From NCBI GenBank assembly GCA_021810905.1, contig JAJZQH010000014.1:76369-123431 (forward strand): 47,063 nucleotides of DNA, in the 5' to 3' direction. Below the pieces are notes generated by a model, which saw only the letters and a program-made list of their open reading frames with translations, was not told the origin of the DNA and searched no databases. The translations under genes were made by a program, and so were the position numbers. This DNA is from a bacterium. Lineage in GTDB: Bacteria; UBA10199; 2-02-FULL-44-16; JAAZCA01. Positions 1-47,063 of the stretch are shown here, piece by piece (within the stretch, counting starts at the first letter, position 1; every line of letters begins with the position of its first letter).

Positions 1-38
1 AAGGGTGGGGCTCGCGAGGGAATCTCAGATTATGATAC

Positions 39-1529
39 CTAATCAGGCCACTGTTTGCCCGGTTTTGCCCAGTCGTACGCGTCGTAGATTCCGTTCTGGT
101 AGCTGTTTTGCGATTCGTAGGCGAGCCACTCTTCATCGTATTGAATCGCCTTGAGCACCGGGTCGTTCGCGAAGAAGGTCTGCTGCTTTGACGGATCAAA
201 GCCCATATCCTCTTCGAGCGAATCCGGTATGCCGTCCTGATCCTGGTCCTCGGCCGCAATCTGCGCGTTGCTCTTGCCCGCGCGCCAGGCCATGTCATAG
301 ACCATGTGATTGTATTCGTGGATGAGGCCGGACGCGAAGAGGTCGATGTGTTTTACCTTGCGCCACCCGTCGAATTTGCCGACCGTGCCCGCGCCGTGCC
401 CCTGCCGCCGCAAGAGCGGGAACTCCAGCGTGAACGGGGTGGTCGTCTTCACGCCCTGGCTGTACGTGCATATGGTCGCCAGGTCGCAGACCGTGATCAT
501 CTTATGTCCCGCCACGCCGCCCTTGTAGAGCGGCTTGTAGATCATGGGGCATTCGCAGTGCGTGCACGCGTCCTCGAATCTGCCGCCCCATTCCAGCTCT
601 ATCGTCTGGCCTGAGGGCTTTGCCGCAGGGGTCTGTTTCCAGTAATAGAACCAGTTCGGATATTTCTTCTCAGGATTATTCTTTGCCGTCGCAGGATAGA
701 AGACGCGCACCGTGCGGGAATCGTCCGCGACGCAGCCCTCTACGTCGAGTTTAGCGATGATTTTCTTCGGACCGAACTCTGCGTTTTCCTCGGGCAGGCC
801 CTTGTAGCGGATAGTCACCTGGCTCCCCCTGGCAGATTGCGGTTCGATCGTGACCTGGGAACCTTCGATCCCCTGCACCTCCCAGCTTATCTGGTCGTTG
901 TAGGACGCAGGGGTCGCCTGGGCCTTTGCCACGAACTCAAGTTGGCCCGGGGTATCGTCATTGAATGCGAGGCGTTCGTTTGCACCTGGCGCGGTGATAT
1001 CGACCTGAATCTCCTGCTCGCCCGAGAGCACGACTGGCCCCGTGAGCTGCAGCATCCTGGGGTCGGTTACGTCCCACTTGAAGAACGCCTGGTTGCCCTG
1101 GATCCTTCCGCAACGTACGCCGGTCTTGCTATAGCCGATACGGTTGCCTTTCACCTCGAGGACCACATTGCTGTTTGTGGACTGGGCTATGATGCGATTT
1201 CCCTGCACTGAGCCGACCACGTCGATCCAGAATCCGAGTCTCAGGTCTACGCGCTCGGCGACCGCGACATTAAACGGGATAGGCCCAGAGTATGTGTTTT
1301 CCAGGGTGTAGTGCACAAGTTTCCAAAGGCCGTTGACCCCGCCGGACTTTACCACCTTCTCGAAGACCACGTGTTCACGGCCTCCGACGCCTCCCTCCAT
1401 CTTCATCCCATCCAGGGTCATACGATACCCGCCGCACTTGGTCTTTGCGGAGGCGACGGACGGATGGAGGATCAATGCGAGAGAGAGGATCAAGCTGCAC
1501 AAAAGGGAAGGTGTTTTCAGAGCTCTCAT
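39..1529 (-). CDS. Secreted HExxH putative metallopeptidase with a calcium-binding repeat
   Basis: The protein is 496 aa from the ATG at 1529. I chose this start because it opens directly into a signal peptide (MRALKTPSLLCSLILSLALI...ASA); the open frame extends further upstream but without signal-like sequence. The middle looks like beta-rich, Ig-like sequence. Near the C-terminus HEYNH (about residues 404-408) fits the HExxH zinc motif. A thrombospondin type-3-like DQDQDGIPD loop (about 428-436) follows, then EEWLAYE (about 466), which could supply a glutamate ligand. Several Cys, including a CTHCEC cluster, suggest disulfides. I do not recognise the family. Peptidase activity is inferred from the motif only, and no clear Shine-Dalgarno is visible at either candidate ATG (1529 or 1547). 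Confidence 0.7.
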   Translation of the reverse strand: MRALKTPSLLCSLILSLALILHPSVASAKTKCGGYRMTLDGMKMEGGVGGREHVVFEKVVKSGGVNGLWKLVHYTLENTYSGPIPFNVAVAERVDLRLGFWIDVVGSVQGNRIIAQSTNSNVVLEVKGNRIGYSKTGVRCGRIQGNQAFFKWDVTDPRMLQLTGPVVLSGEQEIQVDITAPGANERLAFNDDTPGQLEFVAKAQATPASYNDQISWEVQGIEGSQVTIEPQSARGSQVTIRYKGLPEENAEFGPKKIIAKLDVEGCVADDSRTVRVFYPATAKNNPEKKYPNWFYYWKQTPAAKPSGQTIELEWGGRFEDACTHCECPMIYKPLYKGGVAGHKMITVCDLATICTYSQGVKTTTPFTLEFPLLRRQGHGAGTVGKFDGWRKVKHIDLFASGLIHEYNHMVYDMAWRAGKSNAQIAAEDQDQDGIPDSLEEDMGFDPSKQQTFFANDPVLKAIQYDEEWLAYESQNSYQNGIYDAYDWAKPGKQWPD

Positions 1530-1641
1530 GATCGCAATGAATACCATCGCGGTGCGATGTCGGCAAGGCTCATTAAACAGACACAAAACTCCATTTACCT
1601 TTTGAATCCTTTCCTTTAAATTGCGCATCTGGAGGTCCGTT

Positions 1642-2517
1642 TTGATCCCGTACATACATATCGAACCGCTGGTAGTAGGCCCATTGACTATTTCGCCGTT
1701 CGGCCTGCTGATGGGCATCGCGATCATCGTTGGCGTTGCGCTCTCCATGTGGCGCGGGCGCAGGATCGGCATGGACGAGAGCGAACTGAATTCCTTTCTA
1801 TGGGCCATACTCATAGGCGGGCTCGTCGGCGGGCACGTCTTTGACGCGATCCTCTATTATCCGCGCGAGGTCCTGGCGCAGCCGTGGCTGCTTTTGGAGA
1901 TGTGGAATGGGCTCAGCTCGTTCGGCGGATTCTTTGGCGGATTCCTGGGCGCGCTGATCTGGAAATATTATGAAAGGCGTCCTTTCCGGAGCATCGGGAG
2001 GTTTCAGCTCATGCGGCCGGTGCGCCGCATTACTCCCGCACGGATCATCCCCTATACCGATACCGTCGTCTCCGTATTTCCGGTCTCGTGGTTTTTCGGG
2101 AGAATGGGTTGCGCCATTGTGCACGACCATCCGGGTATTCTCGCCTCCGCAGGCTCGTGGCTGGCTGTCGCTTTCGGCCCGGGCCCGGTGCATCGCTTCG
2201 GCTTAATCGAATTGCGATACGGCACACAACCGCACTACGATTTGGGCCTGCTCGAGATGATCTTCTCGGCGCTGCTCGCTGTGTGCTTTGCGCTGACCTG
2301 GCGTTACAGCAGAAAGGCCTCAGGCTGGTATTTGGTTGCGGCGTCTCTCATCTACGCACCCGTGCGCTTTGCCCTCGACTTCCTCAGACTCGACGATACA
2401 GCAAACGGAGATATGCGCTACGCAGGGCTCACCCCTGCGCAATGGGCCTGTTTTGCGCTCTTTGTCTACGGCATTGCCCTTGCCATACGCATTCGTGCTC
2501 GCAGCAAGAACGTATAA
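1642..2517 (+). CDS. lgt: Lgt-family (prolipoprotein diacylglyceryl transferase-like) membrane protein, divergent active site
   Basis: This is a polytopic inner-membrane protein of 291 aa from a TTG at 1642, preceded by GGAGG at 1631-1635; the frame is open upstream to a TTG at 1621 without such a site. The layout matches Lgt: a PFGLL segment near the N-terminus, WNGLSSFGGFFGG where E. coli has the HGGL loop, FFGRMGC for the GRxGN signature, and VRFALDFLR near the C-terminus. Lgt transfers diacylglycerol from phosphatidylglycerol to the lipobox cysteine of prolipoproteins. By eye alignment Tyr26, His103 and Asn146 of E. coli Lgt are Phe20, Phe94 and Cys157 here, while Arg143 is kept as Arg154. 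It may therefore be a paralogue with altered or lost activity. Confidence 0.75.
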   Translation: MIPYIHIEPLVVGPLTISPFGLLMGIAIIVGVALSMWRGRRIGMDESELNSFLWAILIGGLVGGHVFDAILYYPREVLAQPWLLLEMWNGLSSFGGFFGGFLGALIWKYYERRPFRSIGRFQLMRPVRRITPARIIPYTDTVVSVFPVSWFFGRMGCAIVHDHPGILASAGSWLAVAFGPGPVHRFGLIELRYGTQPHYDLGLLEMIFSALLAVCFALTWRYSRKASGWYLVAASLIYAPVRFALDFLRLDDTANGDMRYAGLTPAQWACFALFVYGIALAIRIRARSKNV

Positions 2518-2566
2518 TGCTCATACAGAGAGGTTTTGTCTCTATATGCAGCTCAGGTGTTCTCGC

Positions 2567-2608
2567 GGTCACGTGATTCGTGAATCGTAATTCGTGATTC
2601 GTAAAACC
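2567..2608 (+). repeat. Dispersed ATTCGTGA repeat, copy 1
   Basis: The stretch GTCACGTGATTCGTGAATCG followed by TAATTCGTGATTCGTAAAACC is built from iterated ATTCGTGA/GAATCG words. The same composite recurs at 5978-6006 (inverted) and 10327-10355. It lies in the 167-bp gap between the Lgt-like gene and azoR, outside coding sequence. It looks like a REP-type intergenic repeat family. Confidence 0.75.
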
Positions 2609-2684
2609 ACAAAGTTGACTCAAGTTTAACATGGAAATTCTGACAATCTTATTTTAAGATGCGGCTCCAACAAGGGGGGATTCC

Positions 2685-3314
2685 ATGAAAAAACTTCTGC
2701 ACATTAACGCCTGCCCGCGAGGCGACGAGTCGCGGACGCTGAAGGTGAGTGCGGCATTTCTCAGTTCTTTCAAGAATACTCACAAGGATTGGGTAGTGGA
2801 GGAATTAAACCTCTTTCGGGAGAAGATTCCCGAGCTTACAGCGCGCCGCGTGGACGGCAAGTACGTGCTGATGGGCGGCAAGGATCTCTTCGGCGAACTC
2901 AAAGAATCATGGGATGAAGTTATAGCGCATATCGATCGCTTCAAATCCGCAGATCGCTATCTGCTCAGCACGCCGATGTGGAACTTTAGCATACCGTATC
3001 CGCTCAAACAGTATATCGATGTTATAGTGCAGCCCAAGTATCTCTTTCGCTACACGGAGACCGGCGCCGTCGAGGGGTTGGTGAAGGGAAAGAAGATGAC
3101 GGTCATCGCCAGCCGCGGTGGCGACTACACGAGTGAAGCCTATAAACCCTATGATCACCAGGAGCCGTATCTTCGGACCGTCTTCGGATTTGTGGGACTC
3201 ACGGATATGACCTTCATCGTCGCGCAGCCGATGGACTCGGGCGCTGAGGAGTTGAGAAAGCGCCGCCTCGAAGAGGCGATTAATCAGGCGCGCGAGCTGG
3301 CTACCGTTTTCTGA
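2685..3314 (+). CDS. azoR: FMN-dependent NADH:quinone oxidoreductase / azoreductase
   Basis: The protein is 209 aa, the usual length for AzoR. This flavodoxin-fold cytoplasmic enzyme reduces quinones and azo compounds with NADH using FMN. The N-terminal KKLLHINACPRGDESRT segment is the phosphate-binding loop after the first strand. The family-typical TPMWNFSIPYPLKQYID segment follows around residue 95, and ASRGGDY near 145 is the second FMN-contacting loop. AAGGGGGGATTCC directly upstream of the ATG gives a strong ribosome-binding site. It is followed by GH15 after 22 nt. Family assignment is firm; the physiological substrate is not. Confidence 0.93.
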   Translation: MKKLLHINACPRGDESRTLKVSAAFLSSFKNTHKDWVVEELNLFREKIPELTARRVDGKYVLMGGKDLFGELKESWDEVIAHIDRFKSADRYLLSTPMWNFSIPYPLKQYIDVIVQPKYLFRYTETGAVEGLVKGKKMTVIASRGGDYTSEAYKPYDHQEPYLRTVFGFVGLTDMTFIVAQPMDSGAEELRKRRLEEAINQARELATVF

Positions 3315-3336
3315 GCAACCCTTATCGGAGCACGAT

Positions 3337-5337
3337 ATGCCGCGCGATATCCCGGTGAGCAACGGATCGTTGCTCGTTACATTCGATCGACATGGACTCC
3401 TGAGGGACGTCTTCTTCCCGTACGTAGGTCAGGAAAACCACGCCGGCCGCGATCCTTTTCGCATGGGAGTGTGGGTGGACGGCGCGATCAGGTGGGTGCC
3501 TGATGGCTGGAAGGTCTCTTTGGACTATCTCGACGACTCGCTCGTCACAAACGTAGAACTATCGAGCGAAGAATTGGGATTGAAGGTCGTGCTCAACGAT
3601 CTCGTCGACTTCCACGAGAATGTCTTTCTTCGAAAATTGACCGTCGAGGATAAGGCAGGGCGTGAGCGCGACGTTCGCATCTTTTTCAGCCACCCGTTTG
3701 AGATCAACGGGAACGCAATCGGCGATACGGCCGCCCTGCGTCCGGAGATCCAGGGGCTTGTGCATTACAAGGGTGACCGGTATTTTCTCGTCAACGCCTT
3801 TGCCAACAACAAGGCAGGCATAGATCTTTTTACGATCGGCAATCGCAACAAGGAGATATGGCGCGACGCGGAGGATGGGGAACTCTCCGCCCAGCCGATC
3901 GCGCAAGGATCGGTCGAATCGGTTGCCGGCATACCGTTGCGGCTCGCTCCTCATTCGTCGGATACGGCATATTACTGGATCTGCGCGGGAAAGAGCTGGA
4001 ACGAGGTCAGCGCGATCAACGGCGCAGTGCTGAAGAAGAAACCCGAGACGATCCTTGCCCGCACGCGCGACTACTGGAAGCTGTGGGTGGAGAAAGAGGA
4101 ACTCAACTACGACCTCATGCCTTTGCGAATCGCCCGGCTCTACAGGCGAAGCCTGCTAATCGCCAGGACGCAGATAAACAACTGCGGCGCCATCATCGCG
4201 GGAAACGATTCCGACGTCATTCAGTTCAACCGCGACACGTACAGCTACATGTGGCCCAGGGACGCCGCGCTCTGTGCGTATGGTCTGGATCTGGCGGGAT
4301 ATCCGGAGATCACGCGCAGCTTCTTTGAATTCTGCGGGAAGATCGTGGAGAGAGAAGGCTATTTTCTGCACAAATATACTCCCTCGGGAATGCCTGCCAG
4401 TTCTTGGCATCCGTGGTTTGCGGACGATTCGATGCAGCTGCCGATTCAGGAAGACGAGACGGCACTGGTGATCTGGTCGCTCTGGCAGCACTTCCGGCGC
4501 TACAAGGACATCGAACTCATCAAGGCGCTGTACAAGCCGCTCATCAGGGGGGCTGCCGATTTCATGATGAACTTTCGCGACCTCAAGACCGGACTTCCTC
4601 TCCCGAGTTACGATCTCTGGGAGGAGCAGCGCGGGATCTCCGCGTTTACCTGCGGTGCTGTATTCGGCGGACTCACCGCAGCTGCCAATTTCACGAGGGC
4701 GTTCGGAGAAACGCAGATCGCGGACGAGTACGAGCGAGGAGCCCAGAGGCTGCGCGAGGCCATGGATCGTCACCTCTACATGGCGGCGGAAGGGCGTTTT
4801 GCGCGCATGATCCGCTTCGATCAGGACGGTGCGCTGCACGCCGACGCGACCGTCGACGCCAGCATCGCCGGCGTGTGCGCGTTCGGTGCCTATCCGGCAA
4901 ACGACGAGAGGGTGGTCAATTCCATGCGCCAGATACGCGATCGGCTCTGGTGCAAAACTGGAATAGGCGGGCTCGCACGTTACGAAGGCGACGGCTACTA
5001 CCGCGCCTCGCATGATTTGCCGGGGAACCCGTGGTTCGTGACAACGCTCTGGCTCGCGCAGTATGAAATCGCAGCCGCCGGCACGCGTGAGGAACTCGAC
5101 AGGAGCCTGCGGCTGCTTGAGTGGGTCGCGGATCGCGCGCTCCAAAGCGGCGTGCTCGCGGAGCAGGTCCATCCCATGAGTGGGGAGCCTCTTTCGATAT
5201 CGCCCCTCACGTGGAGCAGCGCGGCTTTTGTGACCGCGGTACAGGAATATCTGGAGAAGCTCATCGCCATCGAGCAATGCACTGCGTGCGGTCAATCGAA
5301 GTTCACGAAGACAAAACCGAGCCTTCCGCGGATATAG
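3337..5337 (+). CDS. Glycoside hydrolase family 15 (glucoamylase / glucodextranase-like)
   Basis: The protein is 666 aa with an N-terminal beta-sandwich (about 1-255) and a C-terminal (alpha/alpha)6 barrel (about 270-640), the normal GH15 architecture. SYDLWEEQRG carries the likely general acid Glu, and EQVHPMSGEPLSISPLTWSSA the likely general base Glu. TYSYMWPRDAA is also typical of the barrel. No signal peptide is seen, so it probably acts in the cytoplasm, releasing glucose from alpha-glucans. Glycogen phosphorylase lies 1.5 kb away, which fits storage-glucan turnover. GGAG lies 7 nt before the ATG. The last 25 residues (with CTAC) fall outside the domain. It converges on trmB with a 13-nt gap. 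Confidence 0.92.
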   Translation: MPRDIPVSNGSLLVTFDRHGLLRDVFFPYVGQENHAGRDPFRMGVWVDGAIRWVPDGWKVSLDYLDDSLVTNVELSSEELGLKVVLNDLVDFHENVFLRKLTVEDKAGRERDVRIFFSHPFEINGNAIGDTAALRPEIQGLVHYKGDRYFLVNAFANNKAGIDLFTIGNRNKEIWRDAEDGELSAQPIAQGSVESVAGIPLRLAPHSSDTAYYWICAGKSWNEVSAINGAVLKKKPETILARTRDYWKLWVEKEELNYDLMPLRIARLYRRSLLIARTQINNCGAIIAGNDSDVIQFNRDTYSYMWPRDAALCAYGLDLAGYPEITRSFFEFCGKIVEREGYFLHKYTPSGMPASSWHPWFADDSMQLPIQEDETALVIWSLWQHFRRYKDIELIKALYKPLIRGAADFMMNFRDLKTGLPLPSYDLWEEQRGISAFTCGAVFGGLTAAANFTRAFGETQIADEYERGAQRLREAMDRHLYMAAEGRFARMIRFDQDGALHADATVDASIAGVCAFGAYPANDERVVNSMRQIRDRLWCKTGIGGLARYEGDGYYRASHDLPGNPWFVTTLWLAQYEIAAAGTREELDRSLRLLEWVADRALQSGVLAEQVHPMSGEPLSISPLTWSSAAFVTAVQEYLEKLIAIEQCTACGQSKFTKTKPSLPRI

Positions 5338-5350
5338 AAAACGAGAGGTT

Positions 5351-5980
5351 TTACGGTTTCGGTCCTGAAACAGGCTGATCCATCGGGGCAGGGCGCGCGC
5401 GTTTGTATCTCTGGTAGAAGATCTCGCGGCCCATCGCGATCCACTTCTGAGCGAAGAAGGTTGGAAACGCATCGCAGCACGACTTTGATATTCCACCCGG
5501 ATAACAGCTCTCATATTCCGGAATTTGCGCAAAGATACGGGCTACGCCTTCCGCATATTCCCTGTGATCCGTAGTAAAGTAGAGCAATCCGTCGGGTTTG
5601 AGCCTGCTTCCGCAGATATCGAGAAACGCCGCATTTACGGCGCGATTCTTTTCGTGCCGCCGTTTGGGCCACGGATCCGGGAACATGATGTGAATCTCGT
5701 CGATGGAGGCCTCGCCGAAGAAGCGCGGTAATGCCTCTCGCGCGTCGTCCTGGATGATGCATACGTTGCGCCGTCCGCGTTTTTCCGTGCGAACGATCAG
5801 CTTGTCCACGCGCTTTTTCTTGATCTCTATTCCGACGACGGATGCCTCTGGATTGGTCTCGGCGAGGTGAAAGAGAAAATCACCGCGCCCCGGCCCCACC
5901 TCGACGATGAGCTTCGCGTCATCGAACGGAAGGGCGCAGGCGGGGTAGATGAACACGGTGTCTGTCTGTATGCTTTTCAC
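5351..5980 (-). CDS. trmB: tRNA (guanine-N7-)-methyltransferase
   Basis: The protein is 209 aa. It methylates N7 of G46 in the tRNA variable loop using SAM. VEVGPGRGDFLFHLAE (about 28-43) is the SAM-binding motif I, and MFPDPWPKRRHEKNR (about 114) is the TrmB signature with catalytic Asp and tRNA-contacting basic residues. The start is a GTG at 5980, because no in-frame ATG occurs before motif I. That GTG lies inside a dispersed ATTCGTGA-type repeat and no Shine-Dalgarno is visible, so the repeat may have replaced the native upstream region. It lies downstream of the EI24-like gene on the same strand. Confidence 0.93.
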   Translation of the reverse strand: MKSIQTDTVFIYPACALPFDDAKLIVEVGPGRGDFLFHLAETNPEASVVGIEIKKKRVDKLIVRTEKRGRRNVCIIQDDAREALPRFFGEASIDEIHIMFPDPWPKRRHEKNRAVNAAFLDICGSRLKPDGLLYFTTDHREYAEGVARIFAQIPEYESCYPGGISKSCCDAFPTFFAQKWIAMGREIFYQRYKRARPAPMDQPVSGPKP

Positions 5981-6006
5981 GATTCACGAATTACGAGTCA
6001 CGTGAC
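5978..6006 (-). repeat. Dispersed ATTCGTGA repeat, copy 2
   Basis: On the minus strand this reads GTCACGTGACTCGTAATTCG then TGAATCGTG, the same word set as the copies at 2567 and 10327. It bridges the stop codon of the EI24-like gene (5991-5993), supplying its last codons, and the GTG start of trmB (5978-5980). The repeat therefore contributes coding sequence at both genes. Confidence 0.72.
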
Positions 6007-6776
6007 CCTGTAATTTTAATGTACAGCAACGTCCCTCCCGCAACCATCGGAGCGGCGAATATGAGCGCGAAGAACGGAATGATGAAACCGACTCCCAGAC
6101 CGATGAGGGCCCATCGGTGCTGACGCGCAAACGACCAGCGCTCGCGAAACGGCGCAGCGCGGCGGCCCAGGGGCAGATCGGCATATGAGAAACCGAGATC
6201 CCATGCGCCGAACAGGAACGTGAGAAGCACGTAGAGAGGACCTCCGATTACCGGGATGAAACTCACGACGAAGAGGGCTACGGGGATCGCGAGCAGGATC
6301 GCGGCCTTGATGGACTCCACGCGGATAGTGCGCATGAGCTCCGCAAGGAATTTCTTAAACGAGAAGGGCGGCGGCTCGTGGCCGGTCACCACGACTTCGA
6401 CGCGTTCGGAGAGTGCGTCGTTGAACGGTCCGGCGACGACGAACGACAGCGCATAGGAGACGATCAGCAGGATGACGAGCGTGAGCAGGACTATGACGGC
6501 TTTCAGAAATACCCCTGCGACGATGAGCACCCAGTTGAGCACGTGCTGCCACCACGCCGAAGGGGCAGCTATCTCGTGAACGCCCAGGTGCGCCGCGAGC
6601 CAGCCGTATAGGTCCGAATAATAATGGATGAAAACGCCCATCATCGCGCCGAGCAGGATGAGATTTATCGCAGTTGGCAATATGGCCCAGATCCACAGCC
6701 TGGGACGTGCCGCCAGGAACGTGAAACCGCGGACGAGCGAACCAAAACCGCTGCCGAACTCTTTGATTCTGGACAT
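5991..6776 (-). CDS. EI24 / CysZ-like integral membrane protein
   Basis: The protein is 261 aa from the ATG at 6776, which has a weak AGGG 6 nt upstream; an in-frame ATG at 6788 is possible. It shows four or five hydrophobic segments, starting with RPRLWIWAILPTAINLILLG near residue 27 and ending with an alanine/glycine-rich pair. The pattern FGSGFGSLVRGFTFL and the late FSYADLPLGRRAAPFRERW segment resemble the EI24 domain family that includes CysZ. CysZ imports sulfate, but no sulfur-assimilation genes are nearby, so the substrate is open. The C-terminus runs into a dispersed repeat. It is divergent from glgP by 62 bp. Confidence 0.75.
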   Translation of the reverse strand: MSRIKEFGSGFGSLVRGFTFLAARPRLWIWAILPTAINLILLGAMMGVFIHYYSDLYGWLAAHLGVHEIAAPSAWWQHVLNWVLIVAGVFLKAVIVLLTLVILLIVSYALSFVVAGPFNDALSERVEVVVTGHEPPPFSFKKFLAELMRTIRVESIKAAILLAIPVALFVVSFIPVIGGPLYVLLTFLFGAWDLGFSYADLPLGRRAAPFRERWSFARQHRWALIGLGVGFIIPFFALIFAAPMVAGGTLLYIKITGSRDS

Positions 6777-6838
6777 GCAGCCCTGCATAATTTAAATGGA
6801 GTCAGCCTGCAAGGGGCTTCGCTGATGGGGGGATGACA

Positions 6839-9349
6839 ATGAATCAGATACGACAGATGTTGAACCTACACGATTATTCCGACCCTTCTGTCGAAGACGA
6901 CAGGACGAGTACGAGCGTAGTTGCGATCAAGCGCGCCGTGCTCGATCATCTCATGTACAGCATCGGAAGGTTGCCGGCGATCTCCACAAAACATGATTAT
7001 TACAAGGCTCTGGCACTTGCGGTGCGCGACCGGCTCCAGCATCACTGGGTGCATACGATCGAGTCCTATTACGGCAAGGAGCTCAAGGTCGCGTGTTATC
7101 TCTCTGCGGAATTCCTCATGGGCCCTCATCTCGGCAACAACCTCGTCAACCTGGGTATCGAGAAGGAAGTCCGTCAGGCCATGGCCGAAATTGACCAGGA
7201 CCTGGAGGAATTGTTGATGCAGGAGGAAGAGCCTGGACTCGGCAACGGAGGCCTGGGGCGGCTTGCCGCTTGCTACCTCGATTCCCTGGCGACGTTGGAG
7301 CGGCCGGCCGTAGGGTACGGCATCCGCTACGAGTTCGGCATCTTCGATCAGGAGATCCGCGACGGGTGGCAGGCCGAGGTGACCGACAAATGGCTTCACT
7401 ACGGAAACCCGTGGGAGATCGCCAAGCCTTTTGTCACATATAATGTAGGTTTCGGAGGCAGCACCGAGGGATATGCAGACGAACACGGCCGACGCCGCGT
7501 GCGCTGGCTTCCGCATCGCGTCGTAAAGGGCACTGCCTACGATACGCCCGTCCTGGGTTACCGGGTCAACACGTGCAACACGCTGAGACTCTGGAGCGCG
7601 GAGGCCTGCGAGTCGTTTGATTTTCAGGCGTTCAACACCGGCGATTACTACGAAGCCGTGCACGACAAGATCTTCTCGGAGACGATTACGAAGGTGCTCT
7701 ATCCCAACGACGAGCCGAGCGCGGGCAAGCGGCTCAGGCTGGAACAACAGTATTTCTTCGTCTCCTGTTCGCTGCAGGACATGATGAATGTAATGGATAT
7801 CATGGAAGAACCTCCGGAAAATTTTGCCAGGCAGTTCGCCGTGCAACTCAACGATACGCATCCGTCGATCGCCGTTGCAGAACTCATGAGGCTACTCGTG
7901 GATGAACGGGGTTTGGAATGGGAACCGGCATGGGAGATCACTGTAAAGACATTCGGCTACACCAACCATACGTTGCTGCCCGAGGCGCTGGAGACCTGGC
8001 CGCTGCCGCTGTTCCGCGACCTCCTGCCGCGGCACATGGAGATCATCTACGAGATCAACCGCCGATTTCTCGACGAGGTGAGGCGGCGCTTTCCCGGCGA
8101 CGACGCGAGGGTGGCGCGGCTCTCGCTCATCGACGAGGCCGGTGAGAAGCGCGTGCGCATGGCGCACCTGGCCTGCGTTGGAAGCCACGCGATCAACGGA
8201 GTGGCAGAGCTGCATACCGAGCTGCTCAAAGAGAGCCTGCTCAAGGATTTCTTCGAGCTGTGGCCCGAACGCTTCAGCAACAAGACAAACGGCGTGACGC
8301 CGCGGAGATTTCTCAAGCTCTCCAACCCCGGGCTCGCCGACCTGATCACGCGCACCATCGGCGACGGCTGGCTCACGAACATGGAGCTTCTCCGGAGACT
8401 CGAACCGCACGCCGACGGCACGGCCTTTCGCGAGCAGTGGCGTGCAATCAAGTTGGCCAACAAGCAAAGGCTTGCGGACCACATTCGCAGGGAGACCGGC
8501 GTCGAGCTCGACCCCTCGTGGCTCTTCGATATCCAGGTGAAGCGCTTTCACGAGTACAAACGCCAGCACCTCAATGTGCTGAATATCGTAACTCTCTATT
8601 CCAGGCTCAAGAAGGATCCCGCGTTCCGCCCTCCGCCGCACGCCTTCATCTTCGGAGGAAAGGCGGCGCCGGGCTATTTCATGGCGAAACTCATGATCAA
8701 ATTTATCAATTCCGTCGCCGACGTGATAAACAACGATCCCGACGTGAACGGGCGCCTGCGCGTGGCCTTTGTGCCGGACTTCAACGTGCAGAAGAGCCAC
8801 GTGATCTATCCCGCGGCCGACCTCTCGGAGCAGATCTCCACGGCCGGCAAGGAGGCCTCTGGCACCGGGAACATGAAGTTCGCAATGAACGGCGCGCTTA
8901 CGATAGGCACGCTCGACGGCGCGAACATCGAGATCCGGCAGGAGGTGGGAGAGGAGAACTTCTTCCTCTTCGGACTCGTCGAGGATGAGGTAGAGCGCGT
9001 GAGACGTGACGGATATCGGCCGGCGGCCTTCATCGAAAGGGATGCGCGTCTTGCCGACGTCCTGCACCTGATCGAATCAGGTCACTTCTCGCACGGGGAC
9101 ACGCAGATCTTCCGTCCGCTGGTGGAGAATCTGAAATGGAGCGATCCGTTCCTCGTGCTCGCAGACTACGCAGACTACGTGGCGTGTCATGAACGTGTGG
9201 CCGCGGCTTGGGAGGATTCCGGGAGATGGACGCGCATGTCGATACTCAACACGGCGCGATCCGGCAAGTTCTCCTCGGACCGCGCGATCCGCGAGTATTG
9301 CGACGAGATCTGGGACGTTCGCGCGGCGCCCTTCAGCATGAATCGCTGA
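6839..9349 (+). CDS. glgP: Glycogen / starch / alpha-glucan phosphorylase
   Basis: The protein is 836 aa, typical for GlgP. This PLP enzyme cleaves terminal alpha-1,4 links with phosphate to give glucose-1-phosphate. The C-terminal half has EASGTGNMKFAMNGALTIGT, with the Lys that binds PLP. The N-terminal half has GNGGLGRLAACYLDS and the VQLNDTHPSIA substrate-site segment. I prefer the ATG at 6839 because GGGGGG lies 7 nt before it; the ATG at 6833 is too close to that site. With the GH15 gene it makes a plausible glycogen-degradation pair. No synthesis genes (glgA, glgB, glgC) are in the window. Confidence 0.96.
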   Translation: MNQIRQMLNLHDYSDPSVEDDRTSTSVVAIKRAVLDHLMYSIGRLPAISTKHDYYKALALAVRDRLQHHWVHTIESYYGKELKVACYLSAEFLMGPHLGNNLVNLGIEKEVRQAMAEIDQDLEELLMQEEEPGLGNGGLGRLAACYLDSLATLERPAVGYGIRYEFGIFDQEIRDGWQAEVTDKWLHYGNPWEIAKPFVTYNVGFGGSTEGYADEHGRRRVRWLPHRVVKGTAYDTPVLGYRVNTCNTLRLWSAEACESFDFQAFNTGDYYEAVHDKIFSETITKVLYPNDEPSAGKRLRLEQQYFFVSCSLQDMMNVMDIMEEPPENFARQFAVQLNDTHPSIAVAELMRLLVDERGLEWEPAWEITVKTFGYTNHTLLPEALETWPLPLFRDLLPRHMEIIYEINRRFLDEVRRRFPGDDARVARLSLIDEAGEKRVRMAHLACVGSHAINGVAELHTELLKESLLKDFFELWPERFSNKTNGVTPRRFLKLSNPGLADLITRTIGDGWLTNMELLRRLEPHADGTAFREQWRAIKLANKQRLADHIRRETGVELDPSWLFDIQVKRFHEYKRQHLNVLNIVTLYSRLKKDPAFRPPPHAFIFGGKAAPGYFMAKLMIKFINSVADVINNDPDVNGRLRVAFVPDFNVQKSHVIYPAADLSEQISTAGKEASGTGNMKFAMNGALTIGTLDGANIEIRQEVGEENFFLFGLVEDEVERVRRDGYRPAAFIERDARLADVLHLIESGHFSHGDTQIFRPLVENLKWSDPFLVLADYADYVACHERVAAAWEDSGRWTRMSILNTARSGKFSSDRAIREYCDEIWDVRAAPFSMNR

Positions 9350-9427
9350 CGCGCCAGTCGGAGAGAACGTTTTTGGCGCTGGACACGCCCTCTGAATTTC
9401 ATCAACATTGCAGCAGAGGATTTTTCC

Positions 9428-10321
9428 GTGGAGATACACAAGGGCATAGATCGCTACCTCACTCACCTGCGCGTAGAGAAGCAGCTCGCGGCAAATACTC
9501 TGGAAGCGTACGGCCACGATCTGCGCCGCTTTGCCGAGCATCTCGTCTCGAAGGGAATGAACGATCTGGACGGCGTGCAGCAGCAGGATATCCTCGCGTT
9601 TCTCGTCAAATTGCATGAAGCGAAGCTCACCTCGCGCAGCGTCACGCGCAACCTGGTAGCGATACGCGGGCTCTTCCTGCACCTGCTCAAGGATGAGAGG
9701 ATAGATCACGACCCAACCGCCCAGATCGAATTTCCTGGCCGCTGGAAGAAGCTGCCGCACTTTCTTACGCTCACACAGGTGGACGCGCTGCTCGCGGCGC
9801 CGGATCGCCGAACCGTGCTCGGCAAGCGCGATCACGCCATCCTGCAATTATTCTACGCCTCCGGGCTTCGCATCTCCGAGATGAGTTCGCTCACCACCGA
9901 CCGGATAAATCTCCAGCAGGGGTATGTGATGCCGTTCGGCAAGGGCTCCAAGGAGCGAGTCGTTCCGATGGGCAGCCAGGCGATGGCGGCAATCACGGAA
10001 TATCTCGACGAGTCTCGGCCCAAACTGGCGGGCAAGCGCATCTGCGATCGCCTCTTTCTTTCGCAGAGAGGGCAGGGTATCTGCAGGCAGCGGTTGTGGG
10101 AGATCATAAAGGCGTGCGCACGAACCGCGGATATCAAGATAAACGTAACGCCTCATATGCTGCGTCACTCCTTCGCCACCCATCTCATCGAAGGCGGCGC
10201 AGATCTCCGCATCGTGCAGACGATGCTTGGACACGCGGACGTCTCCACCACCGAGATCTACACGCACGTTTCGCGCGCGCACGTGACCCAGATGTACAAG
10301 AAATTTCATCCAAGGGCTTAA
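9428..10321 (+). CDS. xerD: Site-specific tyrosine recombinase, XerC/XerD type
   Basis: The protein is 297 aa, standard for Xer. It resolves chromosome dimers at dif with a partner recombinase and FtsK. The N-terminal SAM-like core-binding domain (about 1-90) is followed by a catalytic domain with Arg in YASGLRISEMSSL, HMLRHSFATHLIEGGADLR (HxxR), LGH, and Tyr in TTEIYTHVS. The start is a GTG with AGAGGA upstream. No second Xer is visible here, and neither dif nor phage genes adjoin, so it looks like a housekeeping recombinase. XerC and XerD cannot be told apart securely by eye. Confidence 0.9.
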   Translation: MEIHKGIDRYLTHLRVEKQLAANTLEAYGHDLRRFAEHLVSKGMNDLDGVQQQDILAFLVKLHEAKLTSRSVTRNLVAIRGLFLHLLKDERIDHDPTAQIEFPGRWKKLPHFLTLTQVDALLAAPDRRTVLGKRDHAILQLFYASGLRISEMSSLTTDRINLQQGYVMPFGKGSKERVVPMGSQAMAAITEYLDESRPKLAGKRICDRLFLSQRGQGICRQRLWEIIKACARTADIKINVTPHMLRHSFATHLIEGGADLRIVQTMLGHADVSTTEIYTHVSRAHVTQMYKKFHPRA

Positions 10322-10326
10322 AGGCC

Positions 10327-10355
10327 GTGACTCGTGATTCGTGAATCGGAAAACC
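10327..10355 (+). repeat. Dispersed ATTCGTGA repeat, copy 3
   Basis: GTGACTCGTGATTCGTGAAT followed by CGGAAAACC begins 6 nt after the xerD stop. It is built of the same words as the copies at 2567-2608 and 5978-6006, and like copy 1 it ends in an AAAACC tail. Confidence 0.75.
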
Positions 10356-10409
10356 AATCGTGTGTGGGTCAATTGACTTCTAAAAAGAGTTCAGGTAGCT
10401 ACGCCGCCT

Positions 10410-11081
10410 ATGCAAAATCGACTGGTAGACCTGATTCTCTTCTATCCGCTCTTCCTCTTTTCGCTCTCGTTTCATGAATCGGCCCACGCATACGTGGCAG
10501 ACAAGTTAGGCGATTCGACGGCGAAATTGCTTGGCAGGATCTCGCTCTCTCCGTTTCCGCACATGGATCTGATAGGCACGTTTCTGTTGCCGGTCTTCGG
10601 CATCCTCACGGGCGCTCCGATAATAGGGTGGGGCAAGCCGGTTCCGATTAACCCCTACAGGCTCCGTGGCGACACCCGCCGCTCTTCGCTATGGGTGGCC
10701 GCTGTGGGGCCGGCCAGCAATATATTCCTGGCACTCTGTTTTGCGGGGCTCGCGCATCTGCTCGTACGAATACTCCCGAACCTGCCGCAGGAATCCATGA
10801 TGCCTGGCAGCTGGTCGGCCACCGCGGTTGTGGCGCTCTTTTCGATCTTCCAGACCGGAGTGGTCTTAAATCTCGTACTGGCGTTTTTCAATCTCCTGCC
10901 GCTGCCGCCGCTGGACGGAGGCACGGTCATCAGGGGGCTCATACCGGCCGCAAGCCTCGATGCATACGACAATTTCAGCAGGTACGGGTTTCTTATTTTG
11001 CTTGTATTGTTCATCACCGGATTGCTAAGGTACATCCTGCTGCCGGTGCTCTTAATAGCCGGCTATCTCCTGCCTGCATGA
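10410..11081 (+). CDS. Site-2 protease family (M50) membrane metallopeptidase
   Basis: The protein is 223 aa. The first membrane segment carries HESAHA (HExxH zinc motif, about residues 23-27), and NLLPLPPLDGGTVIRG (about 160-175) supplies the third zinc ligand Asp in the LDGG motif. Five or six membrane spans and no PDZ domain place it in the short S2P group rather than with RseP. Such proteases cut substrates within the membrane; the target cannot be told from context. It precedes trpS by 16 nt and is probably co-transcribed. No clear Shine-Dalgarno is seen before the ATG. Confidence 0.9.
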   Translation: MQNRLVDLILFYPLFLFSLSFHESAHAYVADKLGDSTAKLLGRISLSPFPHMDLIGTFLLPVFGILTGAPIIGWGKPVPINPYRLRGDTRRSSLWVAAVGPASNIFLALCFAGLAHLLVRILPNLPQESMMPGSWSATAVVALFSIFQTGVVLNLVLAFFNLLPLPPLDGGTVIRGLIPAASLDAYDNFSRYGFLILLVLFITGLLRYILLPVLLIAGYLLPA

Positions 11082-11097
11082 ACTTTCAGGGGTTTCG

Positions 11098-12096
11098 ATG
11101 ACTGGAAAAAAACGCATACTCTCAGGCAACAGGCCGACCGGAAAGCTCCACTGGGGCCACTACTTCGGTGCGCTGACGAACTGGGTGAGGCTTCAGGACG
11201 AGTACGACTGCTTCTACTTCGTAGCGGACTTGCACGCACTCACCACGGGCTACGAACACACGGACGTGATCGCGCCGTCGGTCGCCGACATGCTCAAGGA
11301 CTGGCTCGCGGTTGGCCTCGATCCGAAGAAGTCGGTCATCTTCATCCAGTCGTGGGTGCCTGAGCATTCCGAGCTGCATCTTCTGCTCTCGATGATAACG
11401 CCGCTCGGGTGGCTGGAGCGCGTCCCTTCGTTTAAGGACATGCAGCAACAGCTCGCCGACCGCGATCTCAACATGTATGGATTTCTCGGCTATCCGCTGC
11501 TGCAGGCGGCCGACATCGTCATGTATCTTGCGGATTTCGTGCCGGTAGGTGAGGATCAGCTCTCCCATCTGGAGTTCGCGCGCGAGCTGGTGCGCCGTTT
11601 TCATTTCATCACAAAGCGCGAGGTCTTCGTCGAGCCGCAGCCCATGCTCACTGAGGCCGCGCGCGTGCCCGGCATCGACGGCCGCAAGATGAGCAAGAGC
11701 TTCGGCAATGCGATCTTCATCGCCGACGACGACGAGACCATCAGGCAGAAGATGATGCAGACGATCACCGATCCGGCGCGCAAGAGGCGTCAGGATCCGG
11801 GCAATCCAGACGTCTGCAATATCTTCGCGTATCACAAGCTCTTTTCCAGCAAGGAGCAGGTCGCGTGGGTGGACCGTGAGTGCCGCCACGCGGGCATAGG
11901 CTGCGTAGAGTGCAAGAAGATCTGCATCGAGAACGCGCTGGCGTTCTGGCGCCCCATCCGCGAAAAACGCGCGCAATGGGACGGCCGCGAGAAGGAGCTT
12001 CTCGCCATCGCCCGCGAAGGTTCGCAGCGCGCCAGAGAGGTTGCCGTGAAGACGATGACATCGGTGAGAGAGATAATGGGGCTCGTCTATGAATGA
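11098..12096 (+). CDS. trpS: Tryptophanyl-tRNA synthetase
   Basis: The protein is 332 aa, a class I synthetase of normal length. GKLHWGHYFGAL holds the HIGH-type motif (HWGH) near residue 18, and DGRKMSKSFGNAI the KMSKS loop near 197. The Cys-containing segment AGIGCVECKKIC and the C-terminal helix ending REIMGLVYE match the TrpS C-terminal domain. AGGGG lies upstream of the ATG. The end overlaps scpA by 8 nt, so translation is probably coupled. Confidence 0.96.
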   Translation: MTGKKRILSGNRPTGKLHWGHYFGALTNWVRLQDEYDCFYFVADLHALTTGYEHTDVIAPSVADMLKDWLAVGLDPKKSVIFIQSWVPEHSELHLLLSMITPLGWLERVPSFKDMQQQLADRDLNMYGFLGYPLLQAADIVMYLADFVPVGEDQLSHLEFARELVRRFHFITKREVFVEPQPMLTEAARVPGIDGRKMSKSFGNAIFIADDDETIRQKMMQTITDPARKRRQDPGNPDVCNIFAYHKLFSSKEQVAWVDRECRHAGIGCVECKKICIENALAFWRPIREKRAQWDGREKELLAIAREGSQRAREVAVKTMTSVREIMGLVYE

Positions 12097-12895
12097 GATG
12101 CTTGGGCAAGACGGCGATTATCGAGTGAACCTGGACGTCTTCGAGGGTCCGCTCGATCTGCTCATGCATTTGATCAGGAAGAACGACCTGGACATCTACG
12201 ACATCCCAGTGGCGTTCGTGCTCGAGGAGTACATGAGCTACATCGACACGATCCGCGAGCTCGATATCGATCTGGCCGGCGATTTTCTGCTCATGGCCGC
12301 GGAACTGGCTCATATCAAATCCGCGATGCTGCTGCCGGATGAGAGCGGCGCCGTTGAAGAAGAGGGAGAGGACCCGCGCGCGGATCTCGTACGCAGGCTC
12401 TTGGAATACCAGCGTTACAAGGATGCGTCGGAGCAGTTTCTGAAGCGTGCGGTCCTGGGCCGCGACGTCTTTCTTCCGCTCGCGCCCGAACGCGTGGAAA
12501 GCAATGAAGACGGACCGATTGAGGGAGACGCCTACGAGCTCGTCGAGGCCTTCTCTCGCATACTCAAGAGAATTCCGGAGCAGGGCTATCACGCGGTGGC
12601 GGTCGACCGCATCTCCATCAACGACCGCATCTATGAAATCGTGGCCAGGCTGCGTGAGGGTATCGCGATCACAATTGAGGATCTGCTTCCAGAGCAGATC
12701 GCGCGCTATGATATCGTCATCACCTTCATAGCGCTGCTTGAGATGTGCAGGCTCCGCATGATCCGCGTCTACCAGGCTTCGGTCGGCGGTCCGCTGCACG
12801 TGCAGAAGATCATGGAAGAGGTGAAGGAAGAGGACGTGGTGAGGCTCGTTGAGAACGAGGCAACAGGATTTGACGCGCCGGAAAAGGAGGCGTGA
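12089..12895 (+). CDS. scpA: Segregation and condensation protein A (kleisin)
   Basis: The protein is 268 aa. ScpA is the kleisin that bridges SMC heads in the bacterial condensin complex. The N-terminal segment LDVFEGPLDLLMHLIRKNDLDIYDIP is diagnostic in its parts, and FLLMAAELAHIKSAMLLP follows near residue 70. The C-terminal winged helix (VVTFIALLEMCRLRMIRVYQ type) is present near 210-235. The start overlaps the trpS end; an ATG at 12098 is an alternative. scpB follows with a TGATG junction and GGAGG, the classic scpA-scpB order. The smc gene is not in the window. Confidence 0.95.
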   Translation: MNEMLGQDGDYRVNLDVFEGPLDLLMHLIRKNDLDIYDIPVAFVLEEYMSYIDTIRELDIDLAGDFLLMAAELAHIKSAMLLPDESGAVEEEGEDPRADLVRRLLEYQRYKDASEQFLKRAVLGRDVFLPLAPERVESNEDGPIEGDAYELVEAFSRILKRIPEQGYHAVAVDRISINDRIYEIVARLREGIAITIEDLLPEQIARYDIVITFIALLEMCRLRMIRVYQASVGGPLHVQKIMEEVKEEDVVRLVENEATGFDAPEKEA

Positions 12896-13854
12896 TGGAA
12901 CGCGCTGAGTTGAGGGGTATAATAGAGGCAATGATCTTCGTGTCCGAGGAGCCGCTCTCGGAGAACGCCATGCTGATAGCACTGGCAGATGCCGGTGTCG
13001 CGCGTGACGAGCTCAGGGCCTGTCTCGAGGAGATCGAAAACGACTTCAACACGACGCCGGCCCGCGGCATTGCCCTCACCAACGTGGCCGGGGGCTATCA
13101 GTTCCGCACCAAGCCCGCTTGCGCGGACTGGCTGCGGAGGATGAACCTGCCGAAGCCCATGAGGCTTTCGGCTCCATCGCTCGAGACGCTCGCGATCGTG
13201 GCGTACCGTCAGCCGATAATGCGAAGCGAGGTTGAGAAGATTCGCGGCGTGGATTCGGGCGGGGTGCTCAAGACCCTGCTGGAGCGCAGGCTGCTGCGGA
13301 TCGTGGGCCGAAGCCAGGAGCCGGGTCAGCCGCTGCTTTACGGGACGACGAAAGAATTCCTTGAAGTATTCAGCTTGAACGCGCTCACTGAATTGCCGAC
13401 GCTCAAGGATCTGGATGAGCTCATGCGCGAGAGGCGCGCTGCCGCGGCAGTGCAGGCTGGAGAGGCGGATCAGAGCGCCAAGGGCGACGATGAAGACCTG
13501 ACCGAAGTGATAGACGGAGAGGAAGAGGATGAGACGGAAGTGATCAAGCGCCGTCCTCTCGATGAGGACGAAGAGGAAGAAGAGAAGGACATGGAGGCGC
13601 TGACCGATCTCGAGAGCCGAATCAAAGAAGTGAGAAGGCTTGAACGTGATATCTTCCCGAAGCCGCACGATGAAGCTGCAGAAGGTGACCAGGATAACAT
13701 GGAGGTCCTGCAAGGTGAGGCCGATTCAGAAATATCCGCGCCGGAAGGGGGAACGGCCGGGGAGGCCCATGCAGCGGAAGGCAGCGATGCCACCGCCTGC
13801 GATGGAGATCCCGAGCCGGATTCGACTTCAGAGGTTGATAGCCCTTTCGACTGA
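12895..13854 (+). CDS. scpB: Segregation and condensation protein B with long acidic C-terminal tail
   Basis: ScpB dimers bind ScpA and regulate SMC-kleisin. The first 180 or so residues hold the two winged helices: MIFVSEEPLSENAM near the start, then LETLAIVAYRQPIMRSEVEKIRGVDSG in pieces, and LYGTTKEFLEVF near 150. The protein is 319 aa, more than 100 longer than usual; the extra C-terminal part is very acidic (runs such as GEEEDETE and DEDEEEEEKD) and looks disordered. The ATG at 12895 overlaps the scpA stop and has GGAGG 5 nt upstream. The end overlaps rluB in another frame. Confidence 0.94.
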   Translation: MERAELRGIIEAMIFVSEEPLSENAMLIALADAGVARDELRACLEEIENDFNTTPARGIALTNVAGGYQFRTKPACADWLRRMNLPKPMRLSAPSLETLAIVAYRQPIMRSEVEKIRGVDSGGVLKTLLERRLLRIVGRSQEPGQPLLYGTTKEFLEVFSLNALTELPTLKDLDELMRERRAAAAVQAGEADQSAKGDDEDLTEVIDGEEEDETEVIKRRPLDEDEEEEEKDMEALTDLESRIKEVRRLERDIFPKPHDEAAEGDQDNMEVLQGEADSEISAPEGGTAGEAHAAEGSDATACDGDPEPDSTSEVDSPFD

Positions 13855-14542
13855 ACTCTCCCGCCGCGCCGCAGAGGAGGCGATCGCCCATGGCGATGTG
13901 ACCGTCAACGGGGAGGTCGTCACTACCCTTGGCACTACGGTAGATCCTTTAAACGATCGCGTCTGCGTCTCCGGCAGGCCGGTCAAAATATCCGCCGAAC
14001 GGCGCTACATAGCGTTCTTCAAGCCGCGCGGCGAGATAGTGACAAAATCCGATCCACAGGGCCGCCCCACGATCTGGGAACACTTCAAGGAATGGAAAGG
14101 TTCGCTCAACTCCGTGGGCCGATTGGATTTCGACTCGGAAGGCCTTTTGATCCTCACCGACGACGGCGACTTCTTAAACCGCCTTACGCATCCTCGGCAC
14201 GAAATCTGGAAGACCTACCGTGTTCGCGTGAAGGGCGAACCGTCGCCTGCGGAAATAGCGACGCTCCGGGACGGCGTGCCCCTCTCCGACGGCAAGACGC
14301 TTCCAGCCAGAGTCAGGCGCATAGACAAGGGCGGCGTCAACGCGCTGATCGAGATCTCCATCCGCGAGGGGAGAAACCGCCAGGTACGTAGGATGTGCGA
14401 CGCGATAGGCTGCCCGGTGATAGCGCTTCGTCGCATATCCGTAGGGCCGGTGAAACTCGGGAGACTTAAGGAAGGGGCGTGGCGCTTTCTCAGAGGTGAT
14501 GAGGTGAGGCAGCTGATTGCGATGAGCGGTTATTCCAAATAG
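13787..14542 (+). CDS. rluB: 23S rRNA pseudouridine synthase, RluB/RsuA family
   Basis: The protein is 251 aa from the ATG at 13787, which has GGAAGG 5 nt upstream; the ATG at 13802 is also possible. An N-terminal S4 RNA-binding domain (IRLQRLIALSTELSRRAAEE, about 11-65) precedes the catalytic domain. GRLDFDSEGLLILTDDGDF includes the catalytic Asp, and LIEISIREGRNRQVRRMCDA is the RsuA/RluB signature. It isomerises a uridine in rRNA, most likely near the peptidyl-transferase helix as RluB does. The first 68 nt overlap scpB in a different frame, and it converges on murB with a 13-nt overlap. Confidence 0.92.
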   Translation: MPPPAMEIPSRIRLQRLIALSTELSRRAAEEAIAHGDVTVNGEVVTTLGTTVDPLNDRVCVSGRPVKISAERRYIAFFKPRGEIVTKSDPQGRPTIWEHFKEWKGSLNSVGRLDFDSEGLLILTDDGDFLNRLTHPRHEIWKTYRVRVKGEPSPAEIATLRDGVPLSDGKTLPARVRRIDKGGVNALIEISIREGRNRQVRRMCDAIGCPVIALRRISVGPVKLGRLKEGAWRFLRGDEVRQLIAMSGYSK

Positions 14543-15438
14543 ACCACTTCCGGAGTCAATTTCATTCCAAAGCGATCCTCGACGCGGCTGGCCATCTCCG
14601 CAGCCAGCTCCTTTACGTCGCGAGCCCTGGCGCTACCATCGGTCACGATGATGTTCGCGTGCGAGTGCCACAGGTGAGCGCCTCCCACGTGCATCTGACC
14701 GCAGCCCGCATCTTCAATGAGCCGGCCTGCAGGTATGCGCCCGCCTTCATGGGAGGAGGGATTCTTGAAGTAGCTTCCCGCGGTAGGCACCAGCGAGGGA
14801 TCCGGATGCTTGCGCTGCCTGTCGGAGAGGCGCTCTGTGATTGTCTTATTGAGAGCTGCCGGATCCGCTGAATCGGCTGAAAACCGGGCCTCGAGCACCA
14901 CCTCGCCGCTGGATTTGAGCGCGCTGGATCGATATGAGAACATGAGCTTATCGGGATCTACGCGCCGCATGCCGCCCGTGCGGTCGAGCAGCACAGTGGA
15001 TATCAGCTTCTCGCTGATGCTCACGCCGTATGCGCCCGCGTTTCCGTAGATGGCGCCGCCTACTGTACCCGGAATGCCCGCCAGATTTTCAAGACCGCCG
15101 AGCCCATTGGCAGCCATGAAATCCACGAACGAACGGAGCGAAAAACCGCCCGATACAGTCACTGTTCCATCGTCGTGGATGCGAGGGGGTGTTTCATCCC
15201 TGAACACTATCACCGCCCCATCAAAGCCATCATCAGATACGAGCAGGTTGGAGCCATGGCCAATGACCTGCCACGGGAGGCCCTGTCCTTCAGCCTTCCA
15301 TGCAGCCTCGATAACCTCGTCAGTGGATCGCGCTTTTATGAGTGCGAAAGCAGGACCGCCGATGCGGAATGTGGTGTATGTGGACAACGGGATGCCGCGT
15401 TCAAAACGGGCGAGATTCATGGTCTCTACATATTTCAT
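14530..15438 (-). CDS. murB: UDP-N-acetylenolpyruvoylglucosamine reductase
   Basis: The protein is 302 aa from the ATG at 15438, which has GGAG 6 nt upstream. MurB reduces the enolpyruvyl group to make UDP-MurNAc for peptidoglycan, using FAD and NADPH. STYTTFRIGGPAFAL is the N-terminal FAD-fold start, and GGLENLAGIPGTVGGAIYGNAGAYG (in parts) is the diagnostic FAD-binding stretch. GSYFKNPS carries the catalytic Ser, and TPEVVYLE at the C-terminus the catalytic Glu. It stands alone, away from a mur cluster, and is divergent from the histidine kinase gene. Confidence 0.96.
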   Translation of the reverse strand: MKYVETMNLARFERGIPLSTYTTFRIGGPAFALIKARSTDEVIEAAWKAEGQGLPWQVIGHGSNLLVSDDGFDGAVIVFRDETPPRIHDDGTVTVSGGFSLRSFVDFMAANGLGGLENLAGIPGTVGGAIYGNAGAYGVSISEKLISTVLLDRTGGMRRVDPDKLMFSYRSSALKSSGEVVLEARFSADSADPAALNKTITERLSDRQRKHPDPSLVPTAGSYFKNPSSHEGGRIPAGRLIEDAGCGQMHVGGAHLWHSHANIIVTDGSARARDVKELAAEMASRVEDRFGMKLTPEVVYLE

Positions 15439-15579
15439 CGGTCGCTCCATTTTCAACATAAATATAGTTTATCGATTACTTCATCCGCAGCGACAAACAG
15501 GCCCCATGATAAAGGGCTTTACCATGGCGAATAGATTTGTCTTTTCAAAGAGTTAAAAAATATTTATAGAAAATTGCTG

Positions 15580-17187
15580 ATGGCGATATCATTTTTTAAC
15601 CGCTTCTCCACAAAGCTCATATTCCTGATCGGCGTTGTTTTTCTGATACCCGTAGTCACCTCGCTTTCAATGCTCGCGCTCAATTCCAGGGCCAGCATGG
15701 CTAGGTTCAATCAATATCTTGCCCAGCCGGCCGAGGCGCAGCGCCAGCTGCTCAAAAATATATTCCCGCAGCGCGCGTCAGGCGAAATACTGCATCCTGA
15801 AAATGCCATTGCCTTCATACGCGACTACGAGCGCCGACGGAACATCGGCCAGTTCTCAAGCCTGATCGTTGTCAGCTTCGCGCTGGCAGGCGTCGTTATC
15901 CTGCTCTCAATGCTCGTGCTGAAGCGTGGCATGCTATCTTTGCGCGAGCTCTCCATTGCAGCGGCAAAGGTGGGGGAAGGCGACCTGAACGTGACGCCGG
16001 TCGCACGCTCCAGCGACGAGTTCGCCCAGCTGATAGGTGTCTTCTGCACCATGACCGCGCGTCTGCGCGAGACCATGGTTTCGCGTGATTTCATTAATCA
16101 GGTCGTTGAATCCATGCCTGCCGCCGTCTTCACCGTAGACAATAACGGACGCATCATCACCTGGAACCGGCAGGCTGAGAAGCTCACCGGGATTGCGGCT
16201 GCAGATGTTTTGGGAAGAACTTCTTCTTCCATCGAAGCGGTCATCGGGAAAATGCCCGTCAAGTCGGAGATCCCCTTTTTCGGCAGAGAAGCGGTGATAA
16301 GGCCGCGGGGCGGAGGTCAACGGATCGTCTCCAGGGGAGTCGATTTCCTGCAGGAGAGAAACAGCGTCGGCGAAGCTGGGATAATCGCCACATTCGTTGA
16401 CATAAGCGAGATAAAGGAACTGGAGCGTCAGCTCACCATCGCAAAGGAGAAGGCGGAGGAGGCGAGCAGGCTCAAGAGCGAATTTCTGGCGAACATGAGC
16501 CATGAAATCCGTACCCCGCTCAACGGAATAATGGGCCTTGCGGAAGTGCTCGAGGAAGGGGAGAGCGACGAGGGGCGGCGTGCGTCTCTTGCGGCCGTGA
16601 AACAGTGCGGGCGAAATCTCCTGCATATCATCAACGAGATCCTCGACATTTCAAAACTTGAGGCCGGACGCATGGCGCTGCACACCACCATCGTGGTGAT
16701 CGCGGACATCATTCGCGAGGCCAGGCATACGGTGGAGGTCGGCTGCAGGAAAAAGGGGATCGAACTTACGACTGAAATCGCCGAGGGAGTGCCGGCCGCT
16801 ATCGAGGGCGACGGCGGCAAGATCGTTCAGATTCTGGTGAATCTGCTCGGCAACTCGCTCAAGTTCACCGAGCGCGGATCCATCCGCGTGTGCGTGGCAG
16901 CCTATAGAGGAGAGCGGCGCGGCGATATCGTCTTCTCAGTCATTGATACGGGCATAGGCATCCCGGATGATAAAAAGGAGCACGTGTTCGAAAGCTTTGT
17001 GCAGGCGGAGGGGCATCTCACAAAGGCCAGCGAGGGTACGGGACTCGGGCTTGCCATAGCGCGCAAGCTCATAGGGCTCATGGGCGGCGAGATATGGATG
17101 GAGAGCGAGGCAGGCAAGGGAAGTACTTTCAGTTTCACGATCGAGAGCGTGGCGCCAAATGATCCATCAGCCGTTCGCGATAATTGA
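15580..17187 (+). CDS. Membrane sensor histidine kinase (HAMP-PAS-HisKA-HATPase)
   Basis: The protein is 535 aa. Two membrane segments (about 8-30 and 90-112) flank a short periplasmic loop. A HAMP-like region (about 113-165), a PAS domain starting VVESMPAAVFTVDNNGRIITWN, and a HisKA domain with FLANMSHEIRTPLNGIMG (phospho-His) follow. The ATPase domain shows ILVNLLGNSLKFTE, DTGIGIP and GTGLGLAIA. There is no receiver domain and no adjacent response regulator; the nearest receiver is the HD-GYP protein 3 kb downstream on the other strand. The gene overlaps the symporter gene by 29 nt, suggesting coupled signalling and transport. The upstream site is weak. Confidence 0.93.
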   Translation: MAISFFNRFSTKLIFLIGVVFLIPVVTSLSMLALNSRASMARFNQYLAQPAEAQRQLLKNIFPQRASGEILHPENAIAFIRDYERRRNIGQFSSLIVVSFALAGVVILLSMLVLKRGMLSLRELSIAAAKVGEGDLNVTPVARSSDEFAQLIGVFCTMTARLRETMVSRDFINQVVESMPAAVFTVDNNGRIITWNRQAEKLTGIAAADVLGRTSSSIEAVIGKMPVKSEIPFFGREAVIRPRGGGQRIVSRGVDFLQERNSVGEAGIIATFVDISEIKELERQLTIAKEKAEEASRLKSEFLANMSHEIRTPLNGIMGLAEVLEEGESDEGRRASLAAVKQCGRNLLHIINEILDISKLEAGRMALHTTIVVIADIIREARHTVEVGCRKKGIELTTEIAEGVPAAIEGDGGKIVQILVNLLGNSLKFTERGSIRVCVAAYRGERRGDIVFSVIDTGIGIPDDKKEHVFESFVQAEGHLTKASEGTGLGLAIARKLIGLMGGEIWMESEAGKGSTFSFTIESVAPNDPSAVRDN

Positions 17188-18643
17188 CTGGGTAGTGCTC
17201 ATCTCTTACCTCGTGATCGTGCTGCTCATCGGCGCGATCTATCGCTCGGGTCGCGAGGGCATCTTCGAGTACTTCCTCGGGCAGGGCCGAATGCAGTGGT
17301 GGGCCGTGGGGCTGTCGCTGATCGCGACTTCCGTCTCCGCATCCACGTTTCTCGGTAATCCCGCGGAGGCTTTTCAGTTCGATCTGAGGCTTTTGCAGCT
17401 GAACCTGTGCGTGCCTGTGTCCATCATCGTGGTCTGCGCGGTTTTCATCCCTTTTTATCGCCGGTCCGGCGCCATGTCTGCCTACGAGGTTCTGGAACGG
17501 CGGTTCGACCTTAAAACCCGCACGCTGGCCAGCTCCTATTACATTGCGCACGTTCTCTTACGAACCGGAATTCTCATCTTCGGCCCTTCCATAGTCGTTG
17601 CGAAGATCACCGGCATCGACATGCGGATCATTATCATCGTCGTTGGTGCGGTCACGGTCGCATATACGACGCTGGGCGGAATAAGGGCGGTCATATGGAC
17701 GGATGTGCTGCAATTTATGATCCTCATGGCCGGCGGAGTGCTGATACTGGTCTTCACTTCCATAGATATCCCCGGCGGAGCGGACGCAATATTCAAAATG
17801 GCGGGTTCTGCCGGAAAACTGCGCTGGTTCGACTTCTCCTGGAACATGGCCGATCCGCGCAATTTCTGGGCCGCGGGCGTTGCATATGTAGCGATCGACC
17901 TCGCCATCCGCGCCACGGATCAGCAGTTCGTGCAGCGCTATCTCTCGTGCGTGGACGTGAGGCGCAGCCAGTACGCGGCCATCTTGTCGGCGGTTCTTGG
18001 ATTCTTCGTGGCCATACTTTTTTTCGGAGTCGGAATTTTTCTCTGGGCGTATTACCAGACCTATTCGGAAGCAATCGCCGGCGTGAATGACCCAAACGTC
18101 GTGCTCCCTCACTACATCGCGACGCGCCTGCCCTGGGGCGTGTCGGGGCTGATCGTTGCGGCAGTGTTCGCCGCCGCCATGAGCTCGATCGATTCGGCGA
18201 TAAACTCGCTCGCCAACACCGCTACCAACGATTTCTATCTGCGCTTCGGCGGCAACAGGGAGAAGGCGCTTTCGTTCGCAAGAACAACTTCCGCGCTGTG
18301 GGGAGCGCTGGGAATCCTCTTCGCGCTCTATGCGTCGAGTTTCGGCATGAATATCTTTGAACTTGCGCTTTCATTCACGTCGCTCTTTACCGGCGCTCTG
18401 CTCGGCATATTCATCCTTGCAGTCGCCGTCCCGTTTGCCAGCGGGTGGGGCGCATTTCTGGGTTCGATAACAGGCATGGCCACGCTCGCCTTTGTGACGA
18501 AAGGACTCAAGCTTCCGGTAGCGTGGCCGTGGTACCCCGTGATATCGATGGGCGCCACTATTGTCGCGGGCATTTTCATCAGCATCATTGTGCCGCGCCG
18601 GCAGCCTGGAGCTCTGAAAGAAAGGGCGGGAGGTGACTTATGA
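17159..18643 (+). CDS. Sodium:solute symporter (SSS / SLC5 family)
   Basis: The protein is 494 aa with about 13 membrane segments. Early LISYLVIVLLIGAIY and LSLIATSVSASTFLGNPAEAF, then the late AAAMSSIDSAINSLANTATND, match the SSS signature region where sodium-binding Ser/Thr residues lie. Substrates of the family include proline, sugars, carboxylates and nucleosides; none can be assigned here. The start lies inside the kinase gene in another frame. CbrA-type sensors fuse an SLC5 domain to a kinase, so this pair could be the unfused counterpart. The M48 gene overlaps its end by 4 nt. Confidence 0.92.
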   Translation: MIHQPFAIIDWVVLISYLVIVLLIGAIYRSGREGIFEYFLGQGRMQWWAVGLSLIATSVSASTFLGNPAEAFQFDLRLLQLNLCVPVSIIVVCAVFIPFYRRSGAMSAYEVLERRFDLKTRTLASSYYIAHVLLRTGILIFGPSIVVAKITGIDMRIIIIVVGAVTVAYTTLGGIRAVIWTDVLQFMILMAGGVLILVFTSIDIPGGADAIFKMAGSAGKLRWFDFSWNMADPRNFWAAGVAYVAIDLAIRATDQQFVQRYLSCVDVRRSQYAAILSAVLGFFVAILFFGVGIFLWAYYQTYSEAIAGVNDPNVVLPHYIATRLPWGVSGLIVAAVFAAAMSSIDSAINSLANTATNDFYLRFGGNREKALSFARTTSALWGALGILFALYASSFGMNIFELALSFTSLFTGALLGIFILAVAVPFASGWGAFLGSITGMATLAFVTKGLKLPVAWPWYPVISMGATIVAGIFISIIVPRRQPGALKERAGGDL

Positions 18644-19527
18644 AGAAGATCCTTTTGATTACTGCCTGTGCGATACTCGCGCTCGTTGAGGGCTGCGCCA
18701 AAGATCTTGTGACGGGCAAGACAACGCTCAACTATTACGACATCAAGAACGAACCCCAACTGGGCGCTCAGGTGCTGGCAGTGCAGGAAAAGGAGATAAA
18801 GGCAAAGGGCAAGAGGATGGACGCGGATGCGGACCCGGTCGAATACGAAAGGATCAAGCGGATCGTCGCGCGCCTCGCTGCCGTATCTCATTACCCGAAC
18901 TTCCCCTATGAGGTTCACCTGGCCGAGGTGGATGTCGTCAACGCGTGGTGCGCGCCCGGCGGGAAGGTCATGGTGTATACTGGTCTGTGGGATCCCAAGA
19001 AGGGGCTGGTTGAAAAGGGCAATGACGATCAGATAGCGGCGGTCCTGGCGCACGAGATCGCGCATGCCACGGCCAGACACGTCACCGAATCGATCAGCAA
19101 GACCATGACGATAGCCATGGCCGGCGCCGCTGTTCAGGGCGCGATTGCAGCTGGCGGCTCTTCGCAGGGCGCGGATCTTTTTGGAGAGATCTTTGCAAAC
19201 GGTCTCGACCTCTACATACCGAGCTATTCTCGCAAGAACGAGCTGGAGGCCGATCGAATAGGGTTATTCTATATGGCCAAGGCGGGTTATGACCCGCGTG
19301 CAGCCGTTGCGCTGTGGAAGAAAGCGGCTACGATGAAGAAGGATCGAACGAGCATCTATGCGTCACATCCTGCGAGCGGCGTGCGCGCGCGTGAGCTGGA
19401 AAAATATCTGCCTGAAGCAATGGCTATGTATGAAAAGGCAAAGGCATCCGGAGCCGGCGCGGAACCTTCAGCGCCTGAAACCAAGAAGGGAAAGAAGGCC
19501 GCGAAAAATCCCGTGAGGACACGGTGA
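18640..19527 (+). CDS. M48-family metallopeptidase lipoprotein
   Basis: The protein is 295 aa. A lipoprotein signal (KKILLITACAILALVEGC) ends at Cys19; Glu at the -2 position of the lipobox is unusual. AVLAHEIAHATARH carries the HExxH zinc motif, and KNELEADRIGLFYMAKAGYDPRA supplies the third ligand Glu, as in the BepA/LoiP group of periplasmic proteases that act in outer-membrane quality control. The C-terminus is Lys/Ala-rich. The start overlaps the symporter stop (ATGA). No terminator follows; a short minus-strand ORF may overlap the 3' end. Confidence 0.93.
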   Translation: MKKILLITACAILALVEGCAKDLVTGKTTLNYYDIKNEPQLGAQVLAVQEKEIKAKGKRMDADADPVEYERIKRIVARLAAVSHYPNFPYEVHLAEVDVVNAWCAPGGKVMVYTGLWDPKKGLVEKGNDDQIAAVLAHEIAHATARHVTESISKTMTIAMAGAAVQGAIAAGGSSQGADLFGEIFANGLDLYIPSYSRKNELEADRIGLFYMAKAGYDPRAAVALWKKAATMKKDRTSIYASHPASGVRARELEKYLPEAMAMYEKAKASGAGAEPSAPETKKGKKAAKNPVRTR

Positions 19528-19689
19528 ATGGTTTAATGTGGGCCTTGCGGATATGACTATCCTCTGCGTGAGATCGAAGTAGGAACGACTCCCCCTGATT
19601 TTGAGTGGAGAAGGCGGGGGATCGACCAGATCGTTTAAGAACTCGCTGGGCACGTAGCGTAACTGACTGGACTTTATCGTCGCACTCAC
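19468..19689 (-). CDS. Possible 73-residue ORF downstream of the 54-residue ORF
   Basis: A GTG at 19689 has GGAGG (19695-19699) 5 nt upstream and lies 34 nt after the stop of the 54-residue ORF on the same strand. The product, beginning MSATIKSSQLRYVPSEF, matches no family I know, and its last 20 residues lie antisense to the M48 gene. The ribosome-binding site is the only positive evidence; the composition looks partly like translated non-coding sequence. Confidence 0.22.
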   Translation of the reverse strand: MSATIKSSQLRYVPSEFLNDLVDPPPSPLKIRGSRSYFDLTQRIVISARPTLNHSPCPHGIFRGLLSLLGFRR

Positions 19690-19723
19690 CCAAGCCTCCG
19701 TCTGAACTTAGCGAAAGTCGGCT

Positions 19724-19888
19724 TCACGCCGCCTTTGTCCGCAGCCGCCTCATCAGCATGCGCAGCGCATCATATGCCCTGGGGTCGTGGCTTTCGAGAC
19801 AATGCATGATGAGAGAAGCCATCCAAGGACAGCGCTTTCTGAGCGATGCAAGTTTCCTGTTCACTGCTTTGTTTTGAGAGAGCTTCAT
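19724..19888 (-). CDS. 54-residue basic small ORF, divergent from the RHH gene
   Basis: Starting at the ATG at 19888 the product is 54 aa: MKLSQNKAVNRKLASLRKRC... ending RMLMRRLRTKAA. It is strongly basic and probably helical, with two Cys. A GGGGGG run about 9 nt upstream can act as ribosome-binding site, and a good promoter (TTGACA, 17 bp, TAGATT) lies on this strand at 19921-19949. I do not recognise a family. Promoter, ribosome-binding site and shared palindromes with the RHH gene support it as real; short length keeps confidence moderate. Confidence 0.45.
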   Translation of the reverse strand: MKLSQNKAVNRKLASLRKRCPWMASLIMHCLESHDPRAYDALRMLMRRLRTKAA

Positions 19889-19920
19889 TTCCCGGTCCCC
19901 CCTCTCCCCATCCGATAGGG

Positions 19921-19949
19921 AATCTAATATATTTGAAAATATATGTCAA
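19921..19949 (-). promoter_or_regulatory. Promoter reading towards the 54-residue ORF
   Basis: On the minus strand TTGACA (plus positions 19944-19949) is followed by exactly 17 bp and TAGATT (19921-19926). A transcript from it would start near 19914, about 26 nt before the ATG at 19888. The 17-bp spacer holds nearly all of one palindrome, and the -35 box overlaps the other. Confidence 0.5.
19927..19944. promoter_or_regulatory. Perfect palindrome 1 (operator candidate)
   Basis: ATATATTT-GA-AAATATAT is an 8-2-8 perfect inverted repeat. It sits between the -35 and -10 boxes of the minus-strand promoter, a classic position for a repressor site. Confidence 0.5.
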
Positions 19950-19963
19950 ATATTGATTTGACA
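19944..19963. promoter_or_regulatory. Perfect palindrome 2 (operator candidate)
   Basis: TGTCAAAT-ATTG-ATTTGACA is an 8-4-8 perfect inverted repeat. It covers the -35 box of the minus-strand promoter and lies just upstream of the extended -10 element of the plus-strand promoter, so one bound dimer could control both directions. The neighbouring RHH protein is the obvious candidate ligand. Confidence 0.6.
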
Positions 19964-19973
19964 CCAAAATAGA

Positions 19974-19982
19974 TGCTATGAT
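19974..19982 (+). promoter_or_regulatory. Extended -10 promoter for the RHH gene
   Basis: TGCTATGAT is an extended -10 (TGnTATGAT) 25 nt before the RHH ATG. No consensus -35 lies at normal spacing; palindrome 2 occupies that region. Confidence 0.4.
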
Positions 19983-20007
19983 ATTCGGAGGTAGAGAGGA
20001 GAGAATC

Positions 20008-20202
20008 ATGGCGCCGCTCATAGAGAAGAAACCGAAACCCGATTCGCGCACGCGAAAGCAGAGCTATGCCTTCTACCTCTCTCGGGGCCTGGTGGAGGAT
20101 ATTGGAAGGGTGGCTAAGGAGACGGGGCGCTCAAAGAGTGAGGTGCTGGAGATTCTGGCCAAGGCAGGGCTGCAGATACACGATAAGGGAAAGATCGCCT
20201 GA
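20008..20202 (+). CDS. Small ribbon-helix-helix-like DNA-binding protein
   Basis: The protein is 64 aa from the ATG at 20008, with GAGAGGAGAGA upstream. After a basic N-terminus (KPKPDSRTRK) comes SYAFYLSRGLVEDIGRVAKETGRSKSEVLEILAKAGL in pieces: a short strand, a helix, a GRSKSE turn and a second helix, the MetJ/Arc or antitoxin-like RHH layout. These dimers bind palindromic operators; two perfect palindromes lie directly upstream, so autoregulation is likely. No toxin-like gene follows, which argues against a standard toxin-antitoxin pair. Function beyond DNA binding is unknown. Confidence 0.78.
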   Translation: MAPLIEKKPKPDSRTRKQSYAFYLSRGLVEDIGRVAKETGRSKSEVLEILAKAGLQIHDKGKIA

Positions 20203-20204
20203 TA

Positions 20205-20253
20205 CGGCAAGCAACGCGATTGCCGTTCAGAAGTGACTGAAGCGTTGCTGGCA
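20205..20253. other. Stem-loop between convergent genes
   Basis: AGCAACGC (20210-20217) pairs with GCGTTGCT (20242-20249). Inside, TTCAG (20226-20230) pairs with CTGAA (20237-20241). It fills the 73-bp gap between the RHH gene and the HD-GYP gene. No U-tract follows on either strand, so it is not a textbook intrinsic terminator. Confidence 0.45.
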
Positions 20254-20275
20254 AATGTAATTTAGGACTTGAAAA

Positions 20276-21274
20276 TTATCTATGTTGCGCGGCCTCGGGA
20301 TTTTTCTCGACGAACTCGATGAATTTTTCGATCAGGGCAGGATCCCAGTACCCTTTTTCCGTCTCTTCACGCAGAGTACCGACAGTTTCGGCGAGCGAGA
20401 AGGCGCGTTTGTAGGGGCGTTCCGTGCTCATGGCGTCGAATGCATCCAGTATCTGGAATACGCGCGCGAGGTACGGGATGGACTCTCCAATCAGACCGTC
20501 TGGATAGCCCATGCCGTTCCATTTTTCATGGTGATGCCTGATGATGGGGCATACGTCCGTGAGGGATTTTAAAGGGTGACAGATCTCTTCACCTACAACG
20601 GGATGTGTGCGCATTATCTCCCATTCATCATCCGTGAGCTTGCCCGGTTTCAAAAGTATCGAGTCGGGGATGCCGATCTTGCCAACGTCGTGAAGGATGC
20701 TCGCGCGCTCAAGAGTGCGGATCGCCTTTTCATCGAGCCCCAGAAAACTGCCGAAGGAGCGGCTCAAGCGGATGAGCCTGTCGCAGTGATCTCCCGTAGT
20801 CGTATCTTTGGCCTCGACCGCGCGCGCGAGGGAGAGCACCACCGCCTCCGCGTGATCGAGGTCGTCGTTCAAGCGCTTGACCTGACCCAGCGCATGCACG
20901 CGGGCTATTAGCTCGAGGCGGTCAATGGGCTTGGTGATGAAATCGTCGCAGCCCGCCTGAATGCCCTTTATCCGGTCTTCCTTTTCATGCAGGGCGGTCA
21001 CAATGATGATCGGCACTAGGCGCGTGTTCTGGCTCCCCTTGAGCTTTCTGCAGACTTCAAAACCGTTCATGCCCGGCATCATTACGTCGAGGAGAATCAC
21101 GTCCGGCAGCTCATTCCAGACTATATCCAGCGCTTCCTGCCCCGAAGTGGCCTTGCGCACGATGCAGTCGTGCGGGGTAAGCATCTTCTCGACTACGAGC
21201 AAGTTGGTAGTGTCGTCATCGACGGCCAACACGGTCAGCGGCTTGTCCAGCTTGGGCAGGTTCAGGTCTTCCAT
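20276..21274 (-). CDS. Response regulator with HD-GYP domain
   Basis: The protein is 332 aa. The N-terminal receiver domain (about 13-130) has VLAVDDD and the phospho-acceptor Asp63 in DVILLDVMMPGMNG. The HD-GYP domain follows: GDHCDRLIRLS, ILHDVGKIGIPDSILLKPG, HPVVGEEI, HHHEKWNGMGYPDGL and FDAMSTERPYK. HD-GYP proteins of the RpfG class degrade cyclic-di-GMP, and all the metal-binding His/Asp motifs are present, so activity is likely. No kinase adjoins; the orphan histidine kinase at 15580 is a candidate partner. A PilZ-domain protein lies 1 kb away. Confidence 0.94.
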   Translation of the reverse strand: MEDLNLPKLDKPLTVLAVDDDTTNLLVVEKMLTPHDCIVRKATSGQEALDIVWNELPDVILLDVMMPGMNGFEVCRKLKGSQNTRLVPIIIVTALHEKEDRIKGIQAGCDDFITKPIDRLELIARVHALGQVKRLNDDLDHAEAVVLSLARAVEAKDTTTGDHCDRLIRLSRSFGSFLGLDEKAIRTLERASILHDVGKIGIPDSILLKPGKLTDDEWEIMRTHPVVGEEICHPLKSLTDVCPIIRHHHEKWNGMGYPDGLIGESIPYLARVFQILDAFDAMSTERPYKRAFSLAETVGTLREETEKGYWDPALIEKFIEFVEKNPEAAQHR

Positions 21275-21362
21275 AGATCGGCATTCTAAATCAGATGCAG
21301 GGGCTGGTCAATTCGACAATATGCTTGTAATGACAAAGTCGTCATAATATGGTCTCTTCACT

Positions 21363-22343
21363 ATGGCGGATCGCAAAGTCAGGGCTATAAACCTGCTCTC
21401 AGGAGGATTGGACAGTATCTTGGCGGTCAAGGTGCTGCAGGAGCAGGGGGTCGAAGTCACGGGGCTCACGTTCGTGAGTCCTTTTTTTGGCTCCGCAAAT
21501 GGAGAACGCGCCGCGCGTCAGCTCGTAATTCCGCTTATTATACGAGACATCTCGTCTGATATAATGGAACTCGTCCAGAATCCTCCGCATGGACACGGCA
21601 AACAGCTGAATCCGTGCATCGATTGCCACGCGCTGATGATCCGTAAGGCCGGTCAGATTGCGAGCGAGCAGGGGTTTGACCTCATCGCCACCGGCGAGGT
21701 CCTCGGAGAACGGCCGATGTCGCAGAATCGCCAGTCGCTGGATACTGTGGCGCGCGATTCCGGCTGCGCAGGCATACTCCTGAGACCACTCTCGGCAAAA
21801 CTTCTTACACCTACCAAACCTGAACTCGAAGGCCTTGTTGAAAGAGATCGTCTGCTCACGCTTGAAGGTAGATCGCGCAGACCGCAAATGGCGCTCGCCG
21901 AAAAATACGGCATTACCGAGTATCTTCAGCCTGCAGGAGGTTGCCTTCTTACCGATCCGGCGTTTTGTGAGCGCCTTTCAGAACTCATGCGCAATGAACC
22001 TGATTTCAGCATCGATGACGTAAACCTGCTCAAGATCGGTCGACATTTCCGCCTGCCTTCAGGCGCAAAGTTCATAGTGGGGCGTGACGAGCGCGACAAT
22101 GCGAGGATTGCAGCTGCGCGCAACGGCCACACGTTGATCGTCTCCGACGTCATTCCCGGCCCCACGGCGTTGCTTGTGAGGCCGAGGAGCAACGCAGATG
22201 TGGAGCTGGCCGCGCGCATATGCGCGAGCTACTCCGACAATCGCGGCGGTGAGGTCGATATGGGAGTTCTCACCGAAAACGAACAGATGCGCATCACAGC
22301 CAAGGTTTCGTCGCGAGATGAATTCGGCGAACTTCGCACCTGA
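21363..22343 (+). CDS. PP-loop ATPase of the tRNA-thiolation (ThiI/MnmA-like) type
   Basis: The protein is 326 aa. LLSGGLDSILAVKVLQEQG at residue 13 is the PP-loop (SGGxDS) that adenylates a base before sulfur insertion. NPCIDCHALMIRKAG gives a CxxC pair near residue 82, IATGEVLGERPMSQ resembles ThiI/MnmA substrate loops, and GGCLLTDPAFC carries another Cys. The C-terminal third (about 220-320) resembles the RNA-binding module fused to this group in many anaerobes. It is not canonical MnmA, ThiI or TtcA, so the modified position is open. Shine-Dalgarno is weak. The J-PilZ gene follows after 14 nt. Confidence 0.82.
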   Translation: MADRKVRAINLLSGGLDSILAVKVLQEQGVEVTGLTFVSPFFGSANGERAARQLVIPLIIRDISSDIMELVQNPPHGHGKQLNPCIDCHALMIRKAGQIASEQGFDLIATGEVLGERPMSQNRQSLDTVARDSGCAGILLRPLSAKLLTPTKPELEGLVERDRLLTLEGRSRRPQMALAEKYGITEYLQPAGGCLLTDPAFCERLSELMRNEPDFSIDDVNLLKIGRHFRLPSGAKFIVGRDERDNARIAAARNGHTLIVSDVIPGPTALLVRPRSNADVELAARICASYSDNRGGEVDMGVLTENEQMRITAKVSSRDEFGELRT

Positions 22344-22357
22344 GAGGGGAGGACCTC

Positions 22358-22885
22358 GTGACGGAAAGGACTACCTACTATGATGTGCTAGGCATCACGA
22401 GGACGGCTCCGAGCGAGATCGTCACTGCAGTATATCGCGCATGGATGAAAGCTATGCGCGTTCATCCTGATCTTGGCGGGGATGAAAGTCTTGCGAAGGA
22501 TATCAACGAGGCTTACGAAATCCTGGGCAATCCCGAGAGCAGATCGGCCTATGACGCGGGCCTCGCCCGTGAGCGCGGGACGGAAAACGAAGGTGGGCGC
22601 CGTGCGCCGAGGATCGCCGTGCGTGCGGAGATCGCATATTGCAAACCGTCGGACAGCAGATGGATTCGTGCCGAAACGGTGGATGCGAGCACACTGGGAC
22701 TAAAGATACGATCCAGGGAGATACTGGAGATCGGCAGTCACTTGACGATCGCATTTCCGGGACATCCGTCAGCCGCGATCGAGGCAACCGTGCGATGGTC
22801 TCAAGAGCCCAAGCGAGGCGGTGGTTGTGAATATGGCGTAGAGTTCTTCTCTCCTGTGCCGCACATAATGAAAATGTTGCTGTAA
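22358..22885 (+). CDS. J-domain / PilZ-domain fusion protein
   Basis: The protein is 175 aa from a GTG with GAGGGGAGG upstream. Residues 6-67 form a J-domain (TYYDVLGITRTAPSEIV) with the HPD tripeptide at 36-38 that triggers Hsp70 ATPase, followed by INEAYEILGNPESRSAYD. Residues 80-170 form a PilZ domain with RxxxR (Arg81/Arg85) and DASTLG (DxSxxG, 109-114), the two motifs that grip cyclic-di-GMP; YGVEFFSP fits its last strand. The soluble fusion could link a chaperone to the second messenger. An HD-GYP protein is encoded 1 kb upstream. It is probably co-transcribed with the PP-loop gene. Confidence 0.85.
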   Translation: MTERTTYYDVLGITRTAPSEIVTAVYRAWMKAMRVHPDLGGDESLAKDINEAYEILGNPESRSAYDAGLARERGTENEGGRRAPRIAVRAEIAYCKPSDSRWIRAETVDASTLGLKIRSREILEIGSHLTIAFPGHPSAAIEATVRWSQEPKRGGGCEYGVEFFSPVPHIMKMLL

Positions 22886-22907
22886 TGCTTGCACCAGGGA
22901 ATATCGC

Positions 22908-22936
22908 TTGACAGTGGATATCCTTTCCAGTACGAA
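22908..22936 (+). promoter_or_regulatory. Promoter for the initiator tRNA
   Basis: TTGACA (22908-22913) is followed by 17 bp and TACGAA (22931-22936). A GC-rich stretch (GCCCGG) lies just after the -10, as in stringently controlled stable-RNA promoters. The leader to the tRNA would be about 36 nt. Confidence 0.5.
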
Positions 22937-22978
22937 TGCCCGGCTTTTTGAAGGCAAATCCTTGAAAATAAAACATAT

Positions 22979-23055
<77 letters not shown>

Positions 23056-23057
23056 AT

Positions 23058-23085
23058 AAAGGGGTCCCGATTTTGGGACCCCTTT
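23058..23085 (+). terminator. Terminator hairpin after the initiator tRNA, extended into the tRNA
   Basis: AAAGGGGTCCC and GGGACCCCTTT form a perfect 11-bp stem around a GATTTT loop, starting 2 nt after the tRNA CCA. The U-tract is short (TTTGT). Complementarity continues outwards: CCCCCGCTACCAAT (23044-23057, the tRNA 3' end) matches ATTGGTAGCGGGGG (23088-23101), so the full inverted repeat spans 25 bp per arm with a 2-nt bulge. Confidence 0.85.
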
Positions 23086-23124
23086 GTATTGGTAGCGGGG
23101 GTGGGTGAATGAAGCTGCCGGTTC

Positions 23125-23316
23125 GACCTTCCGACAGTATGGTTCATCTAATGCAGAAATCCCGGCGCGTGGGAACTGCGCGCCGGGGGACCTTCCGACA
23201 GAATGGTTCATCTAATGCAGAAATCCCGGCGCGTGGGAACTGCGCGCCGGGGGACCTTCCGACAGAATGGTTTATCTAATGCAGAAATCCCGGCGCGTGG
23301 GAACCGCGCTGCTGGG
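23125..23316. repeat. Three tandem 64-bp hairpin repeats
   Basis: Units start at 23125, 23189 and 23253 with exact 64-bp period. Each starts GACCTTCCGACAG, continues with ATGGTTCATCTAATGCAGAA and ends in a hairpin: CCCGGCGCG, a 9-nt loop TGGGAACTG, CGCGCCGGG. Units 1 and 2 differ at one base. Unit 3 has a C to T change and a decayed right stem arm (CGCGCTGCTGGG). There are no unique spacers between units. It lies between the initiator tRNA and a lipoprotein gene, with no convincing ORF inside. Confidence 0.93.
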
Positions 23317-23337
23317 CAATCCTGCCCATCGGGCTTC

Positions 23338-23365
23338 TTGACATTTCCCGCCTAATGGCTATGAA
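23338..23365 (+). promoter_or_regulatory. Promoter for the lipoprotein gene
   Basis: TTGACA (23338-23343), 16 bp, then TATGAA (23360-23365) lie about 60 nt before the lipoprotein ATG. A small stem (CCTCCGA-ATGCA-TCGGAGG) lies in the resulting leader. The promoter starts just after the last hairpin repeat. Confidence 0.55.
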
Positions 23366-23427
23366 TCCGCGCCCTCCGAATGCATCGGAGGAATAAGCCT
23401 GCCTTCTGGCAGTCATGGAGAATCTAT

Positions 23428-24099
23428 ATGGACAAGAGGTTCTGGGTTTCAGCGTCATTGGCAATCCTCTTAGCGGCTGCGGTCGCCGGAGGATTTGCGG
23501 CGTGCAACAAGACGAAAAACGTAACTCAGACGGCCCCTGGCAATGCGGTCGTTCCTGAAAATTCCAAGACAGAAACTGTCAAGACGGAGGCTGCAAAAAC
23601 AGAGCCCTCGGCTCCCAAAGAGTTTTCGGCTGACGTTACAACCAGAGGCATGGGCGGCGCGTTCAGCGGTAAACTCTTTGTATCCAACGGCATGACCAGG
23701 ATGGAGATGCCTGAAGGAATAATCATCGGTCGCCTGGACAAGAATTTGGTATGGATGCTGATGCCGCAGATGAAGATGTATATGGAACAGCCTTTCCAGC
23801 CGCAGAACGCGGCGCTTTCGTCGGATAAGATGCCTGGCGAGACTTCTCGCACGCTTATGCTCGTAGAAGATATCAACGGGAGAAAGGCGAACAAGTTCAA
23901 AATCACCTATACCTTGAATGGCAAGGACTCATCCATACTGCAATGGATAGACGTCGAGAACGGAATGCCGCTCAAGACTGCTGCCGAAGACGGCAGTTGG
24001 ACCAACGAGCTCACTAACGTGAAGATCGGTCCGCAGCAGGCGAGCCTCTTCGATCTTCCTCAAGGGTATACAAAGATGAGCATGCCCGCGATGAAATAA
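23428..24099 (+). CDS. Lipoprotein of DUF4412 / LolA-like type
   Basis: The protein is 223 aa from the ATG at 23428, with GGAGA 8 nt upstream. A signal sequence ends in the lipobox FAAC, so the Cys near residue 26 is lipidated. A Lys/Thr/Glu linker follows (KTETVKTEAAKTE). The rest is beta-rich with MEMPEGIIIGRLDKNLVWML, MPQMKMYMEQ and TLNGKDSSILQWIDVENGMP, the pattern of DUF4412 proteins related to the LolA/LppX fold. These sit in the envelope; the role is unknown. It has its own promoter and an intrinsic terminator. Confidence 0.75.
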   Translation: MDKRFWVSASLAILLAAAVAGGFAACNKTKNVTQTAPGNAVVPENSKTETVKTEAAKTEPSAPKEFSADVTTRGMGGAFSGKLFVSNGMTRMEMPEGIIIGRLDKNLVWMLMPQMKMYMEQPFQPQNAALSSDKMPGETSRTLMLVEDINGRKANKFKITYTLNGKDSSILQWIDVENGMPLKTAAEDGSWTNELTNVKIGPQQASLFDLPQGYTKMSMPAMK

Positions 24100-24124
24100 G
24101 ATGAATGGAGTTTCAAACAAAATT

Positions 24125-24154
24125 AAAGGCCCATGCACCGCGTGGGCCTTTTTT
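24125..24154 (+). terminator. Intrinsic terminator after the lipoprotein gene
   Basis: AAAGGCCCA (24125-24133) pairs with TGGGCCTTT (24143-24151) around a 9-nt loop, followed by a T-run. It lies 26 nt after the stop codon. Confidence 0.9.
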
Positions 24155-24212
24155 CTTGTGCCGTGCGTTGCTCTATCTGATAAAAGACGACATAACCTGA
24201 AGGGGGGCAGAT

Positions 24213-24659
24213 ATGAAATATGCTATTGGCGCAATCGTGACAGCAGTGGCGTTCTTTGCAATGTCCGCCTTCGCGCAGCCCGCGATGGCGGTCAATGCTA
24301 AGAAAGCTGCATCGAAAGGGCAACAGCCTGCCGCACAGACGGAAGCAGTGTCGCCTGATTCAACGTCAGCGCCGGACAAGATCAGCAGTTTTCAGGCAAG
24401 CGGGGAATGGAAAAAACTGGATTCGCGGCTTCAAGCGGCGTGGGTCAGCGCGATGAAGAACGATCCAACTCAACGGCTCGATTGCTTCGTGCGGCTGCAG
24501 GCGCCGGGCGACAGGGGAGATCAATCGTTCCTCATCAGCAAGGGCTACAACGTGCGCATATTCGCGGGCACGATAGCCAGCGGATGGCTGGCGGCGCAAG
24601 ACCTCCCGGAAGTGGCGCGGCTGCCGTTCGTCATGTCGATCAATCTCGCCACGAAGTAA
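24213..24659 (+). CDS. Secreted protein resembling a standalone protease propeptide / inhibitor I9 fold
   Basis: The protein is 148 aa, with GAAGGGGGG before the ATG. A signal peptide ends after AQPAMA (about residue 26). A low-complexity linker (to about 55) is followed by RLDCFVRLQ, FLISKGYNVRIFAGTIASGW, LAAQDLPEVARLPFVMSINL. This order (strand, helix, strand, then a ValXArgLeuPro-type end) looks like the N-terminal propeptide domain of subtilisin-type proteases, but no protease follows. That likeness is my own reading by eye and not secure. Its last 20 nt overlap the convergent choice-of-anchor gene. Confidence 0.65.
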   Translation: MKYAIGAIVTAVAFFAMSAFAQPAMAVNAKKAASKGQQPAAQTEAVSPDSTSAPDKISSFQASGEWKKLDSRLQAAWVSAMKNDPTQRLDCFVRLQAPGDRGDQSFLISKGYNVRIFAGTIASGWLAAQDLPEVARLPFVMSINLATK

Positions 24660-26073
24660 TCTTCGTCCGTGCAAAAGGCGGAGTTCGAGCAGCAATAAGG
24701 GAACACCCGCCGCCTCCGCCTCCACCCTGAATGCCGGCGCCCGTGAGCACTACGCTCTGCGGGCTGTCGGATGCATTGTCGGTGATGGAAAGCGATGCAA
24801 CGAACTGGTCCTCCACCGGTGGCGTGAATGTCACATCAACCGTGCACGAAGCGTTTGGTGCGAGCGACACTCCGGTGCAACCGTTGCGTTCGCTGAAAGC
24901 GGTTGCACCGTCGCCCAATACGGCAATCGAGGATATCGCAAGATTCTCAGAACCCTTGTTCGTGATAGTGACGGTCTTTGCCTGGCTCGGTTGGTCGATT
25001 ATCTGATCGCCAAAATCGAGTTCGTTTGCAGACAGGTCCGCCTGCGGCGCTCCCTGTGTGATGCCCTGTCCTGCAAGAGAGACCGTCTGCGGAGAATCCG
25101 TCGCATTGTCGTTGATAGTCAACGTGCCGCTCACCGCTTCCGTGGCGGGAGGCGTGAAAGTTGCAGATATGGTGCACTGGGAAGAGGGAGGCATCGTCGC
25201 CGGGCAGTCGTGAGAAACAGCGAAATTCTGGCTTGCGACAATGGAGTCTATCGCGAGATCAGCGGTGCCGTTGCTCGTGACCGCAATTGTCATGGCGGCG
25301 CTGGTCGTGCCTACGAGCTGTGTTCCGAAGTCAACTGACGCCGTAGACAGGCCGATATCCGCGTTCCCAGGTACGATGCCGGTGCCGGCCAGAGCGATTG
25401 CATGCGGACTGCCGGGCGCGTCGTCCGTGATTGTCACGGCGCCGCTGAAGCTTCCCGTCGCGGAAGGGGCGAACGTGATGAAGAAGTTGCAGCTTGTTTG
25501 AGGCGCGAGCGTTGTCGTGCAATCGTCCGTGACTCCGAACGGTGCGACGGTCGATATATCTGATATGGTGAGCGCCTCACTACCGCTGTTCAAGAGAGTT
25601 GCCGTGCGGATTTCGCTCGGCTGCCCGACTGTATGGTGACCGAAGTCTATCGATAGAGGCGTAAGCGTGACCGCGGGCGCTACACCCGTGCCCGTGACGC
25701 CGACGGTATCTATTATCTGGCGCGAGAGGCTGATCACGGAAAGGGATGTAATGAAATTGCCGGTCGCGTTCGGCGCAAACTGGATCTGGACGATACAGCT
25801 GCCGGAGGGAGGCGTGAGCTTGCCCGAGCACCCGTCGGAGACAATGCCGAAGTTCTGATTGTCGGCCAACTTCATGGAGAATACGTAGAGCGAGAGTCTT
25901 GCGCTGTTGTTCAAGATCGTGAGATCCAGAGGTGAAGACGTCCGTCCCGCCCGCGTGTCGGGAAAGACGAGAGGGTCGGGGACAAAAGTGATGGTTGGCA
26001 CTATCTGCGCGCGAGCTGAATGCGGTAACAAAAACAAGGTTGTGGCGATTGCAGCTAAGATAAGACGACGCAT
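24640..26073 (-). CDS. Secreted choice-of-anchor D (ASH/SPD-2-like) repeat protein
   Basis: The protein is 477 aa. A signal peptide ends ARA near residue 22. Four Ig-like repeats of about 105 residues follow, each starting with a version of LDFGxQxVGxxSxAxTxTxxNxGxxxLxI and ending with SGxLTIxDNAxxSPQxVxLxGxG; each has a conserved Cys pair (DDC...C). The C-terminus is GGGGGGGC followed by only about 20 residues with no hydrophobic helix. Proteins of this class usually end in such a Gly-Cys motif plus a membrane segment and basic tail, so the sorting signal may be truncated. A GGGGGGGG run precedes the ATG. Confidence 0.85.
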   Translation of the reverse strand: MRRLILAAIATTLFLLPHSARAQIVPTITFVPDPLVFPDTRAGRTSSPLDLTILNNSARLSLYVFSMKLADNQNFGIVSDGCSGKLTPPSGSCIVQIQFAPNATGNFITSLSVISLSRQIIDTVGVTGTGVAPAVTLTPLSIDFGHHTVGQPSEIRTATLLNSGSEALTISDISTVAPFGVTDDCTTTLAPQTSCNFFITFAPSATGSFSGAVTITDDAPGSPHAIALAGTGIVPGNADIGLSTASVDFGTQLVGTTSAAMTIAVTSNGTADLAIDSIVASQNFAVSHDCPATMPPSSQCTISATFTPPATEAVSGTLTINDNATDSPQTVSLAGQGITQGAPQADLSANELDFGDQIIDQPSQAKTVTITNKGSENLAISSIAVLGDGATAFSERNGCTGVSLAPNASCTVDVTFTPPVEDQFVASLSITDNASDSPQSVVLTGAGIQGGGGGGGCSLIAARTPPFARTKITSWRD

Positions 26074-26129
26074 GTCCCCCCCCTTGGAAATTGTTCATTA
26101 ATATAGCCAACAAGGACGTCGATGTCGTC

Positions 26130-26169
26130 AAAAAAAAACGACGGCACGCCTTTCAGCGTACCGCCGTTT
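26130..26169 (-). terminator. Intrinsic terminator after the ACT-domain gene
   Basis: On the minus strand AAACGGCGGTACGC pairs with GCGTGCCGTCGTTT through a TGAAAG loop (14 bp including two G-U pairs), followed by a run of nine T. It lies 19 nt after the stop of the ACT-domain gene. Confidence 0.9.
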
Positions 26170-26188
26170 AAAATTCTCACAGTTATTG

Positions 26189-26674
26189 TTAGCGAATACC
26201 TTTCAGCACTTCTATGGCCCTGTTCGTATCGTTGGTGTTGAACGTGATCGCAGTGGAGGCGGAGTTCGGTACCATGGTCGAATAGGAACAGAACGTGTTG
26301 ATATGCGCGTTTGCCAGTGCCGTTGCCGCTTTCACCAGGCGGCCCGGTTCGTTGGTGGTGTACCAGATGGCAACCGGGCTCTCCTGGACATTGAATCCCT
26401 CGGAGCGGAGCACGTCACGCGCCTTGCGGTTGTTATCCGTCACAATGCGGAATGCCGCCTCATTACCCCATTCGTACGCAGTAAAGCACTCTATGTTGAT
26501 GTTATTCTTGTTTAGCGGATTAGTGACTCGTGCGAGTGTTCCGTAATCGTTGCGCGTCACAATCAATAGCTCGTCCGTTTTACGTGCGGTGGTCGATTTG
26601 GTCGTTGCTGTGGTCGTGGATTTGCCGGTAGTCGTGGTCTTCCTGGTGGTCGTCTTTCCCGTGGTGCTGGCCAT
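26189..26674 (-). CDS. Tandem ACT-domain protein with Thr/Lys-rich N-terminal tail
   Basis: The protein is 161 aa, with AAAGGGGG before the ATG. Residues 2-33 are almost only Thr, Lys, Ser, Ala, Gly and Arg (TTGKTTTRKTTTTGKSTTT). Two ACT domains follow: ELLIVTRNDYGTLARVTNPL (about 36-95) and VAIWYTTNEPGRLVKAATAL (about 101-160). Small standalone tandem ACT proteins normally sense amino acids or other small ligands. The tail is not part of the fold and could bind nucleic acid or be disordered. It is monocistronic and has its own terminator. Confidence 0.85.
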   Translation of the reverse strand: MASTTGKTTTRKTTTTGKSTTTATTKSTTARKTDELLIVTRNDYGTLARVTNPLNKNNINIECFTAYEWGNEAAFRIVTDNNRKARDVLRSEGFNVQESPVAIWYTTNEPGRLVKAATALANAHINTFCSYSTMVPNSASTAITFNTNDTNRAIEVLKGIR

Positions 26675-26801
26675 TGCTGCCCCCTTTGGTTGATTGAGGA
26701 TATCGTGAAAAAAGCGATAACTCTATAATTTAAACAGGTTCAAACGTCAAGGCCCGTGAGCGCCGTAAAGGCATATTCGCTTATTTTAGAGGCATGCGGA
26801 G

Positions 26802-27572
26802 CTATTTTCCAAAGAAATCAGGCAGTCTTTGCGGAAGGAAACCGCCGAGCTTGCAAGCACCGTGGGCCACGAGATCACCGCGGTACTCATGGAGCCAGCC
26901 TGACGCCAGGTCAATCACCCAGATTTCGGGAGTTGCGCAACTCTCCACTGTTTCGCACTCAACGTTCATCTCACGCGTGATGGAACCATAGCCCATCACT
27001 GCAACTCGTTCCTTGTCCAACCATATAGCGTCATCGAGTCCTTCGTTCATGGTGCAGTTGAGCGCGATCCTTGCCTTGTGCGACTTGGGTTCGTATATCA
27101 GAGCGCCGCATGGCGTCTCAATGTACGGCTGCCATCCGTCTGCTTCTTTCCTGTACGAGAGTCTTTCCCAGTAGGGATTTATTGAATAGCGCCCGCCGGG
27201 CGACGAGGAATAAAACATTTTGCCCGGGCCCTTCATGGACTCTTCGACGAGTTTCGCATCAACGGAATCCTTGTCGAGCTCGGAATCTCCTACGAGTTCC
27301 AGCGCGTCGAGGTTGAATCCGGGTATGCATCCCTGCCACCACTTTGCCCATTCGAGGACGCGTTTGTTTTTGCGGAGGCCCTTGAGGTAGTCGACCTGAA
27401 CAGGCTTTGGCATTGCATCTTCCGCCACAAGGTCTTCCGTCCCGCCGGGCAATTTGCGGAATTTTTTTCGAGACGGACCTTCATCTTTATAGCCGTTGAA
27501 GAAGAAAATGAATATCGCGATAAAGAGGCAGAGCGTCGCGATACGCAGAATCAGCGGATTTTCTTCGCGCAT
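26802..27572 (-). CDS. Membrane-anchored protein of unknown function
   Basis: The protein is 256 aa. One N-terminal membrane helix (LRIATLCLFIAIFIFFF, about 8-25) is followed by a basic linker and a soluble domain, probably outside the cytoplasm. Six or so Cys (including ETPCGALIYEP, LNCTMNEG, ECETVESC) suggest disulfides. The stretch DDAIWLDKERVAVMGYGS and then EIWVIDLASGWLHEYRG resemble single beta-propeller blades, but full repeats are not visible. I do not recognise a family. It is divergent from the nuclease gene at 27683, with an inverted repeat in the gap. Confidence 0.7.
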   Translation of the reverse strand: MREENPLILRIATLCLFIAIFIFFFNGYKDEGPSRKKFRKLPGGTEDLVAEDAMPKPVQVDYLKGLRKNKRVLEWAKWWQGCIPGFNLDALELVGDSELDKDSVDAKLVEESMKGPGKMFYSSSPGGRYSINPYWERLSYRKEADGWQPYIETPCGALIYEPKSHKARIALNCTMNEGLDDAIWLDKERVAVMGYGSITREMNVECETVESCATPEIWVIDLASGWLHEYRGDLVAHGACKLGGFLPQRLPDFFGK

Positions 27573-27591
27573 GTCCTCACCCCCGTCGGTT

Positions 27592-27648
27592 GCAACGCAT
27601 TAATAGCAGAATTGCCGCAAAAATGAAACCATGAACCAAATGCGTTGC
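27592..27648. promoter_or_regulatory. Inverted repeat in a divergent promoter region
   Basis: GCAACGCATT (27592-27601) and AATGCGTTGC (27639-27648) are perfect 10-bp inverted arms 37 bp apart. They sit between the divergent genes at 27572 and 27683, and could be a pair of operator half-sites or a hairpin. Confidence 0.45.
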
Positions 27649-27682
27649 GTTTGAATCAGGGTCGACATTATAGTTCCCGCAT

Positions 27683-28915
27683 ATGGCGATATATTCACAC
27701 AGCAGGCTGGCCTCATATGAGCAATGTCCCCTCAAGTACAAGTTTGCGTACGTTGATGGGATCAAGCGGAAGAAAGACCACGTCGAATCCTTCATGGGCA
27801 GCAGATTCCATGAAGTCATGGAATGCCTCTATGCTCACGTGCCGGATCGTGCGCCCGGCTTGGGCGAACTTCTTTCCCTGTTCAATATCAGCTGGGATAA
27901 ACTCTGGCATGACGGAGTCATCATCCACAATAAGGAACGGACTGCTGAAGATTATCGGACGATCGGGCTGCGCGCGATTTCCGACTATTATAATAGATAC
28001 GCCCCATTCACTTCCGGCCGTGTACTGGGACTCGAGCGTGAACTCGTCGTGAATCTGGACCAGACCGGAAGTCATCAGCTGCGCTGCATAATAGACAGGC
28101 TGATGCGCTGCGCGGACGGCGCATTCGAGATCCACGACTACAAGACTTCGGGTTCGCTGCCGGCGCAGGCAAAGCTGGACCGCGACCGCCAGTTGGCCCT
28201 TTACGAGATTGCTGTGCGCGATGCGTGGCCGCGCGTGGAGAAGGTCGAGCTCGTATGGCATTACGTCGTGTTCGATATGGAGATGCGATCCCGGCGTACT
28301 CCTGCCGAGCTGTCGGAGCTTTCTCAGCAGATCATCAGACTCATCGACGAGATCGACTCCGCGCGCGAATTTCCAGCTCGCGAATCGGAGCTCTGCAGCT
28401 GGTGTGACTTTCAGGAGATCTGTCCGTTGTTTGCGCACCTCTTCCAGGTCAAGCAGCTCCCGCTGGAGCAATACGCGGAGGAAGAGGGTGTGGGGCTGGT
28501 CAATCATTTTGCCAGCCTTGAGGCAGAAAAACACGAACTCAACGAGCGGATAAGAAAGATCGAAGCAGAGGAAGAGAGACTCAAGGCTCTGGCGGTTGCC
28601 AGATCGGATGCCCTTGGCGTGAGAAGACTTTATGGAGACACACATCTCCTCACGTTGAAGGAAGATATCAAGGTGATCTATCCGAAGAAGGGCGAACTTG
28701 CGCGCGCAGAATTTGAAAAGAGTATGAAGGACCTGGGCATCTGGGACAGCGTGCTCGACGTGAGCTGGAATCTTCTGAAATCGATGGCAGAGAAAAAGGG
28801 GTGGGGTGTCGCTGGCGCGCTTCCCTCTGAACTCGCTCAATTCATACACGTCGATAAGCTCAGGCAGGTGCGACTTTCCAAGCGCAAGGATTTGCATGAG
28901 GATGTGGGTGATTGA
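27683..28915 (+). CDS. PD-(D/E)XK nuclease, RecB/AddB/Cas4-like, probable Fe-S
   Basis: The protein is 410 aa. SHSRLASYEQCPLKYKF holds the first Cys (residue 15). GSRFHEVME gives the motif I His/Glu (43-44), CIIDRLMRC the catalytic Asp, and AFEIHDYKTSG the E-x-K-type core. CSWCDFQEICPLF provides three more Cys, so a four-Cys Fe-S cluster of the AddB/Cas4 kind is likely. A C-terminal extension (about 270-410) has a coiled-coil (KHELNERIRKIEAEEERLKA). No cas genes, helicase or CRISPR adjoin, so it is probably a standalone DNA-repair type exonuclease. Confidence 0.88.
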   Translation: MAIYSHSRLASYEQCPLKYKFAYVDGIKRKKDHVESFMGSRFHEVMECLYAHVPDRAPGLGELLSLFNISWDKLWHDGVIIHNKERTAEDYRTIGLRAISDYYNRYAPFTSGRVLGLERELVVNLDQTGSHQLRCIIDRLMRCADGAFEIHDYKTSGSLPAQAKLDRDRQLALYEIAVRDAWPRVEKVELVWHYVVFDMEMRSRRTPAELSELSQQIIRLIDEIDSAREFPARESELCSWCDFQEICPLFAHLFQVKQLPLEQYAEEEGVGLVNHFASLEAEKHELNERIRKIEAEEERLKALAVARSDALGVRRLYGDTHLLTLKEDIKVIYPKKGELARAEFEKSMKDLGIWDSVLDVSWNLLKSMAEKKGWGVAGALPSELAQFIHVDKLRQVRLSKRKDLHEDVGD

Positions 28916-28935
28916 TATGATTATTAATCAATGTG

Positions 28936-28963
28936 TTGACTACGTATAACTAATCAATAACTT
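28936..28963 (+). promoter_or_regulatory. Weak promoter candidate in an AT-rich gap
   Basis: TTGACT (28936-28941), 16 bp, TAACTT (28958-28963). Two direct TAATCAAT words (28925-28932 and 28951-28958) flank the -35 box. The 268-bp gap between the nuclease and HAD genes is otherwise AT-rich and holds no ORF I can support. Confidence 0.25.
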
Positions 28964-29144
28964 TAAACATATCCACCCCTTTTCTTTAAGGCTTCATTTA
29001 AAGTAATCAGCAAGGGTTTTCAACGTCCAATATTCATCATTCAAAACCGATTGTTTATATGTTCAAGTTATGCCCCAGCCCGGTTGTTTTGCCTTAACCT
29101 CTGGATGAATAAGATGAAACCATCACACTTTCAGCACTTTTTTC

Positions 29145-29172
29145 TTGAAAGTGGCATGCCCCTCATTATATA
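29145..29172 (+). promoter_or_regulatory. Promoter for the HAD-larE-larB-DMT operon
   Basis: TTGAAA (29145-29150), 16 bp, TATATA (29167-29172). The expected start point is about 29179, only about 5 nt before the HAD ATG at 29184. No Shine-Dalgarno precedes that ATG, so the mRNA may be nearly leaderless. Confidence 0.5.
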
Positions 29173-29183
29173 CAGCGCCCCCT

Positions 29184-29834
29184 ATGAACGCCAAAACTCA
29201 TTTCATTTTCGATCTCGATGGAACTGTTGTGAATCCGGGCACGGCCATACCGCGTTGCATCAACTATGCGCTCAAGAAGCACGGTGTAAAGCCCGTGCCG
29301 ATAGAGCGGCTCAAGCGCTATATCGGCTTCAGCCTTGAGAATGTCTTCGCGGACATCACCAAGCGAAAGGACAAGCGATTTCTCAAGACCTGCGTTGATG
29401 CCTACCGCGAGCGCTTCCATAAGGAAGGCATTCCGGAACACAGGCTCTACCCCGGCATCGTGGGACTACTCGAGGCGGCGGCCAAAAACGGTACCCTCAT
29501 CGTGGCGTCCATCAAGCCACAGGTTTCATGCGAAATGGTGCTCGATCACCTTGGCATCAAGTCCTTGTTCGGATCCGTATACGGCAGCGAGCTGAGCGGA
29601 AAGCTGGGAAGCAAGCCTGAACTGCTGAAACACATAATGAAAAAAGAAGGCATCAAGAAAGCGCTGATCATCGGAGATCGCGGCGTTGACATAGAGGCCG
29701 CGAGAAAGTGCCAGTGTCCTTCAATCGGCGTCTCCTACGGTTACGGCACAAAAGAGGAGCTCCTTGCAGCGGGCGCGGATAGAATCGCCGAGACGGTGGG
29801 TGAGTTGCGTCAATGCCTGCTTACGACCGCATGA
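29184..29834 (+). CDS. HAD-family hydrolase, phosphoglycolate phosphatase-like
   Basis: The protein is 216 aa from the ATG at 29184. FDLDGTVV near residue 8 is HAD motif I with both catalytic Asp. VASIKP (motif II region), GSKPELLKHIMKK with a Lys, and IIGDRGVDIEAARK (motif IV acidic pair) complete the set. A helical cap lies between motifs I and II, as in Gph-type phosphatases. The frame is open upstream to a TTG at 29145, but that lies in the -35 box, so the later start is preferred. It overlaps larE by 22 nt and heads the operon. Confidence 0.88.
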   Translation: MNAKTHFIFDLDGTVVNPGTAIPRCINYALKKHGVKPVPIERLKRYIGFSLENVFADITKRKDKRFLKTCVDAYRERFHKEGIPEHRLYPGIVGLLEAAAKNGTLIVASIKPQVSCEMVLDHLGIKSLFGSVYGSELSGKLGSKPELLKHIMKKEGIKKALIIGDRGVDIEAARKCQCPSIGVSYGYGTKEELLAAGADRIAETVGELRQCLLTTA

Positions 29835-30631
29835 TGGAATCATTCGAGACAAAGATCGAGAGCCTCAGACGGCGCCTCCGGTCTCTGGAGAGCGCCGTTG
29901 TTGCATTCTCCGGGGGCGTCGATTCATCAGTGCTTGCGGCTCTCGCCCGCGAAGAACTGGGCGATCGCATGATCGCGGTTACGGCATCTTCGCCTTCCCT
30001 GCCTGAACAGGATCGCACGGACGCGGTGCATCTCTGCAGGGAGCGGGGGATTCCCCATGCCTTTGTCGACACCCTTGAGTTTGAAGATCCGAGGTATACG
30101 GCCAACCCGGATAATCGGTGTTATTTCTGCAAACTCCATCTCATGAAGAGGCTCGCCCGGTTCGCCGATGAGCATGGTTTTCGTTACGTCATCGAAGGGA
30201 CAAATGCCGAGGACCTGGGCGGCCACCGGCCAGGGCACGCTGCTTCAAAGGAGAGCGAGAGGGTGGTCACTCCTCTCGTCGAGGCCGGATTCACCAAGGA
30301 CGACGTGCGCCATGCAGCCAGGGGGCTTGGACTGCCTACGGCTGACAAACCATCGGCGGCGTGCCTTTCGTCGCGAGTACCTGCGGGAGAACGCGTAACC
30401 GCAGAGCTGTTATTGCGCATCGACAAGGCGGAGAGTTCGATTCGGGCGCTTGGCGCTGGCCAGGTGAGGGTCAGGCATCACGGCGATATCGCGCGTATCG
30501 AAGTCGGGCTCTGCGATATCGGCCTCTGCATTGAAAACAAAGAGAGAGTGGTCGAACATCTCCGCGGGCTTGGATGGAAATTCGTTACGATCGACCTCGC
30601 AGGATATCGCACAGGCGGGATGCGCGGATAA
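29813..30631 (+). CDS. larE: ATP-dependent sacrificial sulfur transferase LarE
   Basis: The protein is 272 aa. LarE adds sulfur to pyridinium biscarboxylate mononucleotide in making the nickel-pincer nucleotide cofactor. VVAFSGGVDSSVLAALA near residue 29 is the PP-loop. NRCYFCKLHLMKRL has a CxxC pair, and KPSAACLSSRVPAGERV holds the Cys that in the well-studied enzyme donates its own sulfur. The start at 29813 lies within the HAD gene with GTGAG upstream; the ATG at 29831 is an alternative. larB follows after 4 nt. LarA and LarC are not in the window. Confidence 0.93.
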   Translation: MPAYDRMMESFETKIESLRRRLRSLESAVVAFSGGVDSSVLAALAREELGDRMIAVTASSPSLPEQDRTDAVHLCRERGIPHAFVDTLEFEDPRYTANPDNRCYFCKLHLMKRLARFADEHGFRYVIEGTNAEDLGGHRPGHAASKESERVVTPLVEAGFTKDDVRHAARGLGLPTADKPSAACLSSRVPAGERVTAELLLRIDKAESSIRALGAGQVRVRHHGDIARIEVGLCDIGLCIENKERVVEHLRGLGWKFVTIDLAGYRTGGMRG

Positions 30632-30635
30632 CAAC

Positions 30636-31397
30636 GTGGACGCAAATCATCTGAAAAAAATACTCGAGCAGGTGGCCGGCGGCGAAGTGGATCCGGTTGA
30701 GGCCTTTGAGTCGCTGCGCGTCATGCCGTTTTCCGATATCGGCTTTGCCAAGCATGACGGGCACCGGCCGCTGCGCAACGGCTTTACGGAGGTGATTCTT
30801 TGCGAAGGCAAGCGCACGGAACACGTCATAGGCATTACGTCGCATGCGGTGGAAAAAGGGCACGACATCTTCGGCACCCGCGCGTGCGATGGGCTGCTGG
30901 AAGAGATCAAGGCGCGCTTCGCAACGGCTGATTGCGATTCGGTAAGCCGCACTTTCAGCATCAGGCAGCGCACGCCGCAGCAGATTTCTGGAAGGCTGGC
31001 GGTAGTCGCGGCGGGGACTGCGGACGTGCCGGTTGCCGAGGAGGCGTGTCGCACGGCGCAGTTCGCGGGCCTTGAGGCAATCAGATATTACGACGTCGGA
31101 GTTGCAGGACTGCAGAGGCTGCTCTCGTGCGTGGAAGAGATACGCGAAGCCGACGTGGCCGTTGTCGTCGCGGGAATGGAAGGCGCCCTGCCGAGCGTTG
31201 TGGGCGGGCTCATCGAATCTCCCATCGTCGCGGTCCCCACGAGCGTGGGTTACGGCGCAAACTTCAAAGGTGTTGCGGCGTTACTCGGCATGCTCAACAG
31301 CTGTTCCGAAGGAATTACGGTAGTGAACATCGACAACGGTTTTGGCGCTGCATGCGCGGCGCTACGAATTTTGAGACTCATGCAGCGCGACAGATGA
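30636..31397 (+). CDS. larB: Nickel-pincer cofactor biosynthesis protein LarB
   Basis: The protein is 253 aa from the GTG at 30636, 4 nt after larE. LarB carboxylates and hydrolyses nicotinic acid adenine dinucleotide to give the biscarboxylate mononucleotide used by LarE. The PurE-like C-terminal domain shows VVAAGTADVPVAEEA, YYDVGVAGLQRLL, VVVAGMEGALPSVVGGL and VPTSVGYGANFKGVAALL; these are characteristic of the family. The N-terminal segment (LKKILEQVAGGEVDPVEAFE) fits its first helices. The DMT gene follows with an ATGA-type junction. Confidence 0.94.
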   Translation: MDANHLKKILEQVAGGEVDPVEAFESLRVMPFSDIGFAKHDGHRPLRNGFTEVILCEGKRTEHVIGITSHAVEKGHDIFGTRACDGLLEEIKARFATADCDSVSRTFSIRQRTPQQISGRLAVVAAGTADVPVAEEACRTAQFAGLEAIRYYDVGVAGLQRLLSCVEEIREADVAVVVAGMEGALPSVVGGLIESPIVAVPTSVGYGANFKGVAALLGMLNSCSEGITVVNIDNGFGAACAALRILRLMQRDR

Positions 31398-31405
31398 GGA
31401 CCTTG

Positions 31406-32350
31406 ATGAGCAACGCCGTCTGCATATCTCTGCTCGCTGCGATGAATCTCTTCTGGGCCGGGTCCTATACTGTGGTGAAGATCGGCCTTGATTCGATGGA
31501 TCCGCTGGCCCTCATCTTCTGGCGTCTGATCCTGGCGTTTGCGGTGCTCGCTTGCTGGATCGCGGTGCGCAGGCCGTCGATGAGCATGGATCTTCGCGAC
31601 GGATTCAGGATAATTGGAGCTGGACTCTTGCTCGCCGTCTCCAACATTTTGTGGGTGAGCGGCATCGATCTCTCTTATGCCTCGGATGCATCCCTTCTCT
31701 ACGTCTTCGAACCGATATGGGGCATAATCCTTGCCAGCATCTTCCTGCGGGAAAAACTCAGCCTGAGTGCCCTGGCTGGTCTCGCAATCGTCGTCGCCGG
31801 GCTTCTGAGGCTTTCTGATTTCGATCTTGCAAAATTCGGATGGTCTTCCGGCCGGGTAGGGGTGGGCAACGCTCTCATCGTCGCTGGATTGCTTGCCGAG
31901 AGTCTGTTTTCAATCGTCTTGAAGCCGATTGCCGAAAGGCGTTCTGCGTCTGTCGTTACAGCAGGCGTCATGCTCGTGACGGTCCTTGTCCTCTCCGTAC
32001 CCATGGCCGCGCGCGGAAACTTCGGCGTTCCGATGGGCGTCGATTCCATTCTTTCGATCCTCTATCTCTCGCTGATATGCACAGTCGCAGGCTATACGCT
32101 GTGGGTCGCGATCATGAAACATATGCCGGTGGGAGTGATGTTCTTCACGATTTTCATTCAGGCGATCTCAGGTCCGTTTATCGCGGCACTCGTGCTGGGC
32201 GAGCCTCTCGACAATCGCGTGATAGTTGGAGGTGCGCTTCTCATCGCAGGGATGTCAGTGGCGGTCGGAGGTCACATCCTGAGAGAGAAGCGGCGGCAGA
32301 CGGCGATCCGCGAGGAAGAGCTCGCTGCCGCTCCCTTCGCCAACGCATGA
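31406..32350 (+). CDS. EamA-domain DMT-superfamily permease
   Basis: The protein is 314 aa with ten membrane helices in two EamA halves. The first begins LLAAMNLFWAGSYTVVKIGL and ends LREKLSLSALAGLAIVVAGL; the second begins GVGNALIVAGLLAESLFSIV and ends LGEPLDNRVIVGGALLIAGM. I chose the ATG at 31406 for its GAGGA 5 nt upstream; the ATG at 31394 overlaps the larB stop. Such permeases export or exchange small metabolites. A link to nickel-cofactor chemistry is possible only by operon position. Confidence 0.88.
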   Translation: MSNAVCISLLAAMNLFWAGSYTVVKIGLDSMDPLALIFWRLILAFAVLACWIAVRRPSMSMDLRDGFRIIGAGLLLAVSNILWVSGIDLSYASDASLLYVFEPIWGIILASIFLREKLSLSALAGLAIVVAGLLRLSDFDLAKFGWSSGRVGVGNALIVAGLLAESLFSIVLKPIAERRSASVVTAGVMLVTVLVLSVPMAARGNFGVPMGVDSILSILYLSLICTVAGYTLWVAIMKHMPVGVMFFTIFIQAISGPFIAALVLGEPLDNRVIVGGALLIAGMSVAVGGHILREKRRQTAIREEELAAAPFANA

Positions 32351-32474
32351 TTGCGCAGATGTCTTCATGTGAATCTCTTTGCAAAATCAAAAATGAGAAT
32401 AGAAAATATGCTGAATAAATTCTCCGAGCATTCACATAAATTAAATATAATTGAGTATAATTTTTAAAAAAAGT

Positions 32475-32503
32475 TTGACTCTCATCATCTAATTCTTTAT
32501 AAT
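32475..32503 (+). promoter_or_regulatory. Near-consensus sigma-70 promoter for the Lys-rich microprotein
   Basis: TTGACT (32475-32480), exactly 17 bp, TATAAT (32498-32503). An A-tract (TTTTTAAAAAAAG, about 32461-32473) lies just upstream like an UP element, in a strongly AT-rich gap. It is the best promoter match I found in the window. Confidence 0.75.
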
Positions 32504-32557
32504 TTCATTTGAAATTCAGATTCTATCAAAAATAACCTTTTTCAAAGGAGGGGGAAA

Positions 32558-32662
32558 ATGGTCAAGAAACGCAAAGCGAAGAAAGTGGCGAAGAAGAAAA
32601 AGGTCGTGAAGAAGAAGAAGGTCGCAAAGAAAAAGAAGGCAGCGAAGAAGAAGAAGAAGTGA
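32558..32662 (+). CDS. 34-residue Lys-rich microprotein
   Basis: The product is MVKKRKAKKVAKKKK, then repeats of the type VVKKKK, VAKKKK, AAKKKKK: 34 aa, 25 of them Lys or Arg, the rest only Met, Val and Ala. AAAGGAGGGGGAAA directly before the ATG is the strongest ribosome-binding site in the window. A near-consensus promoter and an intrinsic terminator enclose it as a single-gene unit, so it is very probably expressed. The sequence resembles the basic tails of H1-like nucleoid proteins; binding to DNA, RNA or ribosomes is inference. It is too short for most gene finders. Confidence 0.8.
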   Translation: MVKKRKAKKVAKKKKVVKKKKVAKKKKAAKKKKK

Positions 32663-32694
32663 GCGCGCTGTAACCTTTGAAATTGCGCGGAGAA

Positions 32695-32725
32695 GGGAGC
32701 CCGACACGGGCTCCCTCTTTTTTTT
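32695..32725 (+). terminator. Intrinsic terminator of the microprotein gene
   Basis: GGGAGCCCG (32695-32703) pairs with CGGGCTCCC (32707-32715) around ACA, followed by TCTTTTTTTT. Confidence 0.93.
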
Positions 32726-32912
32726 GTCCGTAGCAACCGGAGGCGCGCAGATTCGCAGGCATGACTCTGTTTTTTATTCTGCTTTTGGCTTGTATGGTCA
32801 GCGGGGATGTGTTACTTGCGCGGCTCATTTATCTCAAAGGAAATGAAGCCTGCCAGCTTGGCAGATCACGCAGTCGAAAATAATACAAGCCTCGAAATGG
32901 AGGAGGTGGCGA

Positions 32913-33464
32913 ATGGCGGAATATGTTCCAACAAGGATATTCCTCACGAAGGGCGTGGGAAGGCATCGTGAAAAACTCCAGAGTTTTGAGATGGCTCTCA
33001 GGCACGCCCGCATCGCGCAGTTCAATCTCGTGCGCGTCTCCAGCATTTTTCCGCCCGGCTGCCGCATCGTTCCCAGGAGCGAGGGCATCATGAGGATGTC
33101 GCCCGGACAGGTCGTGCACTGCGTGCTCTCCGATAACGCCACGAACGAACCCCATCGATTGATCGCCGCTTCGGTAGGGCTTTCAATTCCAAAGAACAAG
33201 GAGTATCACGGCTATCTCTCCGAACATCACTCGTTCGGTCAGAACGAGAAGTTGTCGGGAGATTATGCCGAAGACCTTGCCGCCGAGATGCTCGCCACGA
33301 TTCTGGGTGTCTCGTTTGATGCGGAGAAATCCTGGAACGACCGCAAGGGCATGTGGACGATCTCCGGCGAGATCGTGCGCACCATGAACGTCACTCAATC
33401 CGCTGTCGGCGATTCACGAGGCCAGTGGACAACGGTCGTTGCCGGCGCTATCTTCCTGGCTTGA
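32913..33464 (+). CDS. Pyruvoyl-dependent arginine decarboxylase
   Basis: The protein is 183 aa. It converts arginine to agmatine with a pyruvoyl group made by self-cleavage. LVRVSSIFPPGCRIVPR (about 40-56) holds the Ser-Ser cleavage site; the second Ser becomes pyruvate. GQVVHCVLSDNATNEPHRLIAASVGLS and the late KGMWTISGEIVRTMNVTQSA fit the family, which is best known from archaea, chlamydiae and various anaerobic bacteria. AGGAGGTGGCG precedes the ATG. Agmatinase follows after 6 nt, giving arginine to agmatine to putrescine. Confidence 0.92.
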   Translation: MAEYVPTRIFLTKGVGRHREKLQSFEMALRHARIAQFNLVRVSSIFPPGCRIVPRSEGIMRMSPGQVVHCVLSDNATNEPHRLIAASVGLSIPKNKEYHGYLSEHHSFGQNEKLSGDYAEDLAAEMLATILGVSFDAEKSWNDRKGMWTISGEIVRTMNVTQSAVGDSRGQWTTVVAGAIFLA

Positions 33465-33470
33465 TCATAA

Positions 33471-34349
33471 ATGTCTTCCGATACCTTCAGCAATTTTCTC
33501 GGCCTTCCTCCGGAGCTTTCGGATTATTCACGCGCTCGCGTCGTCTGCCTGCCCGCGCCATATGAGGCGACGGTGTCATATTGCGGAGGTACGGCCGACG
33601 GACCGAGTGCAATCATCACCGCATCCGCTCAGGTTGAGCTCTATGACGAGGAACTCGAATGCGAACCGTGCGACGTTGGAGTCGCGACGCTTCCCGCGCT
33701 CGAGCTTGCCGGCGTTCGTCCTGATCAAATCATCAAGGCGATTGCTCCGGCAGTGGAGCGCATACTCAAAGACGGAAAGCTTCCGCTCGTGCTCGGAGGT
33801 GAGCATTCCATAACGCCGGCCGTCGTAACGGCAGTACATGCGCGGCATCCAAACCTCACGGTGCTTCAATTCGACGCACACGCTGACTTGCGGCAGGAGT
33901 ATGAGGGAGAGCGCATGAGCCATGCCAGCGCGCTCGCGAGGGTGAGGGATATCTGTTCCGCGGTGCAAGTGGGCATACGCAACCTTTCCAAAGAAGAGGC
34001 AGCGTGGGTCGAACGCGAACGTCTTCCTATATTCTATGCGCACAAGATGCGTGAGGGAAACTCGTGGATGCGCCACGCGCTTGAAGCCGTAAAGACGGAG
34101 GAAGTCTACATCACTATCGACGTGGACGCTTTCGACTCATCGCTGATGCCCGCCACCGGGACTCCGGAGCCGGGAGGCATGGGTTGGTACGATGTGACAG
34201 ATTTCATAAAGCTCGTTACGGAAAAGAAGAAGGTTGTAGGATTCGACATCGTCGAACTTTCACCAAAACCCGGTCTTCACGCCTGCGATTTTCTCGCCGC
34301 AAAGCTCGCCTACAAGTGCATAGGTTACTGGTCCCGCTCCATGCCATGA
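33471..34349 (+). CDS. speB: Agmatinase (ureohydrolase family)
   Basis: The protein is 292 aa. It hydrolyses agmatine to putrescine and urea at a two-manganese site. The metal ligands are visible in LVLGGEHSITPAV (His), QFDAHADLRQEYEG (Asp, His, Asp) and ITIDVDAFDSSLMPATGTPEPGG (two Asp). VGFDIVELSPKPG fits the late strand. Its position behind arginine decarboxylase fixes the substrate as agmatine rather than arginine. Shine-Dalgarno is weak; translation may rely on the short gap. Confidence 0.94.
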   Translation: MSSDTFSNFLGLPPELSDYSRARVVCLPAPYEATVSYCGGTADGPSAIITASAQVELYDEELECEPCDVGVATLPALELAGVRPDQIIKAIAPAVERILKDGKLPLVLGGEHSITPAVVTAVHARHPNLTVLQFDAHADLRQEYEGERMSHASALARVRDICSAVQVGIRNLSKEEAAWVERERLPIFYAHKMREGNSWMRHALEAVKTEEVYITIDVDAFDSSLMPATGTPEPGGMGWYDVTDFIKLVTEKKKVVGFDIVELSPKPGLHACDFLAAKLAYKCIGYWSRSMP

Positions 34350-34432
34350 GTTACGCGTGGACACTACGCTGGCTGCATGCCACTCCGCTGTTGTTATCGA
34401 TACAGGACCCGCTGATGGAAAGGTGCTCGAAT

Positions 34433-34624
34433 TCAGTGGATCGTCTTTACTATTTCGCGGGTGAGTGAGGCGAGGGCGTCGCCTTTTTTGAGGAGATTGT
34501 TCGCTACCTCGAATTCGTAACTCTCGACGTTCACGCCGGTTTCAATCAGCAGCCATGCAAACCGCTCACTGTCCACGTCGCCACCCAGTACTTCGACGCA
34601 CAGCGCCTTGAGCGCATGATCCAT
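34433..34624 (-). CDS. Small acidic protein of unknown function
   Basis: The product is 63 aa from the ATG at 34624, preceded by AAAGGGGGGAT. It reads MDHALKALCVEVLGGDVDSE and continues with helical sequence to IVKTIH; one Cys, net acidic, no membrane segment. I do not recognise the family. A minus-strand promoter candidate (TTAACA, 16 bp, TATAAC) lies about 150 nt upstream, with a palindrome over its -10. The ribosome-binding site and clean frame support it. Confidence 0.55.
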   Translation of the reverse strand: MDHALKALCVEVLGGDVDSERFAWLLIETGVNVESYEFEVANNLLKKGDALASLTREIVKTIH

Positions 34625-34964
34625 ATCCCCCCCTTTGGACCCGCCTCTCCCCACCCCCATTTGGGGAGAGGACACGCAACGAATAACTTATTGAAAAATA
34701 ACGATTTAAACTGTACCTTAGCTTGCTATAATTATGTATAACTTAGTTATATTTTATGTTTATTTTATGTTAAGTCAAGCACAAGTAAGGATATTTATTA
34801 AAATTTGTAGTGCATAATGAAGCTGGACCCCTTAAGACTTCGTGTCCCGTAGCGCTCAGCTCTGGCTGAGGGTTCTGTAAAGTCCCGGATCCCTCATTTA
34901 CCTTGAGCATAGTTAAGCGATTTGATAACAGCGTGAACTTCCTAATACTTTTCTTACAGGCGAA
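34625..34964. other. 340-bp AT-rich intergenic region with several repeats
   Basis: No ORF is supported. It holds a 10-bp inverted repeat CCTCTCCCCA / TGGGGAGAGG (34644-34671); an extended -10 TGCTATAAT on the plus strand (34725-34732); a perfect palindrome TATAACT-T-AGTTATA (34737-34751); directly repeated ATTTTATGTT words spaced 11 bp (about 34751-34771); and a small stem CTCAGC-TCTG-GCTGAG near 34855. It separates the 63-residue minus-strand gene from the M16 operon and probably carries promoters for both. Confidence 0.5.
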
Positions 34965-36440
34965 ATGCATATGCGTTACAGGGTTTTGTCGATCTTCGTC
35001 TTGTTGACTGCGCTTTCAATGGCGCGGCCTTCATACGGTTATGACCTGAAAAAACAGGTGTCCGAGTTCTCGCTCCCCAACGGTATGAAATGGCTCGTAG
35101 TCAGAAGGCCAGGAGCGCCCGTATTTTCCGGTATCGTGATGGTGAGAACGGGCGGCGCCGATGAGCAGAAGGGCAAGTCCGGCATTGCTCATATGTTCGA
35201 GCACATGGCCTTCAAGGGATCGAGCCGTCTTGGAACGAGCGACTGGTCAAAGGAACAGCCGATACTCGAGAAGATGCAAGAAGCTGGCGACGAGCTCACG
35301 GAGCTGCGCAACTCAAAGGACAAGGAAAAGACAGCCGAACTCACCAGGGAACTGGCCCGGCTGTCGCATGAAGCCGATAAATATGAGGTGAAGAATGAGG
35401 TCTGGGAAGTAATGATGCGCAACGGCGCTCACGACCTCAATGCCTACACGAGCAAGGACATCACGGCCTATCACGCCAGCATGCCCGCGAGCAGGCTCGA
35501 ATTCTGGGCGCGTGTTATCGCGGAGATGGTCTTTGATCCCGCGCTGCGCGAATTCTACACGGAGCGCAGCGTGGTCTCGGAGGAGCGCCGCACCTCTGTG
35601 GAGAACAGTCCGGAGGGTGCGCTGGCAGAAAAACTGCTTTCGAGCGCATTCAAGGACGGACCGTACGGCTGGTCGACCGTGGGCTTTGATGACGATGTGT
35701 CAGGGCTCACCATCGCGGATGCGAGGGCGTTTCACGAGCGCAATTACGTCCCGTCGAACATGACCGGCGTGATCGTGGGCGACGTGACGCTGTCACAGGT
35801 GAAGTCGGTCATGATGCGCGCTTTCGGTAGGTTCCCCGCCAGCCCAAGGCCTCAAGGCCCCTCGACCAGCGGCACTCCCGTCGGCGGCATTTCCGTGAAG
35901 ATGCACTTTGACGCAGCGCCGGCAGTTGCGATCGCGTTCCACAAGCCGACACTCCCGGACAAAGCCGAATATTCTTTCGATGTCATGACGAGCCTTCTGT
36001 GCGACGGCAGATCCAGCAGGCTCGAGAAGCGGCTAATCTACGAAGAGCATATCGCAAAGGACGTCTATTGCACCGACGGTTACCCGGGTTCGCGGCTGCC
36101 CAATCTTTTTATGATCTGGGTGGAACCGCTGAAGGGTGCGTCTCTTTCCAGAATAGTTCGCTCGCTGGATGAAGAACTTGGCAGGCTGCGTACCGAACCG
36201 GTCTCTGAGGCCGAACTTGAAAGGGTGCGCAAGCAGGTTACAGCTTCGTTCATGTACGATCTTGACAGCAACGCGGACCTGGCTGAGGCGCTGGCGCGGT
36301 TTGAAACCATCTTTGGAGACTGGAAACTGCTGGCCGATTATCCGTCGAGGATCGCCGAAGTAGATGCAGCAGAGGTCATGAGCACCTCGAATAAATATCT
36401 CACAGACGACAACCGTGTGACGGTTGAGAGGGTGAAGTAG
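34965..36440 (+). CDS. M16-family zinc peptidase, catalytic subunit
   Basis: The protein is 491 aa with a signal peptide (about 1-25). GIAHMFEHMAFKGS has the inverted zinc motif HxxEH (His76, Glu79, His80). VVSEERRTSVENSP supplies the third ligand Glu about 125 residues on; the usual distance is near 75, because a charged helical insertion (EKMQEAGDELTELRNSKDKE...) lies between. That insertion is known in a subgroup of envelope M16 proteins. The next gene encodes a partner without the motif, matching the usual active/inactive heterodimer in the periplasm. Confidence 0.93.
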   Translation: MHMRYRVLSIFVLLTALSMARPSYGYDLKKQVSEFSLPNGMKWLVVRRPGAPVFSGIVMVRTGGADEQKGKSGIAHMFEHMAFKGSSRLGTSDWSKEQPILEKMQEAGDELTELRNSKDKEKTAELTRELARLSHEADKYEVKNEVWEVMMRNGAHDLNAYTSKDITAYHASMPASRLEFWARVIAEMVFDPALREFYTERSVVSEERRTSVENSPEGALAEKLLSSAFKDGPYGWSTVGFDDDVSGLTIADARAFHERNYVPSNMTGVIVGDVTLSQVKSVMMRAFGRFPASPRPQGPSTSGTPVGGISVKMHFDAAPAVAIAFHKPTLPDKAEYSFDVMTSLLCDGRSSRLEKRLIYEEHIAKDVYCTDGYPGSRLPNLFMIWVEPLKGASLSRIVRSLDEELGRLRTEPVSEAELERVRKQVTASFMYDLDSNADLAEALARFETIFGDWKLLADYPSRIAEVDAAEVMSTSNKYLTDDNRVTVERVK

Positions 36441-37877
36441 ATGATGAAGCGCGTTTCGCAGATGGCTCTGGTCCTCGCCGTGACGGTCATGCCCGCCCTG
36501 GCAGGTGCGGACGCCTCGTTCCTTGCGCCTTACGAGCGCGCTTCGTTGCCGGCGATCAATCCGCCAAAGGCCATTGTGGAAGTGCTGCCGAACGGCATGC
36601 GGTGTTATCTGCTGGAGGATCACACAATACCCGTGGCTCACGTGCGCGTCATCACAAAGGTTGGAACCATCTACGACCCTGCGGATAAGGCCGGGCTCGC
36701 GTCGATCACCGCGATCCTCATGAGGAGCGGCGGCGCGGGCGAGCTGGGGCCGGCGCAATTCGATGCCGCACTGGACGGGTATGGCGCGGTGCTTTCGTCG
36801 GACATGGGGTCGGAGATGGGCACGGCTACGCTCGAATCTCTCTCCGGCGATCTCGACAATACGCTTCCATTGCTCTTCGAAATGATCTTCAAGCCGCGCC
36901 TCGACGAGACTCGGCTGGACGTCGCCAAGCTCAACGTTCAGGAAGCCCTGCGCCGCGCCGACGACGATCCCGAGGAACTCGCCGCTTACAAGTATCGTCA
37001 ACTGGTGTACGGCAGGCAGAGCCCGTGGGCGCGCAGGCCGGATGGCGATTCTCTCTCCCGCATCAAAGTCGACGACGTGCGGGCATTTCACGACAAATAT
37101 TTCAAGGCGGGCGACATGATCCTTGCCGCGGCCGGCGATTTTAATTCCAGAGAGATCGTGACGCTCCTGCGGAGATTGACCGCTGACGCGCCAAAAGGAG
37201 AGGTCTCTTTCCCTGAAGTGCCCGCAGTCGATCTGAAATTTCGCGCAGCGGAGGAACGCATAGCAAGGCCCACGACCCAGGCGTTCGTCCGCATGGGGCA
37301 GCTCTCCATCAAACGCAACAACCCCGACAAATTCGCGCTCTTCCTCGTCAACGAGATCCTGGGCGGGGGCGCGTTCAAGAGCAGGCTCATGCAGGACATA
37401 CGAACGAAACGTGGCATGGTCTACAGCATATGGAGCTCAGTCTCACCGGGACTGGACTACGGCCTCTTTACTGTCGGCCTTGCTACCAAGGCGGATCAGG
37501 CGGACAAAGTTATGGAGCTCGTGCGCGGACACATCGAGAAGATCATAAAGCCCGGCGATATAGAGCAGTCCGAACTCGTATATGCGAAGCAATCGATCCT
37601 CTCCGGTCTTATCTTTGACTTCGACCGGGCGTTCAAAGTGGTGGACGGTCGCGCGCGGTTTTATTTTTACGGATATCCTGACGATTACTGGAAGATCTAT
37701 CGCGACAGGATTGTCTCGGCAAAACTATCCGAGCTTTCGCGCGTTGCCGCAAAATATCTGCACCCCGACGCGCTGGACTCGCTAGTAGTGGGCCCGGAGG
37801 CATCAGGCGGAGGCAAAGAACAGAAAAAAGATGACAACGGCGGCAAGGGGAAAACATCCGGGAGATCTGGAAGATGA
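36441..37877 (+). CDS. M16-family protein, non-catalytic partner
   Basis: The protein is 478 aa with a signal peptide (about 1-24). VEVLPNGMRCYLLEDHTIPVAHV starts the M16 fold, but the HxxEH site is absent (AGLASITAILMRSGGAG in its place), so it cannot bind zinc there. Late IKRNNPDKFALFLVNEILGGGAFKSRLMQDIRTKRGMVYSI, in pieces, holds the R/Y pair that shapes the substrate site in M16 C-terminal halves. The C-terminus is a Lys/Gly-rich tail. The start directly abuts the previous stop and argS overlaps its end by 4 nt. Confidence 0.92.
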   Translation: MMKRVSQMALVLAVTVMPALAGADASFLAPYERASLPAINPPKAIVEVLPNGMRCYLLEDHTIPVAHVRVITKVGTIYDPADKAGLASITAILMRSGGAGELGPAQFDAALDGYGAVLSSDMGSEMGTATLESLSGDLDNTLPLLFEMIFKPRLDETRLDVAKLNVQEALRRADDDPEELAAYKYRQLVYGRQSPWARRPDGDSLSRIKVDDVRAFHDKYFKAGDMILAAAGDFNSREIVTLLRRLTADAPKGEVSFPEVPAVDLKFRAAEERIARPTTQAFVRMGQLSIKRNNPDKFALFLVNEILGGGAFKSRLMQDIRTKRGMVYSIWSSVSPGLDYGLFTVGLATKADQADKVMELVRGHIEKIIKPGDIEQSELVYAKQSILSGLIFDFDRAFKVVDGRARFYFYGYPDDYWKIYRDRIVSAKLSELSRVAAKYLHPDALDSLVVGPEASGGGKEQKKDDNGGKGKTSGRSGR

Positions 37878-39583
37878 TCAAGAGAAGAATCGAGGAGATC
37901 GTAAAAGCCGCGGTCGATGCATGCAGGAAGGAAGGCTTGATTCCTTCCGATGCGGCGGCCGGATTCGAGATCACCGTACCCAAAATCGCGGCGCACGGCG
38001 ATTTCTCCACGAACGCCGCTATGTCGCTCGCGGCGGCTGCGGCAATGCAGCCGCGAAAATTGGCGCAGGAGATCGTGGCGAGGATACCGAAGGACGCGCC
38101 GGAACTCTCCGGCGTTTCAATCGCCGGACCGGGCTTCATCAACTTCGTCCTGAACCCCGGGTGGTACCTGGAAGGGTTGCGCGAGATATGGAACGCGGGC
38201 GCGGGATTCGGCTGCGCGGATCTGGGCAAGGGCAGGAAGGTGCAGGTGGAATTCGTGAGCGCGAATCCGACAGGGCCCCTGCACATCGGGCATGGCCGCG
38301 GTGCGGTGTACGGCGATTGCCTGGCCAGCGTGCTCAAAGCCGCGGGCTTCGAGGTAACGCGGGAATATTATGTCAACGACGCCGGCAATCAGATCCGCAC
38401 CCTAGGCCGTTCGGTATATCTGAGGATGAAGGAGCTGTGCGGGGAGAAGATCGAGCTGCCGCAGGAATGTTACCAGGGCCACTATATAGTGGATATAGCG
38501 CGCACGCTTCGCGAGACACACGGAGAGGCCGTCTCCGCAATGGACGAAGAGAGCGCTATCGATTTTCTTGGCGAGCAGGCCGGGTCGATGATTCTCGATG
38601 AGATCAAACGCGATCTGGCCGAGACCGGAGTCGTGCACGATACGTTTTTCTTCGAACGCGAGCTTCATAAGGGTGCGCTCGTAGAAAAAACGATCGAATG
38701 GCTGCGCGAACGCGGGCATATATATGATCAGGAAGGCGCCGTCTGGTTCAGATCCACGGCCTACGGCGACGACAAAGACCGCGTGCTGCGCAAGGGGGAC
38801 GGCGCGCTCACGTATTTTGCCTCGGACATCGCCTACCACAAGGAAAAATACGATCGCGGCTTTGACCGCGTGATTGACGTCTGGGGCGCGGATCACGGCG
38901 GTTACGTGGCCAGGATGAAGGCCGCGGTGGCTGCCATCGGTCGCGACCCCGCGAGCTTCGATGCGGTGCTCATACAGCTCGTGAACCTCATTCGCGGCGG
39001 CGACGTGGTTTCAATGTCGACGCGCTCCGCGACATACGAGACGCTCGAGGACGTGCGCCGCGAGGTGGGCAGGGACGCGTGCCGCTATTTTTTCCTCATG
39101 CGCTCCCATAACGCCCAGCTGGATTTCGATCTGGAGCTCGCAAAAAAAGAATCCGCCGAGAACCCGGTCTTCTACATCCAGTACGCGCACGCGCGCATAG
39201 CCAGCATCTTCAGAAAGGCCGAAGAGCAGGGACTTTCGGCCGCGTCTCCTCAGGAAGTCGACCTCGCGAACATAGACCTCCCGGAAGAAGTGCGGCTGGC
39301 GCGCATGCTTCTGGTATTGCCCGAGGTGATCGAAGAATGCGCAGTCGAGCTTGAGCCGCACAAACTGGCGTTCTATATGCTTGAGCTATCGAGGATGTTT
39401 CAGTCATATTACAGCAAAGGTAGGACCGACGAGCGGTACATGGTGCTCGCCGAAGGAGGCGCAAGGACCGCGGCTAAGCTCTATCTCTTGAAAAATGTGC
39501 AGATTGTGTTACAGAATGGTTTGAGGATTCTGGGCATCACAGCGCCGGAGGCGATGGCGCGCGAGGAGGATGCACTTGCCTGA
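37874..39583 (+). CDS. argS: Arginyl-tRNA synthetase
   Basis: The protein is 569 aa. The N-terminal tRNA D-loop-contacting domain (about 1-110) is followed by EFVSANPTGPLHIGHGRGAVYGD with the HIGH motif near 133. The KMSKS loop is degenerate (VSMSTRSATYETL), which is normal for most ArgRS. YYVNDAGNQIRTLG and DVWGADHGGYVARMKAA are also typical. The C-terminal helical anticodon-binding domain ends ILGITAPEAM. The start overlaps the M16 gene (ATGA) and the SPOR gene starts within its last codons. Confidence 0.96.
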   Translation: MIKRRIEEIVKAAVDACRKEGLIPSDAAAGFEITVPKIAAHGDFSTNAAMSLAAAAAMQPRKLAQEIVARIPKDAPELSGVSIAGPGFINFVLNPGWYLEGLREIWNAGAGFGCADLGKGRKVQVEFVSANPTGPLHIGHGRGAVYGDCLASVLKAAGFEVTREYYVNDAGNQIRTLGRSVYLRMKELCGEKIELPQECYQGHYIVDIARTLRETHGEAVSAMDEESAIDFLGEQAGSMILDEIKRDLAETGVVHDTFFFERELHKGALVEKTIEWLRERGHIYDQEGAVWFRSTAYGDDKDRVLRKGDGALTYFASDIAYHKEKYDRGFDRVIDVWGADHGGYVARMKAAVAAIGRDPASFDAVLIQLVNLIRGGDVVSMSTRSATYETLEDVRREVGRDACRYFFLMRSHNAQLDFDLELAKKESAENPVFYIQYAHARIASIFRKAEEQGLSAASPQEVDLANIDLPEEVRLARMLLVLPEVIEECAVELEPHKLAFYMLELSRMFQSYYSKGRTDERYMVLAEGGARTAAKLYLLKNVQIVLQNGLRILGITAPEAMAREEDALA

Positions 39584-40412
39584 GTACATGCATACACGCC
39601 GTGGAGACGAAAACGAAAGTTTCTTCTGCCGTTTCACCTTTGGCCAGTTTTTCGCTCTTCTCGTCCTGGAGGTGTTCACCATCTTCTTCGTCTTCTATCT
39701 GGGCGCCCGCTACGGCCGCGGTCTCCTCGGTCTCGATCAGGCTCCGGCCATCGCCGTTGAGGAGGGAACGCCTTCTGAGGAGGCGGCTGCGGGAGAAAAA
39801 CCGCGCGTTCCAACTACGTCAGATGCGGAAGTGGCCCAGATGGCGGGAGAGCTTGTCGCTAAAGCCGAAACTCCTGAACTCAAGGATCGAATAAAGAAGA
39901 TGATAGACGAGGCACAGGACGCCAAGGCAGGCCGCATGCCGGAAGTCATCGGGGTCCAGAGGCCAGAGCAGATCCAGCAACCTGCGCAGGAGCCGGCGCC
40001 TGCGGTCGAAGCGCCCCAGGAAACCCCGCCGCCCGTGGCCGAGGCCTCGGTAGGTACGCCCGGCCGTCGAGAGCCTTCTTCGGAGAGCGAAGGGACTGTC
40101 ATGGGGGAGGCGCAGGACAACAAACAGGTTCCCGCGGATACTGGCGTCATCCGCGTGAAATCCGCCGAGAACGCGCGTTACTCCGTGCAGATAGGCTCTT
40201 ATCCGTCTGCCGGTGAGGCAAAACACGTTGTTGAACGCTGGAAGGGGAAGGGCTATCCCGCATATCTAATGATAGCCGATATACCTGACCGCGGCCGCTG
40301 GTATCGAGTCCGCATCGGCGGCTTTGAGAGCCGCGATGAAGCCGCAAGATATCTCAAGGATTTTTCATCCAAGGAGGGCGTTGAGGCCTTAGTCGTCCTA
40401 AACGAGCAGTGA
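39576..40412 (+). CDS. SPOR-domain membrane protein
   Basis: The protein is 278 aa from a TTG at 39576, with GAGGAGG 6 nt upstream; the ATG at 39570 abuts the same site. One membrane helix ([22 protein letters not shown], in parts about 23-45) follows a short cytoplasmic segment. A long Pro/Glu/Ala-rich linker leads to a C-terminal SPOR domain (about 195-275: [30 protein letters not shown], in parts). SPOR domains bind denuded peptidoglycan at the division site. lepA starts within its stop codon (TGATG). Confidence 0.88.
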
Positions 40413-42208
40413 TGTCCCAATCCCATATCCGAAATTTCTGCATCATCGCGCATATCGATCACGGCAAATCGACGCTCGCGGACCGAATCCTTGAGCTCAC
40501 CGGGACCGTGAACAAGCGCGAGCAGCGCGAACAGTTCCTGGACGACATGGAACTGGAGCGCGAGCGTGGAATTACGATCAAGGCGCGAAGCGTGCGCATC
40601 AACTACAAGGCGAAAGACGGGAAGGAATACGAGCTCAACCTCATCGACACTCCGGGGCACGTGGATTTTCATTACGAAGTCAGCCGTTCGCTCTCGGCGT
40701 GCGAAGGCGCGCTCCTTGTGATCGACGCCACGCAGGGCGTTCAGGCTCAGACGCTGGCGAATGCCCTGATGGCGATGCACAACGGGCTTGAGATAGTGCC
40801 GGTCATCAACAAGATCGACCTCCCTTCCGCGGACGTTGCTGCGACGATGGAACAGTGCGAGGAGGTTCTGGCAATTCCTGCCGACCACGCTGTGGCGGTC
40901 TCTGCGAAAACAGGGCAGGGCGTCGCCGACGTGCTGGAAGCGATCGTCAATCACCTGCCCCCTCCGCGCGGCAGCGAGGATGCTTCCCTCCGGGCGCTCA
41001 TCTTTGACAGCTGGTTCGATGCTTACCTCGGCGCGGTGGCGCTGGCCAGGGTCGTGGACGGCGCAGTCAAGGTCGGAGGGCATATCAAGCTCATGAACGT
41101 GGGCAAGGAATTCGAGGTGCAGAAGCTCGCGGTCTTCGACCCTCACCAGCATGAGGTGAGCGAACTGCGCGCCGGCGACGTCGGCATCGTTGTGGCCAAC
41201 ATTAAGGAAGTGCGCGACACGCGCGTGGGCGACACCATCACCGACGCCCTGCAGCCCGCCGACGTGGCGTTGCCCGGTTTCCGCGAGGTGAAGCCCATGG
41301 TCTTCGCAGGGCTCTATCCCACGGATCCCGGTCAGTACGAAGAGCTTCGCGACGCGATGGAAAAGCTTCGGCTCAACGACTCGTCGTTCTCATACGAACC
41401 TGAGACGTCGACTGCTCTCGGCTTCGGATTCCGCGCTGGTTTTCTAGGATCGCTGCATCTCGAGATCGTGCAGGAGCGACTGGAGAGGGAATACAGCCTG
41501 ACACTCGTTTCGACCGCGCCCACCGTCGTATACGAAGTGCTCACGACGAAAGGCGAGATCCTGCGCGTCGACAATCCCGCTAAGCTCCCTGAGCCGAATC
41601 ACATCGAGGAGATCCGCGAGCCGTTTGCGCTCGCCTCGATCCTCTGCCCCAACGATTCGCTCGGCGGTATCATGAAGCTCTGCCAGGAGCGCCGCGGCGA
41701 ACAGGAGCACATGGAGTACTTCGGCCGGGATCGCGTGATGATCAAATACCATCTGCCTTTCGCGGAGATGATGTTCGACTTCTTCGACCAGCTTAAATCC
41801 ATATCACGCGGGTACGCGTCGCTCGATTACGAGATCACGGGCTACAGGCCGGCGAATCTGGTGAAGCTTGCAGTGCTCATAAACGGCGATCCCGTCGATG
41901 CGCTATCCACGATCGTCTACCGCGCGAATGCGCCGTACAAGGGGCGCGAGCTCGTGCATAAGCTTCACGGCTTGATCCCGCGCCAGCAGTATGAGGTGGC
42001 GATACAGGCGGCGATCGGCGGCAAGGTCATTGCGCGCGAGACGGTGAAGGCCGTGCGCAAGGACGTGACTGCAAAATGCTACGGCGGAGACGTTACGCGA
42101 AAGCGGAAATTGCTCGAGCGTCAGAAGGAAGGCAAGAAGCGCATGAAGATGGTGGGCAGCGTCGAAATCCCGCAGGAAGCCTTTTTGAGCGTGTTGAAAA
42201 TAAGATGA
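40412..42208 (+). CDS. lepA: Elongation factor 4 (LepA) GTPase
   Basis: The protein is 598 aa. LepA is a ribosome-bound GTPase that affects initiation and back-translocation. The G-domain shows [14 protein letters not shown] (G1), RGITIKA (G2), [14 protein letters not shown] (G3), NKIDLPSAD (G4). [18 protein letters not shown] and the LepA-specific C-terminal domain ([26 protein letters not shown], in parts) distinguish it from EF-G. The ATG at 40412 overlaps the SPOR stop. lepB follows, the same order as in many proteobacteria. Confidence 0.97.
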
Positions 42209-42228
42209 ATCACGATTTTGGAGGAGCG

Positions 42229-42984
42229 ATGACAGACGAAATTATCCAGTCCGCGGAAGTATCGAAAAAGAAAAAGAGCGCGTTTCGCGAATACGCCGAG
42301 GCCCTCATCACGGCAGTGCTCATTGCGCTCGTCATACGCGCATTCGTGATTGAGGCGTTCAAGATCCCTTCGGGATCGATGTTGCCGACGCTCTCGATCG
42401 GCGATCATATATTCGTAAACAAGTTCGCCTACGGCCTGCGCATTCCGTTCACCGCGCATTATTTCATGAAATTCCACGAACCCAAGCGCGGGCAGGTGGC
42501 CGTCTTCATCTATCCCGTCGACCATAGTAAGGACTTCATCAAACGCGTTATGGGCGTACCTGGCGATCGCATTCACATCGAGGGCAGGGACGTGACGGTC
42601 AACGGCAACCTGATCCAGAAACAGCCCGTGGAAGTATCCGAATATCCGGGAGACAATCGGCGGCTGATCGTGCGCGACGGCAAACAGCGTACCATCGCAT
42701 ATGTGCGCGGATGGAGGGATTTTGACTTCTTCGAGGAGGACGTGGACGGCATCACGCACCTCGTGCAATACGAGAAAATTGCGGATCGCCAGAAATACGA
42801 TATCGTCGTGCCTCCGGGGCAATATTTCATGATGGGCGACAACCGCGACAACTCTGCGGACAGCAGGGAGTGGGGTTTTGTGCCGGAACAGAACATCAAG
42901 GGCAGCGCCATGTTCGTATGGCTGCCGCTGGACAAGGATCACGGCGGAATCCGCTGGCACGAGTTCGGGAGATGGATAGAGTAG
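42229..42984 (+). CDS. lepB: Signal peptidase I
   Basis: The protein is 251 aa from the ATG at 42229, which has TTTGGAGGAGCG upstream. It removes signal peptides from exported proteins. One membrane helix (ALITAVLIALVIRAFVIEAF, about 25-44) precedes the catalytic FKIPSGSMLPTLSIGDHI with nucleophile Ser50; KDFIKRVMGVPGDRIHIEG carries the general base Lys. FMMGDNRDNSADSREWGFVP is the late conserved box. Only one membrane span is seen, as in many deltaproteobacterial forms. Confidence 0.96.
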   Translation: MTDEIIQSAEVSKKKKSAFREYAEALITAVLIALVIRAFVIEAFKIPSGSMLPTLSIGDHIFVNKFAYGLRIPFTAHYFMKFHEPKRGQVAVFIYPVDHSKDFIKRVMGVPGDRIHIEGRDVTVNGNLIQKQPVEVSEYPGDNRRLIVRDGKQRTIAYVRGWRDFDFFEEDVDGITHLVQYEKIADRQKYDIVVPPGQYFMMGDNRDNSADSREWGFVPEQNIKGSAMFVWLPLDKDHGGIRWHEFGRWIE

Positions 42985-42991
42985 GGCAAGG

Positions 42992-43020
42992 TTGACTTGG
43001 AGCCCCAACTCGGCTAGAAC
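42992..43020 (+). promoter_or_regulatory. Promoter of the pyr operon
   Basis: TTGACT (42992-42997), exactly 17 bp, TAGAAC (43015-43020). A transcript would start near 43027, giving a leader of about 120 nt that contains the terminator at 43100-43134. Confidence 0.5.
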
Positions 43021-43099
43021 CCGCCGGAAATCAATGAAATCAAGGCTCGGGCGGAGGAGGCCCGGCACACGATGGCTCCGACGGATCATATCGCAAATG

Positions 43100-43134
43100 A
43101 AAGCCTTCCCACGAAGAGCGGGGAGGCTTTTTTT
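43100..43134 (+). terminator. Leader terminator (probable attenuator) before pyrR
   Basis: AAAGCCTTCCC (43100-43110) pairs with GGGAGGCTTT (43121-43130) with one bulge, followed by a T7 run ending 15 nt before the pyrR ATG. Upstream, GGAGGAGGCCCGG around 43040-43055 can pair with the left arm as an antiterminator and also sits in a CGGGC...GCCCG hairpin. PyrR controls such switches in other bacteria; the consensus PyrR loop is not clearly present, so the trigger is inferred. Confidence 0.75.
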
Positions 43135-43149
43135 CAAGGAGAGAAGCTC

Positions 43150-43688
<539 letters not shown>

Positions 43689-43692
<4 letters not shown>

Positions 43693-44624
43693 AACTTTCA
43701 ACGCGTCATCTTCTCTCGATAAACGATCTCTCGCGCAAGGACGTGCTCACGATCCTTCAGACCGCGGTCTCGTTCAAGGAGATCTCGGAGCGGCCGATCA
43801 AAAAAGTGCCGACCCTGCGCGGCCGGACGGTCATCAACTGCTTCTTCGAAGACAGCACGCGCACGAGGCTCTCCTTCGAGCTCGCGGAGAAGCGGCTTTC
43901 GGCTGACAGCAGCAACATCGGCAAATCCGGGAGCGCGATGGCCAAGAAGGGCGAGACGCTGCTCGACACCATCCGCAACATAGAAGCGATGCGGCCGGAT
44001 ATCCTGGTCATCCGCCACAGCGCAGCGGGAGCGCCCGCTCAAGCGGCAACGGCGACGCGCGCGCACGTCATCAACGCCGGCGACGGCATGCACGAGCATC
44101 CCACGCAGGCGCTTCTGGATCTCATGACCATCAACGAGGTGAAAGGGCGCATAAAGGGCCTCAAGGTCGGGATCGCCGGCGACATATTGCATTCGCGGGT
44201 CGCGCGTTCGAACATGCTGCTGCTCAAGAAGATGGGAATCGACGTGATCGTGGCCGGGCCGCCGACGCTCTTGCCAGTGGGCGTGGAAGAGGTCTTCGGC
44301 GTGCGCACGTGCTACGACATCCGCGAGGCGCTGCCGGAACTCGACGTCCTCATGCTCCTTCGCGTGCAGCGCGAGCGCATGGGAGAGCAGTTTTTCCCGA
44401 GCGCGCGCGAGTACGCGCGTTACTTCGGCGTATCGAACGAGTCCCTCAAGGGCTGCAAGGACGATCTGGTGATCATGCACCCGGGACCGGTCAATCGTGG
44501 CGTGGAGATCACGGCGGACGTGGCCGATGGGCCCCGCTCGGTGATCCTGGGCCAGGTGACAAACGGCGTGGCCGTGCGCATGGCGGTGATGTACCTGCTG
44601 CTCGGCGATGGCCCGAGTGAATGA
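43689..44624 (+). CDS. pyrB: Aspartate carbamoyltransferase catalytic subunit
   Basis: The protein is 311 aa. It joins carbamoyl phosphate and aspartate, the committed step of pyrimidine synthesis. INCFFEDSTRTRLSFELAEKRL holds the STRTR phosphate-binding motif near residue 58. SGSAMAKKGETLLDT supplies the mobile Ser/Lys loop, DGMHEHPTQALLDLMTI the HPTQ motif, and MLLRVQRERM, then IMHPGPVNRGVEI complete the aspartate site. No regulatory pyrI is present. The ATG overlaps the pyrR stop. Confidence 0.97.
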
Positions 44625-44638
44625 AACATTAATTATAT

Positions 44639-44728
44639 CCCCTCCTTTGTAAGGAGGGGGAAGGGGAGGTAGATCGTTTTCGACTCCGATATCTACCCCA
44701 CCCATCCTCCCCTTACAAAGGGGAGGGG
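44639..44728. mobile_element. Palindromic MITE-like element between pyrB and pyrC
   Basis: The left arm begins CCCCTCCTTTGTAAGGAGGG and runs to GGTAGAT. The right arm, read in reverse complement, begins CCCCTCCCCTTTGTAAGGGG and also runs to GGTAGAT, leaving a loop of roughly 15 bp. TA flanks both ends. It has no coding capacity. Elements with CTTTGTAAGG/CCTTACAAAG arms recur in many bacterial genomes. Its right edge supplies AAGAGGG just before the pyrC ATG. Confidence 0.75.
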
Positions 44729-44742
44729 TAAGAGGGCTGACC

Positions 44743-46023
44743 ATGACATCATATTTCATAACCAACGGCCGGGTGATCGATCCGGCTGCAAAGATGGATG
44801 CAAAGCTCTCCGTCCATATCGAGCACGGGAAGATCGTCTCCGTCTCGCAGTCGAAGAAGGCGCCCGACGGCGCAACCGTGATCGACGCCGCGGGCTGCAT
44901 CGTGGCCCCGGGTTTTATCGACATGCATGCGCACCTGCGCGACCCGGGTTTTGAGTATAAAGAAGATATCGAGAGCGGGACGCGCGCTGCCGCGGCGGGA
45001 GGCTTCACCACCGTCTGCTGCATGCCAAACACGAACCCGGTCAACGACTCAACCTCTGTCACCGAATACATCCTGGAGCGAGCGCGACAAGTGGGCGCGA
45101 TTGAAGTGAGGCCGATAGGCGCGATTACGAAAGGGCTGGCGGGCGAGAACCTGGCGGAGATTGGGGACATGGCAAAGGCGGGCGCCGTGGCGATCACGGA
45201 CGACGGCAGGCCCGTGATGAACTCGGGCATCATGCGGCGCGCCATGGAATACGCCAAGGCGTTCGATCTCGTGGTGATCTCTCACTGCGAGGATCTGCAC
45301 CTGGCCGCCGGGGGCGTCATGCACGAGGGCAACGTCTCGACGGAGCTCGGGCTCGGCGGGATTCCTGCTGCCGCCGAGGAAGCGATGGTCGCGCGCGACA
45401 TCATGCTCGCCGAGCTCACCGGCGCCAGGCTCCACATAGCGCACGCCAGCAGCGCCGGCACTGTGAGGTTAATACGCGATGCAAAGGAACGCGGCGTAGC
45501 GGTTACCGCCGAGGTAACGCCGCATCACCTCACGCTCACAGAAGAAGCTGTGAGCGACTACGATCCGAACGCCAAGGTTAATCCTCCGCTGCGCACCGAA
45601 GCGGACAAGAGGGCGCTTATCAAGGCGCTCGCTGACGGAACCATAGACGTTATAGCCACGGACCACGCGCCGCACGACATCACCGACAAAGAAGTCGGGT
45701 TTGAGGACGCGTCGTTCGGCATGATAGGTTTCGAGACCATGCTTCCGCTTGCGCTTGCCCTCGTGCACGATCGAGCGCTCACCATGAAGCGGCTCGTTGA
45801 GGCGCTCACGTCCTCACCGGCACGCATCCTCGGGCTCGAAGGGAAGGGTACTCTTGCGCCGGGCAAGCAGGCGGATATCGTGATATTCGAACCAGAGCAC
45901 TCCTGGACGGTGCAGGCCGAGCGGTTTGCGTCAAAGGCCAGGAACACGCCGTTTGACGGGCTGCGCGCCCGTGGCAAGGTGCGCTACACGATTTCAAGGG
46001 GCAAGATAGTGTACAGCTCGTGA
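44743..46023 (+). CDS. pyrC: Dihydroorotase
   Basis: The protein is 426 aa, the long dihydroorotase type found with pyrB. It closes carbamoyl aspartate to dihydroorotate. GFIDMHAHLRDPGFEYKEDI has the HxH zinc motif and substrate Arg; GFTTVCCMPNTNPVND follows. ISHCEDLHL, LHIAHASSAGTVRLI and VIATDHAPHDITDKEVGF provide the further His/Asp ligands. AGAGGG 7 nt upstream of the ATG lies at the edge of the palindromic element. rpoH starts 19 nt downstream. Confidence 0.97.
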   Translation: MTSYFITNGRVIDPAAKMDAKLSVHIEHGKIVSVSQSKKAPDGATVIDAAGCIVAPGFIDMHAHLRDPGFEYKEDIESGTRAAAAGGFTTVCCMPNTNPVNDSTSVTEYILERARQVGAIEVRPIGAITKGLAGENLAEIGDMAKAGAVAITDDGRPVMNSGIMRRAMEYAKAFDLVVISHCEDLHLAAGGVMHEGNVSTELGLGGIPAAAEEAMVARDIMLAELTGARLHIAHASSAGTVRLIRDAKERGVAVTAEVTPHHLTLTEEAVSDYDPNAKVNPPLRTEADKRALIKALADGTIDVIATDHAPHDITDKEVGFEDASFGMIGFETMLPLALALVHDRALTMKRLVEALTSSPARILGLEGKGTLAPGKQADIVIFEPEHSWTVQAERFASKARNTPFDGLRARGKVRYTISRGKIVYSS

Positions 46024-46042
46024 CGTTGTAGCGCAGGGAATT

Positions 46043-46957
46043 GTGAAATCGATTATACCGATGAACAGCACTGATACGAAAATTCGGGAGGGCCGATCCC
46101 TCGCTATCGCCGATCCTCTGCAGCGTTATATGCAGGAGGTGCAGGGTTATCCCATGCTCACGCTGGAGGAGGAGGGCGATCTCTCTCGCCGTTTTCACGA
46201 AGATGGCGACGTGGAAGCTGCGAAGAAGCTCGTGGCATCGCACCTGAGGCTTGTGGTCAAGATTGCGATGGAGTATCGCAGCGCCTTCTACAACGTCCTG
46301 GACCTTATCCAGGAGGGAAATATCGGGCTTATGCAGGCCGTGAGGCACTTTGACCCGTCCAAGGGTGCGCGCCTTGGACATTATGCGACATGGTGGATAC
46401 GCTCGTATATACTCAAGTACATCCTCGACAATTTCAGGCTCATCAAGATCGGCACGACAAAGACACAGAAAAAACTCTTTTTCAACCTCATGCAGGAAAA
46501 GCAGCGCATCGAGGCGATGGGATTCCATGCGACCCCGGTGGAACTCTCGAAGCGGCTCGGCGTGCCTGAAGCGCAGGTGGCGGAGATGCAGAACCGGCTC
46601 ACCACGCCAGAATACGCACTCCAGGCTCCGGTCAAGGGCAAGGAGGGCGAAGGCACGGCGCTGCTCCAGGATTTTCTGCCGCTGGACGAGTCGCCGCTGG
46701 ACGAGCGGCTGGCGCACGAAGAGGCCCAGGACATACTCAAAGAGAAATTTGAAGAGTTTGCGACCGGGCTTAACGACCGCGAGAAGCAGATCTTCCACGA
46801 GCGTCTTCTTGCGGAGCTGCCCGTAACGCTTCAGGAGATTGCAGATCAATACGGGATCTCCAAGGAGCGCGTCCGACAGATCGAGGCGAGGATCATAGGG
46901 AAGCTCAAGGCCTTCTTCAAGGAGAGTGGTATCGGGGTGGAGGCCCTCGGGCTGTGA
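46043..46957 (+). CDS. rpoH: RNA polymerase heat-shock sigma factor (RpoH, sigma-32)
   Basis: The protein is 304 aa from a GTG with CAGGGAATT upstream; the ATG at 46061 is an alternative. Region 1.2-2.1 (DPLQRYMQEVQGYPMLTLEEE), region 2 (HLRLVVKIAMEYRSAFYNVLDLIQEGNIGLMQAV, in parts), the RpoH-box-like QKKLFFNLMQEKQRI and the region 4 helix-turn-helix (TLQEIADQYGISKERVRQIEARI) are all visible. It directs transcription of chaperone and protease genes under heat stress. Only 19 nt separate it from pyrC, so readthrough from the pyr operon is possible; no own promoter is obvious. The 106 bp after it hold nothing I can name. Confidence 0.93.
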   Translation: MKSIIPMNSTDTKIREGRSLAIADPLQRYMQEVQGYPMLTLEEEGDLSRRFHEDGDVEAAKKLVASHLRLVVKIAMEYRSAFYNVLDLIQEGNIGLMQAVRHFDPSKGARLGHYATWWIRSYILKYILDNFRLIKIGTTKTQKKLFFNLMQEKQRIEAMGFHATPVELSKRLGVPEAQVAEMQNRLTTPEYALQAPVKGKEGEGTALLQDFLPLDESPLDERLAHEEAQDILKEKFEEFATGLNDREKQIFHERLLAELPVTLQEIADQYGISKERVRQIEARIIGKLKAFFKESGIGVEALGL

Positions 46958-47063
46958 TATTTGGAGAGAGTGGGCTTCTTGTTGAATGTTCTATGTGCAT
47001 AATGTTTTGTTTAGAGACCTGTTGGCGTAGTGAGCTGAATAAACCTTACATAATATACGTTAT

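Follow-up and report, generated by a model that had tools for sequence, protein, structure and literature searches.

A 64-bp hairpin unit triplicated behind an initiator tRNA gene, a probable mobile palindromic repeat

Results and discussion

The array of three 64-bp units located behind the initiator tRNA gene in the window (the whole analysed stretch of 47,063 nucleotides) probably represents a non-autonomous, REP/RPE-like palindromic repeat, which entered a tRNA-derived palindrome at its apical loop and was then tandemly triplicated. It provides a bacterial case in which target sites are visible both without and with a ~64-bp hairpin unit, loops being preferred, in a genome that is dense in long palindromes and apparently devoid of SbcCD. 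How small palindromic repeats and perfect long hairpins originate and spread thereby becomes testable, by means of close strains and of a loop-insertion assay in a laboratory host.

The triplicated array

The array and its surroundings comprise the following features:
22979..23055, + strand: initiator tRNA-Met (CAU), by ARAGORN and Rfam (RF00005, 66.2 bits)
23044..23101, + strand: palindrome centred on the tRNA terminator, 15-bp perfect inverted repeat
23087..23124, + strand: inverted copy of the tRNA 3' end (X') and a linker ending in GCCGGTTC, this end mimicking the 5' half of a T-arm
23125..23188, + strand: unit 1 (reference, 100 %), hairpin at 23161-23187, R1 score 92.3 bits
23189..23252, + strand: unit 2, 98 % identity to unit 1, hairpin at 23225-23251, R1 score 92.2 bits
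23253..23316, + strand: unit 3, decayed, 91 % identity to unit 1, 3' arm of the hairpin altered, R1 score 80.2 bits
23318..23327, + strand: AATCCTGCCC, closing the array, remnant of a directly repeated tRNA-fMet 3' end (T-loop/T-stem side; direct match, score 10)

The tandem array is far beyond chance (Tandem Repeats Finder: 64-bp period, 2.9 copies, 97 % matches, score 349 at 23125-23309), and this program as well as a repeat search bear out the original prediction of three 64-bp units with near-identical units 1 and 2 and a decayed third. The 9-bp perfect stem attributed to each unit (CCCGGCGCG / CGCGCCGGG) is present in units 1 and 2, but lost in unit 3 by alteration of the 3' arm to CGCTGCTGGG. 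The supposed 9-nt loop contains additional U·G, G·U and G-C pairs, leaving a hairpin with a 12-bp stem and a 3-nt GAA loop. The fold of the 192-nt array is 4 s.d. better than those of shuffled sequences (z -3.95), and a search of the window at Rfam gathering scores yielded the tRNA as the single match and no RNA family for the unit. As to the supposed position between a tRNA terminator and a lipoprotein promoter, the terminator hairpin is visible by eye, albeit not listed by the consensus scan, whereas the consensus promoter scan revealed no sigma-70-type promoter for the lipoprotein gene or elsewhere in the array region.

Anatomy of the unit and covariation of its stem

The non-coding unit of ~60-80 bp consists of a left end (GACCTTC) that is invariant across 19 aligned copies, a conserved unpaired stretch similar to TAATGATGAAGT and a terminal GC-rich hairpin. 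A TATAAT-like stretch within the unit was rejected as promoter, since the region lacks a consensus promoter and the spacing to GACCTTC varies. The alignment (A2) comprises 19 diverse copies and is the basis of a second covariance model (R2). The compensatory stem changes that had been proposed as a check were found to be frequent: 33 double-change cells compare to 8.8 in shuffles, and the covariation score of 0.48 to 0.16 in shuffled and at most 0.07 in slid controls. Double changes affect 7 of the 11 stem pairs, with all four Watson-Crick pairs seen at one position, and 92.3 % of the cells in the stem alignment are paired. A U·G wobble pair is conserved in 16 of the 19 copies, and five of the 19 contain tandem G·A in place of two G-C pairs.

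Stems differ between copies within one genome, yet all are fully paired, which would be unusual if the copies derived from a single master element and is in keeping with selection acting on every copy. By template switching, stems can both arise and be repaired in a single step (PMC8794818); since U·G and tandem G·A are kept although such correction should remove mismatches, selection is likely to act on the hairpin fold at some stage.

The exact head-to-tail spacing in the window could also reflect an iteron-like protein-binding array acting on the tRNA or lipoprotein gene. Such a role is most improbable, since every other copy found is single, the window array being the sole tandem case, and since the stem sequence varies freely with pairing kept, arguing against recognition of a double-stranded sequence.

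Distribution of the unit

BLAST with the array retrieved two further single copies from the own genome (G000) and eight from a relative of the same family (G002). The covariance model detected copies outside the array at 8 places in the own genome, 4 in G001 and one each in G003 and G008; with these dispersed copies, refutation by absence from relatives, as envisaged originally, fails. The unit is present in all four sampled genomes of the own family; outside of it, a single copy was found in a different family of the order (G008). Model R2 recovers the same set and found no copy among the remaining 41 genomes of the class. Weak matches of the first model outside the order (G012, G018, G021, G026, G034, G075) were judged to be chance, those within the class vanishing with R2, the search range of which does not include G075. 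A pattern scan of 84,980 species genomes matched only two already known relatives, i.e., metagenome-assembled 'Deltaproteobacteria', and distant BLASTN against phage and plasmid collections gave no match.

Empty and filled insertion sites

For four host sites, both the empty and the filled state are known, with inserts of 64-65 bp and without target duplication:
Family D (L092 empty, L083 filled): GTCGGC/GAGTGGTT becomes GTCGGCT[unit]AGTGGTT
Family A2, one point: GGCGTCTG/AGGCGACG becomes GGCGTCTGC[unit]CGGCGACG
Family A2, another point: GCAGCCGA/GGAGCC becomes GCAGCCGAC[unit]GAGTCGG
Family B (L093 empty, L108 filled): CCCCCATTTT/CGGCATCG becomes CCCCCATTTGT[unit]GGCATCG

In case of family A2, L080 represents the empty state, and L091 and L095 are filled at two different points. 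These pairs demonstrate that the element has moved as one ~64-bp unit without target duplication; since a single unit of this size was inserted, the array period corresponds to the mobile unit. The receiving host repeats are unrelated to one another. Insertion points have a high unpaired probability in D, A2b and two of three A2a copies, whereas that of family B is paired or merely beside an unpaired base. The unit is shown to land mainly within the apical loops or at the helix junctions of other palindromes (clearly so in families D and A2, but not in B) and in tRNA-derived T-arms. MITEs, which have terminal inverted repeats and a target-site duplication, differ from the unit, the ends of which are asymmetric and which produced no target-site duplication in the four empty/filled pairs.

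The pairs also bear on the proposal that the perfect stems belong to a neutral repeat and are kept by template-switch correction only, with neither selection nor mobility. Stems can be created and mended in one step, and locus-specific perfect arms are common in the own genome; however, the conserved U·G mismatch and tandem G·A would be corrected away, the same unit in different hosts is left unexplained, and the empty/filled pairs refute the absence of mobility, rendering this proposal barely credible.

The tRNA-derived host structure

The palindrome behind the tRNA gene reads as tRNA 3' end (23044-23058), terminator hairpin (23059-23086) and reverse complement of the tRNA 3' end (23087-23101), and GGTTC (23120-23124) directly precedes unit 1. 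X' plus linker are arranged in the same way at the tRNA-fMet genes of G008 and G004, and in G000-G003 they follow other tRNAs. Copies of the unit linked to tRNAs were found in G000, G001, G002, G003 and G008 behind fMet, Glu, Arg (two), Asn and Gly genes, in the order tRNA, terminator, inverted 3' end, T-arm half GTTC(GAC) and unit, in most cases followed by a direct copy of the 3' end. The arms flanking these copies match their own partner better than the arms of other loci (permutation, p about 0.002).

At the tRNA-fMet of G004 (L185), a 50-bp direct repeat with 47 of 50 identical positions (T-loop, 3' end, terminator) encloses an inverted piece, demonstrating that this host structure is a real duplication; its slot is filled by another module (S3) instead of the unit. 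G004 displays the fresh form, and the window array is the decayed fMet form of the same structure. By comparison of fMet genes of the order, host structure and unit are absent behind those of G001, G003 and G005-G007. The host site in the window is a degenerate second tRNA-fMet 3' end located behind the terminator, the order being tRNA 3' end, terminator, inverted 3' end, T-arm with the unit, and direct 3' end.

The T-loop slot can also be taken by other small modules, at least two of which (S2, S3) were found. S2 lies in that of a duplicated tRNA-Arg 3' end (L071, 10856-10978) and, in addition, within the anticodon loop of a second, degenerate copy of tRNA-Ala. Such a copy, located downstream of tRNA-Ala in L122, bears a short GC palindrome in its D-loop and further inserts in the anticodon loop and, as module S2, in the T-loop. 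In L088 (14136-14274; G000 C17), S3 adjoins an oppositely oriented unit behind a tRNA.

Among the ideas of the original prediction, a recombination or attachment remnant came nearest, inasmuch as the array lies within a duplicated tRNA 3' end; the unit itself is mobile, with empty and filled sites, and is not an att site. A remnant of a larger integrative element using the tRNA 3' end would agree with duplication of this end across the insert and a boundary in the T-loop. This origin is nevertheless very unlikely, since the duplicated end corresponds in every case to the tRNA at that locus, with several different tRNAs concerned, an inverted copy is also present, and no integrase gene lies beside the scanned copies, with the integron-integrase model giving below-cut-off matches only. 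Moreover, single units reside in non-tRNA repeats, and the empty/filled pairs largely refute it.

The main rival to a mobile repeat, considered rather improbable, is a conserved structured RNA, regulatory or tRNA-associated, that would be tandemly repeated in the window. Cloverleaf-like arms could be formed by the tRNA 3' end and its inverted copy (P1), GAAC/GTTC (P2), a variable arm (P3) and the GC hairpin (P4). The hairpin stem is a covarying secondary structure, as is typical of structured RNAs, and the frequent U·G wobble, the alternative tandem G·A, the invariant GACCTTC, the presence in all four genomes of the family and the slot behind tRNA-fMet in two families of the order likewise speak in favour of this rival. 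However, the unit was precisely inserted into several unrelated repeats, occupies no fixed locus (five of the fMet genes above being without it), and the array lies outside the tRNA transcription unit in a region where no sigma-70-type promoter was found.

Palindromes, SbcD and proposed mechanism

The own genome is rich in interrupted palindromes: 52 with arms of at least 15 bp, including 24 with arms of at least 20 bp, were counted in 820 kb of the 2.98 Mb (L071-L110 and the window), corresponding to 63 per Mb. Four genomes of relatives contained two such palindromes in 800 kb (0-10 per Mb), and a Markov control none. The arms are locus-specific, perfect and up to 33 bp long, and surround several core families (A, B, C, D, E, F). 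A search for SbcD gave matches in 13 of 14 control genomes but none in the own genome and the order relatives. The genomes of this order, which consists of uncultured 'Deltaproteobacteria', seem to be devoid of the customary palindrome-cutting enzyme, and this may explain the tolerance of palindromes.

The mobile-repeat reading would involve the following steps. Host palindromes may arise through two template switches, one at the terminator hairpin and the other at the adjacent T-arm hairpin, the expected product of which is the direct-inverted-direct order (PMC10766186), and could be tolerated as SbcCD seems to be missing. The unit would enter the exposed loop as folded single strand, presumably moved in trans, with Y1/HUH transposases as the nearest candidates present. 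In the window, it would then have been amplified head-to-tail, the tandem state being due to either slippage or repeated insertion. As an extension, one may tentatively speculate that several tiny hairpin-repeat families insert specifically into single-stranded loops of folded DNA or RNA, i.e., T- and anticodon-loop copies of tRNAs and apical loops of other repeats, that palindromes nest, and that SbcCD loss and template switching supply the loops.

Linked genes and relation to known repeats

Y1 transposases are encoded in 8 of the 10 genomes searched, the own genome included, where such genes lie at C9, C6 and C3. No unit was found at the 19-20 Y1_Tnp loci examined in the own genome and relatives (three of the four in G000), and none of these loci comprises a RAYT gene flanked by two inverted copies of the unit. 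No gene family is linked to the copies, the neighbours of which are unrelated housekeeping genes. Lack of a linked gene and of a unit at the examined Y1 genes, the differing yet fully paired stems and the insertion point of family B are counted against the mobile-repeat reading. An integron attC/cassette was rejected, as the genome contains no integron integrase match over cut-off; with model TIGR02249, below-cut-off tyrosine recombinases correspond to two genes in G000. An XerC/D-like tyrosine recombinase gene at 9476-10288 of the window is such a below-cut-off match.

The unit is a short, dispersed, extragenic palindrome and shares with REP/BIME elements and their RAYTs (GTAG families; PMC2817692, PMC3733652) the non-coding nature, a conserved unpaired end, the GC hairpin, occasional clusters and Y1 transposases encoded in the genome. 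It differs by about twice the length, low copy number, insertion into tRNA T-loops and host loops, its absence from the flanks of Y1 genes at the examined loci and the lack of a GTAG-type tetranucleotide at the hairpin foot of all 19 aligned copies, where GAARTS or similar precedes and variable C/G follows. Since it has no REP tag and was not found beside the examined Y1 genes, the unit was not assigned to REP; most likely, its behaviour is that of a REP-class element inserting into loops. Rickettsia palindromic elements and CGTC repeats (PMC3733652) likewise are mobile-looking palindromic repeats without dedicated transposase, but are defined here by a CGTC tag, an 8-9 bp stem and a CCA-like tail, whereas the unit has no CGTC tag at the hairpin, no CCA tail and a different stem (alignment A2). 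Mitochondrial double-hairpin and repetitive hairpin-forming elements (PMC2800124) are also small GC-rich hairpin repeats invading spacers; in those of sponges, stems are conserved and loops vary, whereas in the present unit conservation concerns the single strand and covariation the stem. Other palindromic repeats are also the target of IS1397, IS621 and ISPpu9 (PMC1525189, PMC8450116), which in contrast to the 64-bp non-coding unit are gene-bearing insertion sequences. The tRNA host structures resemble inverted triplications formed by template switching or ODIRA (PMC10766186) in their direct-inverted-direct copies with junctions at short inverted repeats, but involve segments of ~20-50 bp and a bacterium.

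Other features of the window

Just upstream of the tRNA gene (22358-22885), a protein with a DnaJ-like domain followed by a PilZ-like domain was recognized by eye. A further tandem repeat at 32578-32656 has an 18-bp period (GAAGAAGGTCGCGAAGAA) and 4.4 copies.
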